From: Ideonella sp. A 288
Lineage (GTDB): Bacteria; Pseudomonadota; Gammaproteobacteria; Burkholderiales; Burkholderiaceae_C
DNA length: 64,000 nucleotides
Reading direction: 5' to 3'
Assembly (NCBI RefSeq): GCF_002198735.1
Contig: NZ_MWLO01000137.1
Span: forward strand, 248,001 to 312,000
Shown: positions 1 to 64,000 of the stretch, piece by piece
How the letters are laid out: every line of letters starts with the position of its first letter
How positions within the stretch are numbered: position 1 is the stretch's first letter
Notes under the pieces: generated by a model
What the model was told of the DNA's origin: nothing
What the model saw: the letters and a program-made list of their open reading frames with translations, nothing else
Databases searched by the model: none
Program-made: the position numbers and the translations under genes

Positions 1-2
1 TC

Positions 3-395
3 GAGCATGCCGGCCTGCTGTTCGAGAACCAGCACGCCATCTCGCGCGCCACCGTGACCGACAACCTGTTCGCCCGAGAACGGCTGGGCTCCACCGGCCT
101 GGGGCACGGCGTGGCCATCCCCCATGGCCGCATCAAGGGCCTGAAGAATCCGCTGGCCGCGGTCATCCGCGTGCAGCAGCCCATTCCCTTCGACGCGCCC
201 GACGATGAGGCCGTCGGCCTGCTGATCTTCCTGCTGGTGCCCGAAGCGGCCACGCAGCGGCACCTCGAGATCCTGTCCGAGATCGCCGAGTTGCTGTCCG
301 ATCGCGAGCTGCGCGAGCGCATGAAGAACGCGCCCGACGAGGCCGCGCTGCACAAGCTCATCTCCGACTGGGCGCCGCTGCGATCGGTAGCCTGA
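3..395 (+). CDS. ptsN: PTS nitrogen-regulatory protein IIA(Ntr), 5' end outside window
   Basis: This is the C-terminal part of a PTS EIIA domain protein; the open frame runs in from the window edge, so the true start is upstream. The visible part has the phosphorylation-site region [10 protein letters not shown] with its active histidine, followed by the typical IIA(Ntr) continuation [10 protein letters not shown] and a C-terminal helix region. In proteobacteria EIIA(Ntr) is the last acceptor of the PtsP-NPr phosphorelay and controls potassium and nitrogen/carbon balance rather than sugar import. hprK follows 52 bp later on the same strand, the usual Burkholderiales order, and the two are probably co-transcribed. 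Confidence 0.93.
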
Positions 396-447
396 TCGCG
401 CCGTCGGGTGTGCGTCGGCACCGGCGGTCGTTGACGCGAAAATCACC

Positions 448-1401
448 TTGAAGCCTTCATCGATCAGCGCCGAGGCCCTCTTCGAGGCCCACCGCGAACT
501 GCTGCGCTGGGAATGGATCGCGGGCCATGCGCACCCCGAACGCCGCTTCGACGAAGCCGCCGTGCGCGATGCGCAGTCGGCCGCAGACCTGGTCGGCTAC
601 CTCAACTACATCCACCCCTACCGGGTGCAGATCGTCGGCCGCCGCGAGGTGGCCTACCTGTCCGAATCGACCCCCGAAGACCAGGAGCGGCGCATCTCGC
701 GCATCGTGACGCTGGAGCCGCCGGTGCTGATCGCCGCCGACGGCGTCTCGCCGCCCGACCGGCTGGTGGCCATGTGCGACCGCGCCGAGATCCCGCTGTT
801 CGTCACCAGCGAATCCGCGGGCCATGTCATCGACATCGTGCGCGCCTACCTGGCGCAATTGTTTGCCGACCGCATCACCCGGCACGGCGTGTTCATGGAC
901 ATCCTGGGCCTGGGCGTGCTGCTCACCGGCGAATCCGGCCTGGGCAAGAGCGAACTGGGGCTCGAGCTGATCTCGCGCGGACACGGCCTGGTGGCCGACG
1001 ACGCGGTCGACCTGTACAAGGTGTCGCAGAGCTCGCTCGAGGGCCGCTGCCCCGATCTGCTGCTCAACCTGCTCGAGGTGCGCGGCATCGGCCTGCTCGA
1101 CATCAAGGCCATCTTTGGCGAGACGGCAGTGCGCCGGAAGATGCGCCTGAAGCTGATCGTGCACCTGGTGCGCAAGGAGACGATGGAACGCGAGTTCGAG
1201 CGGCTGCCCTACGAGCCGCTGAACGAAGAGATCCTCGGCATCCCCGTGCGCAAGGTGGTGATCACCGTCGATGCCGGACGCAATCTGGCCGTGCTGGTCG
1301 AGGCCGCGGTGCGCAACTCGATCCTGCAGTTGCGGGGCATCGACACCTACCAGGAATTCATCGCGCGCCACCAGCGGGCGATGCAGAACGGCGAAGGTTG
1401 A
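448..1401 (+). CDS. hprK: HPr kinase/phosphorylase
   Basis: A 317-aa protein that phosphorylates and dephosphorylates a serine of HPr/NPr. The N-terminal substrate-sensing half is followed by the P-loop GESGLGKSE at about residues 161-169 and the HprK signature region [12 protein letters not shown] near residue 208; the family's C-terminal helices are present. The chosen start is a TTG at 448, which gives the family's normal N-terminus ([16 protein letters not shown]); no ATG lies close by in frame. It follows ptsN, so the pair links PTS regulation to a serine kinase. The stop is 7 bp from the convergent fur stop. Confidence 0.93.
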
Positions 1402-1408
1402 GCCGCGT

Positions 1409-1921
1409 TCAGCCCGGCCGGTGCGGGCACTTCGCCTTCACGCACACGGCGTACAGCGACAGCGCATGGTCCTGCAGTTCGAAGCCGCGGTCGGCGGCCA
1501 CGGCGCGCTGGCGCTTCTCGATCTCGGGGTCGTAGAACTCCTCGACGCGGCCGCAGGTCAGGCACACCAGGTGGTCGTGGTGCTGCCCTTCGTTCAGTTC
1601 GAACACCGACTTGCCCGACTCGAAATGGCTGCGCGACAGCAGGCCGGCCTGCTCGAACTGCATCAGCACCCGATAGACAGTGGCCAGGCCGATGTCGGCG
1701 TCGTCGGCGATCAGCGCCTTGTAGACGTCCTCGGCGGTCATGTGGCGCTGCGGCGAGGTGCGGAAGACCTCGAGGATCTTGATGCGCGGCAGCGTGGACT
1801 TCAGGCCGCTGCTCTTGAGCTGGTCCCCCGGACGGGCCGATCCGGCCGGGTCGGCGGCGGCGTCGGCAGCGGTCGCCGTGGGCCGGGCGGGGGGCTTGGA
1901 GTCGTCGACGCGGTTGGGCAT
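1409..1921 (-). CDS. fur: Ferric uptake regulator Fur
   Basis: A 170-aa Fur-family metalloregulator that represses iron-uptake genes when loaded with Fe2+. A winged helix ([10 protein letters not shown], then the recognition segment [13 protein letters not shown]) is followed by the dimerisation domain with metal-site motif [11 protein letters not shown] and a second cysteine pair CVKAKC near the end. Starting at the ATG at 1921 leaves an unusual N-terminal extension of about 30 residues, rich in Ala, Pro and Asp, before the conserved [16 protein letters not shown]. The open frame continues further upstream, but that part overlaps the divergent bamE gene and is not Fur-like. The divergent fur/bamE arrangement matches that of other beta- and gammaproteobacteria. 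Confidence 0.93.
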
Positions 1922-1957
1922 GGGGTCGTCCGGGCGGGGCAGCCACTCGCGGCTCGC

Positions 1958-1975
1958 TAGAATCGTTGGATCATA
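1958..1975. promoter_or_regulatory. Divergent overlapping -10 elements for bamE and fur
   Basis: On the plus strand TAGAAT (1958-1963) resembles a sigma70 -10 element for bamE. On the minus strand TATGAT (complement of 1970-1975) is a good -10 for fur. They lie only 6 bp apart, so the two transcripts would start in overlapping territory. No convincing -35 hexamer is visible for either. Divergent overlapping fur/omlA promoters are known in Pseudomonas; the assignment here is inference. Confidence 0.4.
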
Positions 1976-2025
1976 TCCACACCCGTGACCGGCACGTGCT
2001 GCTGCCGTGTCGCCCACCGCGCGCC

Positions 2026-2583
2026 ATGCCAGGTCATCTGTCCGTTTCACCGCCGCTCCGCCGGCTGGCCCTCGCCAAGTCGGTGTTGGTCATTTCGGTG
2101 CTGGCCCTGGCGGGGTGCTCGTCGCTCCAGGTGTCCGACGGCTTCCTGGGCGTGATCACGCCCTACCGCATCGACATCGTCCAGGGCAACGTCGTCACCA
2201 AGGAGCAGGTCGCGCTGATCAAGCCGGGCATGACCCGCAACCAGGTGCGCGACGCCATCGGCTCGCCCATGCTGACCGACATGTTCCATGCCGACCGCTG
2301 GGACTATGTGTTCACGATGAAGCGCCCCGGCACCGAACCGCAGCGCCGGGTGATCGTCGCGCACTTCAAGGGCGACCTGCTCGACCGCCTGGAGGCCCCC
2401 GATCTGCCCTCAGAGCGCGAGTTCGTGGCCACCATCGCGCCCCTGAAGACGCCGCCCAAGCCGCGAGTGCTCGAACTGACCGACGAACAGCGCAAGGCAC
2501 TGCCGGTGCCCGCCCGCGCCCAGGCGGCCTCGGCCCCGGCCACCGGCCCGGCGCGCACCTATCCGCCGCTGGAGCCATCATGA
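2026..2583 (+). CDS. bamE: Outer-membrane assembly lipoprotein BamE (SmpA/OmlA)
   Basis: A lipoprotein subunit of the BAM complex, which inserts beta-barrels into the outer membrane. The ATG at 2026 gives a signal peptide ending in the lipobox LAGC with the lipidated Cys at residue 31. The conserved BamE core follows: [16 protein letters not shown], then [19 protein letters not shown] and the strand region [14 protein letters not shown] Pro/Ala-rich tail after the SmpA/OmlA domain makes it (185 aa) longer than E. coli BamE. A TTG at 1966 in the same frame would add 20 residues before the signal peptide and is less likely. The TGA stop overlaps the dapB ATG. Confidence 0.93.
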
Positions 2584-3404
2584 GCCTGCCGGCGCCGACC
2601 CCGCTGCGCATCGCCATCGCCGGCGCCTCGGGGCGCATGGGCCGCATGCTGGTGGAGGCGGTGCTGGCCGCGCCCGACGCGGTGCTGGCCGGCGCGCTGG
2701 ACGTGCCCGACAGCCCGGCGCTCGGTCAGGATGCTGGCGCGGCGCTGGGCGCCATCACCGGCGTGCGGGTCACCAGCGACCTGCGCGCCGGCCTGGCGAA
2801 CGCCCAGGTGCTGATTGACTTCACCCGCCCCGAAGGCACGCTGGCCCACCTGGCCGCCTGCCGCGAACTGGGCGTGCGCATGGTCATCGGCACCACCGGC
2901 TTCAGCGAGGCGCAGAAGGCCCGCATCGCCGACGCGGCCACGCAGATCGCCATCATGATGGCACCCAACATGAGCGTCGGCGTCAACGCCGTGCTCGAAC
3001 TGCTGGCCCGTGCCGCGCGCATGCTGAACCACGGCTTCGACATCGAGGTCATCGAGGCCCACCATCGCCACAAGGTCGATGCGCCCAGTGGCACCGCGCT
3101 GAAGATGGGCGAGGTGCTGGCCGACGCGCTGGGCCGCCGGCTCGACGAGTGCGCGGTCTACGCGCGCGAAGGGGTCACCGGCCCGCGCGACCCGTCGACG
3201 ATCGGCTTTTCCACCATCCGCGGTGGCGACATCATCGGCGACCACACGGTGCTCTTCGCCGGCGACGGCGAGCGCATCGAGATCACCCACAAGAGCACCA
3301 GCCGCGTCACCTACGCGCAAGGCAGCCTGCACGCGGCGCGCTACATCGTGCAGCAGGCCAGCGGCCTGCACGACATGAGCGACGTGCTGGGCCTGCGCGC
3401 ATGA
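2580..3404 (+). CDS. dapB: 4-hydroxy-tetrahydrodipicolinate reductase
   Basis: DapB, 274 aa, reduces 4-hydroxy-tetrahydrodipicolinate with NAD(P)H in lysine and meso-diaminopimelate synthesis. It shows the N-terminal dinucleotide-binding motif GASGRMGRM, the TTGFSE segment, the catalytic loop [16 protein letters not shown] and the C-terminal [14 protein letters not shown] strand. Its ATG overlaps the bamE stop (ATGA), so translation is probably coupled. The exbB-like gene starts 75 bp after the stop on the same strand. Confidence 0.96.
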
Positions 3405-3479
3405 GCAACCGCACGGCGGTGACACCGGCCATGTGGCGCCCGGCCCTGCCGGCCGCGCCTCTGTCCAGCGGGCCTTGAG

Positions 3480-4148
3480 ATGGACGGCCTGGTGCAGTTC
3501 TGGTCCCAGACCGACGCGATCGGCCGCGCTGTGGCGGCCCTGCTGCTGCTGATGTCGATCAGCGCCTGGGTGCTGATCGTCTGGAAGACCTGGGTGCTGA
3601 GCCGCGCACGCCACGATGCCGTGCAGGCGGTGGCCGCGTTCTGGGCCGCCGAGTCGCATGCCGCCGGCCGCGACCGGCTGGCCTCGCTCGACCGCGAGCA
3701 GGTGCTGCTGCCGCTGCTGGACGCCACCGCCCCGCGGGCCGGCACCGGCACCCTCGAGACGCGTGGCGCGCTCGAAACCCAGCTCACGCGGCGCCTGCGC
3801 GACGCGCTGCACCGCAGCCTGCAGCACCTGCAGTATGGCCAGGTGCTGCTGGCCTCGATCGGCAGCACGGCGCCCTTCATCGGCCTGTTCGGCACCGTCT
3901 GGGGCATCTACCACGCGCTGGTCAGCATCGCCACGGCCGGCTCGATCACCATCGAGAAGGTCGCCGGCCCGGTGGGCGAGGCGCTGATCATGACGGCCGC
4001 CGGCCTGGCCGTGGCCATCCCGGCCGTGCTGGCCTACAACCTGTTCGGCAAGTGGGTGGCCGGCTGCGAGGCCGAACTCGAAGGCTTTGCCCACGACCTG
4101 CGCGAGATGGCCCTCGAGGCCGCGTCGCGCAGCAGCCCGGGCGACTGA
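3480..4148 (+). CDS. exbB: ExbB/TolQ/MotA-family proton channel protein
   Basis: A 222-aa inner-membrane protein of the MotA/TolQ/ExbB family. One membrane segment lies near the N-terminus ([20 protein letters not shown]), and two more follow after a cytoplasmic loop. The conserved channel motif [21 protein letters not shown] and the later segment [21 protein letters not shown] are diagnostic. With the adjacent exbD it would form the proton-driven motor that energises TonB or Tol. No tonB, tolA or tolB is adjacent, so ExbB and TolQ cannot be told apart from context alone; exbB is the usual name for this dapB-leuS locus in Burkholderiales. Confidence 0.9.
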
Positions 4149-4151
4149 GAC

Positions 4152-4571
<420 letters not shown>

Positions 4572-4618
4572 GCCGGGCACCGCGCGGTGCAGGACGGTGG
4601 CGGCCGGGTGCTGCCTCC

Positions 4619-4624
4619 TACAAT
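4619..4624 (+). promoter_or_regulatory. -10 element TACAAT immediately before leuS
   Basis: TACAAT (5 of 6 matches to TATAAT) ends 6 nt before the leuS ATG at 4631. If used, transcription would begin at or next to the start codon, giving a leaderless or nearly leaderless leuS mRNA. No -35 hexamer is obvious. The same TAnAATCG pattern occurs before other genes in this window. Confidence 0.4.
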
Positions 4625-4630
4625 CGGCGC

Positions 4631-7333
4631 ATGAACGACAAGTACGTCCCCGCCGAGATCGAAGTTGCCGCGCAGGCCCACTGGCAGGCCACCCAGGCCT
4701 ACCGCGTCACCGAGGACGCGCGCGACGCACAGGGCCAGCCCAAGCCCAAGTTCTACGCCTGCTCGATGCTGCCCTACCCCAGCGGCAAGCTGCACATGGG
4801 CCATGTGCGCAACTACACCATCAACGACATGCTCACGCGCCAATTGCGCATGAAGGGCATGAACGTGCTGATGCCGATGGGCTGGGACGCCTTCGGCCTG
4901 CCGGCCGAGAACGCGGCAATGAAAAACAAGGTGCCGCCCGCGAAGTGGACCTACGACAACATTGCCCACATGAAGGGCCAGATGCAGGCCATGGGCCTGG
5001 CCATCGACTGGTCGCGCGAGGTGGCCACCTGCACGCCGGCGTACTACAAGTGGAACCAGTGGCTGTTCCTGAAGATGCTCGAGAAGGGCATCGCCGAGCG
5101 CCGCACCCAGGTCGTCAACTGGGACCCGGTCGACCTGACCGTGCTGGCCAACGAGCAGGTCATCGACGGCCGTGGCTGGCGCTCGGGCGCGGTGATCGAG
5201 AAGCGCGAGATCCCCGGCTACTACCTGAAGATCACCGACTACGCCGAAGAGTTGCTCTCGGCCGTGGCCAACCCCGAGGACCCGAACTACCTGGCCGGGT
5301 GGCCCGAGCGCGTGCGCCTGATGCAGGAAAACTGGATCGGCAAGAGCACCGGCGTGCGCTTCGCCTTCCCGCACGCCATCGCCGATGCCGCCGGTGCGCT
5401 GATCGGCGACGGCCGCCTGTGGGTCTTCACCACCCGGCCCGACACCATCATGGGCGTCACCTTCTGCGCCGTGGCGCCCGAGCACCCGCTGGCCACGCAC
5501 GCCGCCGCCAGCCGCCCCGAGGTGGCCGCCTTCATCGCCGAATGCGCGCAGGGCGGCACCACCGAGGCCGAACTGGCCACGCAGGACAAGAAGGGCGTGC
5601 GCACCGGCCTGACCGTCACGCACCCGCTCACTGGCGACGCGGTCGAGGTGTGGGTGGGCAACTACGTGCTGATGAGCTACGGCGACGGCGCGGTGATGGG
5701 CGTGCCGGCGCACGACGAGCGCGATTTCGCCTTCGCGAAGAAGTACGGCCTGGCGATCCGCCAGGTGGTGGCAGTGGACGGCGAGCCCTTCACCACCGAC
5801 GCCTGGGCTGAAAGCTATGCCGACAAGCAGCGCGGCCGCTGCGTCCACTCCGGCGTGCTCGACGGGCTGGCCTACAAGCCGGCGGTCGACAAGGTGGCCG
5901 AACTGCTCGGCGCCAAGGGCCTGGGCGAGAAGAAGACCACCTGGCGCCTGCGCGACTGGGGCGTCAGCCGCCAGCGCTACTGGGGCACGCCGATCCCGAT
6001 CATCCACTGCGACGACCATGGCGCGGTGCCGGTGCCCGAGCGCGATCTGCCGGTGGTGCTGCCGGAGGACTGCATCCCCGACGGCAGCGGCAACCCGCTG
6101 AACAAGCGCACCGACTTCCTCAACGTGCCCTGCCCGGTGTGCGGCAAGCCGGCGCGGCGCGAGACGGACACGATGGACACCTTCGTCGATTCGTCCTGGT
6201 ACTTCATGCGCTATTGCGACCCGACCAACACCGAGAAGATGGTGGCCGAGGGCACGCAGTACTGGATGCCCGGCGCGAACGCGCAGGGTGCGGCGCCCGG
6301 CATGGACCAGTACATCGGCGGCATCGAGCACGCCATCCTGCACCTGCTGTACGCCCGCTTCTGGACCAAGGTGATGCGCGACCTTGGCCTGGTGAAGTGC
6401 GCCGAGCCCTTCACCAAGCTGTTGACGCAGGGCATGGTGCTCAACCACATCTACTCGCGCCGCGGCGACAAGGGCGGCATCGAGTACTTCTGGCCGCACG
6501 AGGTGGACGATGTGCGCGACGAGACCGGCAAGGTCACCGGCGCGCGCGTGAAGGCCGATGGCTCGATGGTGGACTACGAGGGCGTGGGCACCATGTCCAA
6601 GTCCAAGAACAACGGCGTCGATCCGCAGGCGCTGATCGACCGCTACGGCGCCGACACGGCCCGTCTGTTCGTGATGTTCGCCTCGCCGCCCGAACAGACG
6701 CTGGAATGGAACGATGCCGGCGTGGAAGGCGCGCACCGCTTCCTGCGGCGCGTGTGGGCCTATGGCGCAAAGAACGCGGACACACTGACACGCGCCACGG
6801 CCAGTGACCTCAGCCGGGCGTCGCTGCGGCCGGAAGCGGCGGCGCTGCGACGCGAGGTGCACCTGGTGCTGCGCCAGGTGAGCCACGACTACGAGCGCAT
6901 GCAGTACAACACCGTGGTGTCGGGCTGCATGAAGCTGCTCAATGCGCTGGAGGCCTTCAAGGCCGACGGCAGCGACGGCGATGCCGCCACGCTGTGCGAG
7001 AGCGTGTCCGTGCTGCTGCGTGCGCTGTACCCGGCCTGCCCGCACCTCACGCACGCGCTGTGGACCGAGCTCGGTTTCGCCCGCGCCGTGGGCGACCTGC
7101 TCGACGCACCCTGGCCGCAGGTGGACGAGGCCGCGCTGGTGCAGGACGAGATCGAACTGGTGCTGCAGATCGCCGGCAAGACGCGCGGCGCCGTGCGCGT
7201 GCCCGCCGCGGCCGACAAGGCCGCGATCGAAGCCGCCGCGCTGGCCTCGCCCGAGTTCGCCAAGTTCTCCGAAGGCAAGCCGGCCCGCAAGGTGGTGGTG
7301 GTGCCGGGCCGCCTGGTCAACGTGGTGGTCTGA
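4631..7333 (+). CDS. leuS: Leucyl-tRNA synthetase
   Basis: A 900-aa class I aminoacyl-tRNA synthetase charging tRNA-Leu. The ATP-binding HIGH-type motif HMGH lies at residues 55-58 ([18 protein letters not shown]). The CP1 editing domain contains the [12 protein letters not shown] motif, and the KMSKS loop appears as TMSKSKNN near residue 655. The anticodon-binding and C-terminal domains ([15 protein letters not shown]) are complete. Length is normal for bacterial LeuS. The ATG lies just after a TACAAT -10 element. lptE and holA follow in the same direction with very small gaps. Confidence 0.98.
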
Positions 7334-7339
7334 GTGCGC

Positions 7340-7822
7340 ATGCAACGCCGCATCGTCCTCGCCGCGCTGCCACTGGCCCTGTCGGGCTGCGGCTTCGCGT
7401 TGCGGCGGGCGCCGGCATTGCCGTTCGAGCGCATCTCGCTGACGGGCTTCGACCCACGCTCGCCGCTGGCCGAAGAACTGGCCCGCACGCTGTCCACCTC
7501 GGTCAGCGTGGTCGCTGCCGGACAGAAACCCGAGGTGCTGCTGCAATCGCTGCTCGACCGGCGCGACAAGGTCGTGGCCGCCGCCAACGCCGCCGGGCAG
7601 GTGCGCGAAGTGCAGTTGCGCGTGCACTTCGAGTTCAAGCTGGTCACGCCAGGCGGCCGCGAACTGCTGCCGAAGGTGGGCCTGGTGCTGGTGCGCGACC
7701 TCAGCTACAACGAGACCTTCGCGCTGGCCAAGGAGCAGGAAGAGGCGCAGATCTACGCGGCCATGCAGTCCGACATCGTGATGCAGGTGCTGCGCCGCCT
7801 GGCCCAGGCCCCACGCGCCTGA
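7340..7822 (+). CDS. lptE: LPS-assembly lipoprotein LptE
   Basis: A 160-aa outer-membrane lipoprotein that plugs the LptD barrel during lipopolysaccharide export. It has a signal peptide with lipobox LSGC in MQRRIVLAALPLALSGC, followed by GFALRRAPALPFERI, typical of LptE/RlpB in betaproteobacteria. A GTG two codons upstream (7334) is an alternative start; the ATG at 7340 fits the signal peptide. It lies between leuS and holA, the conserved position, while its partner lptD is at 20.7-23.1 kb in this window. Confidence 0.92.
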   Translation: MQRRIVLAALPLALSGCGFALRRAPALPFERISLTGFDPRSPLAEELARTLSTSVSVVAAGQKPEVLLQSLLDRRDKVVAAANAAGQVREVQLRVHFEFKLVTPGGRELLPKVGLVLVRDLSYNETFALAKEQEEAQIYAAMQSDIVMQVLRRLAQAPRA

Positions 7823-7830
7823 CGAACCCC

Positions 7831-8928
7831 ATGCAACTGCGCCCCGAGCAGCTCGACGCGCACCTGGCCCGCGGCCTGAAGCGGGTCTACACGCTGTACG
7901 GCGACGAGCCGCTGCTGGCCCAGGAGGCCGGCGACACCATCCGCGCCGCCGGGCGCGCGGCCGGCTTCAGCGAACGGCAGGTGTTCAACGTGGCCGGTGC
8001 CAACTTCGACTGGTCGGGCGTGCTGGGCGCCGCCCAGGCGATGAGCCTGTTCGCCGAGCGGCAGCTGATCGAGCTGCGCATCCCCGGCGGCAAGCCGGGC
8101 AAGGACGGCTCGGAGGCCCTGCAGCGGTATTGCGACGCCGTCTCGGACGACGTGCTCACGCTGGTGCACCTGCCCCGGCTCGACAAGCAGCAGCAACAGA
8201 GCGCCTGGTTCAGCGCGCTCGACGGCGCGGGGGTCACGCTGCGCATCGAGCCGGTGGAGCGGCGGGCGCTGCCCGGCTGGCTGGCCCAGCGCCTGGCCCG
8301 CCAGGGGCAGCGCGTGGCCGCCGGAGAGTCCGGCGAGCAGACGCTGGCCTTCTTCGCCGACCGCGTGGAAGGCAACCTGCTCGCCGCGCACCAGGAGCTG
8401 CAGAAGCTGGCACTGCTCTACCCCGCCGGCGAGCTGAGCTTCGAGCAGGTGGAATCGGCCGTGCTCAACGTGGCCCGCTACGACGTGTTCAAGCTCGGCG
8501 AGGCCGTGCTGGCCGGCCAGACCGGGCGCGTGCTGCGCATGCTCGACGGCCTGCGCGCCGAGGGCGACTCGGCCGTGCTGGTGCACTGGACGCTGGCCGG
8601 CGACCTGATGGCGCTGAAGCAGGTGCGCGAGGCGCTCGACCACGGCCGACCGCTGCCGATGGCGCTGCGCGAGGCGCGCATCTGGGGCCCGAAGGAACGC
8701 CTGTTCGAGCGCGCCGTGCCGCTGCTGTCGGCCCACCAGCTGGCGCACCTGGTGGAGGCGGCCAGCCTGTGCGACGGCGTGGTCAAGGGCCTGAAGCACC
8801 CGGCCTGGCCGCTCGACCCCTGGGACGCCGTGCGCCGCCTGGCGCTGCTGGTGGTGCAGGCGGTGGCCCTGCCGCCGGCCCCGCGCGGCCGCGTGCCGGT
8901 GATGATGCGGCTGGCGCTGGACGCGTAG
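7831..8928 (+). CDS. holA: DNA polymerase III subunit delta
   Basis: The clamp-loader delta subunit, 365 aa, which opens the beta sliding clamp. The N-terminal segment VYTLYGDEPLLAQEAGDTIR is the characteristic delta start; the AAA-like fold continues with VLTLVHLPRLDKQQQQSAW and the C-terminal oligomerisation domain with SVADSCDG-like text LVEAASLCDGVVKG. It starts 8 bp after lptE. The stop faces the convergent ghrA-like gene 39 bp away. Confidence 0.95.
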   Translation: MQLRPEQLDAHLARGLKRVYTLYGDEPLLAQEAGDTIRAAGRAAGFSERQVFNVAGANFDWSGVLGAAQAMSLFAERQLIELRIPGGKPGKDGSEALQRYCDAVSDDVLTLVHLPRLDKQQQQSAWFSALDGAGVTLRIEPVERRALPGWLAQRLARQGQRVAAGESGEQTLAFFADRVEGNLLAAHQELQKLALLYPAGELSFEQVESAVLNVARYDVFKLGEAVLAGQTGRVLRMLDGLRAEGDSAVLVHWTLAGDLMALKQVREALDHGRPLPMALREARIWGPKERLFERAVPLLSAHQLAHLVEAASLCDGVVKGLKHPAWPLDPWDAVRRLALLVVQAVALPPAPRGRVPVMMRLALDA

Positions 8929-8967
8929 ATCTGCCGCTGGGCAGGCGGGCGCGACGCCCCTGCGGCG

Positions 8968-9912
8968 TCAATACCCTCGCGCCCGATCCACCCGATGGGC
9001 CAGCGGCGCTCCGCTGGCCAGGGCCCGCACATTGCGCACCACCACTTCGGCCGCGCTGCGCACATCGGTCTGCGCCGCCACGTGCGGCAGCACGGTGACG
9101 TGCGGATGGGCCCAGAACGGGTGCCCGGCCGGCAGCGGCTCCACCGCGAAGACGTCGAGCACCGCATGGGCGATCTGGCCGCTGGCCAGCGCGGCCAGCA
9201 GGTCGGCCTCGACCAGGTGCGCGCCGCGCGCCAGGTTGACGATGGCCGCGCCCGCCGGCAGGGCCGAGAACAGCCGCGCGTCCAGGATGCCGCGGGTGGC
9301 ATCCGTCAGCGGCAGCAGGTTGACGACGGTGCGCGCGGCGGCCAGCGCCGGCGCCAGTGCCGCGTCGCCATGGACCGTGCGCACGCCGTGGCCGATCGGC
9401 TCGGACGGTGTGCGGCCCCAGGCGGTGACCGGGTAGCCCTGCTGCGCCAGCCGGGCCGCCGCGGTGCGGCCCATCTGACCGGTGCCCAGCACCAGCACCG
9501 GCACCTCGTCGGCGCGCCGCTGCGGCGCCTGGTGCCAGCGGCCATCGCGCTGCTGGCGCGCGCAGTCGAAGAAGCCGCGGTGCAGCGACAGCACGGCCCA
9601 CAGCGCGGTCTCGGCCATCGCCGCATTCATCGCGGGATCGACCATGCGCGCCACCGGCACCTCCGGCGGCACGGTGGCGTCGGCCAGCAGGCGGTCGACG
9701 CCCGCCCACAGCGACTGGATCAGGCGCAGCCCGGTCAGCCCGCGCAACTGCCCCGGCGGCGGGTTGGCCACGATGGCGACCTCGATCGACGCCTCGTCGA
9801 CCTCGCCACGCTGCAGCAGCAGGCGGTGGCCCGGGCCGAGCGCACGGCGCAGTGCCTCGGCCCAGGCATCGCGCTCGTCGTCGTCCCAACTGCCGCACAG
9901 GAACAGGTTCAT
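8968..9912 (-). CDS. ghrA: D-2-hydroxyacid dehydrogenase, glyoxylate/hydroxypyruvate reductase A-like
   Basis: A 314-aa NAD(P)-dependent D-2-hydroxyacid dehydrogenase. The Rossmann motif GTGQMGRTAAARL is near the middle. The catalytic Arg lies in NLARGAHLVEADLL, the Glu in AVLDVFAVEPLPAGHPFW, and the His in VTVLPHVAAQTD. The DVFxxEPLPxxHPFW run resembles GhrA, which reduces glyoxylate and hydroxypyruvate; exact substrate is inferred. Its ATG overlaps the pncC stop (ATGA), making it the last gene of the thiL-pgpA-pncC-ghrA operon. Confidence 0.85.
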   Translation of the reverse strand: MNLFLCGSWDDDERDAWAEALRRALGPGHRLLLQRGEVDEASIEVAIVANPPPGQLRGLTGLRLIQSLWAGVDRLLADATVPPEVPVARMVDPAMNAAMAETALWAVLSLHRGFFDCARQQRDGRWHQAPQRRADEVPVLVLGTGQMGRTAAARLAQQGYPVTAWGRTPSEPIGHGVRTVHGDAALAPALAAARTVVNLLPLTDATRGILDARLFSALPAGAAIVNLARGAHLVEADLLAALASGQIAHAVLDVFAVEPLPAGHPFWAHPHVTVLPHVAAQTDVRSAAEVVVRNVRALASGAPLAHRVDRARGY

Positions 9913-10400
9913 GGCGCCCTCGCGAAATCGAGCAGGCCCTGCAGTGCGCGCTCGACGGTGGCCTGGCGTACGGCCGCCCGGTCGCCGGCGAACACCTGCC
10001 GCTCGGCGCGCTCACCCTGCGGGCCACGCCAGGCCAGCCACACCGTGCCCACCGGCTTGTCGGGCGACCCGCCGCCCGGACCGGCGATGCCGGTGACGGC
10101 CACCGCCAGGTCGGCCGCCGAGTGGCGCAGCGCGCCCTGCACCATCGCACGCGCCACCGGCTCGCTGACGGCGCCGTGCAGCGTGATGAGCTCCGCCGGC
10201 ACGCCCAGCAGTTCGGTCTTGGCGGCGTTGCTGTAGGTGACGAAGCCGCGCTCGAACCAGTCGCTCGATCCGGCCAGGTCGGTGCAGGCCGCGGCGATCA
10301 AGCCGCCGGTGCAGCTCTCGGCGGTGGCCAGACGCCAGCCGCGCCCTCGCAGCGCGTCGGCCAGCGCCGCCACCTGCGTGCCGATGCGGTCATGCGTCAT
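9909..10400 (-). CDS. pncC: Nicotinamide-nucleotide amidohydrolase PncC (CinA C-terminal domain)
   Basis: A 163-aa stand-alone CinA C-terminal domain that deamidates NMN in the pyridine-nucleotide cycle. Motifs: ATAESCTGGLIAAACTDLAGSS with the active serine, FVTYSNAAKTELLGV, and AVTGIAGPGGGSPDKPVGTVW. The start is the ATG at 10400, which overlaps the pgpA stop; the longer in-frame extension upstream is antisense to nothing but lies inside pgpA. There is no MoCF-type N-terminal domain, as usual for the short form. Confidence 0.93.
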   Translation of the reverse strand: MTHDRIGTQVAALADALRGRGWRLATAESCTGGLIAAACTDLAGSSDWFERGFVTYSNAAKTELLGVPAELITLHGAVSEPVARAMVQGALRHSAADLAVAVTGIAGPGGGSPDKPVGTVWLAWRGPQGERAERQVFAGDRAAVRQATVERALQGLLDFARAP

Positions 10401-10945
10401 CCCACAGCCCTCCACAGCGCGATGACCAGCAGCGTGCAGAGCGCCGCAACGAGGTCGTCGAAGACGATGCCGAAGCCCTGTCTCCAGCCGATGGCCTCGC
10501 CCGGGCGCAGCTTGTAGCGGCGGTCGGCCCAGCCCACCGGGCCGGGCTTGGCCGCATCGAAGTAGCGGAACAGCACGAAGGCCGCGGCCTGCATCAGCCA
10601 GCCGGCCGGCATCACCAGCCACAGCACCAGCCAGAAGGCCAGCACCTCGTCCCAGACGATGGCACCGGGGTCGGCGATGCCCAGGTGCTGGGCCGTGCGG
10701 GTGCAGGCCCACAGGCCGATGGCCAGCGAGGCCAGCAGCACGATGGCCCAGCCGCGGTCGTCCAGCCACGGGTCGGCGACGAGAAAGGTCACCCAGGCCC
10801 ACAGCGTGCCCACGGTGCCGGGCGCGCGTGGCGACAGCCCGCTGCCGAAGCCGAAGGCCACCCAGTGCGCCGGGTGGCCGACCATGAAACGGGCACTGGG
10901 CCGGCGCGGGGCGGCGGCCACGTCGCTGTCGGAGACGGCGTCCAC
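10397..10945 (-). CDS. pgpA: Phosphatidylglycerophosphatase A
   Basis: A 182-aa inner-membrane phosphatase converting phosphatidylglycerophosphate to phosphatidylglycerol. Conserved features: FGSGLSPRAPGTVGTLWAW near the N-terminus, DPGAIVWDEVLAFWL, FRYFDAAKPGPVGWADR and the C-terminal GIVFDDLVAALC with its acidic metal ligands; hydrophobic helices lie between. The GTG at 10945 is taken as start because it gives the usual short cytoplasmic leader; an ATG at 10885 is possible but would begin only ten residues before the first conserved motif. It begins 13 bp after thiL and overlaps pncC. Confidence 0.9.
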   Translation of the reverse strand: MDAVSDSDVAAAPRRPSARFMVGHPAHWVAFGFGSGLSPRAPGTVGTLWAWVTFLVADPWLDDRGWAIVLLASLAIGLWACTRTAQHLGIADPGAIVWDEVLAFWLVLWLVMPAGWLMQAAAFVLFRYFDAAKPGPVGWADRRYKLRPGEAIGWRQGFGIVFDDLVAALCTLLVIALWRAVG

Positions 10946-10958
10946 CCCGGCGCTCCGT

Positions 10959-11927
10959 TCAATCGCTCGCGAAATGGTCGAAGCCGCGCCACGGCAACGG
11001 CACCGTGCGGCCTGCACCATCGACCACACGCAGCCCAGGCGCGGCCTCGATGCGCCCGATGCAGGTGGCGGCCACGCCCGCGTCGCGGGCCGCCGCGTGC
11101 ACCGCGGCATCGTCGGGGGCGGTGAACAGCAACTCGTAGTCGTCGCCCCCGGCCAGCGTGCACTCGAGGCGCAGCGCGGGCGACTGCCCCGCCAGCAGCG
11201 CGCTGCAGGGCAAGGCGTCCGCCTGCAGCGTGGCGCCGACGGCCGAGCGCTGCAGCACGTGGCCGAGGTCGCCCAGCAGCCCGTCGCTCAGGTCGATGGC
11301 ACTGGTGGCCACGCCGCGCAGGGCCAGCCCCAGCGCGACGCGCGGCTGCGGCAGCTCCATCGCGCGGCGGGCCTGCTCGAAGCCCTCGCCCGACAGGGTG
11401 ACACGGCCGCGGAAGGCCTCCAGCGCCAGCCGCGCGTCGCCGAGGCCGCCGCCCACCGGGTGGCTGACCCACACGCCGTCACCGGGCCGCGCGCCATCGC
11501 GCCGCAGCGCCTGGCCCGGCGGCACCTCGCCGAAGACGGTGATGCACAGGTTCAGCGGACCGGCGGTGGTGTCGCCGCCGACGAGTTCGATGTCGTGTTC
11601 GTCGGCCAGCGCGAGCATGCCCTGCGCCAGCGGCGCGAGGAAGGCCTCTTCGGCGCGCGGCAAGGCCAGCGCCAGCATGAAGGCCAGCGGGCGCGCGCCA
11701 CAGGCGGCGAGATCGCTGAGGTTGACCGCGAGCGCCTTGTGGCCCAGCCGATCGGGCGGCACGGTGGACAGGAAGTGCCGGCCCTCGACCAGCATGTCGC
11801 TGGACACGGCCAGCTGCATGCCGGGTGTGGGCTGCAACAGCGCGCAGTCGTCGCCGACGCCGAGCACGGCGCGCCGCACAGGGCGGGTGAAGAAACGTGC
11901 GATGAGGTCGAATTCGCCCAGGGCCAT
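10959..11927 (-). CDS. thiL: Thiamine-monophosphate kinase
   Basis: A 322-aa AIR-synthase-related kinase that makes thiamine diphosphate from thiamine monophosphate. Motifs: MALGEFDLIARFF at the N-terminus, GVGDDCALL metal-binding Asp pair, SSDMLVEGRHF, GHKALAVNLSDLAACGA, GGDTTAGPL, and the C-terminal GGDDYELLFTAP. The ATG at 11927 starts exactly at the family N-terminus. It is the first gene of the tightly packed operon ending in ghrA; the response regulator stop lies 73 bp upstream. Confidence 0.95.
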   Translation of the reverse strand: MALGEFDLIARFFTRPVRRAVLGVGDDCALLQPTPGMQLAVSSDMLVEGRHFLSTVPPDRLGHKALAVNLSDLAACGARPLAFMLALALPRAEEAFLAPLAQGMLALADEHDIELVGGDTTAGPLNLCITVFGEVPPGQALRRDGARPGDGVWVSHPVGGGLGDARLALEAFRGRVTLSGEGFEQARRAMELPQPRVALGLALRGVATSAIDLSDGLLGDLGHVLQRSAVGATLQADALPCSALLAGQSPALRLECTLAGGDDYELLFTAPDDAAVHAAARDAGVAATCIGRIEAAPGLRVVDGAGRTVPLPWRGFDHFASD

Positions 11928-12000
11928 GGGGCGGATTGTGGCCGAGGCCGCCAACGCCGCCGCCCGCGCCGGCCCATGGCGCCGGGCGCGGGGCAAGCCC

Positions 12001-12669
12001 TCAGGGCGGGGCGCCGCGCAGCAGGTTGGCCAGTTCGACCGCCGAGCGCACGTTCATCTTCTCGAAGACCCGGGCGCGGTGCACTTCGACCGTGCGCACG
12101 CTGATGTCCAGCTCGTCGGCGATCAGCTTGTTGGCCAGGCCGTCGATCACACGCGCCATCACCTCGCGTTCGCGCTCGGTGAGCTCGGACAGCGCATGCG
12201 CCGTGCGGCGCTGCATCTCGCGCCGGCGGATGGCCTCGCCGCTGCGCGCCAGCGCCAGTTCGACGCGGTCGACCAGCGCGTTGTCGGAGAAGGGCTTCTC
12301 GACGAAATCGAAGGCGCCACGCTTGACCGCCGCCACTGCGGTGGGCACGTCGCCGTGGCCGGTGAGGAAGATCACCGGCAGGCGCTCGACCAGCCCGCGC
12401 TCGATCAGGCGGTCGAACAGCACCAGCCCGCTGGTGCCGGGCATGCGCACGTCGAGCAGCAGGCAACTCGGGCAGTCGGGCCAGGCGCCGTCAAGGTCGC
12501 GGCCGACCAGCCAGGCCTCGAAGGCATCGGCATGGGCAAAGCCCTCGGACAGCAGGCGCCGCGAGCGCAGCAGCCAGGCCAACGCATCGCGCACGACCGG
12601 CTCGTCGTCGACCAGGTACACCATCGGCAGGCCGAGGTGGATGGGACCGGTGGAAGGTGACGACGCCAT
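12001..12669 (-). CDS. Two-component response regulator, FixJ/DctR-like (receiver + LuxR HTH)
   Basis: A 222-aa regulator. The receiver domain starts at MVYLVDDEPVVRDAL; the phospho-accepting Asp is D73 in LLLDVRMPGTSG, and the conserved Thr and Lys are in FLTGHGDVPTAV and DFVEKPFSD. A LuxR/FixJ-type helix-turn-helix follows (LTEREREVMARVIDGLANKLIADEL, then VRTVEVHRARVFEKM). It lies 70 bp downstream of the histidine kinase on the same strand and is its evident partner. Start: ATG at 12669; the frame is open further up but that part overlaps the kinase end. Target genes are unknown; the neighbour maeB is the best guess. Confidence 0.9.
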   Translation of the reverse strand: MASSPSTGPIHLGLPMVYLVDDEPVVRDALAWLLRSRRLLSEGFAHADAFEAWLVGRDLDGAWPDCPSCLLLDVRMPGTSGLVLFDRLIERGLVERLPVIFLTGHGDVPTAVAAVKRGAFDFVEKPFSDNALVDRVELALARSGEAIRRREMQRRTAHALSELTEREREVMARVIDGLANKLIADELDISVRTVEVHRARVFEKMNVRSAVELANLLRGAPP

Positions 12670-12739
12670 GGCCGGAGTATCGGGGACGGCACTCACCGAT
12701 GCCAAGGCCGCAACGCGCGGGCTGGGGCCTTCGGCGAGA

Positions 12740-14761
12740 TCATTCTCCCCGCGGCGCCAGCACCGGCAGCGTGAAGCGGAAGGCCGTGCCGCGGGCCAGG
12801 TTCTCGAAGTCGATCGCGCCGCCATGCTGCTCGATCACGGTGCGGCACAGCGACAGGCCCAGGCCCATGCCCTCGTCCTTGGTGGTGAAGAACGGCGTGA
12901 ACAGCCGCTGCGCCACCTCGGGCGGGATGCCGCGGCCGGCATCGATCACGTCGAAGGCCGCCCACTTGCCCTGCACGCGGCTCACCCGCAGCGTGAGCAC
13001 CCGGTCTTCCATCGGCGTGTCGGCCTCCATCGCCTGCAGGCCGTTGCGGGCGAGGTTCAGCAGCACCTGCTCGACCATCGTGCGGTCGACGCGCACCCGC
13101 GGCGCGGGTTTGGGCACGTCCACCTCCAGCCGCGCGCCGCTCTTGCGGGCCTGCAGGCGCACCAGCGGCAGCACCGATTCGATCAGCAGTTCAGCGCCCA
13201 CGACCTCATGCGCCTGGTGGCGGCGGCGCACGAAGTCGTGCACGCTCTTGATCACCCGGCCGGCACGCTCGGCCTGCTCGGCGATGCGCGTCATGGCCTG
13301 CTGCAGCATCGCCGGCGTGTCCGCGTCGGGCTGCTCCATCAGGTTGATCGAGCCGGTGGCGTAGCTGGCGATCGCCGACAGAGGCTGGTTCAGCTCATGG
13401 CTCAGCAAGGACGCCATCTCGCCGACGCTGGCCAGCCGCGCAGTGGCCTGCAGCCGCTCCTGCTGCTGCCGCGCCAGGTCTTCCATGCGGCGCTGGTCGC
13501 GCACGTCGACCACCGTGCTCATCCAGCCCTTGTGCTTGCCGACGCTGTCGACCAGCGGCGCCTCGTACACCATCACCGGGAAGCGCTCGCCGTCCTTGCG
13601 CATGAACACCGTTTCGTAGCCCTCGCGCGAGGGCTCGGTGCCTTCCGAGGTGCTGAGCCGCTCGGCCTGGCGCGCCTGGTAGTTGGCCACCTGCTCGGGC
13701 GGCCAGTAGGGCGGCACCTCGGCGGCCTGCAACTCGTCCTCGCTGTAGCCCACCATCGAACAGAACGCCGGGTTGACATGCACGATGCGGCCCTGCCGGT
13801 CGCGCGCCCGCACGCCGGTGATGAGCGAATCCTCCATCGCCTTGCGGAAGGCCAGCGCCTCGGCCAGCGCCTCCTCGGCCCGAGCCCGCCGCCGGCCGTC
13901 GCGCACCAGCAACAGCACCACGCCGAACAAGCCCAGCGACAGGCCCAGCACCAGGGCCACCGCAAGGTTCGGGATCAGGCTGGGCTTGCGCTCGACGGCG
14001 TCCACGCGCAACTGCAGGCCGTTGCCCGGCAGGTCGACGATGCGCTCGGCGATGAACACGCCGGCCCCACGGACCGACCCGGCACGGGCCAGCCGGGTGC
14101 CATCGGGCTCGACGAACGACACCTCGTTCCGTCGCGCCAGCTCGGCCGGGCGGGTCTCCTCCAGCAGCGTGCCGAGCACCACGCTGGCGACGACAAAACC
14201 GACCAGCTGCCCGGTGTCCTGTTGCGGCACGCACACGTCCACCACCTCGACGCCGTGGCCGTTGGCCATCGGCACGAACTGGCTGTGGCCGAAGGCCGGC
14301 GACATCATGCGCCGTGCCGCCGCGCAGGCCACCTCGGCCTCGACCTCCATCTCCTGCCGTGGCCAGTGCTGGAACAACGGCACCCGGAACGGCGAATCGG
14401 CCGCGCCGACCACGGCACCGGCACGGTCGCGCCGCTCGATGCGGCCCACTTCGCGCAGGCTGCGCATCAACGCGTCGGCCTCGCCCTGCCAGTCTTCTGT
14501 CGACCCGGCCCGCAGGCCCAGCGCCTGCAAGCCCTGCAACACCTGCTGCGCACGGCGCTTGAGTTCGCCGGCCAGCATGCCGGCGGTCTCGTCGGTGCGG
14601 TCCTGCACCCGCGCCTCTTCGTAACGCAAGGTCAGCACGACCAGCAGCGTCTGCGCCACCGCCAGCAAGGCGACGAGTGCAGCCCACAGCAACGGCCGGC
14701 GCGGGCGCGGGCTGTCGGGCTCGTAAGGGAACACAGGGGCCGCAGGGGCTGGGGGCTTCAT
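12740..14761 (-). CDS. Membrane sensor histidine kinase with PAS domain, DctS-like
   Basis: A 673-aa sensor. One membrane helix follows a Pro-rich N-terminus (LLWAALVALLAVAQTLLVVL). A periplasmic sensing region of roughly 240 residues ends at a second helix (LAVALVLGLSLGLFGVVLLLV). Then come a PAS domain (HVNPAFCSMVGYSEDEL) with PAC segment, a HisKA domain with the phospho-accepting His at about residue 455 in LLSHELNQPLSAIASYATG, and an ATPase domain with the N box (QVLLNLARNGLQAME), G1 box (DAGRGIPPEVAQRLF) and GLGLSLCRTV. The layout matches DctS-type C4-dicarboxylate sensors. The divergent malic enzyme supports that, but ligand identity is inference. Confidence 0.87.
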   Translation of the reverse strand: MKPPAPAAPVFPYEPDSPRPRRPLLWAALVALLAVAQTLLVVLTLRYEEARVQDRTDETAGMLAGELKRRAQQVLQGLQALGLRAGSTEDWQGEADALMRSLREVGRIERRDRAGAVVGAADSPFRVPLFQHWPRQEMEVEAEVACAAARRMMSPAFGHSQFVPMANGHGVEVVDVCVPQQDTGQLVGFVVASVVLGTLLEETRPAELARRNEVSFVEPDGTRLARAGSVRGAGVFIAERIVDLPGNGLQLRVDAVERKPSLIPNLAVALVLGLSLGLFGVVLLLVRDGRRRARAEEALAEALAFRKAMEDSLITGVRARDRQGRIVHVNPAFCSMVGYSEDELQAAEVPPYWPPEQVANYQARQAERLSTSEGTEPSREGYETVFMRKDGERFPVMVYEAPLVDSVGKHKGWMSTVVDVRDQRRMEDLARQQQERLQATARLASVGEMASLLSHELNQPLSAIASYATGSINLMEQPDADTPAMLQQAMTRIAEQAERAGRVIKSVHDFVRRRHQAHEVVGAELLIESVLPLVRLQARKSGARLEVDVPKPAPRVRVDRTMVEQVLLNLARNGLQAMEADTPMEDRVLTLRVSRVQGKWAAFDVIDAGRGIPPEVAQRLFTPFFTTKDEGMGLGLSLCRTVIEQHGGAIDFENLARGTAFRFTLPVLAPRGE

Positions 14762-14922
14762 CGCTGTCCGAGTATTCCGTGGCTGGCGGTTCAAACTGCT
14801 ACGCAGTTTTGCGCATGGGCAAGCGGCCCGACGCGGTCCACACTCACCCCGATGATCTTGGTGCATGCCGTTCGCGCATGCCTCCATGCCACATCGGGGT
14901 CGGCCGGCACGCCGCCGACTCC

Positions 14923-14928
14923 TAAAAT
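14923..14928 (+). promoter_or_regulatory. -10 element TAAAAT upstream of maeB
   Basis: TAAAAT (5 of 6 to consensus), followed by CG, lies 24 nt before the maeB ATG. No clear -35 hexamer is seen. It is the third instance in the window of the pattern TAnAATCG directly before a housekeeping gene. Confidence 0.4.
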
Positions 14929-14952
14929 CGCCGACCCTGCCGGAGCTGCCTG

Positions 14953-17247
<2,295 letters not shown>

Positions 17248-17263
17248 CGGCCGCACCAAAGTA

Positions 17264-17295
17264 CCCGGGCTGGTGCCTCGCCCGCACCAGCCGGG
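17264..17295 (+). terminator. Strong hairpin after maeB
   Basis: A 12-bp stem with one bulged G (GCTGGTGC pairing with GCACCAGC, extended by CCCG/CGGG) closes a 7-nt loop 17 nt after the maeB stop. There is no T tract, so it is a terminator-like or mRNA-stabilising hairpin rather than a canonical intrinsic terminator. Confidence 0.45.
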
Positions 17296-17346
17296 TGCGC
17301 GACATGGCGCCGCACGGCGGCCGCCCCCGTCCTGGGTGAACGGGCC

Positions 17347-17389
17347 TTGACAACCGGAAATCATTGATTTCAGATAGCTTTTTCGGTTG
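17347..17389 (+). promoter_or_regulatory. TTGACA box with nested inverted repeats upstream of the RNase gene
   Basis: A perfect -35 hexamer TTGACA (17347-17352) is directly followed by a 15-bp palindrome GAAATCATTGATTTC (17357-17371; 7-bp arms, one central base). The palindrome sits inside a larger 10-bp inverted repeat CAACCGGAAA (17351-17360) / TTTTCGGTTG (17380-17389). The -10 at correct spacing (TCAGAT) is weak. The stretch is clearly AT-richer than its surroundings. An operator for a repressor is a reasonable reading; no regulator is encoded next to it. Confidence 0.4.
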
Positions 17390-17440
17390 TGAGCGCACAC
17401 TCAATTCCTTCCGCCATTGCCCAATTTTGAGGCAAGCGGC

Positions 17441-17469
17441 TTGAGTTATCTGGCCCCCTCCAGTATCAT
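17441..17469 (+). promoter_or_regulatory. Sigma70-type promoter of the RNase-barstar genes
   Basis: TTGAGT (17441-17446), an exact 17-nt spacer and TATCAT (17464-17469) form a good sigma70 promoter. The predicted start of transcription is about 17476, three bases before the ATG at 17479, so the RNase message would be leaderless or nearly so. Confidence 0.6.
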
Positions 17470-17478
17470 TCCCGACTC

Positions 17479-17907
17479 ATGTTTCAGGGTAATCCCGTGG
17501 TCAGGGTGGCTCCGTCATCGTTGGCAAGGCTGGTCGGAAAGTTAGGCCTTGCGTCGTTGGTGGTGCTGTCTGCGCTGGTTGGCGCAGAGGCTCAGGCCAG
17601 GGGGGTGGTGGACGAGCAAGCCCAGGTGGCTCTGTCGACCTTGCCGAAGGAAGCTCAGCACACGCAGCGCCTCATCCGCGCCGGCGGGCCGTTTCCCTAC
17701 GCCAAGGACGGCACGGTGTTTGGCAACCGCGAGCGGCTCTTGCCGCGCCGGGAGCGAGGCCACTACCGCGAGTACACGGTGCGCACGCCCGGTTCCAAGA
17801 ATCGTGGTGCCAGGCGAATCGTTTGCGGCGGACGTCAACCCACCGACCCCGAAGCTTGTTTCTATACCGACGATCACTACGCGAGCTTCAAGCGCATCGT
17901 GCAGTGA
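17479..17907 (+). CDS. Secreted guanyl-specific ribonuclease, barnase/RNase Sa (N1/T1) family
   Basis: A 142-aa exported RNase. A signal peptide (hydrophobic LGLASLVVLSALVGAEAQA, cleavage likely after AQA near residue 40) leads to the ribonuclease domain: LPKEAQHTQRLI, GPFPYAKDGTVFGNRERLLP, then the catalytic triad Glu98 (HYREYTV), Arg113 (GARRIV) and His133 (TDDHYASF). The 15-residue Glu-to-Arg spacing equals that of RNase Sa E54/R69. Two cysteines (116 and 127) could form a disulfide in an insertion before the His. It would cleave RNA after guanine. The barstar-like gene follows 46 bp later, as expected for a toxin/inhibitor pair. Confidence 0.9.
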   Translation: MFQGNPVVRVAPSSLARLVGKLGLASLVVLSALVGAEAQARGVVDEQAQVALSTLPKEAQHTQRLIRAGGPFPYAKDGTVFGNRERLLPRRERGHYREYTVRTPGSKNRGARRIVCGGRQPTDPEACFYTDDHYASFKRIVQ

Positions 17908-17953
17908 TCCGCCAACCCAGGATCCAGACTGAGCCAATTGGAGGATCGTGACC

Positions 17954-18520
17954 ATGCTGCTGCAGACCGTCCGTCCCAACATCGTGCAGGCCATCCGTGC
18001 CTACCGCGTCGAAGACCTCATGCAGGCCGCCGAGACCGCCGGCCAGCATTTTCTGTATGCCAACCTGACCGAGGCGCAGACGAAGCAGGACGTGCTGGAC
18101 AAGATCGCCGAGGCCTTCCTGTTCCCGGCGCATTTCGGCAAGAACCTCGATGCGCTGTTCGACTGCATGACCGACCTCGTTCACCGCGCGGGGCAGCAGC
18201 CGGGCTTCGTCGTCGTGCTCGAGCAGGTGCCGGACAACCCGCGCTTCGACCGCGAAGCCCGCGAGCAGTTGCTCGACGTGTTCCGTGACACGGCCGATTT
18301 CTGGGCAGAGCGGCGCATCCCCTTCCGCTGCTTCTACTCGTTCGCTGTGGCCCGCAACGCCGATGCCAATGCCTGGGAGCGCGTCAACGACGTGGTGCAG
18401 GCGCCCGAGAAGCCGGTGGCCAAGGCCGTGCCGAAGAACGGCGCCAATCCCAACTTCGGCATGAACATGCCGATGATGAGCAGCGCCTTCGACACCGCCA
18501 TGTGGATCACCGCGGCCTGA
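17954..18520 (+). CDS. Barstar-family ribonuclease inhibitor
   Basis: A cytoplasmic inhibitor predicted to neutralise the upstream RNase. The barstar core is recognisable: FLYANLTEAQTKQDVLDKIA, then HFGKNLDALFDCMTDL, matching barstar's YGENLDALWD barnase-binding helix with acidic residues, then GFVVVLEQ and a final helix/strand. The protein is 188 aa against about 90 for barstar; the extra part is mostly a C-terminal tail rich in Asn, Met and Pro. A GGAGG at 17940-17944 lies 9 nt before the ATG at 17954 but only 3 nt before a GTG at 17948, favouring the ATG. Confidence 0.88.
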   Translation: MLLQTVRPNIVQAIRAYRVEDLMQAAETAGQHFLYANLTEAQTKQDVLDKIAEAFLFPAHFGKNLDALFDCMTDLVHRAGQQPGFVVVLEQVPDNPRFDREAREQLLDVFRDTADFWAERRIPFRCFYSFAVARNADANAWERVNDVVQAPEKPVAKAVPKNGANPNFGMNMPMMSSAFDTAMWITAA

Positions 18521-18543
18521 CCGCCCCGCGGGCGGATCGATCC

Positions 18544-18565
18544 AAGGCGGCCTGCGGGCCGCCTT
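18544..18565. terminator. Intrinsic terminator between barstar and rsmA
   Basis: A perfect 9-bp stem AAGGCGGCC/GGCCGCCTT with loop TGCG, followed on the plus strand by TTCGTCGTT. It lies between the convergent stops of the barstar gene and rsmA and could serve both strands. Confidence 0.6.
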
Positions 18566-18571
18566 CGTCGT

Positions 18572-19342
18572 TCAGGGCAGGGCCTGCGCCAGTGCCACGA
18601 ACTCGGCCACCGGCACCTCCTCGGCCCGCCGCTGCAGGTCGAAGTGGCCCTCGAAGCCCTGGGCCTCGAGCCAGCGGCCCAGGCTGTGGCGCAGCAGCTT
18701 GCGGCGCATCGAGAAGGCCGAGGCCACCATCGCCTCGAGGCGCTTCCCGTCGACGGCGGGAGGCTGTGCCAGCGGCACCATGCGCACGATGGCCGAATCC
18801 ACCCGCGGCGGCGGATCGAAGGCCTCGGGCGGTACTTCCAGCATCAGTTCGATGTTGTAGCGCCACTGCAGCATCACCGACAGGCGGCCGTAGTCCTTGC
18901 CACCCGGACCGGCGGCCATGCGCTCGACCACTTCTTTCTGCAGCATGAAGTGCTGGTCGGCGATCAGGCCGGCCCAGGGCAGCAGGTGGAACAGGATGGG
19001 CGTCGAGATGTTGTAGGGCAGGTTGCCGATCACCCTCAACGGACGCCCGGCCTGCTGGGCCAACTGGTCGAACGGCACCTTCAGCACGTCCGACTCGATC
19101 ACCGTGACGCCGGGCCGCTGCCGCCAACGCACCGCCAGGTCGCGGTCGAGTTCGATGACGGTGAGCGCGCCACAGCGTTCGAGCACCGGCTGGGTGATCG
19201 CGCCGAGGCCGGGGCCGATCTCGACCAGGGCCTGGCCGGGCCGCGGGTCGATCGTCCGCACGATGCGGTGGATCAGCCCTTCGTCGGTGAGGAAATGCTG
19301 GCCGAAGCGCTTGCGCGCGACATGGGGCTGGGATGCCGTCAC
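18572..19342 (-). CDS. rsmA: 16S rRNA dimethyladenosine transferase RsmA (KsgA)
   Basis: A 256-aa SAM-dependent methyltransferase that dimethylates two adjacent adenines near the 3' end of 16S rRNA. Motifs: [20 protein letters not shown], the SAM site [16 protein letters not shown], and the catalytic [18 protein letters not shown] (NLPY). The start is a GTG at 19342, giving [17 protein letters not shown]; no ATG fits. surA ends 20 bp upstream. The usual betaproteobacterial pdxA is not between surA and rsmA. Confidence 0.95.
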
Positions 19343-19362
19343 CGGGATGGGCCGCGGACCGC

Positions 19363-20694
19363 CTAGAGCGGCGGCTCCCGCATCTCGATGTAGGCGCGCA
19401 GGCGCAGGTCCTTGGCCCATTCGAGGTAGGCCTGCTCGAACTTCTGCTCGCGCAGCATGTTGCGCACCTGCTCGCGCACGTCCTTGGGGTCGAGCGCGGT
19501 GTCTCGGCGCTCCTGCACCTGGATGAGGTGCACGCCGAAGCGGGATACCACCGGCGGCGACATGCCGCCCAGCGGGAGCCGGTTCATCGCCTCCTCGAAC
19601 TCGGGCACGAACTGCCCCGGCGAGGCCCAGCCGAGGTCGCCGCCGGCGGAGGCCGAGCCGTCTTCGGACAGTTCTCGCGCGACATCCTCGAACTTGCGCT
19701 CGCCGCGCTCGATCTGGCGGCGCACCTGCTCGAGACGGTTGGCGACGGCCTGCGCCGGGGCCTGCTCGGACACCCGCAGCAGCACGTGGCGGGCGCGCGT
19801 CTGGGTGACCTTGAAGGCACCGCCGGTCTCGCGGTCGAGCACCTTGAGGATGTGGAAGCCCGCGCCGCTGCGCACCAGCTGGGGCGCGAGCTGCCCCACG
19901 GCCACGCCCTTGGTCGCCTCGACGAAGAGGTCGGGCAACCGGCGCTGCGCCCGCCGGCCGATCTCGCCACCGGCCGCACGGTTGCCATCTTCCGACACCT
20001 CGCGTGCCACGGCGGTGAAATCCTCGCCCCCGCGCACCCGGGCCAGCGCGCGCTCGGCCCGCGCCCGGCGCTCGGCCAACACGGCGTCGGACGCGCCCTC
20101 GGGCACGGTGACCAGGATCTGCGCCAGATTGAGCTCCTGGTCGGTGGACGCCTCGGCGCGCTGGGCTTCGACGATGCGGTCGATGTCGGCATCGCCGATG
20201 CGGATGCGCGAGTTCACCTCGCGCTCGCGCACCCGCTCGAGCAGCATCTGGTCGCGCAGGTTGTTGCGAAAGCGCGCGTAGTCCAGGCCCTCGGCGGCCA
20301 GGCGCTCGCGCAACTGCGGCAGGGTGAGCTGGTTCTGCGCCGCCACGTTGGCCACCGCGCGCTCGAGCTCGACGTCGTCGATGCGCGCACCGCTCTCGCG
20401 GGCGTAGGTGAGCAGCACGCGTTCTTCGATCAACGCGTCGAGCACGTCCTTGCGCAGGTCGGCCTCGGGGGGGATGCGGGCGTTGCCGCTGCGCTGGGCC
20501 TCCTGGCGCAGGCGGGCCAGGCGTTGCTCGACCTCGATCGCCGTCACCGACTCGGAGTTGACCACCGCGACGATGTAGTCGCCATTGCGCGCCGCCGAGA
20601 TGCGCTGGGCCTGCGCCAGCGGGGACAGCGCGGCCACGGCCAGCAGCGCCAGCAGGGTGCCGCGAAGGCGGAAGGGACGGTGGAGATCGGTCAT
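19363..20694 (-). CDS. surA: Periplasmic chaperone / peptidyl-prolyl isomerase SurA
   Basis: A 443-aa periplasmic chaperone for outer-membrane proteins. A signal peptide ends at ALSPLAQA. The SurA N-terminal domain follows ([23 protein letters not shown]), then two parvulin domains (first from [16 protein letters not shown] to [11 protein letters not shown]; second from [16 protein letters not shown] to [12 protein letters not shown]) and the C-terminal helix. It begins 28 bp after the lptD stop; LptD is a known SurA client, so the operon groups outer-membrane biogenesis functions. Confidence 0.95.
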
Positions 20695-20722
20695 GTCTGG
20701 CCAGCAGGTTCGGCGTTCGGCA

Positions 20723-23086
20723 TCAGGGTTCGGCGGCGTCGCGAAAATCGGGCCGCCGCGGGTCGCGCAGCAGCTGGTAGCCGGGCACATTGTCCTTCAA
20801 CACCTGCAGCGAGTTGGCACCGATCCGCGACAGACCCACCAGCTCGAGCTGCAGCATCAGCCGCGTGGTGGCCTCGCTGGCACCGGTGGACACGCGCTGC
20901 GACACGATGCGGCCGATCCAGCAGCGCGCGTCGTACTCGAGGCCGACGATGGACTCGGTGATGCGGCTGTCGCGCATGCTGTAGTTGACGCGGCCCACGC
21001 CGTAGAGCGTGCCGCCGCAGCCCGACGACGCACCCACCGGCCGCGCCTGCCCGCGGTAGACGGGCCATTGCCACGCCAGCTCGACCTGCTCGGACAGGCC
21101 ACGCGAATAACGATAGCCGGCGCTCAGCGTCTGGAACGGCCCGGGCGAGAAGCTCGCGCCGAGGATGGAGCGCACCACGCGGCTCGAGTCGGGGTTGTAC
21201 TGCAGGGCGGCGTCGAGCTGCCAGCGCGGCACCACGCTGGTCGAACCCTCCAGCAGCACATCCGACAGCCGCTGGGTGAAGGGCGCGGGCACCGTCGTGT
21301 CGTCCGGGGCGCGGTACAGCACGCGGCGGTCGCGGAAGAGCACCCGCTGGCCCAGCGCCAGCCGCAGGATCTGCGCGCCGCTGGCGGCGTCGAACACCCG
21401 GGTCGACAGGCCGAGGGTGAGCTGGTGCGCATCGGACACGCGGTCGACGCCCGAGAAGGCGTTTTCGCCGAACAGCGACACCAGGTTGAACTCCCGGTCG
21501 GCCGAATCGAAGTTGGGCAGCGAGAGCTGGTCGCGGTACGGGGTGTTGACGTACAGCATCCGGGGCTCCAGCGTCTGGCGCCGGGTCTGGCCGAACCAGT
21601 GGCTCTCGCGCTCGAACACGAGGCCGGCGTCGACGCTGGCCGTCGGGATGATGCGGCCGGGGTGCCGGGCGTCCAGCCCGACGGCCGCGTCGAGCGAATA
21701 GGCCGCGGCGTTGAACGCCAGCTTGGGCGTCACCCAGGCGCCCGGCGTGATCCAGGGCCGGCTGATCTGGCCCAGCGCATGCCAGCGCCAGCCGGTGGGC
21801 CGCCGGGCCGAGGCCGTGCCATCGGGCCTGGTGAAGCGGTTGAATTCGGTCTCCAGCGAGGCCCGCCAGCCCGGCATCAGAGCAGGCTCAACGCGCAGGC
21901 CGATCTGCGGGCTGCGCTGGTAGGGCGAATCGATGGTGGTGTCGGCGTTGTCGGTCTGCAGCACCTGCCAGTGCAGCGCCCGGGCGTACAGCTGTCCGGG
22001 CCCGAGCCAGGTGTTCACCGAGCGCTCGACGCCCAGGTCGGCGGGCAGCAGGCGCGGGGTGGCGCTGGGCACCGAGGTGGGAAAGTCCTTCCAGTAGTCC
22101 TGGTCGGACACCCGCTGCACCTTCGCGCGGTAGCGCAGGCCACCGCCGACCACGCCCACCCCGTCGACACGCTGGCCGTCGTGCTCGAACAGCCAGGCAC
22201 GCCGCGAACCACCGAACACGCGGTCGTAGGGCAGCAGATCGACGACCACGCGGCCGCGGTCGCCCGGCTCGAGGTAACGGAACTCGGTCTCGGCCGACAG
22301 GCCGCGGCGGGTGCGCAGCGTGGGCGTGATCGTGGCGTCGCGGTGGGGCGCGATGTTCCAGTAGTACGGGATGCCGAGCTCGAAGCCGCTGCGGCTGTCC
22401 AGGCCCACGTTGGGCGGCAGCCAGCCGCTCTTGCGCGCATCCGACAGCGGGAAGCTGATGACCGGCAGCGCCAGGATCGGGGTGCCCAGGAAGCGCAGCA
22501 CCGCGCCCTCGGCGCGGCCTTCCTGCGTCTGCACGTCAAGCTTGACGCGGTCGGCCTGCAGCAGCCAGTCGGGGTCGCCCGAGCCGTCGCGCGGGCAACT
22601 GCTGTAGAGGGCCTTGGAGGCCACCGAGCGCGCATCGTCGATGAAGTCGATGCGCTCGGCGCGGCCGCCCGAGCCCAGCAGGCCGAGCTCGAACTCCGGC
22701 TGCAGGAAGAAGCCCTCGAAGCGCTGCACGCGCAGCTGCAGCTCGGGCCCCTTGTAGACGTTGCCTTCCTTGCGGATCTCGACATTGCCACGCGCCCGCG
22801 CCAGATCGTCGGCGTTGTCGTAGGTGAAGCGGTCGGCGCGGATGACCATGCCGGCGCGGCGGAACTCGACCCGGCCCTCGGCCACCGCGTCCAGATCGGG
22901 GCGCACGCGCAGTTCGTCGGCCAGCAGAAACACCGGGCGCTGGCGCGAGGACTCGCCCGCCGGCGGTGGCGACAGCGACGGGCTGGTCTGCAGGCGGGGC
23001 TCGGCCCAGGCGCCTGCCACCGCCGCCGCGAGGGGGGCCAGCATCAGGCAGCGCAGCGATCGCGGGAACCGGTGGGTCTGGGGCAC
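20723..23086 (-). CDS. lptD: LPS-assembly outer-membrane protein LptD
   Basis: A protein of about 787 aa that forms the LPS-inserting barrel with LptE. The periplasmic OstA/LptA-like domain shows LLADELRVRPDLDAVAEG and ADRFTYDNADDLARARGNVEI. A long beta-barrel follows, with the LptD segment NVGLDSRSGFELGIPYYWNIAPHRDAT split over its start, and a C-terminal GLEYDARCWIGRI. The N-terminus is uncertain: a GTG at 23086 gives a basic n-region plus hydrophobic core ending AGAWA, the best signal peptide. An ATG at 23044 gives a shorter leader; an ATG at 23215 gives 830 aa and would overlap, base for base, an ATG of the opposite strand. Confidence 0.92.
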   Translation of the reverse strand: MPQTHRFPRSLRCLMLAPLAAAVAGAWAEPRLQTSPSLSPPPAGESSRQRPVFLLADELRVRPDLDAVAEGRVEFRRAGMVIRADRFTYDNADDLARARGNVEIRKEGNVYKGPELQLRVQRFEGFFLQPEFELGLLGSGGRAERIDFIDDARSVASKALYSSCPRDGSGDPDWLLQADRVKLDVQTQEGRAEGAVLRFLGTPILALPVISFPLSDARKSGWLPPNVGLDSRSGFELGIPYYWNIAPHRDATITPTLRTRRGLSAETEFRYLEPGDRGRVVVDLLPYDRVFGGSRRAWLFEHDGQRVDGVGVVGGGLRYRAKVQRVSDQDYWKDFPTSVPSATPRLLPADLGVERSVNTWLGPGQLYARALHWQVLQTDNADTTIDSPYQRSPQIGLRVEPALMPGWRASLETEFNRFTRPDGTASARRPTGWRWHALGQISRPWITPGAWVTPKLAFNAAAYSLDAAVGLDARHPGRIIPTASVDAGLVFERESHWFGQTRRQTLEPRMLYVNTPYRDQLSLPNFDSADREFNLVSLFGENAFSGVDRVSDAHQLTLGLSTRVFDAASGAQILRLALGQRVLFRDRRVLYRAPDDTTVPAPFTQRLSDVLLEGSTSVVPRWQLDAALQYNPDSSRVVRSILGASFSPGPFQTLSAGYRYSRGLSEQVELAWQWPVYRGQARPVGASSGCGGTLYGVGRVNYSMRDSRITESIVGLEYDARCWIGRIVSQRVSTGASEATTRLMLQLELVGLSRIGANSLQVLKDNVPGYQLLRDPRRPDFRDAAEP

Positions 23087-23194
23087 GTGTGTCGGGTGGG
23101 ATCGGGCCACGGCAGCGGGCCGGGTCGGCGGGCCATGCCGGGATGCCTCGGGCCAGGCGGTGGGCCATGCGCCGGTCACCAGGCCGGCGCTTCG

Positions 23195-23200
23195 TAGAAT
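23195..23200 (+). promoter_or_regulatory. -10 element TAGAAT upstream of amgK
   Basis: TAGAAT followed by CG lies 13 nt before an in-frame ATG (23214) and 94 nt before the more likely ATG (23295) of amgK. It is the same hexamer as before bamE. No -35 is visible. Confidence 0.4.
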
Positions 23201-23294
23201 CGAACGATTATCCATGAGCGCCCCCTGGCCCAGGCTGCGCACGGCCCGCCCTGCACGGGGGCCCGGCAAAGCGGCCGCGCCACCTTTCCGTCCG

Positions 23295-24353
23295 ATGACC
23301 ACCGACCGTTCCATCCGCTGGGCCGATGCCGGCCGCGAGGCCGCCTTCGAGCAATGGCTGGCCCCCTTGTGCACCGCCCATGGCCTGGACCGCGCCACGC
23401 TGGCGCCGGCTTCGGCGGACGCCAGCTTCCGGCGCTACTTCCGCATCCAGGGCCGCAGCGGCCCGATGATCGTGATGGACGCGCCGCCGCCGCAGGAGGA
23501 CGTGCGCCCCTTCCTCGACATCGGCCAGCGTGTGCGCGACGCCGGCCTGCACGCGCCCGAGGTCTTTGCCGCCGACCCGGCGCAGGGCTTCCTGCTGCTG
23601 GCCGACCTGGGCTCGCGGCTGTACCTCGACGAACTGACCCAGGCCGATGCCGCGCGCGGCGATCGCCTGATGCGTGACGCGCTGGCCGCGCTGGCGCAAT
23701 GGCAGCGCGCCGGCCGCACCGACGGCCTGCCCGACTACGACGAGGCCCTGCTGCGGCGCGAGATGGCGCTGTTCCCCGAATGGTGCGTCGGGCGCGAGCA
23801 CGGCATCACCTGGACCGACACGCAGCGCGCGGTGTGGGACCGCGTCACCGACGCGCTGGTGCGCAGCGCGCTGGCGCAACCCCAGGTGGCCGTGCACCGC
23901 GATTGGATGCCGCGCAACCTGATGGTGTGCGAACCCAACCCCGGCATCCTCGACTTCCAGGACGCGGTGCGCGGCCCGGTAACCTACGACATCGCCTCGC
24001 TTCTGCGCGACGCCTTCCTGTCGTGGGACGAGGAGCGCGAGATCGACTGGGCCGCGCGCTGGTGGGAACGCGCCCGCCGCGACGGCCTGCTGCAGGACCA
24101 CGCGATGGCCGAGGATTTCGGCGAGGCCTGGCGCGCGCTCGAGTGGATGGGGCTGCAGCGCCACCTGAAGGTGGCCGGCATCTTCTGCCGCCTGAAGCAC
24201 CGCGACGGCAAGGACCGCTACGCCGCCGACCTGCCGCGCTTCTTTGCCTACATCACCAAGGTGGCGCTGCGCTACCGCCAGCTGCAGCCGCTGGTGGCGC
24301 TGATCGAGCCGATGAGCGGCACGCTGGTGACCACCGGCTTCTCGATGCGCTGA
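23295..24353 (+). CDS. amgK: Anomeric N-acetylmuramate/N-acetylglucosamine kinase AmgK
   Basis: A 352-aa aminoglycoside-phosphotransferase-fold kinase of the peptidoglycan-recycling shortcut, which phosphorylates MurNAc/GlcNAc at C1. Motifs: ASADASFRRYFRIQ near the N-terminus, IVMDAPPPQEDVRPF, LLADLGSRLYLDEL, the catalytic VHRDWMPRNLMV and metal-binding GILDFQDAVRGPVTYDIASLL. The position divergent from lptD is the conserved amgK locus. The usual partner murU (MurNAc-1-P uridylyltransferase) is not next to it. An ATG at 23214 would add 27 low-complexity residues; conserved sequence begins just after 23295. Confidence 0.88.
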   Translation: MTTDRSIRWADAGREAAFEQWLAPLCTAHGLDRATLAPASADASFRRYFRIQGRSGPMIVMDAPPPQEDVRPFLDIGQRVRDAGLHAPEVFAADPAQGFLLLADLGSRLYLDELTQADAARGDRLMRDALAALAQWQRAGRTDGLPDYDEALLRREMALFPEWCVGREHGITWTDTQRAVWDRVTDALVRSALAQPQVAVHRDWMPRNLMVCEPNPGILDFQDAVRGPVTYDIASLLRDAFLSWDEEREIDWAARWWERARRDGLLQDHAMAEDFGEAWRALEWMGLQRHLKVAGIFCRLKHRDGKDRYAADLPRFFAYITKVALRYRQLQPLVALIEPMSGTLVTTGFSMR

Positions 24354-24389
24354 GCGCCGCGCGGCCGGCCGGGGACAAGCCCGAGCCCG

Positions 24390-25865
<1,476 letters not shown>

Positions 25866-25902
25866 GGCGGGGCCTCGGTGCGATGGTCTGGGAAGCGCGA
25901 GT

Positions 25903-26745
25903 CTAGTGGCCGCGCGCGGCCAGCCAGCGCGTCAGCGTGGACAGCACCTCGGCCCGGTCGGGTTCATTGAAGATCTCGTGGCGCATCGCGCCGAAGCAGC
26001 GCGCCTCGACCACGCCCGGCGGTGCCGCCGCGGCAAAGGCCGCGCTGCCGCGAGGCGCCACGCAGCGGTCGGCGCCGGCGTACATCAGCAGCGTCGGCAG
26101 CGCCCAGCGCGGGGCCAGCGCACGCACCTGTGCGCCGCCGTCGACGATGAAGCGCACCAGCCGCGGCGTGATGCGGTCGTGCACCAGCGGGTCGGCCCGG
26201 TAGGCCGCCACCACCTCGGCATCGTGCGACAGCCATTCGGCCTGCAGGCCGTTGCCCAACGCCAGATCGGGCGCCAGCCGGCGCAGCAGCGCGAGCAGGG
26301 CCTTCTGGCCCAGGTGCATGCCGGGGTCGAGCGCGGGCGACGACATCACCAGCGCGTCCACCGGCCGCCACCAGTGCGCGGTGGCCGCCGCCAGGCCCTC
26401 GGCGACGAAGCGGCCGGCGAGCAGACCGCCCAGGCTGTGGCCCAGCAGCACCAGCGGCCCGGGGTGCTCGGCCTGCACCGCCTCGACGACGCGGCCCAGG
26501 TCGGCCAGCAGGCTGTCGTCGGCCGGGATCGCGCCGCGCGGCCCGCCCGAGGCGCCATGGCCGCGGTGGTCGAAGGCCACCACCGTCCATCCCAGGGCCG
26601 CCAGGTGAGCCGCCAGGGCGGCGTAGCGCCCGCCATGCTCGCCCAGCCCGTGCACCACCAGCACCGTACCGCGCGCCGGTCGGGCCGACGCCGGCCACAG
26701 GTGCCCCTGCAGCGGCACCCCGTCGGCGGTGGCGATCGGACGCAT
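25903..26745 (-). CDS. Alpha/beta hydrolase, monoacylglycerol-lipase-like
   Basis: A 280-aa serine hydrolase (hydrolase_4 / serine aminopeptidase S33 type). It has VLVVHGLGEHGGRYAALAAHL (oxyanion region), the strand AFDHRGHGASGG, the nucleophile elbow VLLGHSLGGLLAGR with catalytic Ser, an Asp in MYAGADRCVAP, and the C-terminal His in MRHEIFNEPDRAE. These are the hallmarks of monoacylglycerol lipases/lysophospholipases. There is no signal peptide. It lies 37 bp upstream of the M20 peptidase on the same strand. Physiological substrate is inferred. Confidence 0.85.
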   Translation of the reverse strand: MRPIATADGVPLQGHLWPASARPARGTVLVVHGLGEHGGRYAALAAHLAALGWTVVAFDHRGHGASGGPRGAIPADDSLLADLGRVVEAVQAEHPGPLVLLGHSLGGLLAGRFVAEGLAAATAHWWRPVDALVMSSPALDPGMHLGQKALLALLRRLAPDLALGNGLQAEWLSHDAEVVAAYRADPLVHDRITPRLVRFIVDGGAQVRALAPRWALPTLLMYAGADRCVAPRGSAAFAAAAPPGVVEARCFGAMRHEIFNEPDRAEVLSTLTRWLAARGH

Positions 26746-26876
26746 CCGGCCAGTGTAGCCAGGGGCGCGGTCGACGACCCATCCGCGCGTCCCGGCCTAC
26801 ACTGGGCCCTGACCGCCACCCGCAGGGACCTTGCTTGGCCCGACCCGCACCGCGCCCCAAGGCGCGCCACACCACG

Positions 26877-27551
26877 ATGCCCCTTGCCCCTGGCCGCGCT
26901 TCGGACGCGCTCGCGCCAACGACCTCGGCGGCGCGCCGCGCCGGCGCGGCCGCCCGGGGCGCGCTGGCCGCCGGGGTGACGCTCCTCGCCGGATGCGCCG
27001 CCCCGCCGCAAGCGCCGCCAGCGCCCGATGCCGCAGCCGCCTACACAGTGCCCGCCGGGGCGCCCACTGCCCGCCTGCTGATGCGGGCCACGGTGGCGGC
27101 GCCCGACCGCTTCGTCGTCTTCGCGCTCGACGATGCCGTGCTGTGCAAAGGCCCCAAGGTGGTGGGCCGCGGCGGGGGCAACCAACAGCCCGCCGCGGCC
27201 GTGCTGGCCGCGGGCGTGCTGACCACGCTGGATTTCATGGTCATCAAGCCGCCGCGCCAGACCTGCCTGGTGCGCTGGAGCTTCACGCCGGTGGCCGGCC
27301 GCACCTACGCGCTGCAGGGCGGCGTCAGCGCCGGCAACTGCGGCGCGGTGGTGCTCGACGCCACGCTGCCCGACCAGGTGAAACCCGCCGAAGGCGCACT
27401 GCGCCGCAACCCCACGGGCCAGTCGTGCCTGCCGCTCGACAAATCCACACCAGCGCCGAGGTCGATGCTCGAAGGCGGCCAGGTCGATGGCGAGGCCGTG
27501 CTCAACCCGGCGGCCACCACCGCCGACCTCGAAGGCCTGATCCGCCCATGA
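26877..27551 (+). CDS. Predicted lipoprotein of unknown function
   Basis: A 224-aa protein with no recognised family. A basic, Ala-rich leader leads into a lipobox (AAGVTLLAGCAAPP), so it is probably a lipoprotein. The mature part begins with a Pro/Ala linker, then a compact domain with four cysteines (AVLCKGPK, RQTCLVRW, AGNCGAV, GQSCLPLD) that could form two disulfides in the periplasm. The start is the ATG at 26877; a TTG at 26835 is less likely. Its TGA overlaps the ATG of the trypsin-like protease gene, so the two are translationally coupled and may act together. Confidence 0.7.
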   Translation: MPLAPGRASDALAPTTSAARRAGAAARGALAAGVTLLAGCAAPPQAPPAPDAAAAYTVPAGAPTARLLMRATVAAPDRFVVFALDDAVLCKGPKVVGRGGGNQQPAAAVLAAGVLTTLDFMVIKPPRQTCLVRWSFTPVAGRTYALQGGVSAGNCGAVVLDATLPDQVKPAEGALRRNPTGQSCLPLDKSTPAPRSMLEGGQVDGEAVLNPAATTADLEGLIRP

Positions 27552-28354
27552 ACCACGCGCCTGCTCCGCGCCACGGGTCGGCGGCCCGATCGTCCTATCG
27601 CCGATGGGGCGCGTCCATCGGACGGCTGTCCCCGTCCGCAGGGTCGCGGCGGGCCGGCGGCAGCCTGGTGGCGCTGGCCCTGGTGCTGGCCGGCCTGCCC
27701 GCGCTGGCGCAGCCGCTGACCCCCGCCGAGGTCTTCGCCAAGGTCTCGCCCAGCCTGTGGAAGGTGATCGGGCTGGACGCCGACGGCCTGGCGCTGGGCC
27801 AGGGCAGTGCCGTGGTGGTGGCCCCGCAGACCCTGGTCACCAACTGCCACGTGCTGGCAAAAGCCAAGCGTGTGCTGCTGCGCCGCAATGCCGCGCCCGA
27901 CAGCCCGGGCGTCGACGCCCGGCTCTCGGCCTGGGACGTGCAGCGCGACCTGTGCCAGCTCACCGCGGCCGCGGTCGAATCGCCCGCCGTGGCGCTGGGC
28001 CGCACCGAGGCCCTGGCCATCGGCCAGCCCGCCTACGCCATCGGCCACCCGCGCGGGCTCGACCTGACGATGAGCGAGGGCCTGGTGTCGTCGCTGCGCC
28101 GCAACGCCGCCGGGCAGTTGCTGCTGGTGCAGACCTCGGCCGCCATCTCGGGCGGCTCGAGCGGCGGCGGCCTGTTCGACGACCAGGGCGCGCTGGTCGG
28201 CCTGACGACCATCGCCTCGGTGTCGGCCACCGCGCAGAACCTCAACTTCGCGATCCCGGCAGAGTGGATCCGCGACCTGCCACGGCGGCATGCCGCGCTG
28301 CGGGCCGCCGCCTCGGCCTCCTCACCGGCATCGGCGCCGACAGGCACGCGCTGA
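27548..28354 (+). CDS. Exported trypsin-like serine protease (S1/HtrA-type fold)
   Basis: A 268-aa protease. After an Arg/Ser-rich N-terminus there is a signal-like hydrophobic stretch ending LPALAQP. The chymotrypsin-fold triad is present: His in LVTNCHVLAKA, Asp in VQRDLCQLT, Ser in SAAISGGSSGGGLF. No PDZ domain follows, unlike DegP/DegQ. It is coupled to the upstream lipoprotein by an ATGA overlap. Its location is probably periplasmic; substrate is unknown. Confidence 0.85.
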   Translation: MNHAPAPRHGSAARSSYRRWGASIGRLSPSAGSRRAGGSLVALALVLAGLPALAQPLTPAEVFAKVSPSLWKVIGLDADGLALGQGSAVVVAPQTLVTNCHVLAKAKRVLLRRNAAPDSPGVDARLSAWDVQRDLCQLTAAAVESPAVALGRTEALAIGQPAYAIGHPRGLDLTMSEGLVSSLRRNAAGQLLLVQTSAAISGGSSGGGLFDDQGALVGLTTIASVSATAQNLNFAIPAEWIRDLPRRHAALRAAASASSPASAPTGTR

Positions 28355-28412
28355 TCGCGACCGCCCCTGCGCGGCGGGGCAAGGGCGACACGGCGCGCCC
28401 GTGCCGCCTGCC

Positions 28413-28781
28413 CTACCCCATGCAGAACACGTTGAGCTTGTTGCCGTCGAGGTCGCGGAAGTAGCCGGCGTAGAAGCCCTCGCCGCGCGGACCGGCGGCG
28501 CCTTCGTCCTGGCCTCCGAGGGCCAGCGCCTTGCGGTACAGGCGGTCGACCTTCTCGTGGCTGTCGACGGCGATCGCCACCATCGTGCCGTTGCCCGCGG
28601 TGGCGGCCTTCTGGTCGAAGGGCACCATGATGCCCAAGGCCGGCTGGTCCATCGTCGTGCCCCAGGCATAGCCGCGGCCGAAGTCCATGATGCGCCCGAT
28701 GCCAAGCTCGGCCAGCAGCGCGTCGTAGAACGCGGCGGCGCGGGGCAGGTCGTTGGTGCCGAGGGTGACGTAGCCGATCAT
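28413..28781 (-). CDS. VOC-family (glyoxalase/bleomycin-resistance-like) protein
   Basis: A 122-aa single-domain vicinal-oxygen-chelate protein: MIGYVTLGTNDLPRAAAFYDALL at the start, a His/Gln/Glu metal-site pattern, and the closing FYAGYFRDLDGNKLNVF. Such proteins include glyoxalases, dioxygenase subunits and resistance proteins, and function cannot be assigned. The ATG at 28781 overlaps the stop of the upstream LysR gene, so both are on one transcript. Confidence 0.85.
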   Translation of the reverse strand: MIGYVTLGTNDLPRAAAFYDALLAELGIGRIMDFGRGYAWGTTMDQPALGIMVPFDQKAATAGNGTMVAIAVDSHEKVDRLYRKALALGGQDEGAAGPRGEGFYAGYFRDLDGNKLNVFCMG

Positions 28782-29827
28782 GGTCGTGCCTTTCGGGTGG
28801 AACCTGGGGTCGCCGATCGTGCCACAGGCGACATCGCCACGGAAGCGGGCATCACCGACGCCGCGGCCGCCACCGTGGGGCATCCCGCGGCCTCGAGCCA
28901 CCGGTCGCGCTCGCCGCCGCCGAAGGTCTCGACCAGGAAGTCGACGAAGGCCCGGGTGCGCGCAGGCAGGTGCTTGCGCGTGGGCACGCCGGCATGGATG
29001 GTCAGCGCGAAGATGCGCCACTCCGGCAGCAGGCGTTCGAGGCGGTGCGACATCAGGCCATCGGCGGCCACGAACGACGGCAGGCCGGCCACGCCCATGC
29101 CGGCCAGCACCGCGGCATGGGTGGTGTCGAGGTGGATGGTGGTCAGCGCGGCGCGCGGCGGCACCACGTCCACGCGCTCGGGTTCGCCATCGGCGCCCAG
29201 CGCGGTCTCGTGGGTGAAGCTCAGCACGCGGCGCGCGGTGGTCAGCGTCGGCAGCAGCATGTCGACCTCCAGGATCTGCATCGGATGGTTGAGACGCCCG
29301 ACGCGGTCGAGGTAGGCCGGCGCGGCGCAGATGATGACCTCCGACACCGCGATGCGGCGGGCGACGAAATCGCCATCGCGCAAGCCGTGCCCGGTCATCA
29401 GGATCGACACGTCGTGGGTGTCGTCCACCGTTTCCACCGGCCCCGGCACGGTGAGTTCCAGCGTCACGTGCGGGTGCCGGGCCCGGAACACCGGCAGGTG
29501 CCGGGCCAGCTGGTGCACCGCGAAGGCCGGCGGCACCAGCACCTTGAGGTGGCCACGCAGGTCCTTCACCGAGCGGGCGGCGGCGGCCTCGGCCTCCTCC
29601 ACGTCGGCCAGGATCTGGCGCGCATGGTCGACGTAGGTCTCGCCGACCTCGGTCAGCGACATGCGGCGCGTGGTGCGGTTGAGCAGCCGGGCGCCGAGGT
29701 GCGCCTCGAGCTCGGCCACCTGGCGGGTGACCACCGCCGGGGCCAGGTCGAGCGCGCGCGCCGCGGCGGCGAAGCCCTGCTCGTCGACGACGCGGACGAA
29801 GGTCCGCATGGCGCGCATCAGGTCCAT
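28778..29827 (-). CDS. LysR-family transcriptional regulator
   Basis: A 349-aa LysR regulator. The N-terminal winged HTH reads MRTFVRVVDEQGFAAAARALDL and VTRQVAELEAHLGARLLNRTTRR, and a periplasmic-binding-like effector domain follows. The C-terminus is about 40 residues longer than average LysR proteins and Ala-rich. Its stop overlaps the VOC gene start. A possible minus-strand -10 (GATAAT, complement of 29871-29876) lies 44 nt upstream of the start. Effector and targets are unknown. Confidence 0.9.
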   Translation of the reverse strand: MDLMRAMRTFVRVVDEQGFAAAARALDLAPAVVTRQVAELEAHLGARLLNRTTRRMSLTEVGETYVDHARQILADVEEAEAAAARSVKDLRGHLKVLVPPAFAVHQLARHLPVFRARHPHVTLELTVPGPVETVDDTHDVSILMTGHGLRDGDFVARRIAVSEVIICAAPAYLDRVGRLNHPMQILEVDMLLPTLTTARRVLSFTHETALGADGEPERVDVVPPRAALTTIHLDTTHAAVLAGMGVAGLPSFVAADGLMSHRLERLLPEWRIFALTIHAGVPTRKHLPARTRAFVDFLVETFGGGERDRWLEAAGCPTVAAAASVMPASVAMSPVARSATPGSTRKARP

Positions 29828-30034
29828 GGATTCGCGGCCCTGGCCGCCCTCGATTGTTCGCGATTCAGGAATTATCCATTGACCGGCGCCCGATTGATGA
29901 GATCAGGGTAGACCCCTACAGTTGCCTTCATCGATGAGACACCCGCTCTGAAGACTCACCGAGGCGGACAAGACGGCGCACAAAGACAGCGTCGACCTGC
30001 CCGGTACCGTTCACACACTGTTATGGAATCCATC

Positions 30035-30349
30035 ATGAATACCACCCAACTGATCACCCTGTCCCTGGTCGCCTTCGCCAGCACCGCCGCGCTGGCCGAC
30101 GACATCACCATCGACCGCAGCCCCTTCGTGTCGGTCACCACGCGCGCCGACGTCAAGGCCGAGGTGCTGCAGGCCCGCACCCAGGGCACGCTGCTGGCGG
30201 CCGGCGAAGCCAGCCGGAAGGAGGCCCCCGTGCAGGTGGCGACGAGCCGCGAGGCGGTGCGGGCCGAGGTGCGCACCGCGAACCGCACGCACACGCTGCT
30301 GGCCGCCGGTGAACTGCTGACGCCGAATCGCAGCGTCCGCATGAACTGA
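30035..30349 (+). CDS. Small periplasmic DUF4148-like protein
   Basis: A 104-aa secreted protein: signal peptide MNTTQLITLSLVAFASTAALA, then two copies of one motif, TRADVKAEVLQARTQGTLLAAGE and SREAVRAEVRTANRTHTLLAAGE in two pieces, resembling DUF4148 proteins that are abundant in Burkholderiales. The function of the family is unknown. The ATG at 30035 is preferred over one at 30023 because it starts the signal peptide cleanly. It is a lone gene, convergent with metW. Confidence 0.75.
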   Translation: MNTTQLITLSLVAFASTAALADDITIDRSPFVSVTTRADVKAEVLQARTQGTLLAAGEASRKEAPVQVATSREAVRAEVRTANRTHTLLAAGELLTPNRSVRMN

Positions 30350-30358
30350 GCGACCGAA

Positions 30359-30380
30359 GCCAGGCCCTCCCGGGCCTGGC
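30359..30380. terminator. Bidirectional hairpin between DUF4148-like gene and metW
   Basis: A perfect 9-bp stem GCCAGGCCC/GGGCCTGGC with a TCCC loop lies in the 47-bp gap between two convergent stops. There is no T tract. A terminator role is inferred from position. Confidence 0.5.
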
Positions 30381-30396
30381 CGACCCGGGCCGGCGC

Positions 30397-30981
30397 TCAG
30401 CCGCGCTCGAACTTGAAGACCGCGACGCTGGCCATCAGGTTGGGCCAGCGCCGCACCGGCTCGCCATGGTGCAGCCCGAAGGCATCGAGGATGCGCAGGC
30501 CGTTGCGCTGCGCCAGCACCTCGAAATCGGCGAAGGTGCCGACCCGGATGTTGGGCGTGTCGTACCACTGGTAGGGCAGCGCCTTGGTCACCGGCATGCG
30601 CCCGCGCAGCACCGACAGGCGGTTGGGCCAGTGCGCGAAGTTGGGGAAGCTGACGATGCCCAGCCGCCCCACGCGCGCCGTCTCGCGCAGCATGCGCTCG
30701 GTGTTGCGCAGGTGCTGCAGCGTCTCGAGCTGCAGCACGACGTCGAAGCTCGCGTCCTCGAACAGCGCCAGGCCGTCCTCGAGGTTGAGCTGCACCACAT
30801 TCACGCCGCGCCGCGCGCAGGCCAGCAGGTTGCCGTCGTCGATCTCGACGCCGTAGCCAGTGCAGCCGCGGCGGTCGCGCAGGTGCGCCAGCAGCGCGCC
30901 GTCGCCACAACCCAGGTCGAGCACGCGGGCGCCTTCGGGCACCAGCGCCGCGATGGTCTCGAGGTCCTTGCGTTCGCTCAT
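30397..30981 (-). CDS. metW: Methionine biosynthesis protein MetW
   Basis: A 194-aa class I methyltransferase-fold protein that works with MetX in homoserine acylation, probably by activating it. SAM-type motif [15 protein letters not shown], followed by [18 protein letters not shown] and [21 protein letters not shown], which is typical of MetW; the C-terminus has [19 protein letters not shown]. The ATG overlaps the metX stop (ATGA), the conserved metXW arrangement. It shares the SAM-II-controlled transcript of metX. Confidence 0.95.
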
Positions 30982-32114
30982 GTTCCGGTGGCCGCGCCGA
31001 TGCGATCGAAGGTGGCCTTCAGCACGCCGTGGTAGCGCGGGTCGTCCAGCAGGAAGGCGTCGTGGCCATGCGGCGCGTCGATCTCGGCATAGCTCACGTC
31101 GATGCGGTTGTCGACCAGCGCCTTGACCAGCTCGCGCGAGCGCGCCGGCGAGAAGCGCCAGTCGGTGGTGAAGCTCACCAGCAGGAAGCGGATCGCGCGC
31201 GCGGCGGCGAAGGCCCGCGACAGGTCGCCGCCGTGGTCGCGCGCCGGGTCGAAGTAGTCCAGCGCGCGGGTGATCAGCAGGTAGGTGTTGGCGTCGAAGT
31301 ACTCGCTGAACTTGTCGCCCTGGTAGCGCAGGTAGCTCTCGATCTGGAACTCGATGTCCTGGGTGGAATAGCCCAGCTCGGCCGAGCGCAGTTCGCGGCC
31401 GAACTTCTCTTCCATCGAGTCGTCGCTCAGGTAGGTGATGTGGCCGATCATGCGGGCCACGCGCAACCCGCGCTTGGGCACCACGCCGTGGGCATAGAAG
31501 TGGCCGCCGTGGAAGTCGGGGTCGGTGATGATGGCGCGGCGCGCCACCTCGTTGAAGGCGATGTTCTGCGCCGACAGGTTGGGGGCGGTGGCCACCGCGA
31601 TGCAGTGGCCCACGCGGGCCGGGTGGCGCAGCGTCCACGACAGCGCCTGCATGCCGCCCAGGCTGCCGCCCAGCACCGCGGCCAGGCGCTCGATGCCCAG
31701 GCGGTCGAGCAGACGGGCCTGCGCGTCGACCCAGTCTTCCACCGTGACCACCGGGAAGTCGGCGCCGTAAGGCAGACCGGTGGCCGGGTTCACATGCATC
31801 GGCCCCGTGCTGCCGAAGCACGAGCCGAGGTTGTTGACGCCGATGACGAAGAAGCGGTCGGTGTCCAGCGGCTTGCCGGGGCCGACCAGGTTGTCCCACC
31901 AGCCCTCGCTCTTGTCCTGCCCGGCGTGGGTGCCGGCGACGTGGTGGCTGGCGTTGAGCGCATGGCACACCAGCACGGCGTTGCTGCGTTCGGCGTTGAG
32001 GCTGCCGTAGGTCTCGTAGACCAGGTCGTAGCCGGCCAGCGACGCCCCGCTGCGCAGCGGCAGCGGCTCGTCGAAGCGCATGGTCTGCGGTATGACGTGC
32101 CCGAGCGAGGCCAT
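30978..32114 (-). CDS. metX: Homoserine O-acyltransferase MetX
   Basis: A 378-aa alpha/beta hydrolase-fold enzyme that acylates homoserine, the first step of methionine synthesis from homoserine. Motifs: [24 protein letters not shown], the nucleophile elbow [14 protein letters not shown] with Ser151, and C-terminal Asp/His ([13 protein letters not shown]). Whether acetyl- or succinyl-CoA is used cannot be decided by eye. The ATG at 32114 is chosen; upstream in-frame codons fall inside the leader hairpins. Expression is under the SAM-II riboswitch and terminator at 32133-32235, so high SAM should lower it. Confidence 0.95.
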
Positions 32115-32132
32115 GGTCGTTGGAGACACCCG

Positions 32133-32174
32133 AAAAAAAGTAAACCCGGCGCCGCTGCAGATGCGGACACCGGG
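32133..32174 (-). terminator. Intrinsic terminator in the metX leader
   Basis: On the minus strand CCCGGTG pairs with CGCCGGG (7 bp, one G-T). After one unpaired T the stem continues CCGC/GCGG (4 bp) around the loop ATCTGCA. It is followed at once by TTTACTTTTTTT. This is a complete intrinsic terminator 19 nt upstream of the metX ATG. Its 5' arm (32165-32174) is shared with the 3' arm of the antiterminator hairpin, so only one can form. Confidence 0.8.
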
Positions 32175-32184
32175 TCGGGTGTCC
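32165..32184 (-). promoter_or_regulatory. Antiterminator hairpin linking SAM-II aptamer to terminator
   Basis: GGACACC (32178-32184) pairs perfectly with GGTGTCC (32165-32171) around loop CGACCC. The 5' arm uses two Gs of the conserved GAGGG end of the SAM-II aptamer; the 3' arm uses bases of the terminator stem. When SAM holds the aptamer folded, the arm should be less available and the terminator forms. The mechanism is inferred from the overlaps. Confidence 0.65.
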
Positions 32185-32235
32185 CTCTTTAGCGGCATTT
32201 GATTAAGCGCCCGCAATCAGGAACAAATCGGCGCT
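32183..32235 (-). promoter_or_regulatory. SAM-II riboswitch controlling metX-metW
   Basis: On the minus strand the segment begins AGCGCCGATTTGTT, closes its stem with GGCGCT, and ends AATCAAATGCCGCTAAAGAGGG in two blocks. This matches the SAM-II class nearly block for block: P1 stem AGCGCC/GGCGCT, loop GATTT-, the conserved AAATG..GCTAAA.AGGG 3' pseudoknot strand. SAM-II RNAs bind S-adenosylmethionine and switch off methionine genes in alpha- and betaproteobacteria, often before metA/metX. Here it starts only about 8 nt after a -10 element, so nearly the whole 5' leader is riboswitch. Confidence 0.92.
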
Positions 32236-32242
32236 GCGCAGA

Positions 32243-32248
32243 AGTATA
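32243..32248 (-). promoter_or_regulatory. -10 element TATACT of the metX leader
   Basis: TATACT on the minus strand (complement of 32243-32248) ends 7 nt before the first base of the SAM-II aptamer, the right distance for transcription to begin at the riboswitch. The -35 region is not recognisable. Confidence 0.55.
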
Positions 32249-32456
32249 GCCACAGCCCGATGGCCCGGCGCCGGGTGCCGCGGCGGTGCGGTGCACTGGT
32301 CGGCGCCGCCGATCGCTCGGGGTCGGCCGCAACGCGGGACGCTCCCCGACGCCCCTCGTTTCGGGGGGTGCGGCGCCCGACGTGGAACCCGCGGCCGATG
32401 GCTCGTTACCCACCACGGCCCATACCCGACGTTGCGCACCCGCTCCGGAGAATCCC

Positions 32457-33104
32457 ATGCACCCGACCACCACCCGCCTGGCCGTGGCCTGCACCGCCGC
32501 CCTGGCGCTGGCCATGACCTCGGCAGCGCTCGCCGGCACCACCCACTACAGCGGCGCCTTCGCCCAGGACGACGACCTGTTCGTCCAGTCCTTCACCCTG
32601 ACCAGCGAATCGCAGGTGCGCGGCGTGACCACCTCGTTCGCGCAGGGCGCCTTCGCGCCGGTGCTCACGGTGTTCGGGCCCGGCGGCCTGCTGGTGCAGG
32701 AGGTCGGCAGCGCCCACGTCTGCGGCGCCGGCAGCGGCGCCGCAGACGCGGCGACGGGCTTCTGCTGGGATGCGCTGTTCGACACCGTGCTGTCGGGGGG
32801 CGTGTACACGCTGGTGCTGTCGCAGGACGGCAACGTGGCGCTGGGCGGTAGCCTGGCCGACGGCTTCACCCACGACGGCCAGCCCGACTACACCGGCGTG
32901 GCCTACCTGGGCTTGCCCGGCGCCAAGTTCATCAACGTCGATGGCCGCGAGCGCAGCAGCCTGTGGGCGCTCGACCTGAGCATCGACCCGACGCACCTGC
33001 CCGAACCGGCGAGCCTGGGCCTGATGGCCGCGGCGCTGGCGCTGTCGCTGGTCGGCCATCGCAAGGCCCCGCGCGCGTCGACCGGCCCGGGCCAGGCCAC
33101 CTGA
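32457..33104 (+). CDS. PEP-CTERM sorting-domain exported protein (DVUA0089-like)
   Basis: A 215-aa exported protein. It has a signal peptide (RLAVACTAALALAMTSAALA), then a beta-rich domain with the pattern HYSGAFAQDDDLFVQSFTL and GVYTLVLSQDGN that resembles DVUA0089-type proteins. The C-terminus carries a PEP-CTERM tripartite signal: LPEPASLGLM, a hydrophobic helix (AAALALSLVGH) and a basic tail (RKAPRAS). PEP-CTERM proteins are processed by exosortase and associated with exopolysaccharide; no exosortase is in this window. GGAG lies 6 nt before the ATG. Confidence 0.82.
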   Translation: MHPTTTRLAVACTAALALAMTSAALAGTTHYSGAFAQDDDLFVQSFTLTSESQVRGVTTSFAQGAFAPVLTVFGPGGLLVQEVGSAHVCGAGSGAADAATGFCWDALFDTVLSGGVYTLVLSQDGNVALGGSLADGFTHDGQPDYTGVAYLGLPGAKFINVDGRERSSLWALDLSIDPTHLPEPASLGLMAAALALSLVGHRKAPRASTGPGQAT

Positions 33105-33317
33105 GCGCCTCGACCCGTCCGGTCCGGCAACACCGGGCAAGCGATGTGACCGGTTCCGCATCGCCGGCGCAGGCGGCGCAGGGTGTTCCACCTGCGCCGA
33201 CGGCCCTCAACTGACCCCCTTAGCCCCCACATTTCGAGCCATGGCGGTGCGGCGGGCGCGTTGAAATCGGCGGCACATGGGGCCTGTGAGCGGGCCACAT
33301 GCCCCGAGGAGACCCCG

Positions 33318-35054
33318 ATGCCCGCCTGGCTGATCGCCCTGGACCGCCATTTCCCGATCCGCTACCTGTCGATGGTCACCGCCGCCGCGCTGGCCCTGCT
33401 GGGCGCCTTCGCCTGGGTGGGCTTCGGCCAACTGGGCTGGCTGGCCCTGCTGGGGGTCGGCCTGTTCGCGCTCGGCGTGCGCGACCTGCGGCAAACGCAG
33501 CGGGCGCTGCTGCGCAACTACCCGGTCATCGGCCACCTGCGCTACCTGTTGGAATGGGTGCGGCCGGAGATCCGCCAGTACTTCCTCGAAAGCGACCGCG
33601 AGGCCGTGCCGTTTTCGCGTCAGCAGCGCTCGCTGGTGTACCAGCGCGCCAAGGGCGAACCGGACAAGCGGCCCTTCGGCACGCAGCTCGACGTGCAGGC
33701 CATCGGCTACGAATGGATCAATCACTCGCTGCTGCCCAGCCACGTGGGCTCGCACGACTTCCGCATCACCATCGGCGGCGGACCGTTCAGCCGCTGCACC
33801 CAGCCCTATTCGGCCAGCCTGTTCAACATCTCGGCGATGAGCTTCGGCGCGCTCAGCGCCAACGCCGTGCTCGCGCTCAACGCCGGCGCCAAGGCCGGCG
33901 GCTTCGCCCACGACACCGGCGAGGGCTCGATCAGCGAGCACCACCGCGTGCACGGCGGCGACCTGATCTGGGAGATCGGCTCGGGCTACTTCGGTTGCCG
34001 CAATGCCGACGGGCGCTTCGACCCCGAGAAGTTCGCCGCCCATGCGCGCGACCCGCAGGTCAAGCTCATCGAGCTCAAGCTCAGCCAGGGCGCCAAGCCC
34101 GGCCATGGCGGCCTGCTGCCGGGGCCGAAGGTGACGCCCGAGATCGCCGCCGCGCGCGGCGTGCCGGTGGGCGTGGACTGCGTCTCGCCGGCCGCGCACA
34201 GCGCGTTCTCGACGCCGCTCGAACTGCTGCAGTTCATCGACCGCCTGCGCACGCTGTCCGGCGGCAAGCCGGTGGGCTTCAAGCTGTGCATCGGCCACCC
34301 GTGGGAGTGGTTCGCGCTGGCCAAGGCCATGCTGGAGAGCGACCTGCTGCCCGACTTCATCGTCGTCGACGGCGCCGAGGGTGGCACGGGCGCCGCGCCG
34401 CTGGAGTTCACCGACCACGTCGGCGCGCCGATGCAGGAAGGGCTGCGCCTGGTGCACAACACGCTGGTGGGGCTGAACCTGCGCGAGCGCATCAAGATCG
34501 GCTGCGCCGGCAAGATCGTCAGCGCCTTCGACATCGCCCGGGTGATGGCGCTGGGCGCCGACTGGTGCAACTCGGCGCGGGGCTTCATGTTCGCGCTGGG
34601 CTGCATCCAGGCCCAGCACTGCCACACCGGCGCCTGCCCCACCGGCGTGACCACGCAGGACCCGCTGCGCCAGCAGGCCCTGGTGGTGCCCGACAAGGCC
34701 CAGCGCGTGCTGCGCTTCCACCGCCACACGCTGCAGGCGCTGCGCGAACTGGTCGAGGCCGCCGGCCTGCTGCACCCGAACCAGATCACCGCCGCGCACA
34801 TCGTCTGCCGCACGGCCGACCACGAGGTGCGGCTGCTGTCGAACCTGCTGCCCAGCGTGGCCCCGGGCTCGCTGCTGGCCGCGCAGCGCGGCGAGGCCGA
34901 CTGGCCGCACAACGCCTTCCGCGTGTTCTGGCCGCTGGCCAGCAGTGCGAGCTTCCAGCCCAACCACGCGGCGGTGGCCAGCGTGGCGGCCAGGCCCGGG
35001 CCGGACCGTCGCGCGGCGACGACGACCTCGGCACCGACGGTGCCCACCGTGTGA
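33318..35054 (+). CDS. FMN-binding glutamate-synthase-family membrane protein
   Basis: A 578-aa protein with two N-terminal membrane segments (YLSMVTAAALALLGAFAWVGF and LGWLALLGVGLFALGV), then a GltB central/FMN-binding domain: FNISAMSFGALSANAVLALN, GGFAHDTGEGSISEHH, VDGAEGGTGAAPLEF. The 3Fe-4S cluster cysteines are in CIQAQHCHTGACPTG (C-x5-C-x4-C). It lacks the glutaminase domain, so it is not a complete glutamate synthase; such stand-alone proteins have no settled function. AGGAG lies 6 nt before the ATG. The C-terminal 25 residues are low-complexity. Confidence 0.88.
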   Translation: MPAWLIALDRHFPIRYLSMVTAAALALLGAFAWVGFGQLGWLALLGVGLFALGVRDLRQTQRALLRNYPVIGHLRYLLEWVRPEIRQYFLESDREAVPFSRQQRSLVYQRAKGEPDKRPFGTQLDVQAIGYEWINHSLLPSHVGSHDFRITIGGGPFSRCTQPYSASLFNISAMSFGALSANAVLALNAGAKAGGFAHDTGEGSISEHHRVHGGDLIWEIGSGYFGCRNADGRFDPEKFAAHARDPQVKLIELKLSQGAKPGHGGLLPGPKVTPEIAAARGVPVGVDCVSPAAHSAFSTPLELLQFIDRLRTLSGGKPVGFKLCIGHPWEWFALAKAMLESDLLPDFIVVDGAEGGTGAAPLEFTDHVGAPMQEGLRLVHNTLVGLNLRERIKIGCAGKIVSAFDIARVMALGADWCNSARGFMFALGCIQAQHCHTGACPTGVTTQDPLRQQALVVPDKAQRVLRFHRHTLQALRELVEAAGLLHPNQITAAHIVCRTADHEVRLLSNLLPSVAPGSLLAAQRGEADWPHNAFRVFWPLASSASFQPNHAAVASVAARPGPDRRAATTTSAPTVPTV

Positions 35055-35202
35055 GGCGCACCACGCCGCTGGCGTGAGGCAGTTCACGCCGGTCGGCAAT
35101 GCCCCACCGGTGAACCCGGGGGAGCCCCCGCACCACGGGGATGCCGGCGCCGGGGCCGGCGCGAAGAATGGGCCCATCGACCACAAGGACTCGTTGGGCA
35201 CC

Positions 35203-35880
35203 ATGACCGCCACTTCCACCAGGACCGTGTTGCTGGCCGGCCGCGACGCCATGCGCACCGCGGGATGGCAAGAAGAACTGCGCGCCGCCGGCGCCTGGCA
35301 GGTGCTGCCGCCGGCGCACAGCTTTGCCACCGCGCGCGTGCTGCTGCACCGCCACGACCCCGCGCTGCTGATCACCGACCTGCACCTGGCCGATGGCCTG
35401 GCCGTCGACATGGTGCGCGTGCTGCGCTCGGGCACCAGCCCGCTGGGCACGCAGGTGCTGGTGGTGGCCCGCGGGCAGGACCCTGCGCTGCTGGACGCGC
35501 TGCAGGCCGGTGCCGACAACTTCCACGACCTCGACGACGCCAAGGCCCCCGGCCTGGCCGAGCAGGCCCTCGACACGCTGAGCGGTGGCGCCGAGATTGC
35601 GCCCTGGATCGCACGCCGGCTGCTCGACCACTTCGGCGTCGAGGCGCAGACCGCGACGCGGCCGCATGTCGCGTCGCCCGACGCGATGGCCGGCCCGCTG
35701 GAACTGACCGCGGCAGAGCGGCAGTTGCTGCGGCAGCTGTCGATCGGCCAGCGCATCAGCGACGTGGCGCGGCTGATCGGCCTGGCCCCGCGCGACCTGG
35801 CGGCGCGCGTGCGCACCATCTACCGCAAGATGCAGTGGGGATTGCGCGCGGGTGACCTGAGCCTGTCGCCGGCGCGCTGA
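35203..35880 (+). CDS. Orphan LuxR-type response-regulator-like protein with degenerate receiver
   Basis: A 225-aa protein with a receiver-like N-terminal domain (about 1-120) and a LuxR-type HTH (LTAAERQLLRQLSIGQRISDVARLI, RVRTIYRKMQWG). The central Asp is present (LLITDLHLADG), but the N-terminal acidic pair is replaced (VLLAGRDAM) and the conserved Lys region reads ADNFHDLDDA. Phosphorylation is therefore doubtful. No histidine kinase is nearby. It follows the GltB-like gene by 148 bp on the same strand. Targets unknown. Confidence 0.75.
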   Translation: MTATSTRTVLLAGRDAMRTAGWQEELRAAGAWQVLPPAHSFATARVLLHRHDPALLITDLHLADGLAVDMVRVLRSGTSPLGTQVLVVARGQDPALLDALQAGADNFHDLDDAKAPGLAEQALDTLSGGAEIAPWIARRLLDHFGVEAQTATRPHVASPDAMAGPLELTAAERQLLRQLSIGQRISDVARLIGLAPRDLAARVRTIYRKMQWGLRAGDLSLSPAR

Positions 35881-35953
35881 GCGCCGGGCCAGATCGCACA
35901 CGACCGGTCACGCGCCGTGCGCGCGGCCGATCAGATTCGCTGCGTGCTGCCGC

Positions 35954-36565
35954 TCAGGTGGGCGGCGCGGTGTCGATGAAGCTCTGCCGCGTGGCCAGCT
36001 TGTCGGCCAGCTTGCGCAGGTTGGGGTGCTGGGTGCGCCAGTCGATGTGCGCGAAGCGGAAGTCGAGGTAGGCCAGCGACACGCCCACCGCCACGTCGGC
36101 CAGGCTGAAGTGCGTGCCCTGGCAGAAGGGCTTGTCGCCGAGGCCGCGGCTCATGGCCTCGAGCACGGCCTGGGCGCGGCTGACCTGGCGGTCGATCCAA
36201 GCCTGGCAGCGGGCGCCTTCGCGCGGGCCCCAGTTCTGCTCCATGCGCGCCAGGATCAGGGCGTCGCACATGCCGTCAGCCAGGGCCTCCCAGGTGCGCA
36301 CTTCCACGCGCTCACGGCCAGTGGCGGGGATCAGGCGGCCCACCGGCGACAGCGTGTCGACGTACTCGACGATGACGCGCGAATCGAACACCGCCTCGCC
36401 GCCCTCCATCACCAGGCACGGCACCTTGCCGAGCGGGTTGGACGCGAGGATGGCGTCGCTGCCCCACACGTCTTCGAGCACCAGCTGGTAGTCGAGCTTC
36501 TTCTCGGCCATCACGATGCGCACTTTGCGCACGTAGGGGCTGGTGAGCGATCCGATGAGTTTCAT
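35954..36565 (-). CDS. Glutathione S-transferase family protein
   Basis: A 203-aa GST: thioredoxin-fold N-terminal domain (MKLIGSLTSPYVRKVRIVMAEK, with the Ser-Pro-Tyr active-site region; NPLGKVPCLVMEGGEAVFDSRVIVEY for glutathione binding with the cis-Pro and Glu/Ser pair) and an all-helical C-terminal domain (FSLADVAVGVSLAYLDFR). It resembles the stringent-starvation/YibF-like subgroup. Start: ATG at 36565; the frame upstream is open but overlaps the promoter region of the divergent FAD gene. Substrate unknown. Confidence 0.9.
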   Translation of the reverse strand: MKLIGSLTSPYVRKVRIVMAEKKLDYQLVLEDVWGSDAILASNPLGKVPCLVMEGGEAVFDSRVIVEYVDTLSPVGRLIPATGRERVEVRTWEALADGMCDALILARMEQNWGPREGARCQAWIDRQVSRAQAVLEAMSRGLGDKPFCQGTHFSLADVAVGVSLAYLDFRFAHIDWRTQHPNLRKLADKLATRQSFIDTAPPT

Positions 36566-36713
36566 GCGATGGATGGTCTTTGGCCGGGACGTCCCTGTGC
36601 GAATCATTCTAGCCATGCGAACCCAAGCCCGTGGCGCGAGGCCCACCCCCAGCAACGCACCGTTTTGGCGTAGGCTGGCGGCCGCCAATCCGCGAACCCA
36701 TGAAAGGCCGTCC

Positions 36714-38051
36714 ATGACCGCCGACGACGCCGTCTTCGAACCCGCCCGCCGCACGCCGGTGATCGCCGAGGTCGAGGTGCTGGTGCTGGGCGGGGGCCCG
36801 GCCGGCCTGTCCGCCGCGGCCGCCGCCGCGCGGGCCGGCTGCCGCACGCTGCTGGTCGAGCGCTACGGCTTCCTTGGCGGCATGGGCACCGCAGCCGGCG
36901 TCACCAACTTCTGCGGCCTGCATGCCAACGTGCACGGCGAACTGCGGCAGGTGGTGCATGGCCTGGCCGATGAACTGCTCGATCGCCTGCGCCGGCTGGG
37001 CGGGCTCAACGAGCCGCATGCCCTGTTCGGCGGCAAGATCTGCGCGCAGGCCTACGACAACGCCGCGCTCAAGGTGGCGGCCGATCAGCTGGTGCTGGGC
37101 CACGGCGCGCGCCTGCTGCTGCATGCGCAGGCGGTGGGCGTGTCGATGCGCGGGCTCGGCGCCATCGAGGCCCTGCTGGTCGAGACGCGCTCGGGCCGCG
37201 GCGCCATCCGCGCCGAGACCTTCATCGACGCGTCGGGCGATGCCGACCTGGCGGCCTGGTCCGGCGCACCGTTCGAGAAAGGCCCCGCGCTGCTCTACCC
37301 GTCGACCATGTTCCGCGTGCACGGTGTCGATGCGGCGCGCGCCGGTGATGCGTGGAACCGTTTCGGCCTGCTGATGGCCGAGGCCGAGGCGCGCGGCCGC
37401 AAGTTCGCGCGGCGGGCGCCCATCGTGCGGCCGCAGAAGCACCCGGGCGAATGGCGCGCCAACGTCACCCAGCTTGCCAACCCCGACGGCTCGGCGGTCG
37501 ACGGCACCGACGCCTGGCAGCTCAGCGCGGCCGAGGTCGAGGGCCGGCGCCAGATCGTCGAGTTCTTCGACTTCATGCGCGAATCGGCACCGGGCTTCGA
37601 GCAGGCCTACCTGCTCGAGATCGCGCCGCAGGTGGGCATCCGCGAAACCCGGCGCATCGTCGGCGAAGCGGTGCTCACCGAGGCCCATGTGCTGGGCTGC
37701 GCCAGCTTCGACGACAGCATCGGCGTGAACGGCTGGCCGATCGAGGCGCACGTGGCCGGCGACGTGGTCTTCACCTTCCCCGACATCCCGCGGCTGCGCG
37801 GCTACAACCAGCTGCCCTGGCGCATGATCGTGCCGCAGGTCGTGGACAATCTGCTGGTGGCCGGCCGCTGTGCGTCGATGAGCCATGCCGGCCAGTCGGC
37901 GGCACGGGTCAGCGGGGCCTGCTTCGTGATGGGCGAGGCCGCCGGCGTCACCGCCGCGCGGGCCCGTGGCACCGGCCGGCCGGTGCGCGAGGTGTCCGCC
38001 GAAAGCGTGCAGGCCGACCTCGAATCGCAAGGCGCCTGGCTCGGCCGCTGA
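36714..38051 (+). CDS. FAD-dependent oxidoreductase (FAD_oxidored family)
   Basis: A 445-aa flavoprotein. The dinucleotide-binding motif VLVLGGGPAGLSAAAAAARAG is near the N-terminus, followed by LVERYGFLGGMGTAAGV and GDADLAAWSGAPF, and the C-terminal VAGRCASMSHAGQSAARVSGACFVMGEAAG that closes the FAD site. The GGMGTAAGV-type loop is typical of the FAD_oxidored family found with TctC binding proteins. It heads a three-gene set with TctC and PhyH; the shared task is presumably uptake and oxidation of an organic acid, substrate unknown. Confidence 0.85.
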   Translation: MTADDAVFEPARRTPVIAEVEVLVLGGGPAGLSAAAAAARAGCRTLLVERYGFLGGMGTAAGVTNFCGLHANVHGELRQVVHGLADELLDRLRRLGGLNEPHALFGGKICAQAYDNAALKVAADQLVLGHGARLLLHAQAVGVSMRGLGAIEALLVETRSGRGAIRAETFIDASGDADLAAWSGAPFEKGPALLYPSTMFRVHGVDAARAGDAWNRFGLLMAEAEARGRKFARRAPIVRPQKHPGEWRANVTQLANPDGSAVDGTDAWQLSAAEVEGRRQIVEFFDFMRESAPGFEQAYLLEIAPQVGIRETRRIVGEAVLTEAHVLGCASFDDSIGVNGWPIEAHVAGDVVFTFPDIPRLRGYNQLPWRMIVPQVVDNLLVAGRCASMSHAGQSAARVSGACFVMGEAAGVTAARARGTGRPVREVSAESVQADLESQGAWLGR

Positions 38052-38088
38052 CCTGTCGTTCCCTCTCGTTCACAAGGATCCCTCCCCG

Positions 38089-39096
38089 ATGACCTCCCGC
38101 CGCCACCTGCTGCAACTGCTGGCCGCCACCCCTGCCGTGCTCGGGGGCGCCGCCTTCGCGCAGACCCGCCGCGCCGCGTCGGCCGCCGCCGTGTCGCCCT
38201 GGCCCACCCGGCCGCTGAAGATCCTGGTCGGCTTTCCCGGCGGCTCCACGCCCGACCTGGCCGCGCGCGCCATCGCCGAGCCGCTGGCCCGGCTGCTGGG
38301 CCAGCCGGTGGTGGTCGAAAACAAGCCCGGTGCGTCGGGCAACATCGCCGCCGACCTGATGGCCAAGAGCACCGACCAGCACACCATCGGCGTGCTGATC
38401 AACGGCAACCTCACGGTGGCCAAGATGCTCAACCCGGCCACGCCCTTCGACCCGGCGAAGGATTTCGCGCCGCTGTCGCTGATCGGTGTCGCGCCGCTGG
38501 TGCTCGTCACCGTCGGCAGCGCCAATGGCACCACGCCGACCGAGCTGCTGCTGTGGGCGCGCAACCTGGGCGACAAGGGCAACTATGGCACGCCGGGCAA
38601 CGGCACCGTCGGCCACCTGGGCATGGAGCTCATCAAGAGCAAGACCGGCATCGCCGCCGCGCACGTGCCCTTCCCGGGCAACCCGCAGGTGGTCAACGCG
38701 CTGCTCGGCGGGCAGCTGCAGCTGGCGCTGCTGCCGCCGGGGCTGGCGCTGCCGCACGTGAAGACGGGCAAGCTCAAGGTGGTGGGCATCACCTCGCCGG
38801 TGCGCAGCTCGCTCGTGCCCGAGCTGCCTACGTTGCGCAGTGCCGACGTCTTCGGCGCCGACCTCGAGATCTGGACGGCCGCCGCCGCGCCGGCCACGCT
38901 GCCCAAGCCCATCGTGGCCAGGCTGAGCGCCGCGCTGGTCGAGGCCATCCGCGCGCCCGACACCCGGCAACGCCTGCTCAACGCCGGCTGGCAGGCGGTG
39001 GGCACCGCCCCGGAAGGCCTGGCCAACCGCATGCGAGCCGACACCGGCCTGCTCGGCGGCATCATCCAGATGCGCGGCATCACCGCGGCCAGCTGA
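38089..39096 (+). CDS. TctC-family tripartite tricarboxylate transporter substrate-binding protein
   Basis: A 335-aa extracytoplasmic binding protein (Bug/TctC family). The leader has a twin-arginine-like SRRHLLQLL and ends ...GGAAFAQT. The mature protein has WPTRPLKILVGFPGGSTPDLAARAIAEPLARLLGQPVVVENKPGASG, the TctC signature split over two blocks. It binds small carboxylates for TctAB-type uptake or sensing. No tctA/tctB membrane genes are adjacent, as is common for the many orphan Bug proteins of Burkholderiales. It is 37 bp downstream of the FAD gene, and its stop overlaps the PhyH start by one base. Confidence 0.9.
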   Translation: MTSRRHLLQLLAATPAVLGGAAFAQTRRAASAAAVSPWPTRPLKILVGFPGGSTPDLAARAIAEPLARLLGQPVVVENKPGASGNIAADLMAKSTDQHTIGVLINGNLTVAKMLNPATPFDPAKDFAPLSLIGVAPLVLVTVGSANGTTPTELLLWARNLGDKGNYGTPGNGTVGHLGMELIKSKTGIAAAHVPFPGNPQVVNALLGGQLQLALLPPGLALPHVKTGKLKVVGITSPVRSSLVPELPTLRSADVFGADLEIWTAAAAPATLPKPIVARLSAALVEAIRAPDTRQRLLNAGWQAVGTAPEGLANRMRADTGLLGGIIQMRGITAAS

Positions 39097-39935
39097 TGCT
39101 GACGGACGCTCAGATCGGGCAGTACCACGCCGATGGCTGCCTGGTGCTGCCGGGCTTCAAGTCGGCCGACGAGATCGCGGCGCTGCGCCAGCGCGCGCTG
39201 CAACTCGTCGAGGCCTTCGAGCCCGGCGACCGGCAAAGCGTGTTCACCACGCACGACCAGGCGCGCACGGCCGACGCCGAGTTCCTGGCCTCGGGCGACC
39301 GCATCCACTGCTTCTTCGAGGAAGAGGCCTTCGATGCCGAAGGCCGCCTCACCCGCCCCAAGGCCCAGGCCGTCAACAAGATCGGCCACGCGATGCACGA
39401 CCTCGACCCGGTGTTCGAGCGCTTCTCGCACGGCCCCGCGCTGGCCTCGCTGGCCGCCGACCTGGGCCTGGCGCGGCCGCTGGTGTGGCAGTCGATGCTG
39501 ATCTTCAAGCCGCCGGGCATCGGCGGCGAGGTGAAGTGGCACCAGGACGCCACCTTCCTCGACACCACGCCCTGCACCGTCACCGGCTTCTGGTTTGCGC
39601 TGGAAGACGCCACACGAGACAACGGCTGCCTGTGGGTGCAGCCCGGCGGCCACCGCGGCCCGCTGCGCGAGCGCTTCGTGCGCGAGGGCGATGCGGTGCG
39701 CATGGAGGTGCTCGACCGCACGCCCTGGCCCGACGAGGCCAGCGCGGTGGCGCTGGAGGTGCCGGCCGGCACGCTGGTGGTCTTCCACGGTCTGCTGCCG
39801 CACTGGAGCGCGCCGAACCGGTCGGACCGCTCGCGCATGGCCTACACGCTGCACGCCACCGATGCGGCCAGCGCCTGGTCGCCGGCCAACTGGCTGCGGC
39901 GTGGGCCGGGGCTGCCGCCGCGTGGTTTCCAATAG
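39096..39935 (+). CDS. Phytanoyl-CoA dioxygenase (PhyH) family protein
   Basis: A 279-aa Fe(II)/2-oxoglutarate oxygenase of the PhyH family. The metal triad is visible: His and Asp in VKWHQDATFLD and the distal His in VFHGLLPHWSAPN; Arg for 2-oxoglutarate follows in RSDRSRMAYTLH. The N-terminal YHADGCLVLPGF is the usual PhyH opening. The start codon overlaps the tctC stop (TGATG), so translation is coupled. Hydroxylation of a small imported carboxylate or amide is plausible but unproven. Confidence 0.88.
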   Translation: MLTDAQIGQYHADGCLVLPGFKSADEIAALRQRALQLVEAFEPGDRQSVFTTHDQARTADAEFLASGDRIHCFFEEEAFDAEGRLTRPKAQAVNKIGHAMHDLDPVFERFSHGPALASLAADLGLARPLVWQSMLIFKPPGIGGEVKWHQDATFLDTTPCTVTGFWFALEDATRDNGCLWVQPGGHRGPLRERFVREGDAVRMEVLDRTPWPDEASAVALEVPAGTLVVFHGLLPHWSAPNRSDRSRMAYTLHATDAASAWSPANWLRRGPGLPPRGFQ

Positions 39936-40156
39936 CACGCACGCGGTGCGAACACGTCGATCGATCGAAACGCCCACCCGGTGAGCCGCCGGACCGGTGA
40001 CGACTGACAGGCGTCCGTTGGGGCGACGGGCCATGTCGTCATCAAGCGAACGAGCTTTCGACCGAGGTCACTTGCATCGGCGGCGCATGGGCCACCCGTT
40101 GCGGGACAGCGCTGGCGGTGATGCTGGCAAGGACTGTCGCCGCGACCGGGCCCGGC

Positions 40157-40681
40157 TCAGGCCATCGTCCTGTCTGGCGGCAAGGACCGGTTCAGAGCGC
40201 TGACGGCGGGGCGCTGGCCGCACGCCATCGACCCTTCGGCAACACCCGGTTTCTTTGGCTCGTTGTCCAGATGCGGCCGGACGGCCTGTTTGCAGCGACC
40301 CCGCCGCGTTGCCTTTTGGTTTGCCCACACCCTGGGGCAAGGGCGGGCCCCGACATCGTAGGCCTGCATTTGCGCAAGGCTCAGCGACTGGGTCAGCGAG
40401 CCCAGTTCCTTCAGAACCTGGCCAGAAGCGTCGCGGGTGCGGGCCGCATCGAGCGTGTGCTCGTGCGAGATCATCACCACGCCGTCGGCGGTGGTGGCGG
40501 CATCCGATTCCAGTGTGGTGGTGCCCGGACGCACGGCGTTGCCAAACGAGACCAGGGTGTTCTCGGGCCATAGGCCGCGCCCGCCGCGATGCGATTGCAT
40601 GTCGAAGGCCATGGTTCGCGCGGCTGCCCCTGTGCACCACAGGCCGGCTGCCAGGTCCACGAGACCGAGGGTCGTCTTCAT
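40157..40681 (-). pseudogene. Truncated glycerophosphodiester phosphodiesterase
   Basis: The first part is clearly a secreted GDPD protein: signal-like MKTTLGLVDLAAGLWCTGAAA, then FDMQSHRGGRGLWPENTLVSF, GTTTLESDAATTADGVVMISHEHTLD with the family His, Glu/Asp and His residues, and LSLAQMQAYDVG. After about position 40355 the reading frame no longer resembles GDPD (ARPCPRVWANQKATRRG...) and stops at 40157, so roughly two thirds of the normal domain is missing. It lies in a gene-poor stretch, consistent with decay. Confidence 0.7.
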
Positions 40682-41267
40682 GGCAAGAGACTCCTGCAAA
40701 CAAGCGTTCAGGCACCGCCCGGGACCAGGCCTGGGGCATCGTGGCGACCGCGAACCAGGGCCGACAGGGTTGTCATGACCAAGGGCTTGGGAAGCTTTCA
40801 GTCTCTGCCGAGTGCGCGTCGGTCAGAAGGCCAATGCTTTGACGGCTGCATGTGGGTGGCTGCGGCGAGGCCCCGTCGATCAGTCAGCGATCGCCTGCGA
40901 TGCCGCGCCGACAAGACGAGCTGCCAGGAACCTACCCACCGCGGCCGCCAAGTCCTGACCGGCACCTGCCTGTTGGCTGTCAGCGCCGACAACAGCCTGT
41001 CGGTCTGCGGCAATACGTGCCAAGGAAGTTGAGCCGGCAGAGAGGACCTCACGGCCTTGCAGGTAGCTGTGAGCGGTCGCCGGGTGCTGCTGGGGCAGGC
41101 GTGCATCGAGAAAGCCATCGCGGTTCGCACGTCACGCTGCGCCAACGTAATCCGACTACATTTGTCGTGTATGCATCCAGGCTCCGGTTTCCGGCGGAGG
41201 CGTGCGGACGTGCGTGAATCGCCAGCCTGGTGCCTCTCGAGACGTAACGTAACCGGAGTTACCCACG
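40682..41267. other. Intergenic stretch without recognisable gene
   Basis: About 590 bp, visibly less GC-rich than flanking genes. Short open frames exist on both strands but none has a recognisable domain, codon pattern or ribosome-binding site. Immediately before the ECF sigma gene lies GTAAC (41248-41252) and its inverted copy GTTAC (41258-41262), enclosing the Shine-Dalgarno-like GGAG (41255-41258) 9 nt upstream of the ATG. Confidence 0.5.
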
Positions 41268-42038
41268 ATGGACCCCAGTGCTGCACGTCTCGAGGCCGGT
41301 CCCATCCTTGCTCCATGTTTTCCAGCGAAACAGGATGGGGACGATCCGAACCCAGCCATGCCTGCCGACGAGCAGGCTGAGTTTGAAGGAGACGGCGGCG
41401 CTCCTTCGGGTGACTCGGTTCGCACAAGCGCGCTTTGCGCCGTCGAATCACTGGACAACCTGGCGCTGGCACAGTTGATCGGGCGCGTCATGCGACAGGA
41501 CGAATCGGCTCTGGCCAGCCTCTACGAGCAACTGTCCGGTCGGGTCTACGCCGTCGCGCTGCGCATCACGCGTCGGGTCTCCTGCGCCGAGGAAGTCATG
41601 CAGGACACCTTCTGGCAGGTCTGGCGCCAGGCCCCGCGTTTCGATCCGAACAGGGGCTCAGCGATCGCCTGGGTGATGATGATGGCGCGGTCGCGGGCAC
41701 TGGACGCCGTTCGGGCCCGGTCGCGCGACCCTGTGCAATCCAGCCAGCACCCCATCGACGAGGAAGACCCGTTCCCGGATGAAGCTGCCGACGACCCCCT
41801 CGACCTGTTGCAGGCGGTCAGGCGCGATGGCGTGTTGCATGAAGAGTTGGCCAAGCTCGACCCCCTGCTGCGCCAGCTGATCGGATTGGCGTTCTTCCGT
41901 GGCTTGACACACGAAGAGATTGCCGATCACATGGGTCTGCCGTTGGGCACCGTGAAGTCTCACGTCCGACGAACCCTGGCCGCGCTGCAGTCGGCGCTCG
42001 GCGCCGACTTCAACCAGCTTCAGCTGAGGTATCCGTGA
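41268..42038 (+). CDS. ECF-type RNA polymerase sigma factor
   Basis: A 256-aa extracytoplasmic-function sigma factor. Region 2 reads DESALASLYEQLSGRVYAVALRI, EVMQDTFWQVWRQAPRFDP and GSAIAWVMMMARSRALDAVRAR; region 4 reads LLRQLIGLAFFRGLTHEEIADHM and LGTVKSHVRRTL. An N-terminal extension of about 60 residues before region 2 is longer than average and not conserved-looking. Its TGA overlaps the ATG of the first cupin gene (TGATG). In related loci an ECF sigma factor is paired with a cupin-containing anti-sigma factor (ChrR type), and a similar relation is likely here. Confidence 0.92.
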   Translation: MDPSAARLEAGPILAPCFPAKQDGDDPNPAMPADEQAEFEGDGGAPSGDSVRTSALCAVESLDNLALAQLIGRVMRQDESALASLYEQLSGRVYAVALRITRRVSCAEEVMQDTFWQVWRQAPRFDPNRGSAIAWVMMMARSRALDAVRARSRDPVQSSQHPIDEEDPFPDEAADDPLDLLQAVRRDGVLHEELAKLDPLLRQLIGLAFFRGLTHEEIADHMGLPLGTVKSHVRRTLAALQSALGADFNQLQLRYP

Positions 42039-42892
42039 TGCGCACGCGCATGCCCGATTCCGCGGTGGAGGATTCGTTCGAGTTCACCATGGCCATTGCT
42101 CCAGAACTCAAGCCCATGTCGTTCGTCGCCGGACGTGAAGAGCAACTCAGGCGCAGCGTGTTGGACCGTGTCCGCCAGAGTGCGGACGTGCACAGGCACT
42201 TCACCACCATTCGACGCGAGGACGCCACCTGGGCGGAAACCAGCCCGGGTGTTCGCCATTTCACTTTGAACGCCAAAGGCGGACTGCGCATCGATCTTCT
42301 GGAAGTGGCACCATCAGCCGCGGTTCCCTGGCAGTTCGATGCCCAGGCCCAGGAAGTGCTGGTGGTCGGTGGCACGCTGGCTCTGGGTGCCAGGCTTGCG
42401 CCGACGATTCAACTGTCACCGCTGAATCACGTGGTGCTGGAGCAATCCGGGGGTTGGGGCATGACGGCAGGAAGAACGGGTGCAAGCTTGTACATGCGCA
42501 GCCGCGTCGTTGATCTCGCGCGCTTGCCGGAAGGCGAAGCGCAGTGGTGGCGAGCGGCCCAAGGCGCGTCACTTTCGGCAGCAGGGATCGACTGCCCCTG
42601 GTCGAGCTACCTTGAAGGGGTCGATGCCGCCGTATTGCATGCCCAGGGAGATGTGGCTTCGATGCTGGTCAGGATCGCCCCAGGCGCCGCCGTTCCTGAC
42701 CACGGGCACGATCTCGACGAAGATTGCTTCATGCTCGAAGGCGAGATGTTCCTGGGCGACATCCTGATGCGTGGAGGCGATTACCAGTTGGCTCCCCAGG
42801 GCTGCCGTCATGTCGGTATCGCAAGCGACTTCGGCGGCCTGTTCTACTTTCACGGCGCCATTCCCCCTTCCGCATCCGAGCAGGCACCGTGA
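42038..42892 (+). CDS. ChrR-like (bi)cupin protein, putative sigma regulator, copy 1
   Basis: A 284-aa protein. The second half contains a cupin with a full metal-site pattern: PDHGHDLDEDCFMLEGEMFLG (H-x-H and Glu) and later His in APQGCRH, close to the ChrR cupin domain. The first half (ATWAETSPGVRHF to LNHVVLEQ) looks like a second, degenerate cupin. The N-terminus lacks the His/Cys zinc motif of ChrR-type anti-sigma domains, so sigma binding would need another mode. Start: ATG at 42038 overlapping the sigma stop; a GTG at 42035 is adjacent. It is clearly paralogous to the protein at 43556-44452. Confidence 0.8.
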   Translation: MRTRMPDSAVEDSFEFTMAIAPELKPMSFVAGREEQLRRSVLDRVRQSADVHRHFTTIRREDATWAETSPGVRHFTLNAKGGLRIDLLEVAPSAAVPWQFDAQAQEVLVVGGTLALGARLAPTIQLSPLNHVVLEQSGGWGMTAGRTGASLYMRSRVVDLARLPEGEAQWWRAAQGASLSAAGIDCPWSSYLEGVDAAVLHAQGDVASMLVRIAPGAAVPDHGHDLDEDCFMLEGEMFLGDILMRGGDYQLAPQGCRHVGIASDFGGLFYFHGAIPPSASEQAP

Positions 42893-42943
42893 CCGTAATT
42901 CGAATGGAGAATCTTCTTCAGCAGCGGCACAGCCACTGGCCCG

Positions 42944-43438
42944 ATGAGCCCAACTTTCGTGATGACGAGCGCATGGTGGCTCGATGCCTCGCAGCAGGCG
43001 TGTTGGAATTTGGTCGCCGACGCGCACCGCTGGCCAAGGTGGTGGCGATCGATTCCGTCGGTTGGCCCATTGCCGCGGCTTGCCGAGCCTATGGGCCAGT
43101 GGCGGGCGTGGCGGGCCCTGTTTGGCCGGCCGTTGCGGCTGCTCGTCGGGGCGCGCCTTTCGGAACCCTGTCAACTGATCGAGTGGCAGATTCGCGGCGA
43201 CATCGACGGCAATCTGACCTGGGTACTTGCCGCCGCTGCGAGTGGCGGGTGCGACGTGACTTGCCGTTGGGAGGTCCGCCCCTTTCTTGCGAACCCAGCC
43301 CTGTTGCGATCACTGGCTTGCCTCGTGCTCGAGCGCAGTCACTTTGGCCGCATGAGAGCATGCGCACGGGACATGGGCGTCGCACTGGAATGCACAAGTG
43401 CTCCCCTGCGCGAATGGTCTGGAATGACTCACCGATGA
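42944..43438 (+). CDS. SRPBCC (START-like) domain protein
   Basis: A 164-aa protein with the opening of a polyketide-cyclase/START-like domain: SAWWLDASQQACWNLVADAHRWPRWW split over its first helix, where an acid-strand-helix pattern and W-PRWW are typical. The rest is beta-rich with a final long helix (LLRSLACLVLERSHFGRMRACARDM). Such domains form a hydrophobic ligand cavity. It sits 51 bp after cupin copy 1 and before cupin copy 2 on the same strand, so it is part of the sigma-linked unit. Ligand unknown. Confidence 0.7.
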   Translation: MSPTFVMTSAWWLDASQQACWNLVADAHRWPRWWRSIPSVGPLPRLAEPMGQWRAWRALFGRPLRLLVGARLSEPCQLIEWQIRGDIDGNLTWVLAAAASGGCDVTCRWEVRPFLANPALLRSLACLVLERSHFGRMRACARDMGVALECTSAPLREWSGMTHR

Positions 43439-43555
43439 GAAGCGCTGCCGGTGCCCTACGGCCAGAAACTGCAGCGCATCCTGAGGATGCCTGCGCCAAC
43501 CGGGGCTATCGTCGTGTCGAACCGGTTCATGCAAGCTGAAAAGGCTCGGCACGCG

Positions 43556-44452
43556 ATGGAAAACTCAAAACTGCCCGAGGTCCCTGATCATCCCAGCGAC
43601 ACTTCCACGGCCGACCAGTTATCGCAGCTGTGCGGCATGGTCGCGACGCGGCTGACCGGGATGCGCCCAGCGCCGAATCGAGCGAAAGACCTGCGCACGC
43701 ACGTTCTCCATCAGGTGCATTCGAGCGTGCTTGCGCACCGCGAGTACACGACCATCCGCATGGAGGATGGAGAGTGGGTGCATGCAGCAAGGGGCGTCGA
43801 CCGGCGACTGCTGCGCAGCGACGCCGGTACGCGCGTGGAAGTCCAGCGGCTGAGCCCCGGCGCAACGCTGCCTTGGCCCGACGATGCCAGGGCGCAGGAG
43901 ATCCTCCTGTTGGATGGCTCCTTGTCGATTGCCGGTTGTGTGGCTTCACCGATCGGCGTGCCCGGCGCGGCAGGCTACATCGTCAGGCCACGGTCCGACG
44001 CGGACGCGCCGCTGGTTGCGGCCACCGACGCGACAGCCTATGTCCGTCATCTGCTCGTCGACGGAGCGCAGCTGCCTGCGCTGGAAGCCCGATGGTGGGA
44101 GCTTGCGTGCGCCAGTTCTGGGTGGGTCGACCCGGGACGCAAGCGCTGGCATTCGATCACCGAAGGCGTCGATGTGCTGCCGTTGCGTGGAGACACCGAG
44201 GTCATCTCGATGCTGGTGCGCTTTGCCGCAGGCGCCTGCGTGCCCGACCACGGCCATGCGCTGGACGAAGACTGCTTGGTACTGCAGGGCGAGATGTTCC
44301 TCGGCGACATACTGCTGCGCGCCGGTGACTACCAACTCGCGCCTGCCGGAGGCACGCACTTTGGTGAAACCAGCGATGTCGGCGCGATGTTCTACTTTCA
44401 TGGTGCGCTCGATCCCGTGCTTCGCGGCGTATCCCCGGCGGGGCGTCAATGA
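43556..44452 (+). CDS. ChrR-like (bi)cupin protein, copy 2
   Basis: A 298-aa paralogue of the protein at 42038-42892. The C-terminal cupin is nearly the same: PDHGHALDEDCLVLQGEMFLG, GDYQLAPAGGTHFGETSD and MFYFHGAL; the middle part EYTTIRMEDGEWVHAARGVD matches HFTTIRREDATWAETSPGVR of copy 1. Again there is no zinc anti-sigma motif at the N-terminus. ATGs at 43451 and 43529 are possible upstream starts; 43556 gives the N-terminal length closest to copy 1. Both copies keep the metal ligands, suggesting that both are functional sensors. Confidence 0.78.
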   Translation: MENSKLPEVPDHPSDTSTADQLSQLCGMVATRLTGMRPAPNRAKDLRTHVLHQVHSSVLAHREYTTIRMEDGEWVHAARGVDRRLLRSDAGTRVEVQRLSPGATLPWPDDARAQEILLLDGSLSIAGCVASPIGVPGAAGYIVRPRSDADAPLVAATDATAYVRHLLVDGAQLPALEARWWELACASSGWVDPGRKRWHSITEGVDVLPLRGDTEVISMLVRFAAGACVPDHGHALDEDCLVLQGEMFLGDILLRAGDYQLAPAGGTHFGETSDVGAMFYFHGALDPVLRGVSPAGRQ

Positions 44453-44758
44453 ACGATGGCGCGCGCAGGGAAGGCAAAGCGACCTTCCCGTGAGCTGCCT
44501 CTGGTCAGTGTCAGGACGTGGCCGACCACAGACACCCACGAATGCAAGCCTCCCGGCGGCACGACTTGATCCCTGCCGGAAGACCCGTGGGCGCCACGAC
44601 TGGCAAGGGCATGGGCCGTCGCAACACATCGTGCAGCACCCGCGCGCCTCATAGGGCAAGGCAGCTGCGAAGTACCGGTCAGCGCCAATGCGCCGAGGCC
44701 ACCAGTTCGGCGCGCGGCGCGTTCAGGCGGCCGGGGCCGCGTGCGGCCCCGGTGCGCA
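44453..44758. other. Intergenic stretch, nothing recognised
   Basis: About 300 bp between the second cupin gene and the stop of the convergent TonB-dependent receptor. No coding pattern, RNA gene or strong hairpin is evident. Confidence 0.4.
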
Positions 44759-47700
44759 TCAGAACTCGTACTTCGCCGTCACCTGGATCGCCCACTGCGA
44801 CTCGCCGGCGTTCTGCCGGGTGGTCACGTCCTCGGGGTTGTTGACGCTGTAGACATACTTGCCGTCCTGCAGGCCGGCGAAGTTGACGAAGCGGCGCACG
44901 CTGGGGAAGGGCACCTCGTCGATGCGGCCCCAGCGCTTGTTGAGCAGGTTGCCGACGTTGAGGATGTCGAAGGTGAGCACGCCGCGGTGCTGCGGCAGGA
45001 AGCCGGGCAGTTCCTGGCTCAGGCGCATGTCGAAGGTGTTGACGAACTTGGCGAAGGCCGTGTTGCGGCCCACCGCCTGGCCGCGCGCGCCGTTGAGCGC
45101 CGGGTGCGCCTCGACGATGCTCCAGAACTTGGCCTCGGCCTGCGCGGCGGTCAGCCGGTCGGCGTTGGGGGCGCGGAAGATCACCTCGCCCGAGCCCGGG
45201 GCCTTCGGGATGTACAGCAGGTCGTTGCTGATCACGCCGTCGCCGTTGGCGTCGTTGTTGAAGATCCAGCTGTAGGGCCGGCCCGAGCGGCCTTCGTAGA
45301 ACAGGCCCACCGTGGTGCGGTAGTTGCCGATGAAGGCCTTGGACCAGTTGACCGCGGCGCTGACGCGGTCGCGGATCAGGTAGTTGGAGTTGGACGCGAA
45401 CTCCTCGTTGGCATTGAACACTGCCATGTTCTGCCAGTTTGAATTGGCGATCGACGAGGTGAGCGGGCTGACCTCGTTGGCCCGCGTGCGGGTGTAGGCC
45501 ATCTGCCAGCCGAAGCCGCTGCGCGCCGGCTTGCTGAGCGACAGCGTGATGGCATCGCCGGCGCCGTGGCTGGTGGAATCGGTGAGCAGCACGTTGCCGA
45601 AGGCGGTGTTGCGGTTGGCCCGGTTCTGGCCGCCGCAGCCGGCGCGCAGCGCGGTGCCGCCATCGGTCCAGCAGGTGGCGGCATTCAGCGCGGCGGCGTT
45701 GTAGTAGAGCTGTCGGCCGTCGATACCGGTGGCGGTGGATTTGCCGAGGTTGAGGTTGCGGTAGAACAGGCCCTGCTTGGTCTCGGTGTGCACCCATTCG
45801 GCGCCGGCCACCAGGCCGCCGATGCCCAGCAGCGGCGGCAGTTCGGCGTCGGCGGCCAGGTTGAATTTCCACACCGACGGCTGCTGCACGCCCGGCGCGA
45901 TGAAGTCGACCGCGGCCGCCGGCGGCTGGCCGGTGATGGCAGGCTGGTTGGCGGGGTCGGCCGAGAACCTCAGGCCCGCCGGGCAGGGCGTGCCACCGGT
46001 GTTGTTGCAGGTGAAGTTGGCCGTGGCCACGCCCGTGTTCGAGAACGGGTTGGACAGCCACACCGTGGCCGCCGCGCCCTGGAACAGCCCGACGCCGCCG
46101 CGCAGCTGGCCCTTGCGCTTCTCGCCCAGGTCGAGCTTGTAGTTGAAGCCCAGGCGCGGCTGCACCAGGGTCTCGCCGTCGATGGTGTAGGTGTTGTCGA
46201 AGCCGAAGAAGCTGGAGGCCGCCGCATTGCGGATCGGGCTGTCGGGCACGCCGGTCTTGTCGACCCGCACGCCCAGCTGCACCGACAGGTTGGGCGCGAC
46301 GGCCCAGGTGTCCTGCAGGAACACGCCCAGGTTCTGCAGCGTCCAGTTGGCCGCGCCGTCGTCGATGGTGCGGCCGGCCAGCGGCAACTGCACCTGGTAG
46401 CCCGTGGGCGTGCCGGCGGCGAACAGGGCCGCCGGGTCTGCGCCGCGGAAGGTGTAGAAGCCCTTGGTGTTGGTCAGGAACGCGTTGAAGATGTCGTTGT
46501 CCTGCCAGTCGGCACCCAGCTTGACCTCGTGCTGGCCCAGCGTCAGCGTGCCGGCCACGTAGGCGTCGAGCGTGTTGGTGCGCAGCGCGTTGAAGTGCCG
46601 GTTGTTCTCGGTGCCGGTGTTCAGCGTGCGGTCGCGGCTGGCCGTGGCATCGGCCGGGAACACGAAATTCATGCGCGGCAGGTTGGAGAACGCCGTGGGC
46701 GCGCTCTCGAAATCGCGCTTCGACACCTTGAACTCGGTGGAGAAGGTGTCCGACCAGTCGGCGAACCACTGGCCGACCAGCATGTCGATGGTCTTGATCT
46801 CGTTGAAGTAGTACGACGACAGCGACAGCGCGTCCTGGTTGATGTCGTTGAACTTGGGGTCGGTCTGCTCGGTCTTGGTCCAGCGGACATTGGCGCGGTG
46901 ACGGTCGCTGATGTTCCAGTCGAGCTTGATCAGCGTGTCCTTCACGGTCAGCTCGGTGCCGGAGGGCACGTCGATGCTGCCCAGGTCGATGCCATAGGTG
47001 GTCTTGGCGACGTTCTGGATGGCGGCGATCTGCGCCGGCGTGATGCGCACATTGGTCAGCGAACTGCCCACCGGGCCGAAGCTGGGCGTGGTGCGCGAGC
47101 TGGCCAGTTCTTCGTAGCTGGCGAAGAAGAACAGCTTGTCCTTGATGATGGGGCCGCCCAGCGTGGCACCCTTGAGCTGTTCCTTGAAGGCCGCGGGGTC
47201 GGCGTAGGCGCGGGTGGTGCGGTTGTAGCGCTGGCCGGCCAGGTCTTCGTCGCGGTGGACGAAGTAGACGCTGCCCTTGAAGTCGTTGGTGCCACTCTTG
47301 GTCACCGCGTTGATGTTGGCGCCGGTGTAGCCCTTTTGCGTGACGTCGAAGTTGGCCAGGTTCACCTGCACCGACTGGATGGCGTCCATCGACACCGGCT
47401 GCTTCAGCGTGGGCAGGTTGTTGCCCTCGAGGCCGAAGGTGTCGTTGACGGTGACGCCGTCGATGGTGATGGAGTTGAAGCGGATGTTCTGGCCCAGCGC
47501 CGAGATGGAGCCGGTTTCCTTGTCGGTCTGCGCCACGCGCGGGTCGATGCGGGCGTAGTCCTGCAGGCTGCGGCGGATGGAGGCATAGGCGTTCAGCTCG
47601 CGGCTGCCCAGCGCGGTGCCGGCGCCGACGGCCCCGGTGTTCAGGCCCCCGGCCTGGCCGGTGACCACCACGGTGGTGGTGGGCGCGCCCAGCGTGGCGT

Positions 47701-48031
47701 CCAGGGCCAGCGTCTCGGCCAGCGCCAGGAACACGCCTTCGCGCTGGTCGGTCTGGCCGGCCTTGCTGATGGTGATGGTGTAGGGGCCGCCCACGCGCAG
47801 GCCGCGGGCCGAGTAGCGGCCGTCGGCGTCGGTGGTGGCGGTGCTGACCGAGCGCGACTCGACGTGAAGGATGCTCACCGAGGCACCGGCCACCGGCGCG
47901 CCGTTGGCACTGGTCACGCGGCCGGCGATGCCGGCGGTGGTGTTCTGGGCCAGCACCGGCGCGGCCGCCACGATGGCCACCGCGGCGCTCAGCGCCGTCC
48001 TCGCAAACACGGAAAAGCGATCACTGTTCAT
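44759..48031 (-). CDS. Oar-like TonB-dependent receptor with carboxypeptidase-regulatory-like domain
   Basis: A 1090-aa outer-membrane protein. A signal peptide ends at AAPVLAQ. A CarboxypepD_reg-like domain follows (TTAGIAGRVTSANGAPVAGASVSI), then a plug domain (DYARIDPRVAQTDKETGSISALGQN; INAVTKSGTNDFKGSVYF) and a long barrel ending in aromatic YEF. This architecture is that of Oar/TonB receptors exporting or importing bulky ligands. GAGGGG lies upstream of the ATG at 48031; an ATG at 48079 is less suitable. It lies upstream of the exported nucleotidase gene's stop on the same strand; ligand unknown. Confidence 0.9.
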   Translation of the reverse strand: MNSDRFSVFARTALSAAVAIVAAAPVLAQNTTAGIAGRVTSANGAPVAGASVSILHVESRSVSTATTDADGRYSARGLRVGGPYTITISKAGQTDQREGVFLALAETLALDATLGAPTTTVVVTGQAGGLNTGAVGAGTALGSRELNAYASIRRSLQDYARIDPRVAQTDKETGSISALGQNIRFNSITIDGVTVNDTFGLEGNNLPTLKQPVSMDAIQSVQVNLANFDVTQKGYTGANINAVTKSGTNDFKGSVYFVHRDEDLAGQRYNRTTRAYADPAAFKEQLKGATLGGPIIKDKLFFFASYEELASSRTTPSFGPVGSSLTNVRITPAQIAAIQNVAKTTYGIDLGSIDVPSGTELTVKDTLIKLDWNISDRHRANVRWTKTEQTDPKFNDINQDALSLSSYYFNEIKTIDMLVGQWFADWSDTFSTEFKVSKRDFESAPTAFSNLPRMNFVFPADATASRDRTLNTGTENNRHFNALRTNTLDAYVAGTLTLGQHEVKLGADWQDNDIFNAFLTNTKGFYTFRGADPAALFAAGTPTGYQVQLPLAGRTIDDGAANWTLQNLGVFLQDTWAVAPNLSVQLGVRVDKTGVPDSPIRNAAASSFFGFDNTYTIDGETLVQPRLGFNYKLDLGEKRKGQLRGGVGLFQGAAATVWLSNPFSNTGVATANFTCNNTGGTPCPAGLRFSADPANQPAITGQPPAAAVDFIAPGVQQPSVWKFNLAADAELPPLLGIGGLVAGAEWVHTETKQGLFYRNLNLGKSTATGIDGRQLYYNAAALNAATCWTDGGTALRAGCGGQNRANRNTAFGNVLLTDSTSHGAGDAITLSLSKPARSGFGWQMAYTRTRANEVSPLTSSIANSNWQNMAVFNANEEFASNSNYLIRDRVSAAVNWSKAFIGNYRTTVGLFYEGRSGRPYSWIFNNDANGDGVISNDLLYIPKAPGSGEVIFRAPNADRLTAAQAEAKFWSIVEAHPALNGARGQAVGRNTAFAKFVNTFDMRLSQELPGFLPQHRGVLTFDILNVGNLLNKRWGRIDEVPFPSVRRFVNFAGLQDGKYVYSVNNPEDVTTRQNAGESQWAIQVTAKYEF

Positions 48032-48252
48032 CCCGCACCCCTCTCTGGCTTCAAGTTCGTTGATCGAAAAATCTATCACCCCGGCCAGACGGCCGGCGTT
48101 GCTTTCACGTCATTCGCGGCCCGAGAAAACCCGGCTTGCTGCCCGACCCGCTTTGTGAACTTGTGTGTCGGCTAGCAAGTCGCAGACCACGAAACCGCGC
48201 ATGGTGCCGCGCGGCCATGGCAGGGCCATGACAGTCGGACACCCCGATGCCG

Positions 48253-50091
48253 TCACTCCACCCACTCGACGCGGGGGGTGGCCACCGGCGCGGGCGTGGT
48301 CTTCAGGTGGGCCACCAGCGCGTCCAGGTCCTGCGGGCCGCCCAGCCGGTCTCGGCCGCGGCGCAGGCCGGCCAGGCCGTCGCCGCCTTCGGCCATGAAG
48401 CTGTTGACGACCACCCGGTAGTCGGTGCCGGGCTGCACGGGGCGCCCGTCGAGCGTCAGCGCCTGCACGCGCTGGCCGGCCGGCGCGCGGGCCACCCAGC
48501 GGTACTGCAGCCCGGCCGACGGCGACATCACCGACGGCGCGTCGCGCCCCGGCCCCTGCTGCGCCTCGAGCAGCGCCTTCAGCTCGGCGCCGCTGAGCGT
48601 CATCACCACCAGGCTGTTGCCGAAGGGCTGCATCGTGAAGGCTTCGCCATAGCTCACCTCGCAGGGCGGCGTGCCGGCGCAGGCCAGGTCGCTGCGCACG
48701 CCGCCGGGGTTCATCAGCGCGAGCTGCGCGCCGCCGCGGGCGGGGTCGCGCGTGGCCGCCAGCTGGGCGTCGGCGATCAGCCGGCCGGCGGCGCTGTCGG
48801 TGCGGCCCTTGCGGTCGAACGGCCCGCCGATGCGGCCCACCGGCCGCTGCGCGCTCGGCGCGGCCGCGGCCGCGTAGGCCGCCACCTGCTGCGCCACCGC
48901 CGGCAGCGGCTGCGCGGCCCGCAGCGCGTTCGCCCAGACGCCAGGCTGGCCGGCGGCGATGGCCTCGCGCTGGGCGGCCGGCGTGCGCTCGTTGAACACC
49001 GGCAGGTTGCGGCTGTCGCCATGGGCGCGCTCGACCTCGCCGGTGCGCGCGTCGATCACCAGGTCGGCCACCGACACGCCGCGGCCGTAGGACAACGCCT
49101 GCAGCACCGGCCGGCCGTCGACGAGGCAGCGGTAGCCCTGGTGCGTGTGCGCGCTGAGCACCAGGTCGACCGACGGGCTGAGCCGCCGGGTGATGTCGAC
49201 GATGTCGCCGCGGAAGCCCGGGCAGCGGGTGTCGTTCCAGTCGGCCGGCTGCTGCGCGCCGCCGATCTCGCCGCCCTCGTGCACGGTGGCGACGATGGCG
49301 CGCACGCCCTGCGCCTCCAACGCCGCGGCGGCGCGGTTGATGGCCTCGGCCTCGTCGCCGAAGCGCAGCCCGGCCACGCCCGAGGCCACGACGATGCCCG
49401 GCGTGCTGCGCGTGACCGCCCCGATGAAGCCGACGCGCACGCCGCCCACCGGCAGGATCCACGACGGCGCGAACAGCGTGCGGCCGTCCGCCGTCTCGAC
49501 GTTGGACACCACGGTGGCCCAACGCGCACCGGTGTAGGGATGCAGCGCACAGGAGCGCTGCGCGGCATCGGCCCCATTCGGTGCGCAACCGCCGCCCAGC
49601 ACCCGCGCCAGCTCGGCCTGGCCGGCGTCGAACTCGTGGTTGCCGACGGTGGCCACGTCGACGCCCAGCGTGTTGAGCACCTCGATGGTGGACTCGTGGC
49701 GGAACAGCGCCGACACCAGCGGCGTGGCGCCGATCTGGTCGCCACTGGCCACCACCACGCTGTGCGCGGCGCCGCCCGGCGCCTGCTCGCGCAGCACCTT
49801 CACCAGCCCGGCCAGCGCGGCTGCGCCGCCCGCCGGCACGCGCAGCACCTGGCCCGGCTGGGCCGGGTCGGGCAGCGTCAGGCTCAGGCTGCCGGCTTCG
49901 AGGTGGCCATGGAAGTCGTTGAAGGCGATGACGCGCAGCGACACCGACGTGGGCATCGGCACCCTGGCCGCAGCCGGCGCCGCCGCCGGAGGGGCCAGCG
50001 GGGCGCAGGCGGTCGTGGCCAGAACGGCCAGGGCGGCCAGGGCCGCGGCACGGCGGACGCCGAAGGGGTGGGGGCGCATCGAAGGGCTCAT
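48253..50091 (-). CDS. Exported 5'-nucleotidase / metallophosphoesterase (UshA-like)
   Basis: A 612-aa protein with a lipoprotein-type signal (ALAVLATTAC, likely lipobox). The N-terminal metallophosphatase domain has RVIAFNDFHGHLEA, VVASGDQIGATPLV, ATVGNHEFDAGQ and LVLSAHTHQGYRC, which supply the metal ligands. The C-terminal 5'-nucleotidase domain has GRTDSAAGRLIADAQL, MNPGGVRSDL and the substrate-binding YGEAFTMQPFGNSLVVM. It would dephosphorylate nucleotides outside the inner membrane. It follows add by 12 bp on the same strand, indicating a nucleotide/nucleoside salvage operon. Confidence 0.92.
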   Translation of the reverse strand: MSPSMRPHPFGVRRAAALAALAVLATTACAPLAPPAAAPAAARVPMPTSVSLRVIAFNDFHGHLEAGSLSLTLPDPAQPGQVLRVPAGGAAALAGLVKVLREQAPGGAAHSVVVASGDQIGATPLVSALFRHESTIEVLNTLGVDVATVGNHEFDAGQAELARVLGGGCAPNGADAAQRSCALHPYTGARWATVVSNVETADGRTLFAPSWILPVGGVRVGFIGAVTRSTPGIVVASGVAGLRFGDEAEAINRAAAALEAQGVRAIVATVHEGGEIGGAQQPADWNDTRCPGFRGDIVDITRRLSPSVDLVLSAHTHQGYRCLVDGRPVLQALSYGRGVSVADLVIDARTGEVERAHGDSRNLPVFNERTPAAQREAIAAGQPGVWANALRAAQPLPAVAQQVAAYAAAAAPSAQRPVGRIGGPFDRKGRTDSAAGRLIADAQLAATRDPARGGAQLALMNPGGVRSDLACAGTPPCEVSYGEAFTMQPFGNSLVVMTLSGAELKALLEAQQGPGRDAPSVMSPSAGLQYRWVARAPAGQRVQALTLDGRPVQPGTDYRVVVNSFMAEGGDGLAGLRRGRDRLGGPQDLDALVAHLKTTPAPVATPRVEWVE

Positions 50092-50103
50092 CTTGGGGAA
50101 CGT

Positions 50104-51180
50104 TCAGGCCGTGGCATCGGCGGGGTCGAACGCCAGCAAGGCGTCGCGGGCGCGCACGCGCACCGGCTCGGGCAGGAACGAGGCCTCGGCGGCGGCCAGG
50201 CCCATGCGCTGCAGGTCGGCCCAGCCGAAGCCGGCCTCGCGGTGCAGTTGCAGCGCCTCGGTGCTCATGTCGACGCAGGACATCAGCCGGTTGTCGGTGT
50301 GGAAGGACAGCGACACCCCGTGCCGGGCCAGCGAGCGGATCGGGTGCGCGGCCAGCGACGGCGCGGCACCGGTGTGCACGTTGCTGGTCGGGCAGACCTC
50401 GAGGTGCACCCGTCGCTCGGCCAGTTCGGCCAGCAGCGGTGCGGGGTCGCCCGGCCCGTCCAGCAGGTCGGCCAGCCGCACGCCGTGGCCGATGCGACGC
50501 GCGCCCAGGCGGGCGGCCTCCAGCACGCGCCCGCCGGCATCGGCCTCGCCAGCGTGCAAGGTGAGCGGCAGGCCGCCGTCCTGGACGCGGCGCAGCACGG
50601 CCGCATGGTCGGTGGCCGGGTGGCCGGCCTCGGCACCGGCCAGGTCGAAGCCGACCACGCCCCGGCCCTGGTAACGCAGCGCCAGCGCGGCGCTGCGGCC
50701 CACCTCGTCGGTGGGCAGGTGGCGCATCGCGCAGACAATCAGCCCGCTGGGCAGCGGGCTGCGCGCCAGGCCGGCCAGCAGGGCCTCCACCGCCGCCTCG
50801 CCCGACACGCCGAAGGGCTCGAACAGCAGCGGCGCGATGCGGAACTCGGCCAGCACGCAGCCATCGGCCCGCGCGTCCTCGGCGGCCTCGAAGGCCACGC
50901 GGGCCATCGCCTCGGGCGTGGCCATGGCCGCCACCGTCAGCGCGAAGCCGCGCAGGTACTCGACCAGCGAGCCGGCATGGGCCCGCGCCTCGAACCAGGC
51001 CGCCAGCGCCGGCACGTCGCCGGCCGGCGCGGCCAGCCCGCGTTCGCGCAGCAGGTCGAACAGCGTGGCCACGCGCAGGCCGCCGTCGAGGTGTTCGTGC
51101 AGCAGCACCTTCGGCAGTCGGTGGGCGATGGCCGCTTCGGCAGCAGCGCTCGGGCGTGGATGGCGGGCGGGGTCGGGCAT
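50104..51180 (-). CDS. add: Adenosine deaminase
   Basis: A 358-aa deaminase of the ADA/ADE family. Zinc-site HxH is in LPKVLLHEHLDGGLR; then LTLHAGEADAGGRVLEA (His and catalytic Glu region), RRIGHGVRLADLL and SLSFHTDNRLMSC with the Asp ligands. The first motif reads HEHLDGG rather than the common HTHLDG. It converts adenosine to inosine; adenine as substrate cannot be excluded. It is first in an operon with the 5'-nucleotidase and divergent from the BMP-family nucleoside-binding gene. Confidence 0.9.
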   Translation of the reverse strand: MPDPARHPRPSAAAEAAIAHRLPKVLLHEHLDGGLRVATLFDLLRERGLAAPAGDVPALAAWFEARAHAGSLVEYLRGFALTVAAMATPEAMARVAFEAAEDARADGCVLAEFRIAPLLFEPFGVSGEAAVEALLAGLARSPLPSGLIVCAMRHLPTDEVGRSAALALRYQGRGVVGFDLAGAEAGHPATDHAAVLRRVQDGGLPLTLHAGEADAGGRVLEAARLGARRIGHGVRLADLLDGPGDPAPLLAELAERRVHLEVCPTSNVHTGAAPSLAAHPIRSLARHGVSLSFHTDNRLMSCVDMSTEALQLHREAGFGWADLQRMGLAAAEASFLPEPVRVRARDALLAFDPADATA

Positions 51181-51336
51181 GGCGCGATGCTAGTGCAGCG
51201 CCGGCCCAGGTGGCCTCGTCGTCAACCCCTGCCCGGTGTCGGCCGTTGCCGGGGCAGGCTATCCCTCATGGCCCGCGGCCTGCAACTTGCTATCCTGCCG
51301 CCCACGTTCAACCACGCTCCGCAGGTGCCGCCCATC

Positions 51337-52308
51337 ATGTCCAACGCGCTCGTCGCCCTCCTCGGCCTCGCCTCGGCCACCGCCATCGCCCAGGCGCAGC
51401 CCGCCGTCATCTACGACATGGGCGGCAAGTTCGACAAGTCGTTCAACGAGGCCGCCTACAACGGCGCCGAGCGCTGGAAGAAGGAAACCGGCAAGCCCTT
51501 CCTCGATTTCGAGATCGGCAACGAGGCCCAGCGCGAGCAGGCCATGCGCCGCATGGCCGACAAGGGCGCCACGCCGGTGGTGGCGGTGGGCTTCTCGATG
51601 GCCAGCACGGTGGAGAAGGTGGCCAAGGACTATCCCAAGCTGCAGTTCGCCATCATCGACATGGTGGTCAAGCAGCCCAACGTCGAATCGGTGGTGTTCA
51701 AGGAGCAGGAAGGCAGCTTCCTGGTCGGGATGATGGCCGCCATCGCCAGCAAGACCGGCAAGGTGGGCTTCATCGGCGGCATGGACATCCCGCTGATCCG
51801 CAAGTTCCAGTGCGGTTTCGAGCAAGGCGCAAAGTACGCGAACCCCAAGGCCGAGGTCAGCGCCAACATGACCGGCACCACCAGCTCGGCCTGGAACGAC
51901 CCGGCCCGCGGCAGCGAGCTGGCCAAGGCCCAGTTCTCGAAGGGCGTGGACGTGATCTTCGCGGCCGCCGGCGGCACCGGCATCGGCGTCTACCAGGCCG
52001 CCAAGGACGGCGGCAAGCTGGCCATCGGCGTCGACAGCAACCAGAACCACCTGCAGCCCGGCACCATGCTCACCTCGATGGTCAAGCGGGTGGACGTGGC
52101 CGTGAACAACCTGTTCAAGAAGACCACGCCCGGGGCGTTCACGGCGCTGGGCCTGAAGGAAGGCGGCGTCGACTACGCGCTCGACAAGCACAACGAGAAG
52201 CTGGTCACCGCCGACATGAAGAAGAGGGTCGACGCCGCCAAGGCCGACATCATCGCCGGCAAGATCAAGGTGGCCGACTACATGGCGGACAACGCCTGCA
52301 AGTATTGA
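51337..52308 (+). CDS. BMP-family (PnrA-like) nucleoside ABC transporter substrate-binding protein
   Basis: A 323-aa periplasmic binding protein. Signal peptide MSNALVALLGLASATAIAQA, then AVIYDMGGKFDKSFNEAAYNG (the family opening), VVKQPNVESVVFKEQEGSFLVG, GKVGFIGGMDIPLIRKFQCGF and DVIFAAAGGTGIGVYQAA with the nucleoside-binding residues, and the tail DADLKKRV-like MKKRVDAAKADIIAGKIKV. Next to add and a 5'-nucleotidase, it probably binds purine nucleosides. No ABC ATPase or permease gene is adjacent. Its last 159 bases are repeated 4.3 kb downstream. Confidence 0.92.
   Translation: MSNALVALLGLASATAIAQAQPAVIYDMGGKFDKSFNEAAYNGAERWKKETGKPFLDFEIGNEAQREQAMRRMADKGATPVVAVGFSMASTVEKVAKDYPKLQFAIIDMVVKQPNVESVVFKEQEGSFLVGMMAAIASKTGKVGFIGGMDIPLIRKFQCGFEQGAKYANPKAEVSANMTGTTSSAWNDPARGSELAKAQFSKGVDVIFAAAGGTGIGVYQAAKDGGKLAIGVDSNQNHLQPGTMLTSMVKRVDVAVNNLFKKTTPGAFTALGLKEGGVDYALDKHNEKLVTADMKKRVDAAKADIIAGKIKVADYMADNACKY
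52149..52308 (+). repeat. Left copy of 160-bp direct repeat (3' end of bmp gene)
   Basis: The sequence from 52149 to the stop codon of the BMP gene recurs at 56479-56638 with 9 mismatches (about 94% identity), same orientation. Similarity begins abruptly at GGCCTGAAGG and fades within about 20 nt after the stop. The two copies bracket a 4.2-kb segment with different gene content. Confidence 0.95.
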
Positions 52309-52830
52309 ACGCCCAAGGCCGGCTGGCTCCGACCCCCTGCCCCGCAGGACTCAAGGAATGTGGCCGGGCCACGCCTTCCTGAAAACGTCGCAGTCCGACA
52401 ACGCGTGTCATGCGCCCGCCCAGGCTGGTTGGCCAGCTCGGGAACGGCCCTTCGCTGACTCGAGCGGAGTTGTTCGCATCGAGGGTGCCGGGCTGGTTGC
52501 GACTTTGGCTGCCGGCCACCTGAGCGACAACGCACCCGAACTTCTCGGCGCGCTGCAGCCTCGGGCCAGCGACGGTCGGCGCTGCGCGGGCGACGACCCC
52601 GATTCCAGGCGGAGGGTCACCGGCAGCGCCTGATCAGCACCCACTGCGTCGATGTCGTGCCGTCTCTCGAAGCTCCGTCGGGCTGCTCAGCCCCGGATCA
52701 GGGCAGGCACCTGATGAGCGGTGGGGCGTCGTTCCCGACCTGCTTCCTCTGACCTGGGGGGGTGATGGCAGTGGCGCGCATCTCCGGCGGCGGCTGAACC
52801 AGCCGCCGGAGTGTCGCCCTCGCGCGCGCC
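52309..52830. other. Intergenic start of the repeat-bracketed segment
   Basis: About 520 bp with no credible gene on either strand; several short open frames lack ribosome-binding sites and known motifs. It contains the hairpin listed at 52782-52811. Composition by eye is less GC-rich than the flanking bmp/add region. Confidence 0.4.
52782..52811 (-). terminator. Hairpin downstream of the DUF5666 gene
   Basis: Inverted repeat: eight perfect inner pairs (CGGCGGCT / AGCCGCCG around GAACC), extended by CTCC/GGAG after a 3-base bulge. It starts 19 bp past the stop of the minus-strand DUF5666 gene. No T tract, so a terminator or mRNA-stability role is inferred. Confidence 0.45.
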
Positions 52831-54303
52831 TCAGTCCTCGCCGATCTCCAACTCGCCGATCGTGCTGGTGCTGCGAGTCGCATCGACCACGTTCGTTGCC
52901 AGATTCGCGACCACGCCACGCGCATGCACGCTGGTGGGCACGGCTGGCGGTACCTGTACCGCGCGATAGAAACTGGTCGCGTCGATCAGGTTGCCGTCCA
53001 CGTCTCGGTAGCGCGTGCTCGCACCGGTCGCAACGTTGATGCCGGCAAGCGTCAACTGCGTGGTCGGTGTCTTGGCATCGGCTGCGGCCTTAACCACCAC
53101 CAGCGGATCAGCCTCGGTGCGTTCGAGGTACGCGGCAACCAGATTGCCGGCGCCGTCCTTGTACCCCTTGACCTCCAGGCGGTCGGCGACGTTCAACGCT
53201 GCCAGCGTGATGGTCCTGGGCTGGTTGCGGTCTGCGGTGCGGTCGATCAGCACCGTGTCGGCGTTGACGCGGACCGGGCGCCCGAGCAGGGTCACCGTGC
53301 CACCCGTCATATCCTTCTTCTGCATGCCCGCCTCGATGCGGACGTTCGACTGCAGCCTGATCACCACGAGCTTCGCCACCAGCACGCCACCGCTCAGCGT
53401 ACCTTCAACCTCGACCTTGAGTCCGTTGCGCAGATCGGCCGCAGTGCCGTTCGCGAACACGGCATTGGCGGCGTTCACAGCCTGGCTGTCCACCTTGAAG
53501 TTCGACAAGGACACGAAGCTCGACACATAGCCTTCGACTTCCATGCCATCGCCGTCCGAAGTGTTGATGCGATCACGATCCCGATCGCGCAATCGGTCCG
53601 CGGTAACGATCCCGTTGGCGTCCTGGCGGCCCTTCGCATCGATCGTCATGCCATTGGCCAATCCGGCCGGCCGATCGGCTGGGGCGATGCCCGAGAAGTC
53701 CACCGGCGTCCCACCTACCAAGCAGGTCCCGAGGGCGAGGTTCAGGTTGCTCACCAAGCCCCCGACCTCTACCTCGGAAACCCCGGTCACGAACGTTCCC
53801 CTGCGCTCCATGCGGGTGGCTCGCCACCCGTCGTTCGCCGGGTCCGGCAAACAACTGATTTCGACCAGATCGCCGATCGCGAACGAGTTCATGTCGCGCA
53901 AGGTCACGCCGTCGAAGACGGTTCCATCGTCGACATGGACGGTCTGCCCCAACACCGTGACCGTGTTCTGCACGCGGTTCATCGCGGTGATCGGGCCTTC
54001 GACGCAACTGTCGTAGCGGATGCTGTCAGCCACACCTGTGCCGTCGGCTTGAACACGGCCACGCACCTGAACGACCATGCCGAGGCGCAAGCGATCTCGT
54101 GTCAGCAACGCATCGTCAATCGTCACCGTCGCGTTGGCATCGTCGAACCGCACGCCATTGACGATGACGCTGCCGAACCCGGTGATGGGTCCGACAACCG
54201 TGCTCAGCGCGCCAGGGGCCGGCGTGCTGTCGCCACCGCCGCATGCGCCAAGCGCCAAGGCGCTCACCGCGCCGATCGTCCTCAGTATCTTGTTCGTCCA
54301 CAT
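52831..54303 (-). CDS. DUF5666-type exported lipoprotein
   Basis: A 490-aa protein with lipoprotein signal (VSALALGACGGG, lipobox LGAC at about residues 17-20) followed by repeated OB-like DUF5666 modules: GPITGFGSVIVNGVRFD, RLGMVVQVRGRVQADGTGVADSIRYD, GPITAMNRVQNTVTVLGQTVHVD, DGDGMEVEGYVSSFVSLSNF, NGLKVEVEGTLSGGVLVAKLVVIR in separate repeats. The family's role is unknown. A GGAGG lies 6 nt before the ATG at 54303; a TTG at 54324 is an inferior alternative. It is the last gene of the exported-protein set. Confidence 0.82.
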   Translation of the reverse strand: MWTNKILRTIGAVSALALGACGGGDSTPAPGALSTVVGPITGFGSVIVNGVRFDDANATVTIDDALLTRDRLRLGMVVQVRGRVQADGTGVADSIRYDSCVEGPITAMNRVQNTVTVLGQTVHVDDGTVFDGVTLRDMNSFAIGDLVEISCLPDPANDGWRATRMERRGTFVTGVSEVEVGGLVSNLNLALGTCLVGGTPVDFSGIAPADRPAGLANGMTIDAKGRQDANGIVTADRLRDRDRDRINTSDGDGMEVEGYVSSFVSLSNFKVDSQAVNAANAVFANGTAADLRNGLKVEVEGTLSGGVLVAKLVVIRLQSNVRIEAGMQKKDMTGGTVTLLGRPVRVNADTVLIDRTADRNQPRTITLAALNVADRLEVKGYKDGAGNLVAAYLERTEADPLVVVKAAADAKTPTTQLTLAGINVATGASTRYRDVDGNLIDATSFYRAVQVPPAVPTSVHARGVVANLATNVVDATRSTSTIGELEIGED

Positions 54304-54327
54304 GTTGGACCTCCGTTGATTCAACCG

Positions 54328-54447
54328 TTACCGGCCCTTGCCGGCGCTACCGTCCGAGCGCGGTGCGGCAGTACCCGCGCCGTGTCCCTCGCCGTAGCAC
54401 GGGCCCGTCCTGCGGCCTTGCACCGGCGGCTCGTCTGGAATCTTCAC
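54328..54447 (-). CDS. Possible 39-aa small protein
   Basis: A short frame starting at GTG (54447) and ending TAA (54328). It has a strong AAGGAG 6 nt upstream and encodes a basic, Gly/Pro-rich peptide beginning MKIPDEPPVQGRRTGPCYGE. It fills the gap between the 88-aa gene and the DUF5666 gene, with 18 and 24 bp spacing. No hydrophobic segment. It is unrecognised; the ribosome-binding site and exact fit in the gap are the only support. Confidence 0.4.
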   Translation of the reverse strand: MKIPDEPPVQGRRTGPCYGEGHGAGTAAPRSDGSAGKGR

Positions 54448-54465
54448 GCCATGCTCCTTCGAGCG

Positions 54466-54732
54466 TTACGTCATGCGCTCGTGATGCTCCTTCCGGATCT
54501 GCTCGCGCTCTTCGTTGATCTTCGCCTCGCGCATGCGACGTCGATACTCCGCGCGCTCCTGCGGGTTCATCAGGTCGTTGCCATAGATCCGCTCGCCATC
54601 CCGTTCCCGAGGCTTGGCCTGCACGTCCGCTCGTGTTGCCGTTACCCCAAAGGCGCGATCTTGCGCATCGACCATTACGGGCAACGAAACGGCAATCGCG
54701 ATCAACGACCCCGACAAACGCGAAGAACCCAT
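54466..54732 (-). CDS. Small periplasmic charged protein, 88 aa
   Basis: Signal peptide MGSSRLSGSLIAIAVSLPVMVDA, then a short mature part ending in a highly charged helix: RIYGNDLMNPQERAEYRRRMRE and INEEREQIRKEHHERM. Proteins with the IYG..LM.PQERAEYR motif occur in many proteobacteria but have no known function. AAGGAG lies 7 nt before the ATG at 54732. The gene is 65 bp downstream of the 401-aa secreted protein on the same strand. Confidence 0.72.
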   Translation of the reverse strand: MGSSRLSGSLIAIAVSLPVMVDAQDRAFGVTATRADVQAKPRERDGERIYGNDLMNPQERAEYRRRMREAKINEEREQIRKEHHERMT

Positions 54733-54797
54733 GTCGCTCTCCTTGGCCCGGGCGAGTGGGCGTTCAACGCCCACCCACTGCACCCTTCGACATGGAA

Positions 54798-56003
54798 TCA
54801 ATTCAGGCAGATGTCGAGGTAGGTGATTTGATTGACGGGATCGACCACCGGCTTGTACACGCCGCCGGTTTCACCTCCGCCACCGCCCGGCCCCTTGAGC
54901 GGTACCGATGCACTCAATGGCGCGAGCGACAGCAACACGGGCTCCGGCACGCCCGACATGACCGGTGGCGCCGTCACAGTGTTGAAGCTGAACCCGACCG
55001 CGGTTGGCGACGAATGGAAGGTCAGTCGCCACCAGCCCGCCTTGCTGACGTTCGCGGGAACGCCGTCACGCCGCAATTGCCAGTTGTAGCCATAAACCCA
55101 TTTACCGCCGACGTTCAGTTCAGGCGTGAAGCCAATGTCCCGCAGCAGCCAGGTCGTGCTCGCGCCGCCACCGGTGTCGACCCACGCCGTGCCGTTCCAG
55201 ACGAGATCGGGCCGCACATTGCCTTGTGCGGCGGTGGGGCACGCGGCAGTACCGAGCACGATCTTGGTCAAGTTCAGCCGTGCGTTCATCGTGCGGAGAA
55301 TCGCATAAGGCGACAGATACGCGAACGGCGCGTTGTCGCTGTCGCGCGCGCGAACACCCCAGATCTCGGTTGACCCTTGGCCATAGACGTGCCACATCTG
55401 CAGACCCTTGTACATCGGCTCCAACGTCGTCCGGTCGGCATAGGGAGTCACCTCGACGCGCAGCACCGATGTTGAAGGCCAGGTGCGGCTCTCGAGGTTG
55501 TCACCCCAATCCACATGGCTCGCGATGGCAGGCAAGGACTCCCCGCTCAGGAGCTTGCGCGAATCCGACGACCAGTCATTGGCCGGGATCTTCTGCCAGA
55601 ACATCTTCTCCACCGACAGGCCGTTGCAGGGCGCCGCAGGCGCAACGCACTGTGCCGCGGTCAAGTACGTCACGATCGATCCGCTGACTGCGGTGCAAGA
55701 CGTGTTCGGGTACTCCGTCGTACCGATGGTTTCCTTCTTATCGCAACCATAGGAGAAGGTCTTGCCCAACTCCGGCACGGGGCTGGGTGCGATGGTGAAG
55801 AACCATGCCACCGGGGATGTCGTCACATCCAGATCGAGTGCGGGGTACGACAGATTGTTGACCGCGGTCTCCCCGGCCGGAGGCTTCCCACCGCCGCCGG
55901 GAACCCCTTTGCCCTGGGCCATCGCAGCAGGCGCGGCGAGCGCGAACGCTGCAGCCACAGCGATCGAAGAAAGCGTGCGCGGAAGTTCATGTGCCTTGGT
56001 CAT
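54798..56003 (-). CDS. Secreted protein of unknown function, 401 aa
   Basis: A signal peptide (LSSIAVAAAFALAAPAAMA) is followed by a Gly/Pro linker (GKGVPGGGGKPPAG) and a large beta-rich domain with paired cysteines (SYGCDKKE, NTSCTAVS, AAQCVAPAAPC, GTAACPTA, DICLN) and many Trp/Tyr residues (ASTTWLLRDIGFTPELNVGG). No known domain was recognised. A second Gly-rich linker (GPGGGGGETGG) precedes the final 20 residues. AAGGAG lies 8 nt before the ATG at 56003. It heads the minus-strand set of exported proteins bracketed by the bmp repeats. Confidence 0.75.
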   Translation of the reverse strand: MTKAHELPRTLSSIAVAAAFALAAPAAMAQGKGVPGGGGKPPAGETAVNNLSYPALDLDVTTSPVAWFFTIAPSPVPELGKTFSYGCDKKETIGTTEYPNTSCTAVSGSIVTYLTAAQCVAPAAPCNGLSVEKMFWQKIPANDWSSDSRKLLSGESLPAIASHVDWGDNLESRTWPSTSVLRVEVTPYADRTTLEPMYKGLQMWHVYGQGSTEIWGVRARDSDNAPFAYLSPYAILRTMNARLNLTKIVLGTAACPTAAQGNVRPDLVWNGTAWVDTGGGASTTWLLRDIGFTPELNVGGKWVYGYNWQLRRDGVPANVSKAGWWRLTFHSSPTAVGFSFNTVTAPPVMSGVPEPVLLSLAPLSASVPLKGPGGGGGETGGVYKPVVDPVNQITYLDICLN

Positions 56004-56478
56004 CAGTTTTCTCCTTGAGTGAACGAGCACGCGGCAAGCTTGTCCCGGCTTACTTCCGGACTCCTGTATCGACCGAAGCCGGAACGAAACCTGCTGAACG
56101 AATGGTGCGCTATCGGTTGTGCACAGTGATCAGCGGGCCGGCGCATCACGCACCCGCTCCATTTCTGCTTTGCCATGTTTCGCATTTCCTGCCCAACCGA
56201 TGCGCACACCTTAGGCATTGGCTCCGGGCATCTTGTTGAGTGTGCTCACCGGTGCCTTCGGGAGCAGGCGCTGCGATTGCGAATTCGCAAATCACCCGAG
56301 GAATCGTCGCCGGGGCTTGGATCCTGGGGATCACCGCTTTGAGCGAGAGGGGCCTTGGGCTGCGCCGCCTTCAGGTAGGCCGTCGTCGAGCTGCCGCCAT
56401 GTGCTGCTCATCTCACCGCCGCCAGCAGGAGTGGGCGGTCCATCGTGGCCCTCGTCCCGACTGTCGCGTCGGCGATCC
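56004..56478. other. Upstream region of the exported-protein set, with palindrome
   Basis: About 475 bp with no supported gene. It should contain the promoter for the minus-strand exported-protein genes. A perfect 14-bp palindrome TTGCGAATTCGCAA lies at 56277-56290 and could be an operator. No remnant of the 5' part of a second bmp gene is recognisable. Confidence 0.4.
56277..56290. promoter_or_regulatory. 14-bp perfect palindrome, possible operator
   Basis: TTGCGAATTCGCAA is perfectly self-complementary and lies about 275 bp upstream of the secreted-protein gene in an otherwise featureless stretch. A role as protein-binding site is only inferred from symmetry. Confidence 0.25.
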
Positions 56479-56638
56479 GGGCCTGAAGGAAGGTGGCGTC
56501 GGCGAAGCGCTCGACAAGCACAACGAGAAATTGGCCACCGCCGACATGAAGAAGAGGGTCGACGCCGCCAAGGCCGACATCATCGCCGGCAAGATCAAGG
56601 TCGCCGACTACATGGCGGACAACGCCTGCAAGTACTGA
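56479..56638 (+). pseudogene. 3'-terminal fragment of a BMP-family gene (right repeat copy)
   Basis: Encodes only the last 52 residues of the BMP-family protein (GLKEGGVGEALDKHNEKLAT...ADNACKY) and its stop codon. Against 52150-52308 there are nine base differences: five silent and four that change three codons (DY to GE, V to A). Nothing upstream resembles the rest of the gene. The excess of silent change suggests that it diverged while still coding, for example as the end of a tandem paralogue, or as a displaced gene end after an insertion. Confidence 0.9.
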
Positions 56639-56668
56639 GTACCCCCGGGGCCGGGCTGGCCACAGGGT

Positions 56669-57667
56669 TCACTCCGGCTGGATCTTCGCCGCCCGGATCA
56701 CCGCCGCCCAACGCCTGATCTCGGCGTCCAGCAGCGCCTGCAGCTCTGCCGGTGAGCCCGCCGCCAGCCGCACCCCCATCGCGCCCAGGCGCTGCTGCAC
56801 CGCGGGCGAGGCCACCGCCTCGCGCACCGCGAGATTGAGCTGCTCCAGCACCGCCGCCGGGGTGCCCGCCGGCGCGGCCAGGGCGTTCCACGAGGCGACC
56901 GAATAGCCGCGCACGCCCACCTCCTGCACCGTGGGCACCGCGGGCCAGGCCGGGTGGCGCCGGTCGGACGACACCGCCAGCGCGCGCACCACGCCGGCGC
57001 TCACCTGCGGCAGCATGGGGCCGACGATCTCGAAGGCCAGATCGACCTCGCCGCCGCGCAGCGCGCCCAGCACCGCCGGCGAGCCTTTGTACGGCACCAC
57101 CAGCGCGTCGACCGCGGCGGCCGTCTTGAACCACTCGGCCGCCAGGTGCTGCGTGCTGCCGACCGCGATGGTGCCGATGGTCAGGCGGCCCGGCTGCGCC
57201 TTCGCGAAGGCCAGCGCCTCGCCCAGCGTCGCGAAGCGCGAGGCCGCCGGCACGAACAGGCCGAGGTCGAAGAAGCCCAGCGTCGAGATCGGTGCGAAAT
57301 CCTTCCGCGCGTCGTAGGGCAGTTGCTTGAACAGCGAGGCGCTGAGCGCATGGCTGTTGCTCATCAGCAGCAGCGTGTGGCCGTCGGGCCGGGCCGCGGC
57401 CACCAGTTGCGAGGCGACGATGCTGCCCGCGCTGGGCCGGTTGTCCACCACCACCGCCTGGCCCAGGCGGAGGGCCATCGACTCGGCCACCGCGCGCGCG
57501 GTGAGGTCGGCGATGCCGCCGGGTGCGAACGGCACCACCAGCGTGATCGGCCGCTCGGGGAAGCGAGTCGGCGCGTCGGCGCCCGCTGCGCGGCCCGGGA
57601 CGAGGCCGCACGCCGACAGGTGCAGCAGGGTGCGGCGGCGAAGGTGCAGGCCCGGGCCGGCCTTCAT
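56669..57667 (-). CDS. TctC-family substrate-binding protein
   Basis: A 332-aa Bug/TctC periplasmic binding protein. A leader with RRRTLLHLSACGLVPG is followed by FPERPITLVVPFAPGGIADLTARAVAESM and VVVDNRPSAGSIVASQLVA, the family core, and SGVPEV-like VPTVQEVGVRGYSVASW. A Cys in the leader (HLSAC) could be a lipidation site, but the context is not a clear lipobox. The start is the ATG at 57667; one at 57676 is equally possible. It is last in the minus-strand tcu-type cluster. Ligand probably a di- or tricarboxylate. Confidence 0.88.
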   Translation of the reverse strand: MKAGPGLHLRRRTLLHLSACGLVPGRAAGADAPTRFPERPITLVVPFAPGGIADLTARAVAESMALRLGQAVVVDNRPSAGSIVASQLVAAARPDGHTLLLMSNSHALSASLFKQLPYDARKDFAPISTLGFFDLGLFVPAASRFATLGEALAFAKAQPGRLTIGTIAVGSTQHLAAEWFKTAAAVDALVVPYKGSPAVLGALRGGEVDLAFEIVGPMLPQVSAGVVRALAVSSDRRHPAWPAVPTVQEVGVRGYSVASWNALAAPAGTPAAVLEQLNLAVREAVASPAVQQRLGAMGVRLAAGSPAELQALLDAEIRRWAAVIRAAKIQPE

Positions 57668-57719
57668 CGGCGGCATCGCTCGACCGGCACCGACACCCGC
57701 TGCACGCTGGCCACCACGC

Positions 57720-58523
57720 TCAGCGGAACGTGACCGACAGATCGGACAGCGGCGCGCCGCGCGTCGACGTCCAGCGCTCGCCGGCCTGCACCGGCCAGGC
57801 GTCGGTCCAGGTGCCGGTGGTGACGACATCGCCAGGCTGCAGGTCGGGCGCGCCGGGGCAGGCGCGCAGTTCCTTCAGGAAGTGCGCCAGCGCGTGCAGC
57901 GGGCTGTCGAGCACGTTGGCGCCGACGCCCTCCTCCACCAAGGTGTCGCCTCGGTACAGGCCCACGCGGGCGCCGGCCAGCACCGCATGCAATTGCGCGG
58001 CGTCGCGGGCCACCTGCGACACCGGCACGCGCCGGCCGACCAGCAGCCGCGCATGCAGGCCGCTGTCGGCCATGGTGTCCGCGGCGCTGAAGGTCCAGCC
58101 GGGCCGGTGCGATTGCACCACCTCGAACCCCGGCGCCACCCAGTCGAGCGCGTCGAACAAGTCGTCCAGCGTGGCCTCGGCCCGCGGCGTGGCCTTCAGG
58201 CCGAACACCACCTCGGGCTCCAGGCGCGGCTGGCAGGTGGCGTCCAGCGACAGGGTGCCCTCGCCTTGGTCATTCGCAAATGCCAAGGTGGTGTCCCACA
58301 CGGTGCCCCAGATCGGCGCGAAGACCTGGTACCGCGCCCAGATGGTCCGGTTGGTGAAGCCGATCTTGAAGCCGCGCGGCACCTCGCCCCGCGCCAGGCG
58401 CAGCGTGCGCACAGCCAGAGCCGCCTGGTAGGCGGCGGCCGGGTCGGTGAACGAGGTCGACGGCCCGGCCGGCGCCCAGGGGCGGCCGTTGTCGATGTGG
58501 CTGAGCAAGTCGTGCGGTGTCAT
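57720..58523 (-). CDS. 2-keto-4-pentenoate hydratase / fumarylacetoacetase-family enzyme
   Basis: A 267-aa FAH-superfamily protein. The segment RGFKIGFTNRTIWARYQVFAPIWG is the substrate-binding opening of MhpD-type hydratases; LEPEVVFGL supplies the two metal-binding Glu residues, and PGDVVTTGTWTDAWPVQAGERW the C-terminal loop. Such enzymes hydrate or decarboxylate 2-oxo-dienoic acids. Here it is in a tricarboxylate-type cluster, so the natural substrate is not certain. It lies 28 bp after tcuB and 52 bp before the TctC gene. Confidence 0.85.
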   Translation of the reverse strand: MTPHDLLSHIDNGRPWAPAGPSTSFTDPAAAYQAALAVRTLRLARGEVPRGFKIGFTNRTIWARYQVFAPIWGTVWDTTLAFANDQGEGTLSLDATCQPRLEPEVVFGLKATPRAEATLDDLFDALDWVAPGFEVVQSHRPGWTFSAADTMADSGLHARLLVGRRVPVSQVARDAAQLHAVLAGARVGLYRGDTLVEEGVGANVLDSPLHALAHFLKELRACPGAPDLQPGDVVTTGTWTDAWPVQAGERWTSTRGAPLSDLSVTFR

Positions 58524-58551
58524 CGCGGTCTCCCCGGTGTCTGGTGCGGGC

Positions 58552-59724
58552 TCATTCCGACCCCAGCCGCAGCCGGCTCGGCAGGCGGCGCTCGATGGCC
58601 CATTTGAGCAGCGCCGCGGCGCGGTAGGCGCCGTGCGCGAACTTGCCGTAGGGCATGGTGATGAACAACGCCATCACGCAGCCCAGGTGCAGCGCCAGCA
58701 GCAGCGCCATCGCGCCGGTGTCCCGGCCGGCCAGCAGGGCCAGCCCGGTGGCGCTGGTGCCGAACAGCAGCGCGATCAGGCCCAGGTCCATCGGCCGCTG
58801 CGATGGCTCACCCTGCTGCGGGTCGCGGCGCAGGTTCAGCCAGGCCAGGCCCGCCGGCCCGACCAGCAGGCCCAGGCCGCCGGCAGTGCCCAGCAGCACC
58901 GGCAGGCTGGTCACGGGATACGGCGCCGGCCAGCCCAGCAGGTAGTGGTAGCCGGTGGCCACCACGGTGGCGGCAAAGCAGGCCATGAAGCCGTAGAAGG
59001 TGGCGTGGTGGAAGCGCCTGCGGCGCAGCGTGAAGCGATCGTCCTCGTCGTGGCAGCCCTGGCCGTGGCCACCGTCCAGGTACTTCAGCTGCAAGGCATT
59101 CGACACCGCCTCGCCCAATGCGTCGGCCGATGACGCGCCCGGCGGCGCCAGTCGCCAGAAGCGCGCCACGCCGAGGCCCAGCGCCAGCAGCGCCCAGCCG
59201 AACACCGGCGCAAACAGCCACACCATCAGCCCGTGCGGCAGCACCGCGTAGAAGTTGCCGGCCAGCGGCGCGTGCCACAGGCCGCCGGTGAGCGCCAGCA
59301 CCAGCGCGATGAACAGTGCGAGGCTCGCGGCCAGCGCCAGCGCCACCGTCAGGCCGGCGCGCCGGTACAGCCGCGCGGCGGGCGCCGGCCAGGCGAAGTC
59401 GGCGTAGGTGGTGGCGCGCACCCGCGCCATCGCGCGCGGCACGTTCACCGCAAACTCGTGCGGCGGCGCGTACTGGCAGGCATGCAGGCAGGCGCCGCAC
59501 TGGTGGCACAGGTTGGCCAGGTAGTGCACGTCGGCGGCCGGGAACTCCAGCCGCCGCGCCATCGCCGGGAACACCGCGCAGAAGCCCTCGCAGTATCGGC
59601 AGGCATTGCAGATCTGCAGCACGCGGGCCACCTCGTCCACCGGCGAGCGTTGCGCGGGCGTGGCCGAGGCGATCGGGATCACGCGGCGCAGGGCCGGACG
59701 CGGCGTGGTGTCAGGCGGCGGCAC
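58552..59724 (-). CDS. tcuB: TcuB-like tricarballylate utilisation electron-transfer protein
   Basis: A 390-aa inner-membrane iron-sulfur protein. Two cysteine clusters are visible: [16 protein letters not shown] and [19 protein letters not shown], for two 4Fe-4S centres. Several membrane helices follow ([60 protein letters not shown]). In Salmonella TcuB reoxidises the flavin of TcuA by passing electrons to the quinone pool. Its start overlaps the tcuA stop by 14 bp. Confidence 0.9.
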
Positions 59725-61129
59725 GCTGGCCCTCCGGAGCGGCGGCCTGCTGCGCCGCCTGGGCCGCCGAGGCCCCGGCGATGCGCCCGAAGGCGGTGCC
59801 GATGGTCATGCCCACGCCGGCGGTGTAGCCCTGGCCCAGCACGTTGCCGGCCATGATCTCGCCGGCGGCGAACAGGTTGCCGCTGGGCCGGCTGCCGAAG
59901 TGCACCGCGGCGCGCCCGTCGACCTTCAGGCCGAGGTAGGTGAAGGTGACGCCGGGCTTGAGCGTGTAGGCATGGAAGGGCGGCGTGTCGATCGGCAGCG
60001 CCCAGTGCGTCTTGGCCGGCGACAGGCCCTCGGTGTGGCAGTCGTCGAGCACCGCATGGTCGAAGTGGCCGACGCGGCAGGCGGCGTTGTACTCGCGCAC
60101 GGTGTGCACGAATGGCTCGACCGGCAGGTCGAGTTGCCGCGCCAGCGCTTCCAGCGTGTCGGCGCGCGCCCCGCGGAACACCGGCGGCATGAAGCGGCCG
60201 ACCGCCTTGGCGTCGATCACCGAATGGCCCACCTGCCCGGGCTGCAGCGCCACCAGCCGGCCCCAGATCGCGTAGCGCTTGGGCCAGAAATCCTCGCCCT
60301 CGTCGTAGAAGCGACGGCCCTCGCGGTTGACCATGATGCCCAGCGACAGGCAGTCGACGCGGGTGACGATGCCGCCGTCGTACAGCGGCGCGCGCGCGTC
60401 GATGGCCACCATGTGCGCCTGCGTGGCATCGCCGATGGGGTCGGCGCCCTGGGCCAGCAGGTCCTTCAGCAGCACGCCCTGGTTGAAGCGCGTGCCGCGG
60501 ATCAGGAAGGCATCGGCCGGCCACTCGCCGCGCTCGTTGCGGCCCCAGGCCTCGCGCAGCCAGTCGCGGTTGGATTCGAAGCCGCCGCTGGCCACCACGG
60601 CGCTGCCCGCGGCGAGGCGCTCGCCGGACGTGGTGACGGCGGCGACGAAACGGTTGCCCTCGAGCTCGATCCGGGCCACCGGCGTGTCGTAGCGCACCTG
60701 CACGCCCAGCGCCTGCGCGCTGCGGTAGTAGGCATTGACCAGCGCCTTGCCGCCGCCCATGAAGAAGGCGTTGGTGCGGCTGAGGTGCAGCGTGCCCGAC
60801 AGCGAGGGCTGGAAGTGCACGCCGTGCCGGCGCATCCACGGCCGCACCTGCGCCGAATCGCGGATCGCCTGCCGCGCCAGCGCCTCGTCGGTCTTGCCCG
60901 CAGTGACCTTCAGCAGGTCCTGCCAGAACTCCTCTTCGGGGTAGGCCTCGGTGAGCACGTCCTCGGGTGCGTCGTGCATCGCGCGCAGGTTGCGGGTGTG
61001 CATCGAGTTGCCACCGCGCCATTCGCGCGGCGCGGCCTCGAGCATCAGCACCGACGCACCGGCCTCGCGGGCGGTGAGCGCGGCACACAGCGCGGCGTTG
61101 CCGCCGCCGATGACGAGCACATCGATCAT
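59711..61129 (-). CDS. tcuA: TcuA-like FAD-dependent tricarballylate dehydrogenase
   Basis: A 472-aa flavoprotein of the fumarate reductase/succinate dehydrogenase superfamily. It opens [27 protein letters not shown], with FAD-binding Gly motif and [28 protein letters not shown] and the C-terminal [25 protein letters not shown] complete the FAD site. In Salmonella TcuA oxidises tricarballylate to cis-aconitate. The start at ATG 61129 is exactly at the Rossmann fold. The order tcuA-tcuB matches the known operon, without tcuC or tcuR here. Confidence 0.9.
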
Positions 61130-61178
61130 GTCAGCGCTTGAAGTGCACGGCATCCACCGCCCGGGCGCATCGACACGA

Positions 61179-62150
61179 TCAGTCGGGCTTGATGCCGGCG
61201 CGCGAGACGATCTCTTTCCAGATCTTCTGCTGCTGCGCGATGAAGGCCGCGAACTCCTCCGGCGGGCCGCCGCCGCCGACCGCGCTGTCGCTGGCGAAGC
61301 GCTCGGTCACGCTGTTCGACTTGAGCGCCTTGTACGACTCCTCCTGCAGCCGCTTGACGATGTCGCGAGGGGTGCCGGCCGGGGCCAGGATGCCGTACCA
61401 CTGCGAGGTCTCGAAATCCTTGAAGCCCATCTCGGCGACCGTGGGCACGTCGGGCAGTGCTGGCAGGCGCTGCGGCGTGCCCACGGCGATGGCGCGCAGC
61501 TTGCCGCTGCGGATGTGTGGCAGCAGGGCCGGCAGCCCGGCGCTGCTGGCCTGGGTGCGGCCGGCCAGCAGATCGGTCAGCTGCGGGCCGGTGCCGCGGT
61601 ACGGGATGTGGGTGATGAACATGCCGGTGACGAGCTTCAGGTACTCCATCGCCAGGTGGCCGGCGCTGGCGTTGCCGGCCGATCCGTAGTTGAGCTGGCC
61701 CGGGTTCTTGCGCACGTAGGCGACGAACTCCTTGAAGTCCTTCGCCGGCACGTCGGGGTGGATGACGAACAGGTTGGGCACCTTGGCCAGCAGCGTGACG
61801 GGGACGAAGTCCTTGTTCACGTCGTAGGGCTGGTTCGGGAAGATGTACGGGTTCACCGCCAGCGAGCCGACATGGCCCAGGATGATGGTGTGGCCATCGG
61901 GCACGGCCTTGGCCACCTCGGTCATCGCCGGCAGGCCGGCACCGCCGCCCTTGTTGTCGACGAACACCGTCTGGCCCAGCTGCTTGGTCAGCTCATGCGC
62001 GACCGTGCGGGCGACGATCTCGCTGGTGCCGCCGGGCGCGAAGGGCACGACGAAGCGCACCGATTGCCTCGGCCAGGCGGCCTGCGCCGCGGCCCAGCCG
62101 GGCAGCAGGGCGATCGGCGCGCTCATCGCGGTGCGGCGGGTCAGTGTCAT
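61179..62150 (-). CDS. TctC-family substrate-binding protein
   Basis: A 323-aa Bug/TctC protein. Leader MTLTRRTAMSAPIALLPGWAAAQA; mature part RQSVRFVVPFAPGGTSEIVARTVAHEL, GQTVFVDNKGGGAGLPAMTEVAKA and PALPDVPTVAEMGFKDFETSQWYG. It directly precedes tcuA on the transcript and most likely supplies or senses the substrate of the dehydrogenase. It is one of three TctC proteins in this window, none beside tctA/tctB. Confidence 0.9.
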   Translation of the reverse strand: MTLTRRTAMSAPIALLPGWAAAQAAWPRQSVRFVVPFAPGGTSEIVARTVAHELTKQLGQTVFVDNKGGGAGLPAMTEVAKAVPDGHTIILGHVGSLAVNPYIFPNQPYDVNKDFVPVTLLAKVPNLFVIHPDVPAKDFKEFVAYVRKNPGQLNYGSAGNASAGHLAMEYLKLVTGMFITHIPYRGTGPQLTDLLAGRTQASSAGLPALLPHIRSGKLRAIAVGTPQRLPALPDVPTVAEMGFKDFETSQWYGILAPAGTPRDIVKRLQEESYKALKSNSVTERFASDSAVGGGGPPEEFAAFIAQQQKIWKEIVSRAGIKPD

Positions 62151-62223
62151 GGCGCTCGTCTCCAGGTGGTCTTCTGTCGGGCACTGTACGGTGGCCCGGG
62201 CGCCGTGGCACTCCGCGAGAGCC

Positions 62224-63567
62224 CTACATGCGCGCGAGCACGCGGTCGACCATCACGCCGCTCTGTCCCAGGTAGTGGGCCGGGTCGAGCATGCGTTCGA
62301 GCGCGGCCCGGTCGACATGGGCGCGGATCTCGGGGTGCTCGGCCAGCAGGTCGATCAGCGGGCGCCGCTGCGCCAGCGATTCGCGGCACAGGTCGTAGAC
62401 CAGATCGTGCGCGTGCTCGCGGCCGATGTAAGGGCCCAGCCCCATCATCACCGCCTCGCTCATCACCAGGCCGCCGGTCATGTCGATGTTGCGGCGCATG
62501 GCCACCGGGTCCACCTCCAGCCCCTCGAGCACCGCGCGCGACTGCTTCAGCGCGCCGGCCATCAGGCAGAAGGCCTCGGGCAGCACGATCCATTCGATCT
62601 CCCAGGGGCCGGTGCTGCGCTCGTGGTCGGCCACCATCGCGTCCATCAGGGAGGCGGCGTGCTGGCGCACCACCGAGATGGCGGCGTGGATGTAGCAGCT
62701 GGCGATCGGGTTGCGCTTCTGCGGCATCGTGCTGCTGCTGCCGCGGCCATGGTGGTAGGGCTCGAAGACCTCGGCCACCTCGGTCTGCATCATCAGCTTC
62801 ACGTCCATGCTGAGCTTGCCCAGCGTGCCGCCGATCAGCCCCAGCACCGCGCCCACCTCGGCGATGTTGTCGCGGATGGTGTGCCAGGCGATCACCGGCT
62901 GGGCCAGGCCCAGTTCGGCGCACAGGCCCGCCTGCGTCTCCATCGCGCCGCGCTCCAGCGAGGCCAGCGTGCCGGCCGCCCCGGCGAACTCGCCCACCAG
63001 CACCCGTTCGCGAAGTTGCGCCAGGCGCTCGCGGTGGCGCAGCACCGCGCTCAGCAGCCCCGCCATCTTGTAGCCGAAGGTCACGGGAATAGCCTGCTGC
63101 AGGTTGCTGCGGCCGATGACGGGCGTCAGGCGGTGTTCACGCGCCAGCTTGGCCAGCGCGGCGGCGATGGCGGCCAGTTCGTCGTCCACCAGCACCAGCG
63201 CCTCGCGGATCTGCAGCACCGTGGCGGTGTCGGTGATGTCCTGCGTGGTGGCGCCCCAGTGCACGTACTCGCCCAGCTGGTCGCGGCACAGCTGGTTGAG
63301 CTGCGTGACGACGCCCAGGATCGGGTAGCCGATGCGCTCGGTCTGCTGGCGCAGCCGCGCCATGTCGATCTGCTCGAGCTGGCAGTGGCTCACGATCTCG
63401 TCGGCCGCCTCCTGCGGGATCAGCCCCAGCCGCGCCTGCACGATGGCCAGCGCGCGCTCCACGTCGATGTACTTGCGGGTGCGGTTCTCGTCGCTCCACA
63501 CGGCGCGCATCGCGTCGCTGGAGAAGATGCCCTGGAAGATGCTGGAGTCGATGATGCTGGCGGCCAT
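62224..63567 (-). CDS. Fumarase/adenylosuccinate-lyase superfamily lyase
   Basis: A 447-aa class II lyase. Conserved regions: VHWGATTQDITDTATVLQI, IGRSNLQQAIPVTFGYKMAG, and the signature GSSSTMPQKRNP with the catalytic Ser. Sequence style is closest to 3-carboxy-cis,cis-muconate cycloisomerase/adenylosuccinate lyase paralogues found in catabolic clusters rather than the housekeeping PurB. The start is the ATG at 63567. Between a CoA-transferase gene and TctC-tcuAB, it probably adds or removes a C4 or similar acid from a catabolic intermediate; substrate unknown. Confidence 0.85.
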   Translation of the reverse strand: MAASIIDSSIFQGIFSSDAMRAVWSDENRTRKYIDVERALAIVQARLGLIPQEAADEIVSHCQLEQIDMARLRQQTERIGYPILGVVTQLNQLCRDQLGEYVHWGATTQDITDTATVLQIREALVLVDDELAAIAAALAKLAREHRLTPVIGRSNLQQAIPVTFGYKMAGLLSAVLRHRERLAQLRERVLVGEFAGAAGTLASLERGAMETQAGLCAELGLAQPVIAWHTIRDNIAEVGAVLGLIGGTLGKLSMDVKLMMQTEVAEVFEPYHHGRGSSSTMPQKRNPIASCYIHAAISVVRQHAASLMDAMVADHERSTGPWEIEWIVLPEAFCLMAGALKQSRAVLEGLEVDPVAMRRNIDMTGGLVMSEAVMMGLGPYIGREHAHDLVYDLCRESLAQRRPLIDLLAEHPEIRAHVDRAALERMLDPAHYLGQSGVMVDRVLARM

Positions 63568-63629
63568 GGCGTGAGGTCCTTGCGTCGCGGTTCGGTGGGA
63601 TGGTATCGGTGGACAGGCCAGGATCGCGG

Positions 63630-64000
63630 CTAGATCGCGCCGTCGGCGCGCAGCGCCGCCAGGCCGGCGGCGTCGACGCCGAGGGCCCCGAGGATCGCGT
63701 CGGTGTGCTGGCCCAGCGCCGGCACGGGGTCCATGCGCGGGTCGCCGTCGTCCCAGCTGCCGGGCGGCAGCATCGCAGGCAGCGGGCCGGCCGGCGAGCC
63801 GATCTCGCGCCAGCGCTGGCGGGCGGCCAGCTGCGGGTGCGCCCACAGGCCAGCCATGGTGTTGACCTGGGCATTGGCGATCTGCGCCGCCTCGAGCCGC
63901 TCGACCACCTGCGCAGTGGTGAGCGACGAGAAGGCCTCGACGATCAGCGCGCGCAGCGCCGCGCGCTCGGCCACCCGGCGGGCGTTGCCCGCAAAGCGCG
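63630..64000 (-). CDS. CaiB/BaiF-type CoA-transferase, 5' part beyond window
   Basis: The C-terminal 123 residues of a family III CoA-transferase; the frame is open to the window edge. RFAGNARRVAERAALRALIVEAF, TTAQVVERLEAAQIANAQVNTM and the closing LGQHTDAILGALGVDAAGLAALRADGAI are typical of CaiB/BaiF C-termini. The catalytic Asp lies in the missing part. It is the first visible gene of the minus-strand catabolic cluster and suggests that a substrate is processed as CoA thioester. Confidence 0.88.
   Translation of the reverse strand, partial: RFAGNARRVAERAALRALIVEAFSSLTTAQVVERLEAAQIANAQVNTMAGLWAHPQLAARQRWREIGSPAGPLPAMLPPGSWDDGDPRMDPVPALGQHTDAILGALGVDAAGLAALRADGAI

Follow-up and report, generated by a model that had tools for sequence, protein, structure and literature searches.

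In the reading we favour, which we hold at about even confidence, the operon p401-p88-DUF5666 of Ideonella sp. A 288 entered the genome at the 3' end of a BMP-family gene (bmp) and left a duplication of 160-180 bp within a heavily rearranged nucleoside-salvage locus. Taken overall, the locus is most likely the scar of past DNA reshuffling and not a new kind of mobile element. It lies in a stretch of 64,000 nucleotides (the window), to which all coordinates refer. The locus is of interest as an unrelated operon parked behind bmp with a measurable scar, and as a readable case of the dismantling of a transporter operon, in which the binding-protein gene was kept, the transporter genes are gone and a divergent set is present elsewhere.

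The duplicated bmp end and the operon it encloses

The following features were considered:
51328..52308, plus strand: bmp, an intact BMP/PnrA-family substrate-binding protein gene (PF02608)
52149..52308, plus strand: repeat copy A, the 3' end of intact bmp, with weak similarity on to about 52327 and a near-zero branch in trees
52395..52464, plus strand: one copy of a dispersed intergenic genus repeat, its left arm degenerate and its extent judged by eye
52782..52816, minus strand: hairpin downstream of the DUF5666 gene, an inverted repeat found by eye
52831..54303, minus strand: DUF5666 protein gene (490 aa; PF18914), with a lipoprotein-type signal by eye
54466..54732, minus strand: p88, taken from an internal ATG of a 111-aa ORF, a small charged protein with a signal peptide by eye
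54798..56003, minus strand: p401, taken from an internal ATG of a 410-aa ORF (p410), with a signal peptide by eye
56479..56638, plus strand: repeat copy B, a second bmp 3' end that is decaying, with the tctC stop codon 30 bp further
56669..57829, minus strand: tctC-family receptor gene (PF03401)

The bmp gene was confirmed to be intact, as originally predicted (PF02608, E 3e-64; 217 bits against a Pfam gathering cut-off of 24.1), and, judging from its family and its neighbours, the encoded protein likely binds nucleosides; here the gene is parted from ABC transporter genes. The claim that its last 160 bp recur about 4.3 kb downstream with nine mismatches was reproduced exactly, as the direct repeat (D1) pairs 52149-52308 with 56479-56638 over 160 nt, at a spacing of 4330 and with 9 mismatches. 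When the 160 bp were used as a query against the whole genome (40 of 177 candidates scored), copies A and B were the only strong places (E 1e-78 and 1e-66), accompanied by two weak matches covering 34 and 36 bases of the query. The borders are sharp at the left of B, where similarity ends abruptly and only 13 of the 60 preceding bases (22%) are identical, and at the right of A just after the stop codon, beyond which weak similarity continues for about 18-20 nt (composition-shuffle p 0.004; BLAST match reaching 52327). The longest exact run shared by the copies is 66 nt, and seven of the nine differences fall within 42 nt (p 0.023), a clustering that fits poorly with simple drift.

Copies A and B enclose a three-gene minus-strand operon, p401, p88 and DUF5666, whose proteins are apparently exported. 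The intervening genes had been described as unrelated and differently composed, and this held for all three ORFs, with GC3 values of 0.73-0.82 against 0.93-0.97 in the neighbours. The DUF5666 protein matched PF18914 in 4 stretches (E 4e-44; 149 bits, gathering cut-off 27), and of 399 family genomes, 4 (this genome among them) had an orthologue at E<=1e-60; the orthologues of genomes G134 and G370 are 68% identical. Partial matches were obtained in plasmids (4, at 31-36%) and none in viral contigs. The hairpin after this gene is likely a terminator, the fold of 52760-52840 having a z-score of -2.9. No family was assigned to p88 in Pfam, NCBIfam or PADLOC, and PHROGs returned a single weak match of unknown function (E 0.027). 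For p401 no family was found in Pfam, PHROGs, NCBIfam or PADLOC, while the p410 query matched none of the 20 other genus genomes (some of them incomplete) and nothing in plasmids, phages, viral contigs or the first genome-contig scan. At two loci (L067 and L068) a region weakly homologous to p401 (33%) lies directly upstream of DUF5666, and a p88-like sequence (65% over 46 aa) lies near it on the opposite strand. Six matches of p401 to solved structures (best E 0.17) were taken as chance, and the structure models were too poor for use (mean pLDDT 28.7 for p401 and 46.5 for DUF5666).

The left non-coding flank of the cassette is host-like (GC 0.71) and holds the genus repeat, so part of the 4.2 kb may not be foreign. 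The 22-bp core of this repeat occurs at 9 places in the genome (<=2 mismatches; reversed control 0). The dispersed repeat is present in other members of the genus too.

Descent of the two copies and the rearranged locus

In trees, A and B clustered together (FastTree 0.93; UFBoot 83, which is modest), with a branch of 0.0004 (IQ-TREE) or 0.003 (FastTree) for A and of 0.067 for B. Seven of the nine differences could be polarised and all seven lie on copy B: at each such site A has the base found in 14 to 17 of the 17 genus orthologues and B has another, and at five of the sites the base in B is absent from all 17. Among the residues altered in B are a D and a Y conserved in all 17 orthologues, plus a V (V or I there). 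The tally behind the original prediction, five silent against four replacement changes, is correct, but its reading as divergence while coding did not stand, since only three of the seven polarised changes are silent, as expected without selection (P 0.22), even if the five among all nine represent a mild excess (P 0.036). Copy B is a decaying relic of the lineage's own bmp and is not diverging under coding.

A bmp orthologue was found in 17 of the 20 same-genus relatives, the other 3 being without one. All 17 lack the cassette and have an ABC ATPase gene, not tctC, directly after bmp, within about 160 bp. The listed matches in the 20 other genus genomes comprised one bmp orthologue each, plus a bmp2 paralogue at 72-75%, with no second bmp1-type 3' end among them; nor was a tandem bmp array seen in these 20 relatives, five of which carry bmp2 elsewhere, after a TonB-type receptor gene and before an apparent valS (valS by eye). 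Insertion with displacement of the old end and replacement within a tandem paralogue had been offered as the two mechanisms, predicting in relatives an empty bmp-tctC junction or a two-gene bmp array. Either mechanism may still apply, but neither predicted ancestral state was seen in the genus: an ATPase gene stands behind bmp in all 17, and neither the cassette nor another bmp1-type end came to light.

Since all 17 orthologues are followed by the ATPase gene, the locus has also lost the native ATPase-permease-permease-cda-PNP block, which is absent here and spans about 5 kb from ATPase to PNP in one relative (G020). A divergent transporter block was found on another contig (C21). This ABC operon is unlikely to be the displaced native one, as its ATPase and both permeases cluster with sequences from outside the genus; nearest-split supports were 0.945 to 0.99, except for perm1 (0.75), cda grouped with locus L123 at 0.99, and the PNP and deoA trees had no outgroup and hence were uninformative on origin. 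The tctC orthologue faces a 5'-nucleotidase gene at the same end in 4 of the 10 genus genomes from which it was retrieved. Over the stretch between bmp and the 5'-nucleotidase gene, which lies about 15 kb beyond B, gene order departs from that of relatives, which makes a multi-step rearrangement almost as easy to imagine as an insertion.

The favoured sequence of events would begin with the operon being brought in, probably from outside the genus; related genes stand together in G134 and G370, with no bmp match in the stretches tested (L068 and L120). Recombination at the bmp 3' end would have left 160-180 bp of that end on either side, the geometry that a Campbell-like single crossover with a circular molecule gives, for which host homologous recombination would be the simplest route. 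Near copy A would have kept bmp intact while far copy B, outside any gene, decayed, and the duplication would fall on this species' own lineage; the same nucleoside-salvage locus has also lost its native block. It is our inference that a single event caused both insertion and duplication, and the same goes for whether deletion or insertion came first, for the cassette source and for the recombination route. Counting against an insertion are the host-like left flank, the clustered differences between A and B, and the altered gene order.

A close rival, to which we give a substantial but lesser probability, short of even, is that bmp was duplicated in tandem within its own lineage, the two copies came to flank the cassette, the second copy lost its 5' part by deletion, and a further deletion of the ABC genes joined the remaining end to tctC. 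The grouping of A with B is what a tandem duplication predicts and accords with the same-lineage origin that a truncated tandem duplicate requires; the rearrangement of the locus relative to relatives also fits. An array of bmp2, DUF5666, p580, ada and bmp1 in an uncultured beta-proteobacterium (L123) offers a precedent, but the second bmp gene there is bmp2, a 65% paralogue, ada stands on the opposite side, and the sites are hence not equivalent. Against this scheme, no tandem bmp was seen in the 20 genus relatives, five of which have bmp2 elsewhere; no bmp similarity remains to the left of B; and more independent steps are required.

Signs of mobility

The reported absence of an integrase was borne out, no integrase-like domain being found in the 3 cassette genes or in 5 ORFs of at least 80 aa from the two non-coding cassette flanks (Pfam, PHROGs), nor an integrase in 6 scanned ORFs further downstream. 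The cassette holds no phage or defence genes (Pfam, PHROGs, NCBIfam, PADLOC), and the suggested integrase remnants or attachment-like cores were not found in it; no attachment core was identified at the locus. There is no tRNA within the window, and no RNA family reached the gathering threshold in 51000-58000. A detached bmp end gave no match in phages. The one match in viral contigs (L218), ending in a bmp 3' end, was rejected as a carried attachment end because it holds the whole bmp gene; in plasmids, 6 records of 0.6-4.9 Mb matched at 58-69% identity. The searches made turned up no ICE or IME that uses a bmp end. The failure to find an integrase, attachment core or tRNA, or a detached bmp end in phages and viral contigs, counts against insertion in general.

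A further rival is an integrase-borne remnant, e14/icd- or CIME-like, that has lost its integrase, with A as the element-supplied end and B as the displaced native end. Geometry and size match the e14 prophage at icd of E. coli, where the gene-end duplication is 163 bp (PMC6379469), and the size of the insert falls inside the 1.2-13 kb of classical CIMEs, which keep flanking sites and lack recombination genes (PMC7563491). However, the cassette is without an integrase or phage gene, neither phages nor viral contigs yielded an element that carries a detached bmp end, and A is nearly unchanged while B has nearly all the changes, where an imported end should carry changes of its own unless it came from the same species. 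We consider this origin unlikely. An assembly artefact, two contigs wrongly joined through the repeat, is very improbable: the genome is a 164-contig draft and the exact run common to the two copies is so short that small word sizes might be confused by it, but the contig is 327 kb long with genus orthologues for genes on both sides, and copies that differ at 9 places are not one sequence counted twice.

Comparison with known systems

A DUF5666 gene stands end to end with a bmp-family gene in the window (522 bp apart), in L123 (97 bp) and in L141 (375 bp). With two bmp queries, only 4 bmp-family matches were obtained in 1.05 Mb around 117 DUF5666 genes at 73 loci, L123 and L141 being two of these. 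We give little credence to the speculative idea that DUF5666 operons repeatedly land at bmp-family 3' ends by a route without an integrase of their own; should the link hold across further genomes, the implication would be a landing site for which no enzyme is known.

Like a truncated tandem duplicate (pseudogene fragment), copy B is a same-lineage copy freed from coding constraint; unlike one, it has an unrelated operon, abruptly bounded, in place of the lost 5' part. As with e14 at icd (PMC6379469), the last 160 bp or so of a protein gene stand on both sides of the insert and the gene stays open, and gene-end identity blocks of up to about 250 bp are on record (PMC10111431). Here, however, no integrase or phage gene was found, the insert is only 4.2 kb, and the divergence is in the far copy, not in the gene-completing end. 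The small cargo between direct repeats at a gene 3' end, without recombination genes, resembles CIMEs (PMC7563491), but the searches made showed no bmp-end ICE or IME and no attachment core was identified. As at other DUF5666 (PF18914) loci beside genes for exported proteins, a p401-like region adjoins in G134 and G370, and DUF5666 adjoins a p580-type protein gene in L123 and on the host's own contig C64; among the DUF5666 loci examined, bracketing by bmp ends is particular to this one.

The repeated bmp end and its divergence

The original prediction that the last 160 bp of bmp, a BMP/PnrA-family (PF02608) substrate-binding protein gene, recur downstream was confirmed: copies A and B share 160 nt with 9 mismatches at a spacing of 4330 bp, A being the end of the intact PF02608 gene. 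The features of the locus are listed below, with the signal peptides and the lipoprotein signal of the cassette judged by eye, without a predictor.

51328..52308, plus strand: bmp, intact
52149-52308: A, 3' end of bmp
between A and B, minus strand: p401, from an internal ATG of a 410-aa ORF; signal peptide
between A and B, minus strand: p88, from an internal ATG of a 111-aa ORF; signal peptide
between A and B, minus strand: DUF5666 protein gene; lipoprotein signal
56479-56638: B, far copy of the bmp end
56669..57829, minus strand: tctC

The left edge of B was abrupt, with 13 of 60 upstream bases identical; on its right side, weak similarity extended 18-20 nt beyond the stop codon, and B ended 30 bp from the tctC stop codon. 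Beyond A and B, a search of the genome (6.98 Mb, 164 contigs; 40 of 177 candidates scored) returned just two matches, both weak and covering 34 and 36 bases.

In a tree of A, B and the ends from 20 relatives (16 of the genus, 4 from other genera), A and B clustered with modest support (FastTree 0.93, UFBoot 83), and nearly all change fell on B. At seven of the nine difference sites A, and not B, matched 14 to 17 of 17 genus orthologues, the remaining two sites being variable within the genus. Residues altered in B were a D and a Y, both invariant in the 17 orthologues, and a V at a position occupied there by V or I. Three of the seven polarised changes were silent (P 0.22), which fits drift, and the full set of nine differences showed a mild silent excess (5/9, P 0.036). 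Seven of the nine were packed into 42 nt close to the broken edge of B (p 0.023), a cluster for which error-prone repair or a conversion tract could be the source.

Cassette genes and related loci

The cassette genes had GC3 values of 0.73-0.82, versus 0.93-0.97 in eight neighbour genes. No family match was obtained for p401 in four libraries, and the 410-aa ORF containing it was matched in none of the 20 other genus genomes and weakly in 5 of 398 other genomes of the family. A DUF5666 orthologue at E<=1e-60 was present in three of these 398, with no further one in an order-wide sample of 399 genomes. In two genomes of one genus, a DUF5666 gene (66-68%) and a p401-like region (33%) were clustered with a p88-like stretch lying on the opposite strand, with no bmp match within the stretches tested (L068, L120). 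Taken together, the cassette genes resemble a rare type of functional unit, and their composition and distribution point to a source outside the genus.

Of the cassette's two non-coding flanks, the left one was host-like in GC (0.71, against 0.62 on the right) and carried, at 52395-52464, a copy of a dispersed intergenic repeat of the genus with a GAGTCA...TGACTC dyad, present in nine copies in the host genome and also in several genus members. The host-like flank and genus repeat fit repeated local rearrangement. At two loci (L205, L210) this repeat lies just upstream of an apparent ribosomal-protein gene, by eye.

A further DUF5666 gene (47%) is present in the host on contig C64, where it follows a PEP-CTERM protein gene. 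At L202:7389-11002 a PEP-CTERM protein gene precedes a DUF5666 gene; L123 has this pair too (43% and 51% identity). At L123:3901-10472, from an uncultured beta-proteobacterium, two bmp genes are separated by 5.7 kb that carry ada as well as genes for a DUF5666 protein and a 580-aa protein. End-to-end pairs of DUF5666 and bmp-family genes were found in L123 and L141; counting the window, these three cases, spotted post hoc, are a weak lead to a link, and the four bmp matches in the 1.05 Mb tested are too few for a firm test. Judged from the listing, a literature search on DUF5666 found no paper about the domain. For BMP-family proteins, nucleoside binding has been reported.

The site in genus relatives

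A bmp orthologue was found in 17 of 20 same-genus relatives, and each was followed within about 160 bp by the start of an ABC ATPase gene; none of the 17 showed the simple bmp-tctC junction envisaged as the empty ancestral site. The gene ada lay within 1.5 kb upstream in 14 of the 17. All eight longer genus loci ran bmp, ATPase, perm1, perm2, cda, PNP, with cda or PNP set off by a gap in some, and in six of them a 5'-nucleotidase gene came next. An insert between bmp and tctC does not by itself account for the site, since the native operon downstream of bmp has also been lost here.

Among ten genus genomes whose tctC orthologue was fetched, four had it end to end with the 5'-nucleotidase gene, at 25-29 bp in two and at about 0.5 and 0.8 kb in the others. 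In the window this place facing tctC is occupied by B, and the 5'-nucleotidase gene of the host is found about 15 kb beyond it. Between tctC and that gene, window positions 57720-62150 contain the genes TcuB and TcuA for use of tricarballylate, which score over the NCBIfam cut-off, alongside a TctC-type receptor gene and a hydratase-like gene.

On host contig C21 (L062:5594-12685), an ATPase-permease-permease-cda-PNP-deoA set that diverges from the genus version forms a nucleoside-type ABC operon lacking a close bmp. The ATPase, permeases and cda of this operon cluster with non-genus sequences. The window's orphan bmp may be the partner of this transporter.

Origin of the arrangement

One event, an insertion that duplicated the bmp end, would account for both sharp edges; a truncated tandem duplicate of bmp explains the arrangement nearly as well. 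Plasmid matches to the bmp end comprised six records at 58-69%. As no integrase was found, nor any detached bmp end in the phages and viral contigs searched, membership in the following classes is not claimed. Published parallels to an insertion with end duplication are the e14 prophage at icd (PMC6379469), attL/attR identity blocks, described as reaching about 250 bp (PMC10111431), and CIMEs (PMC7563491).
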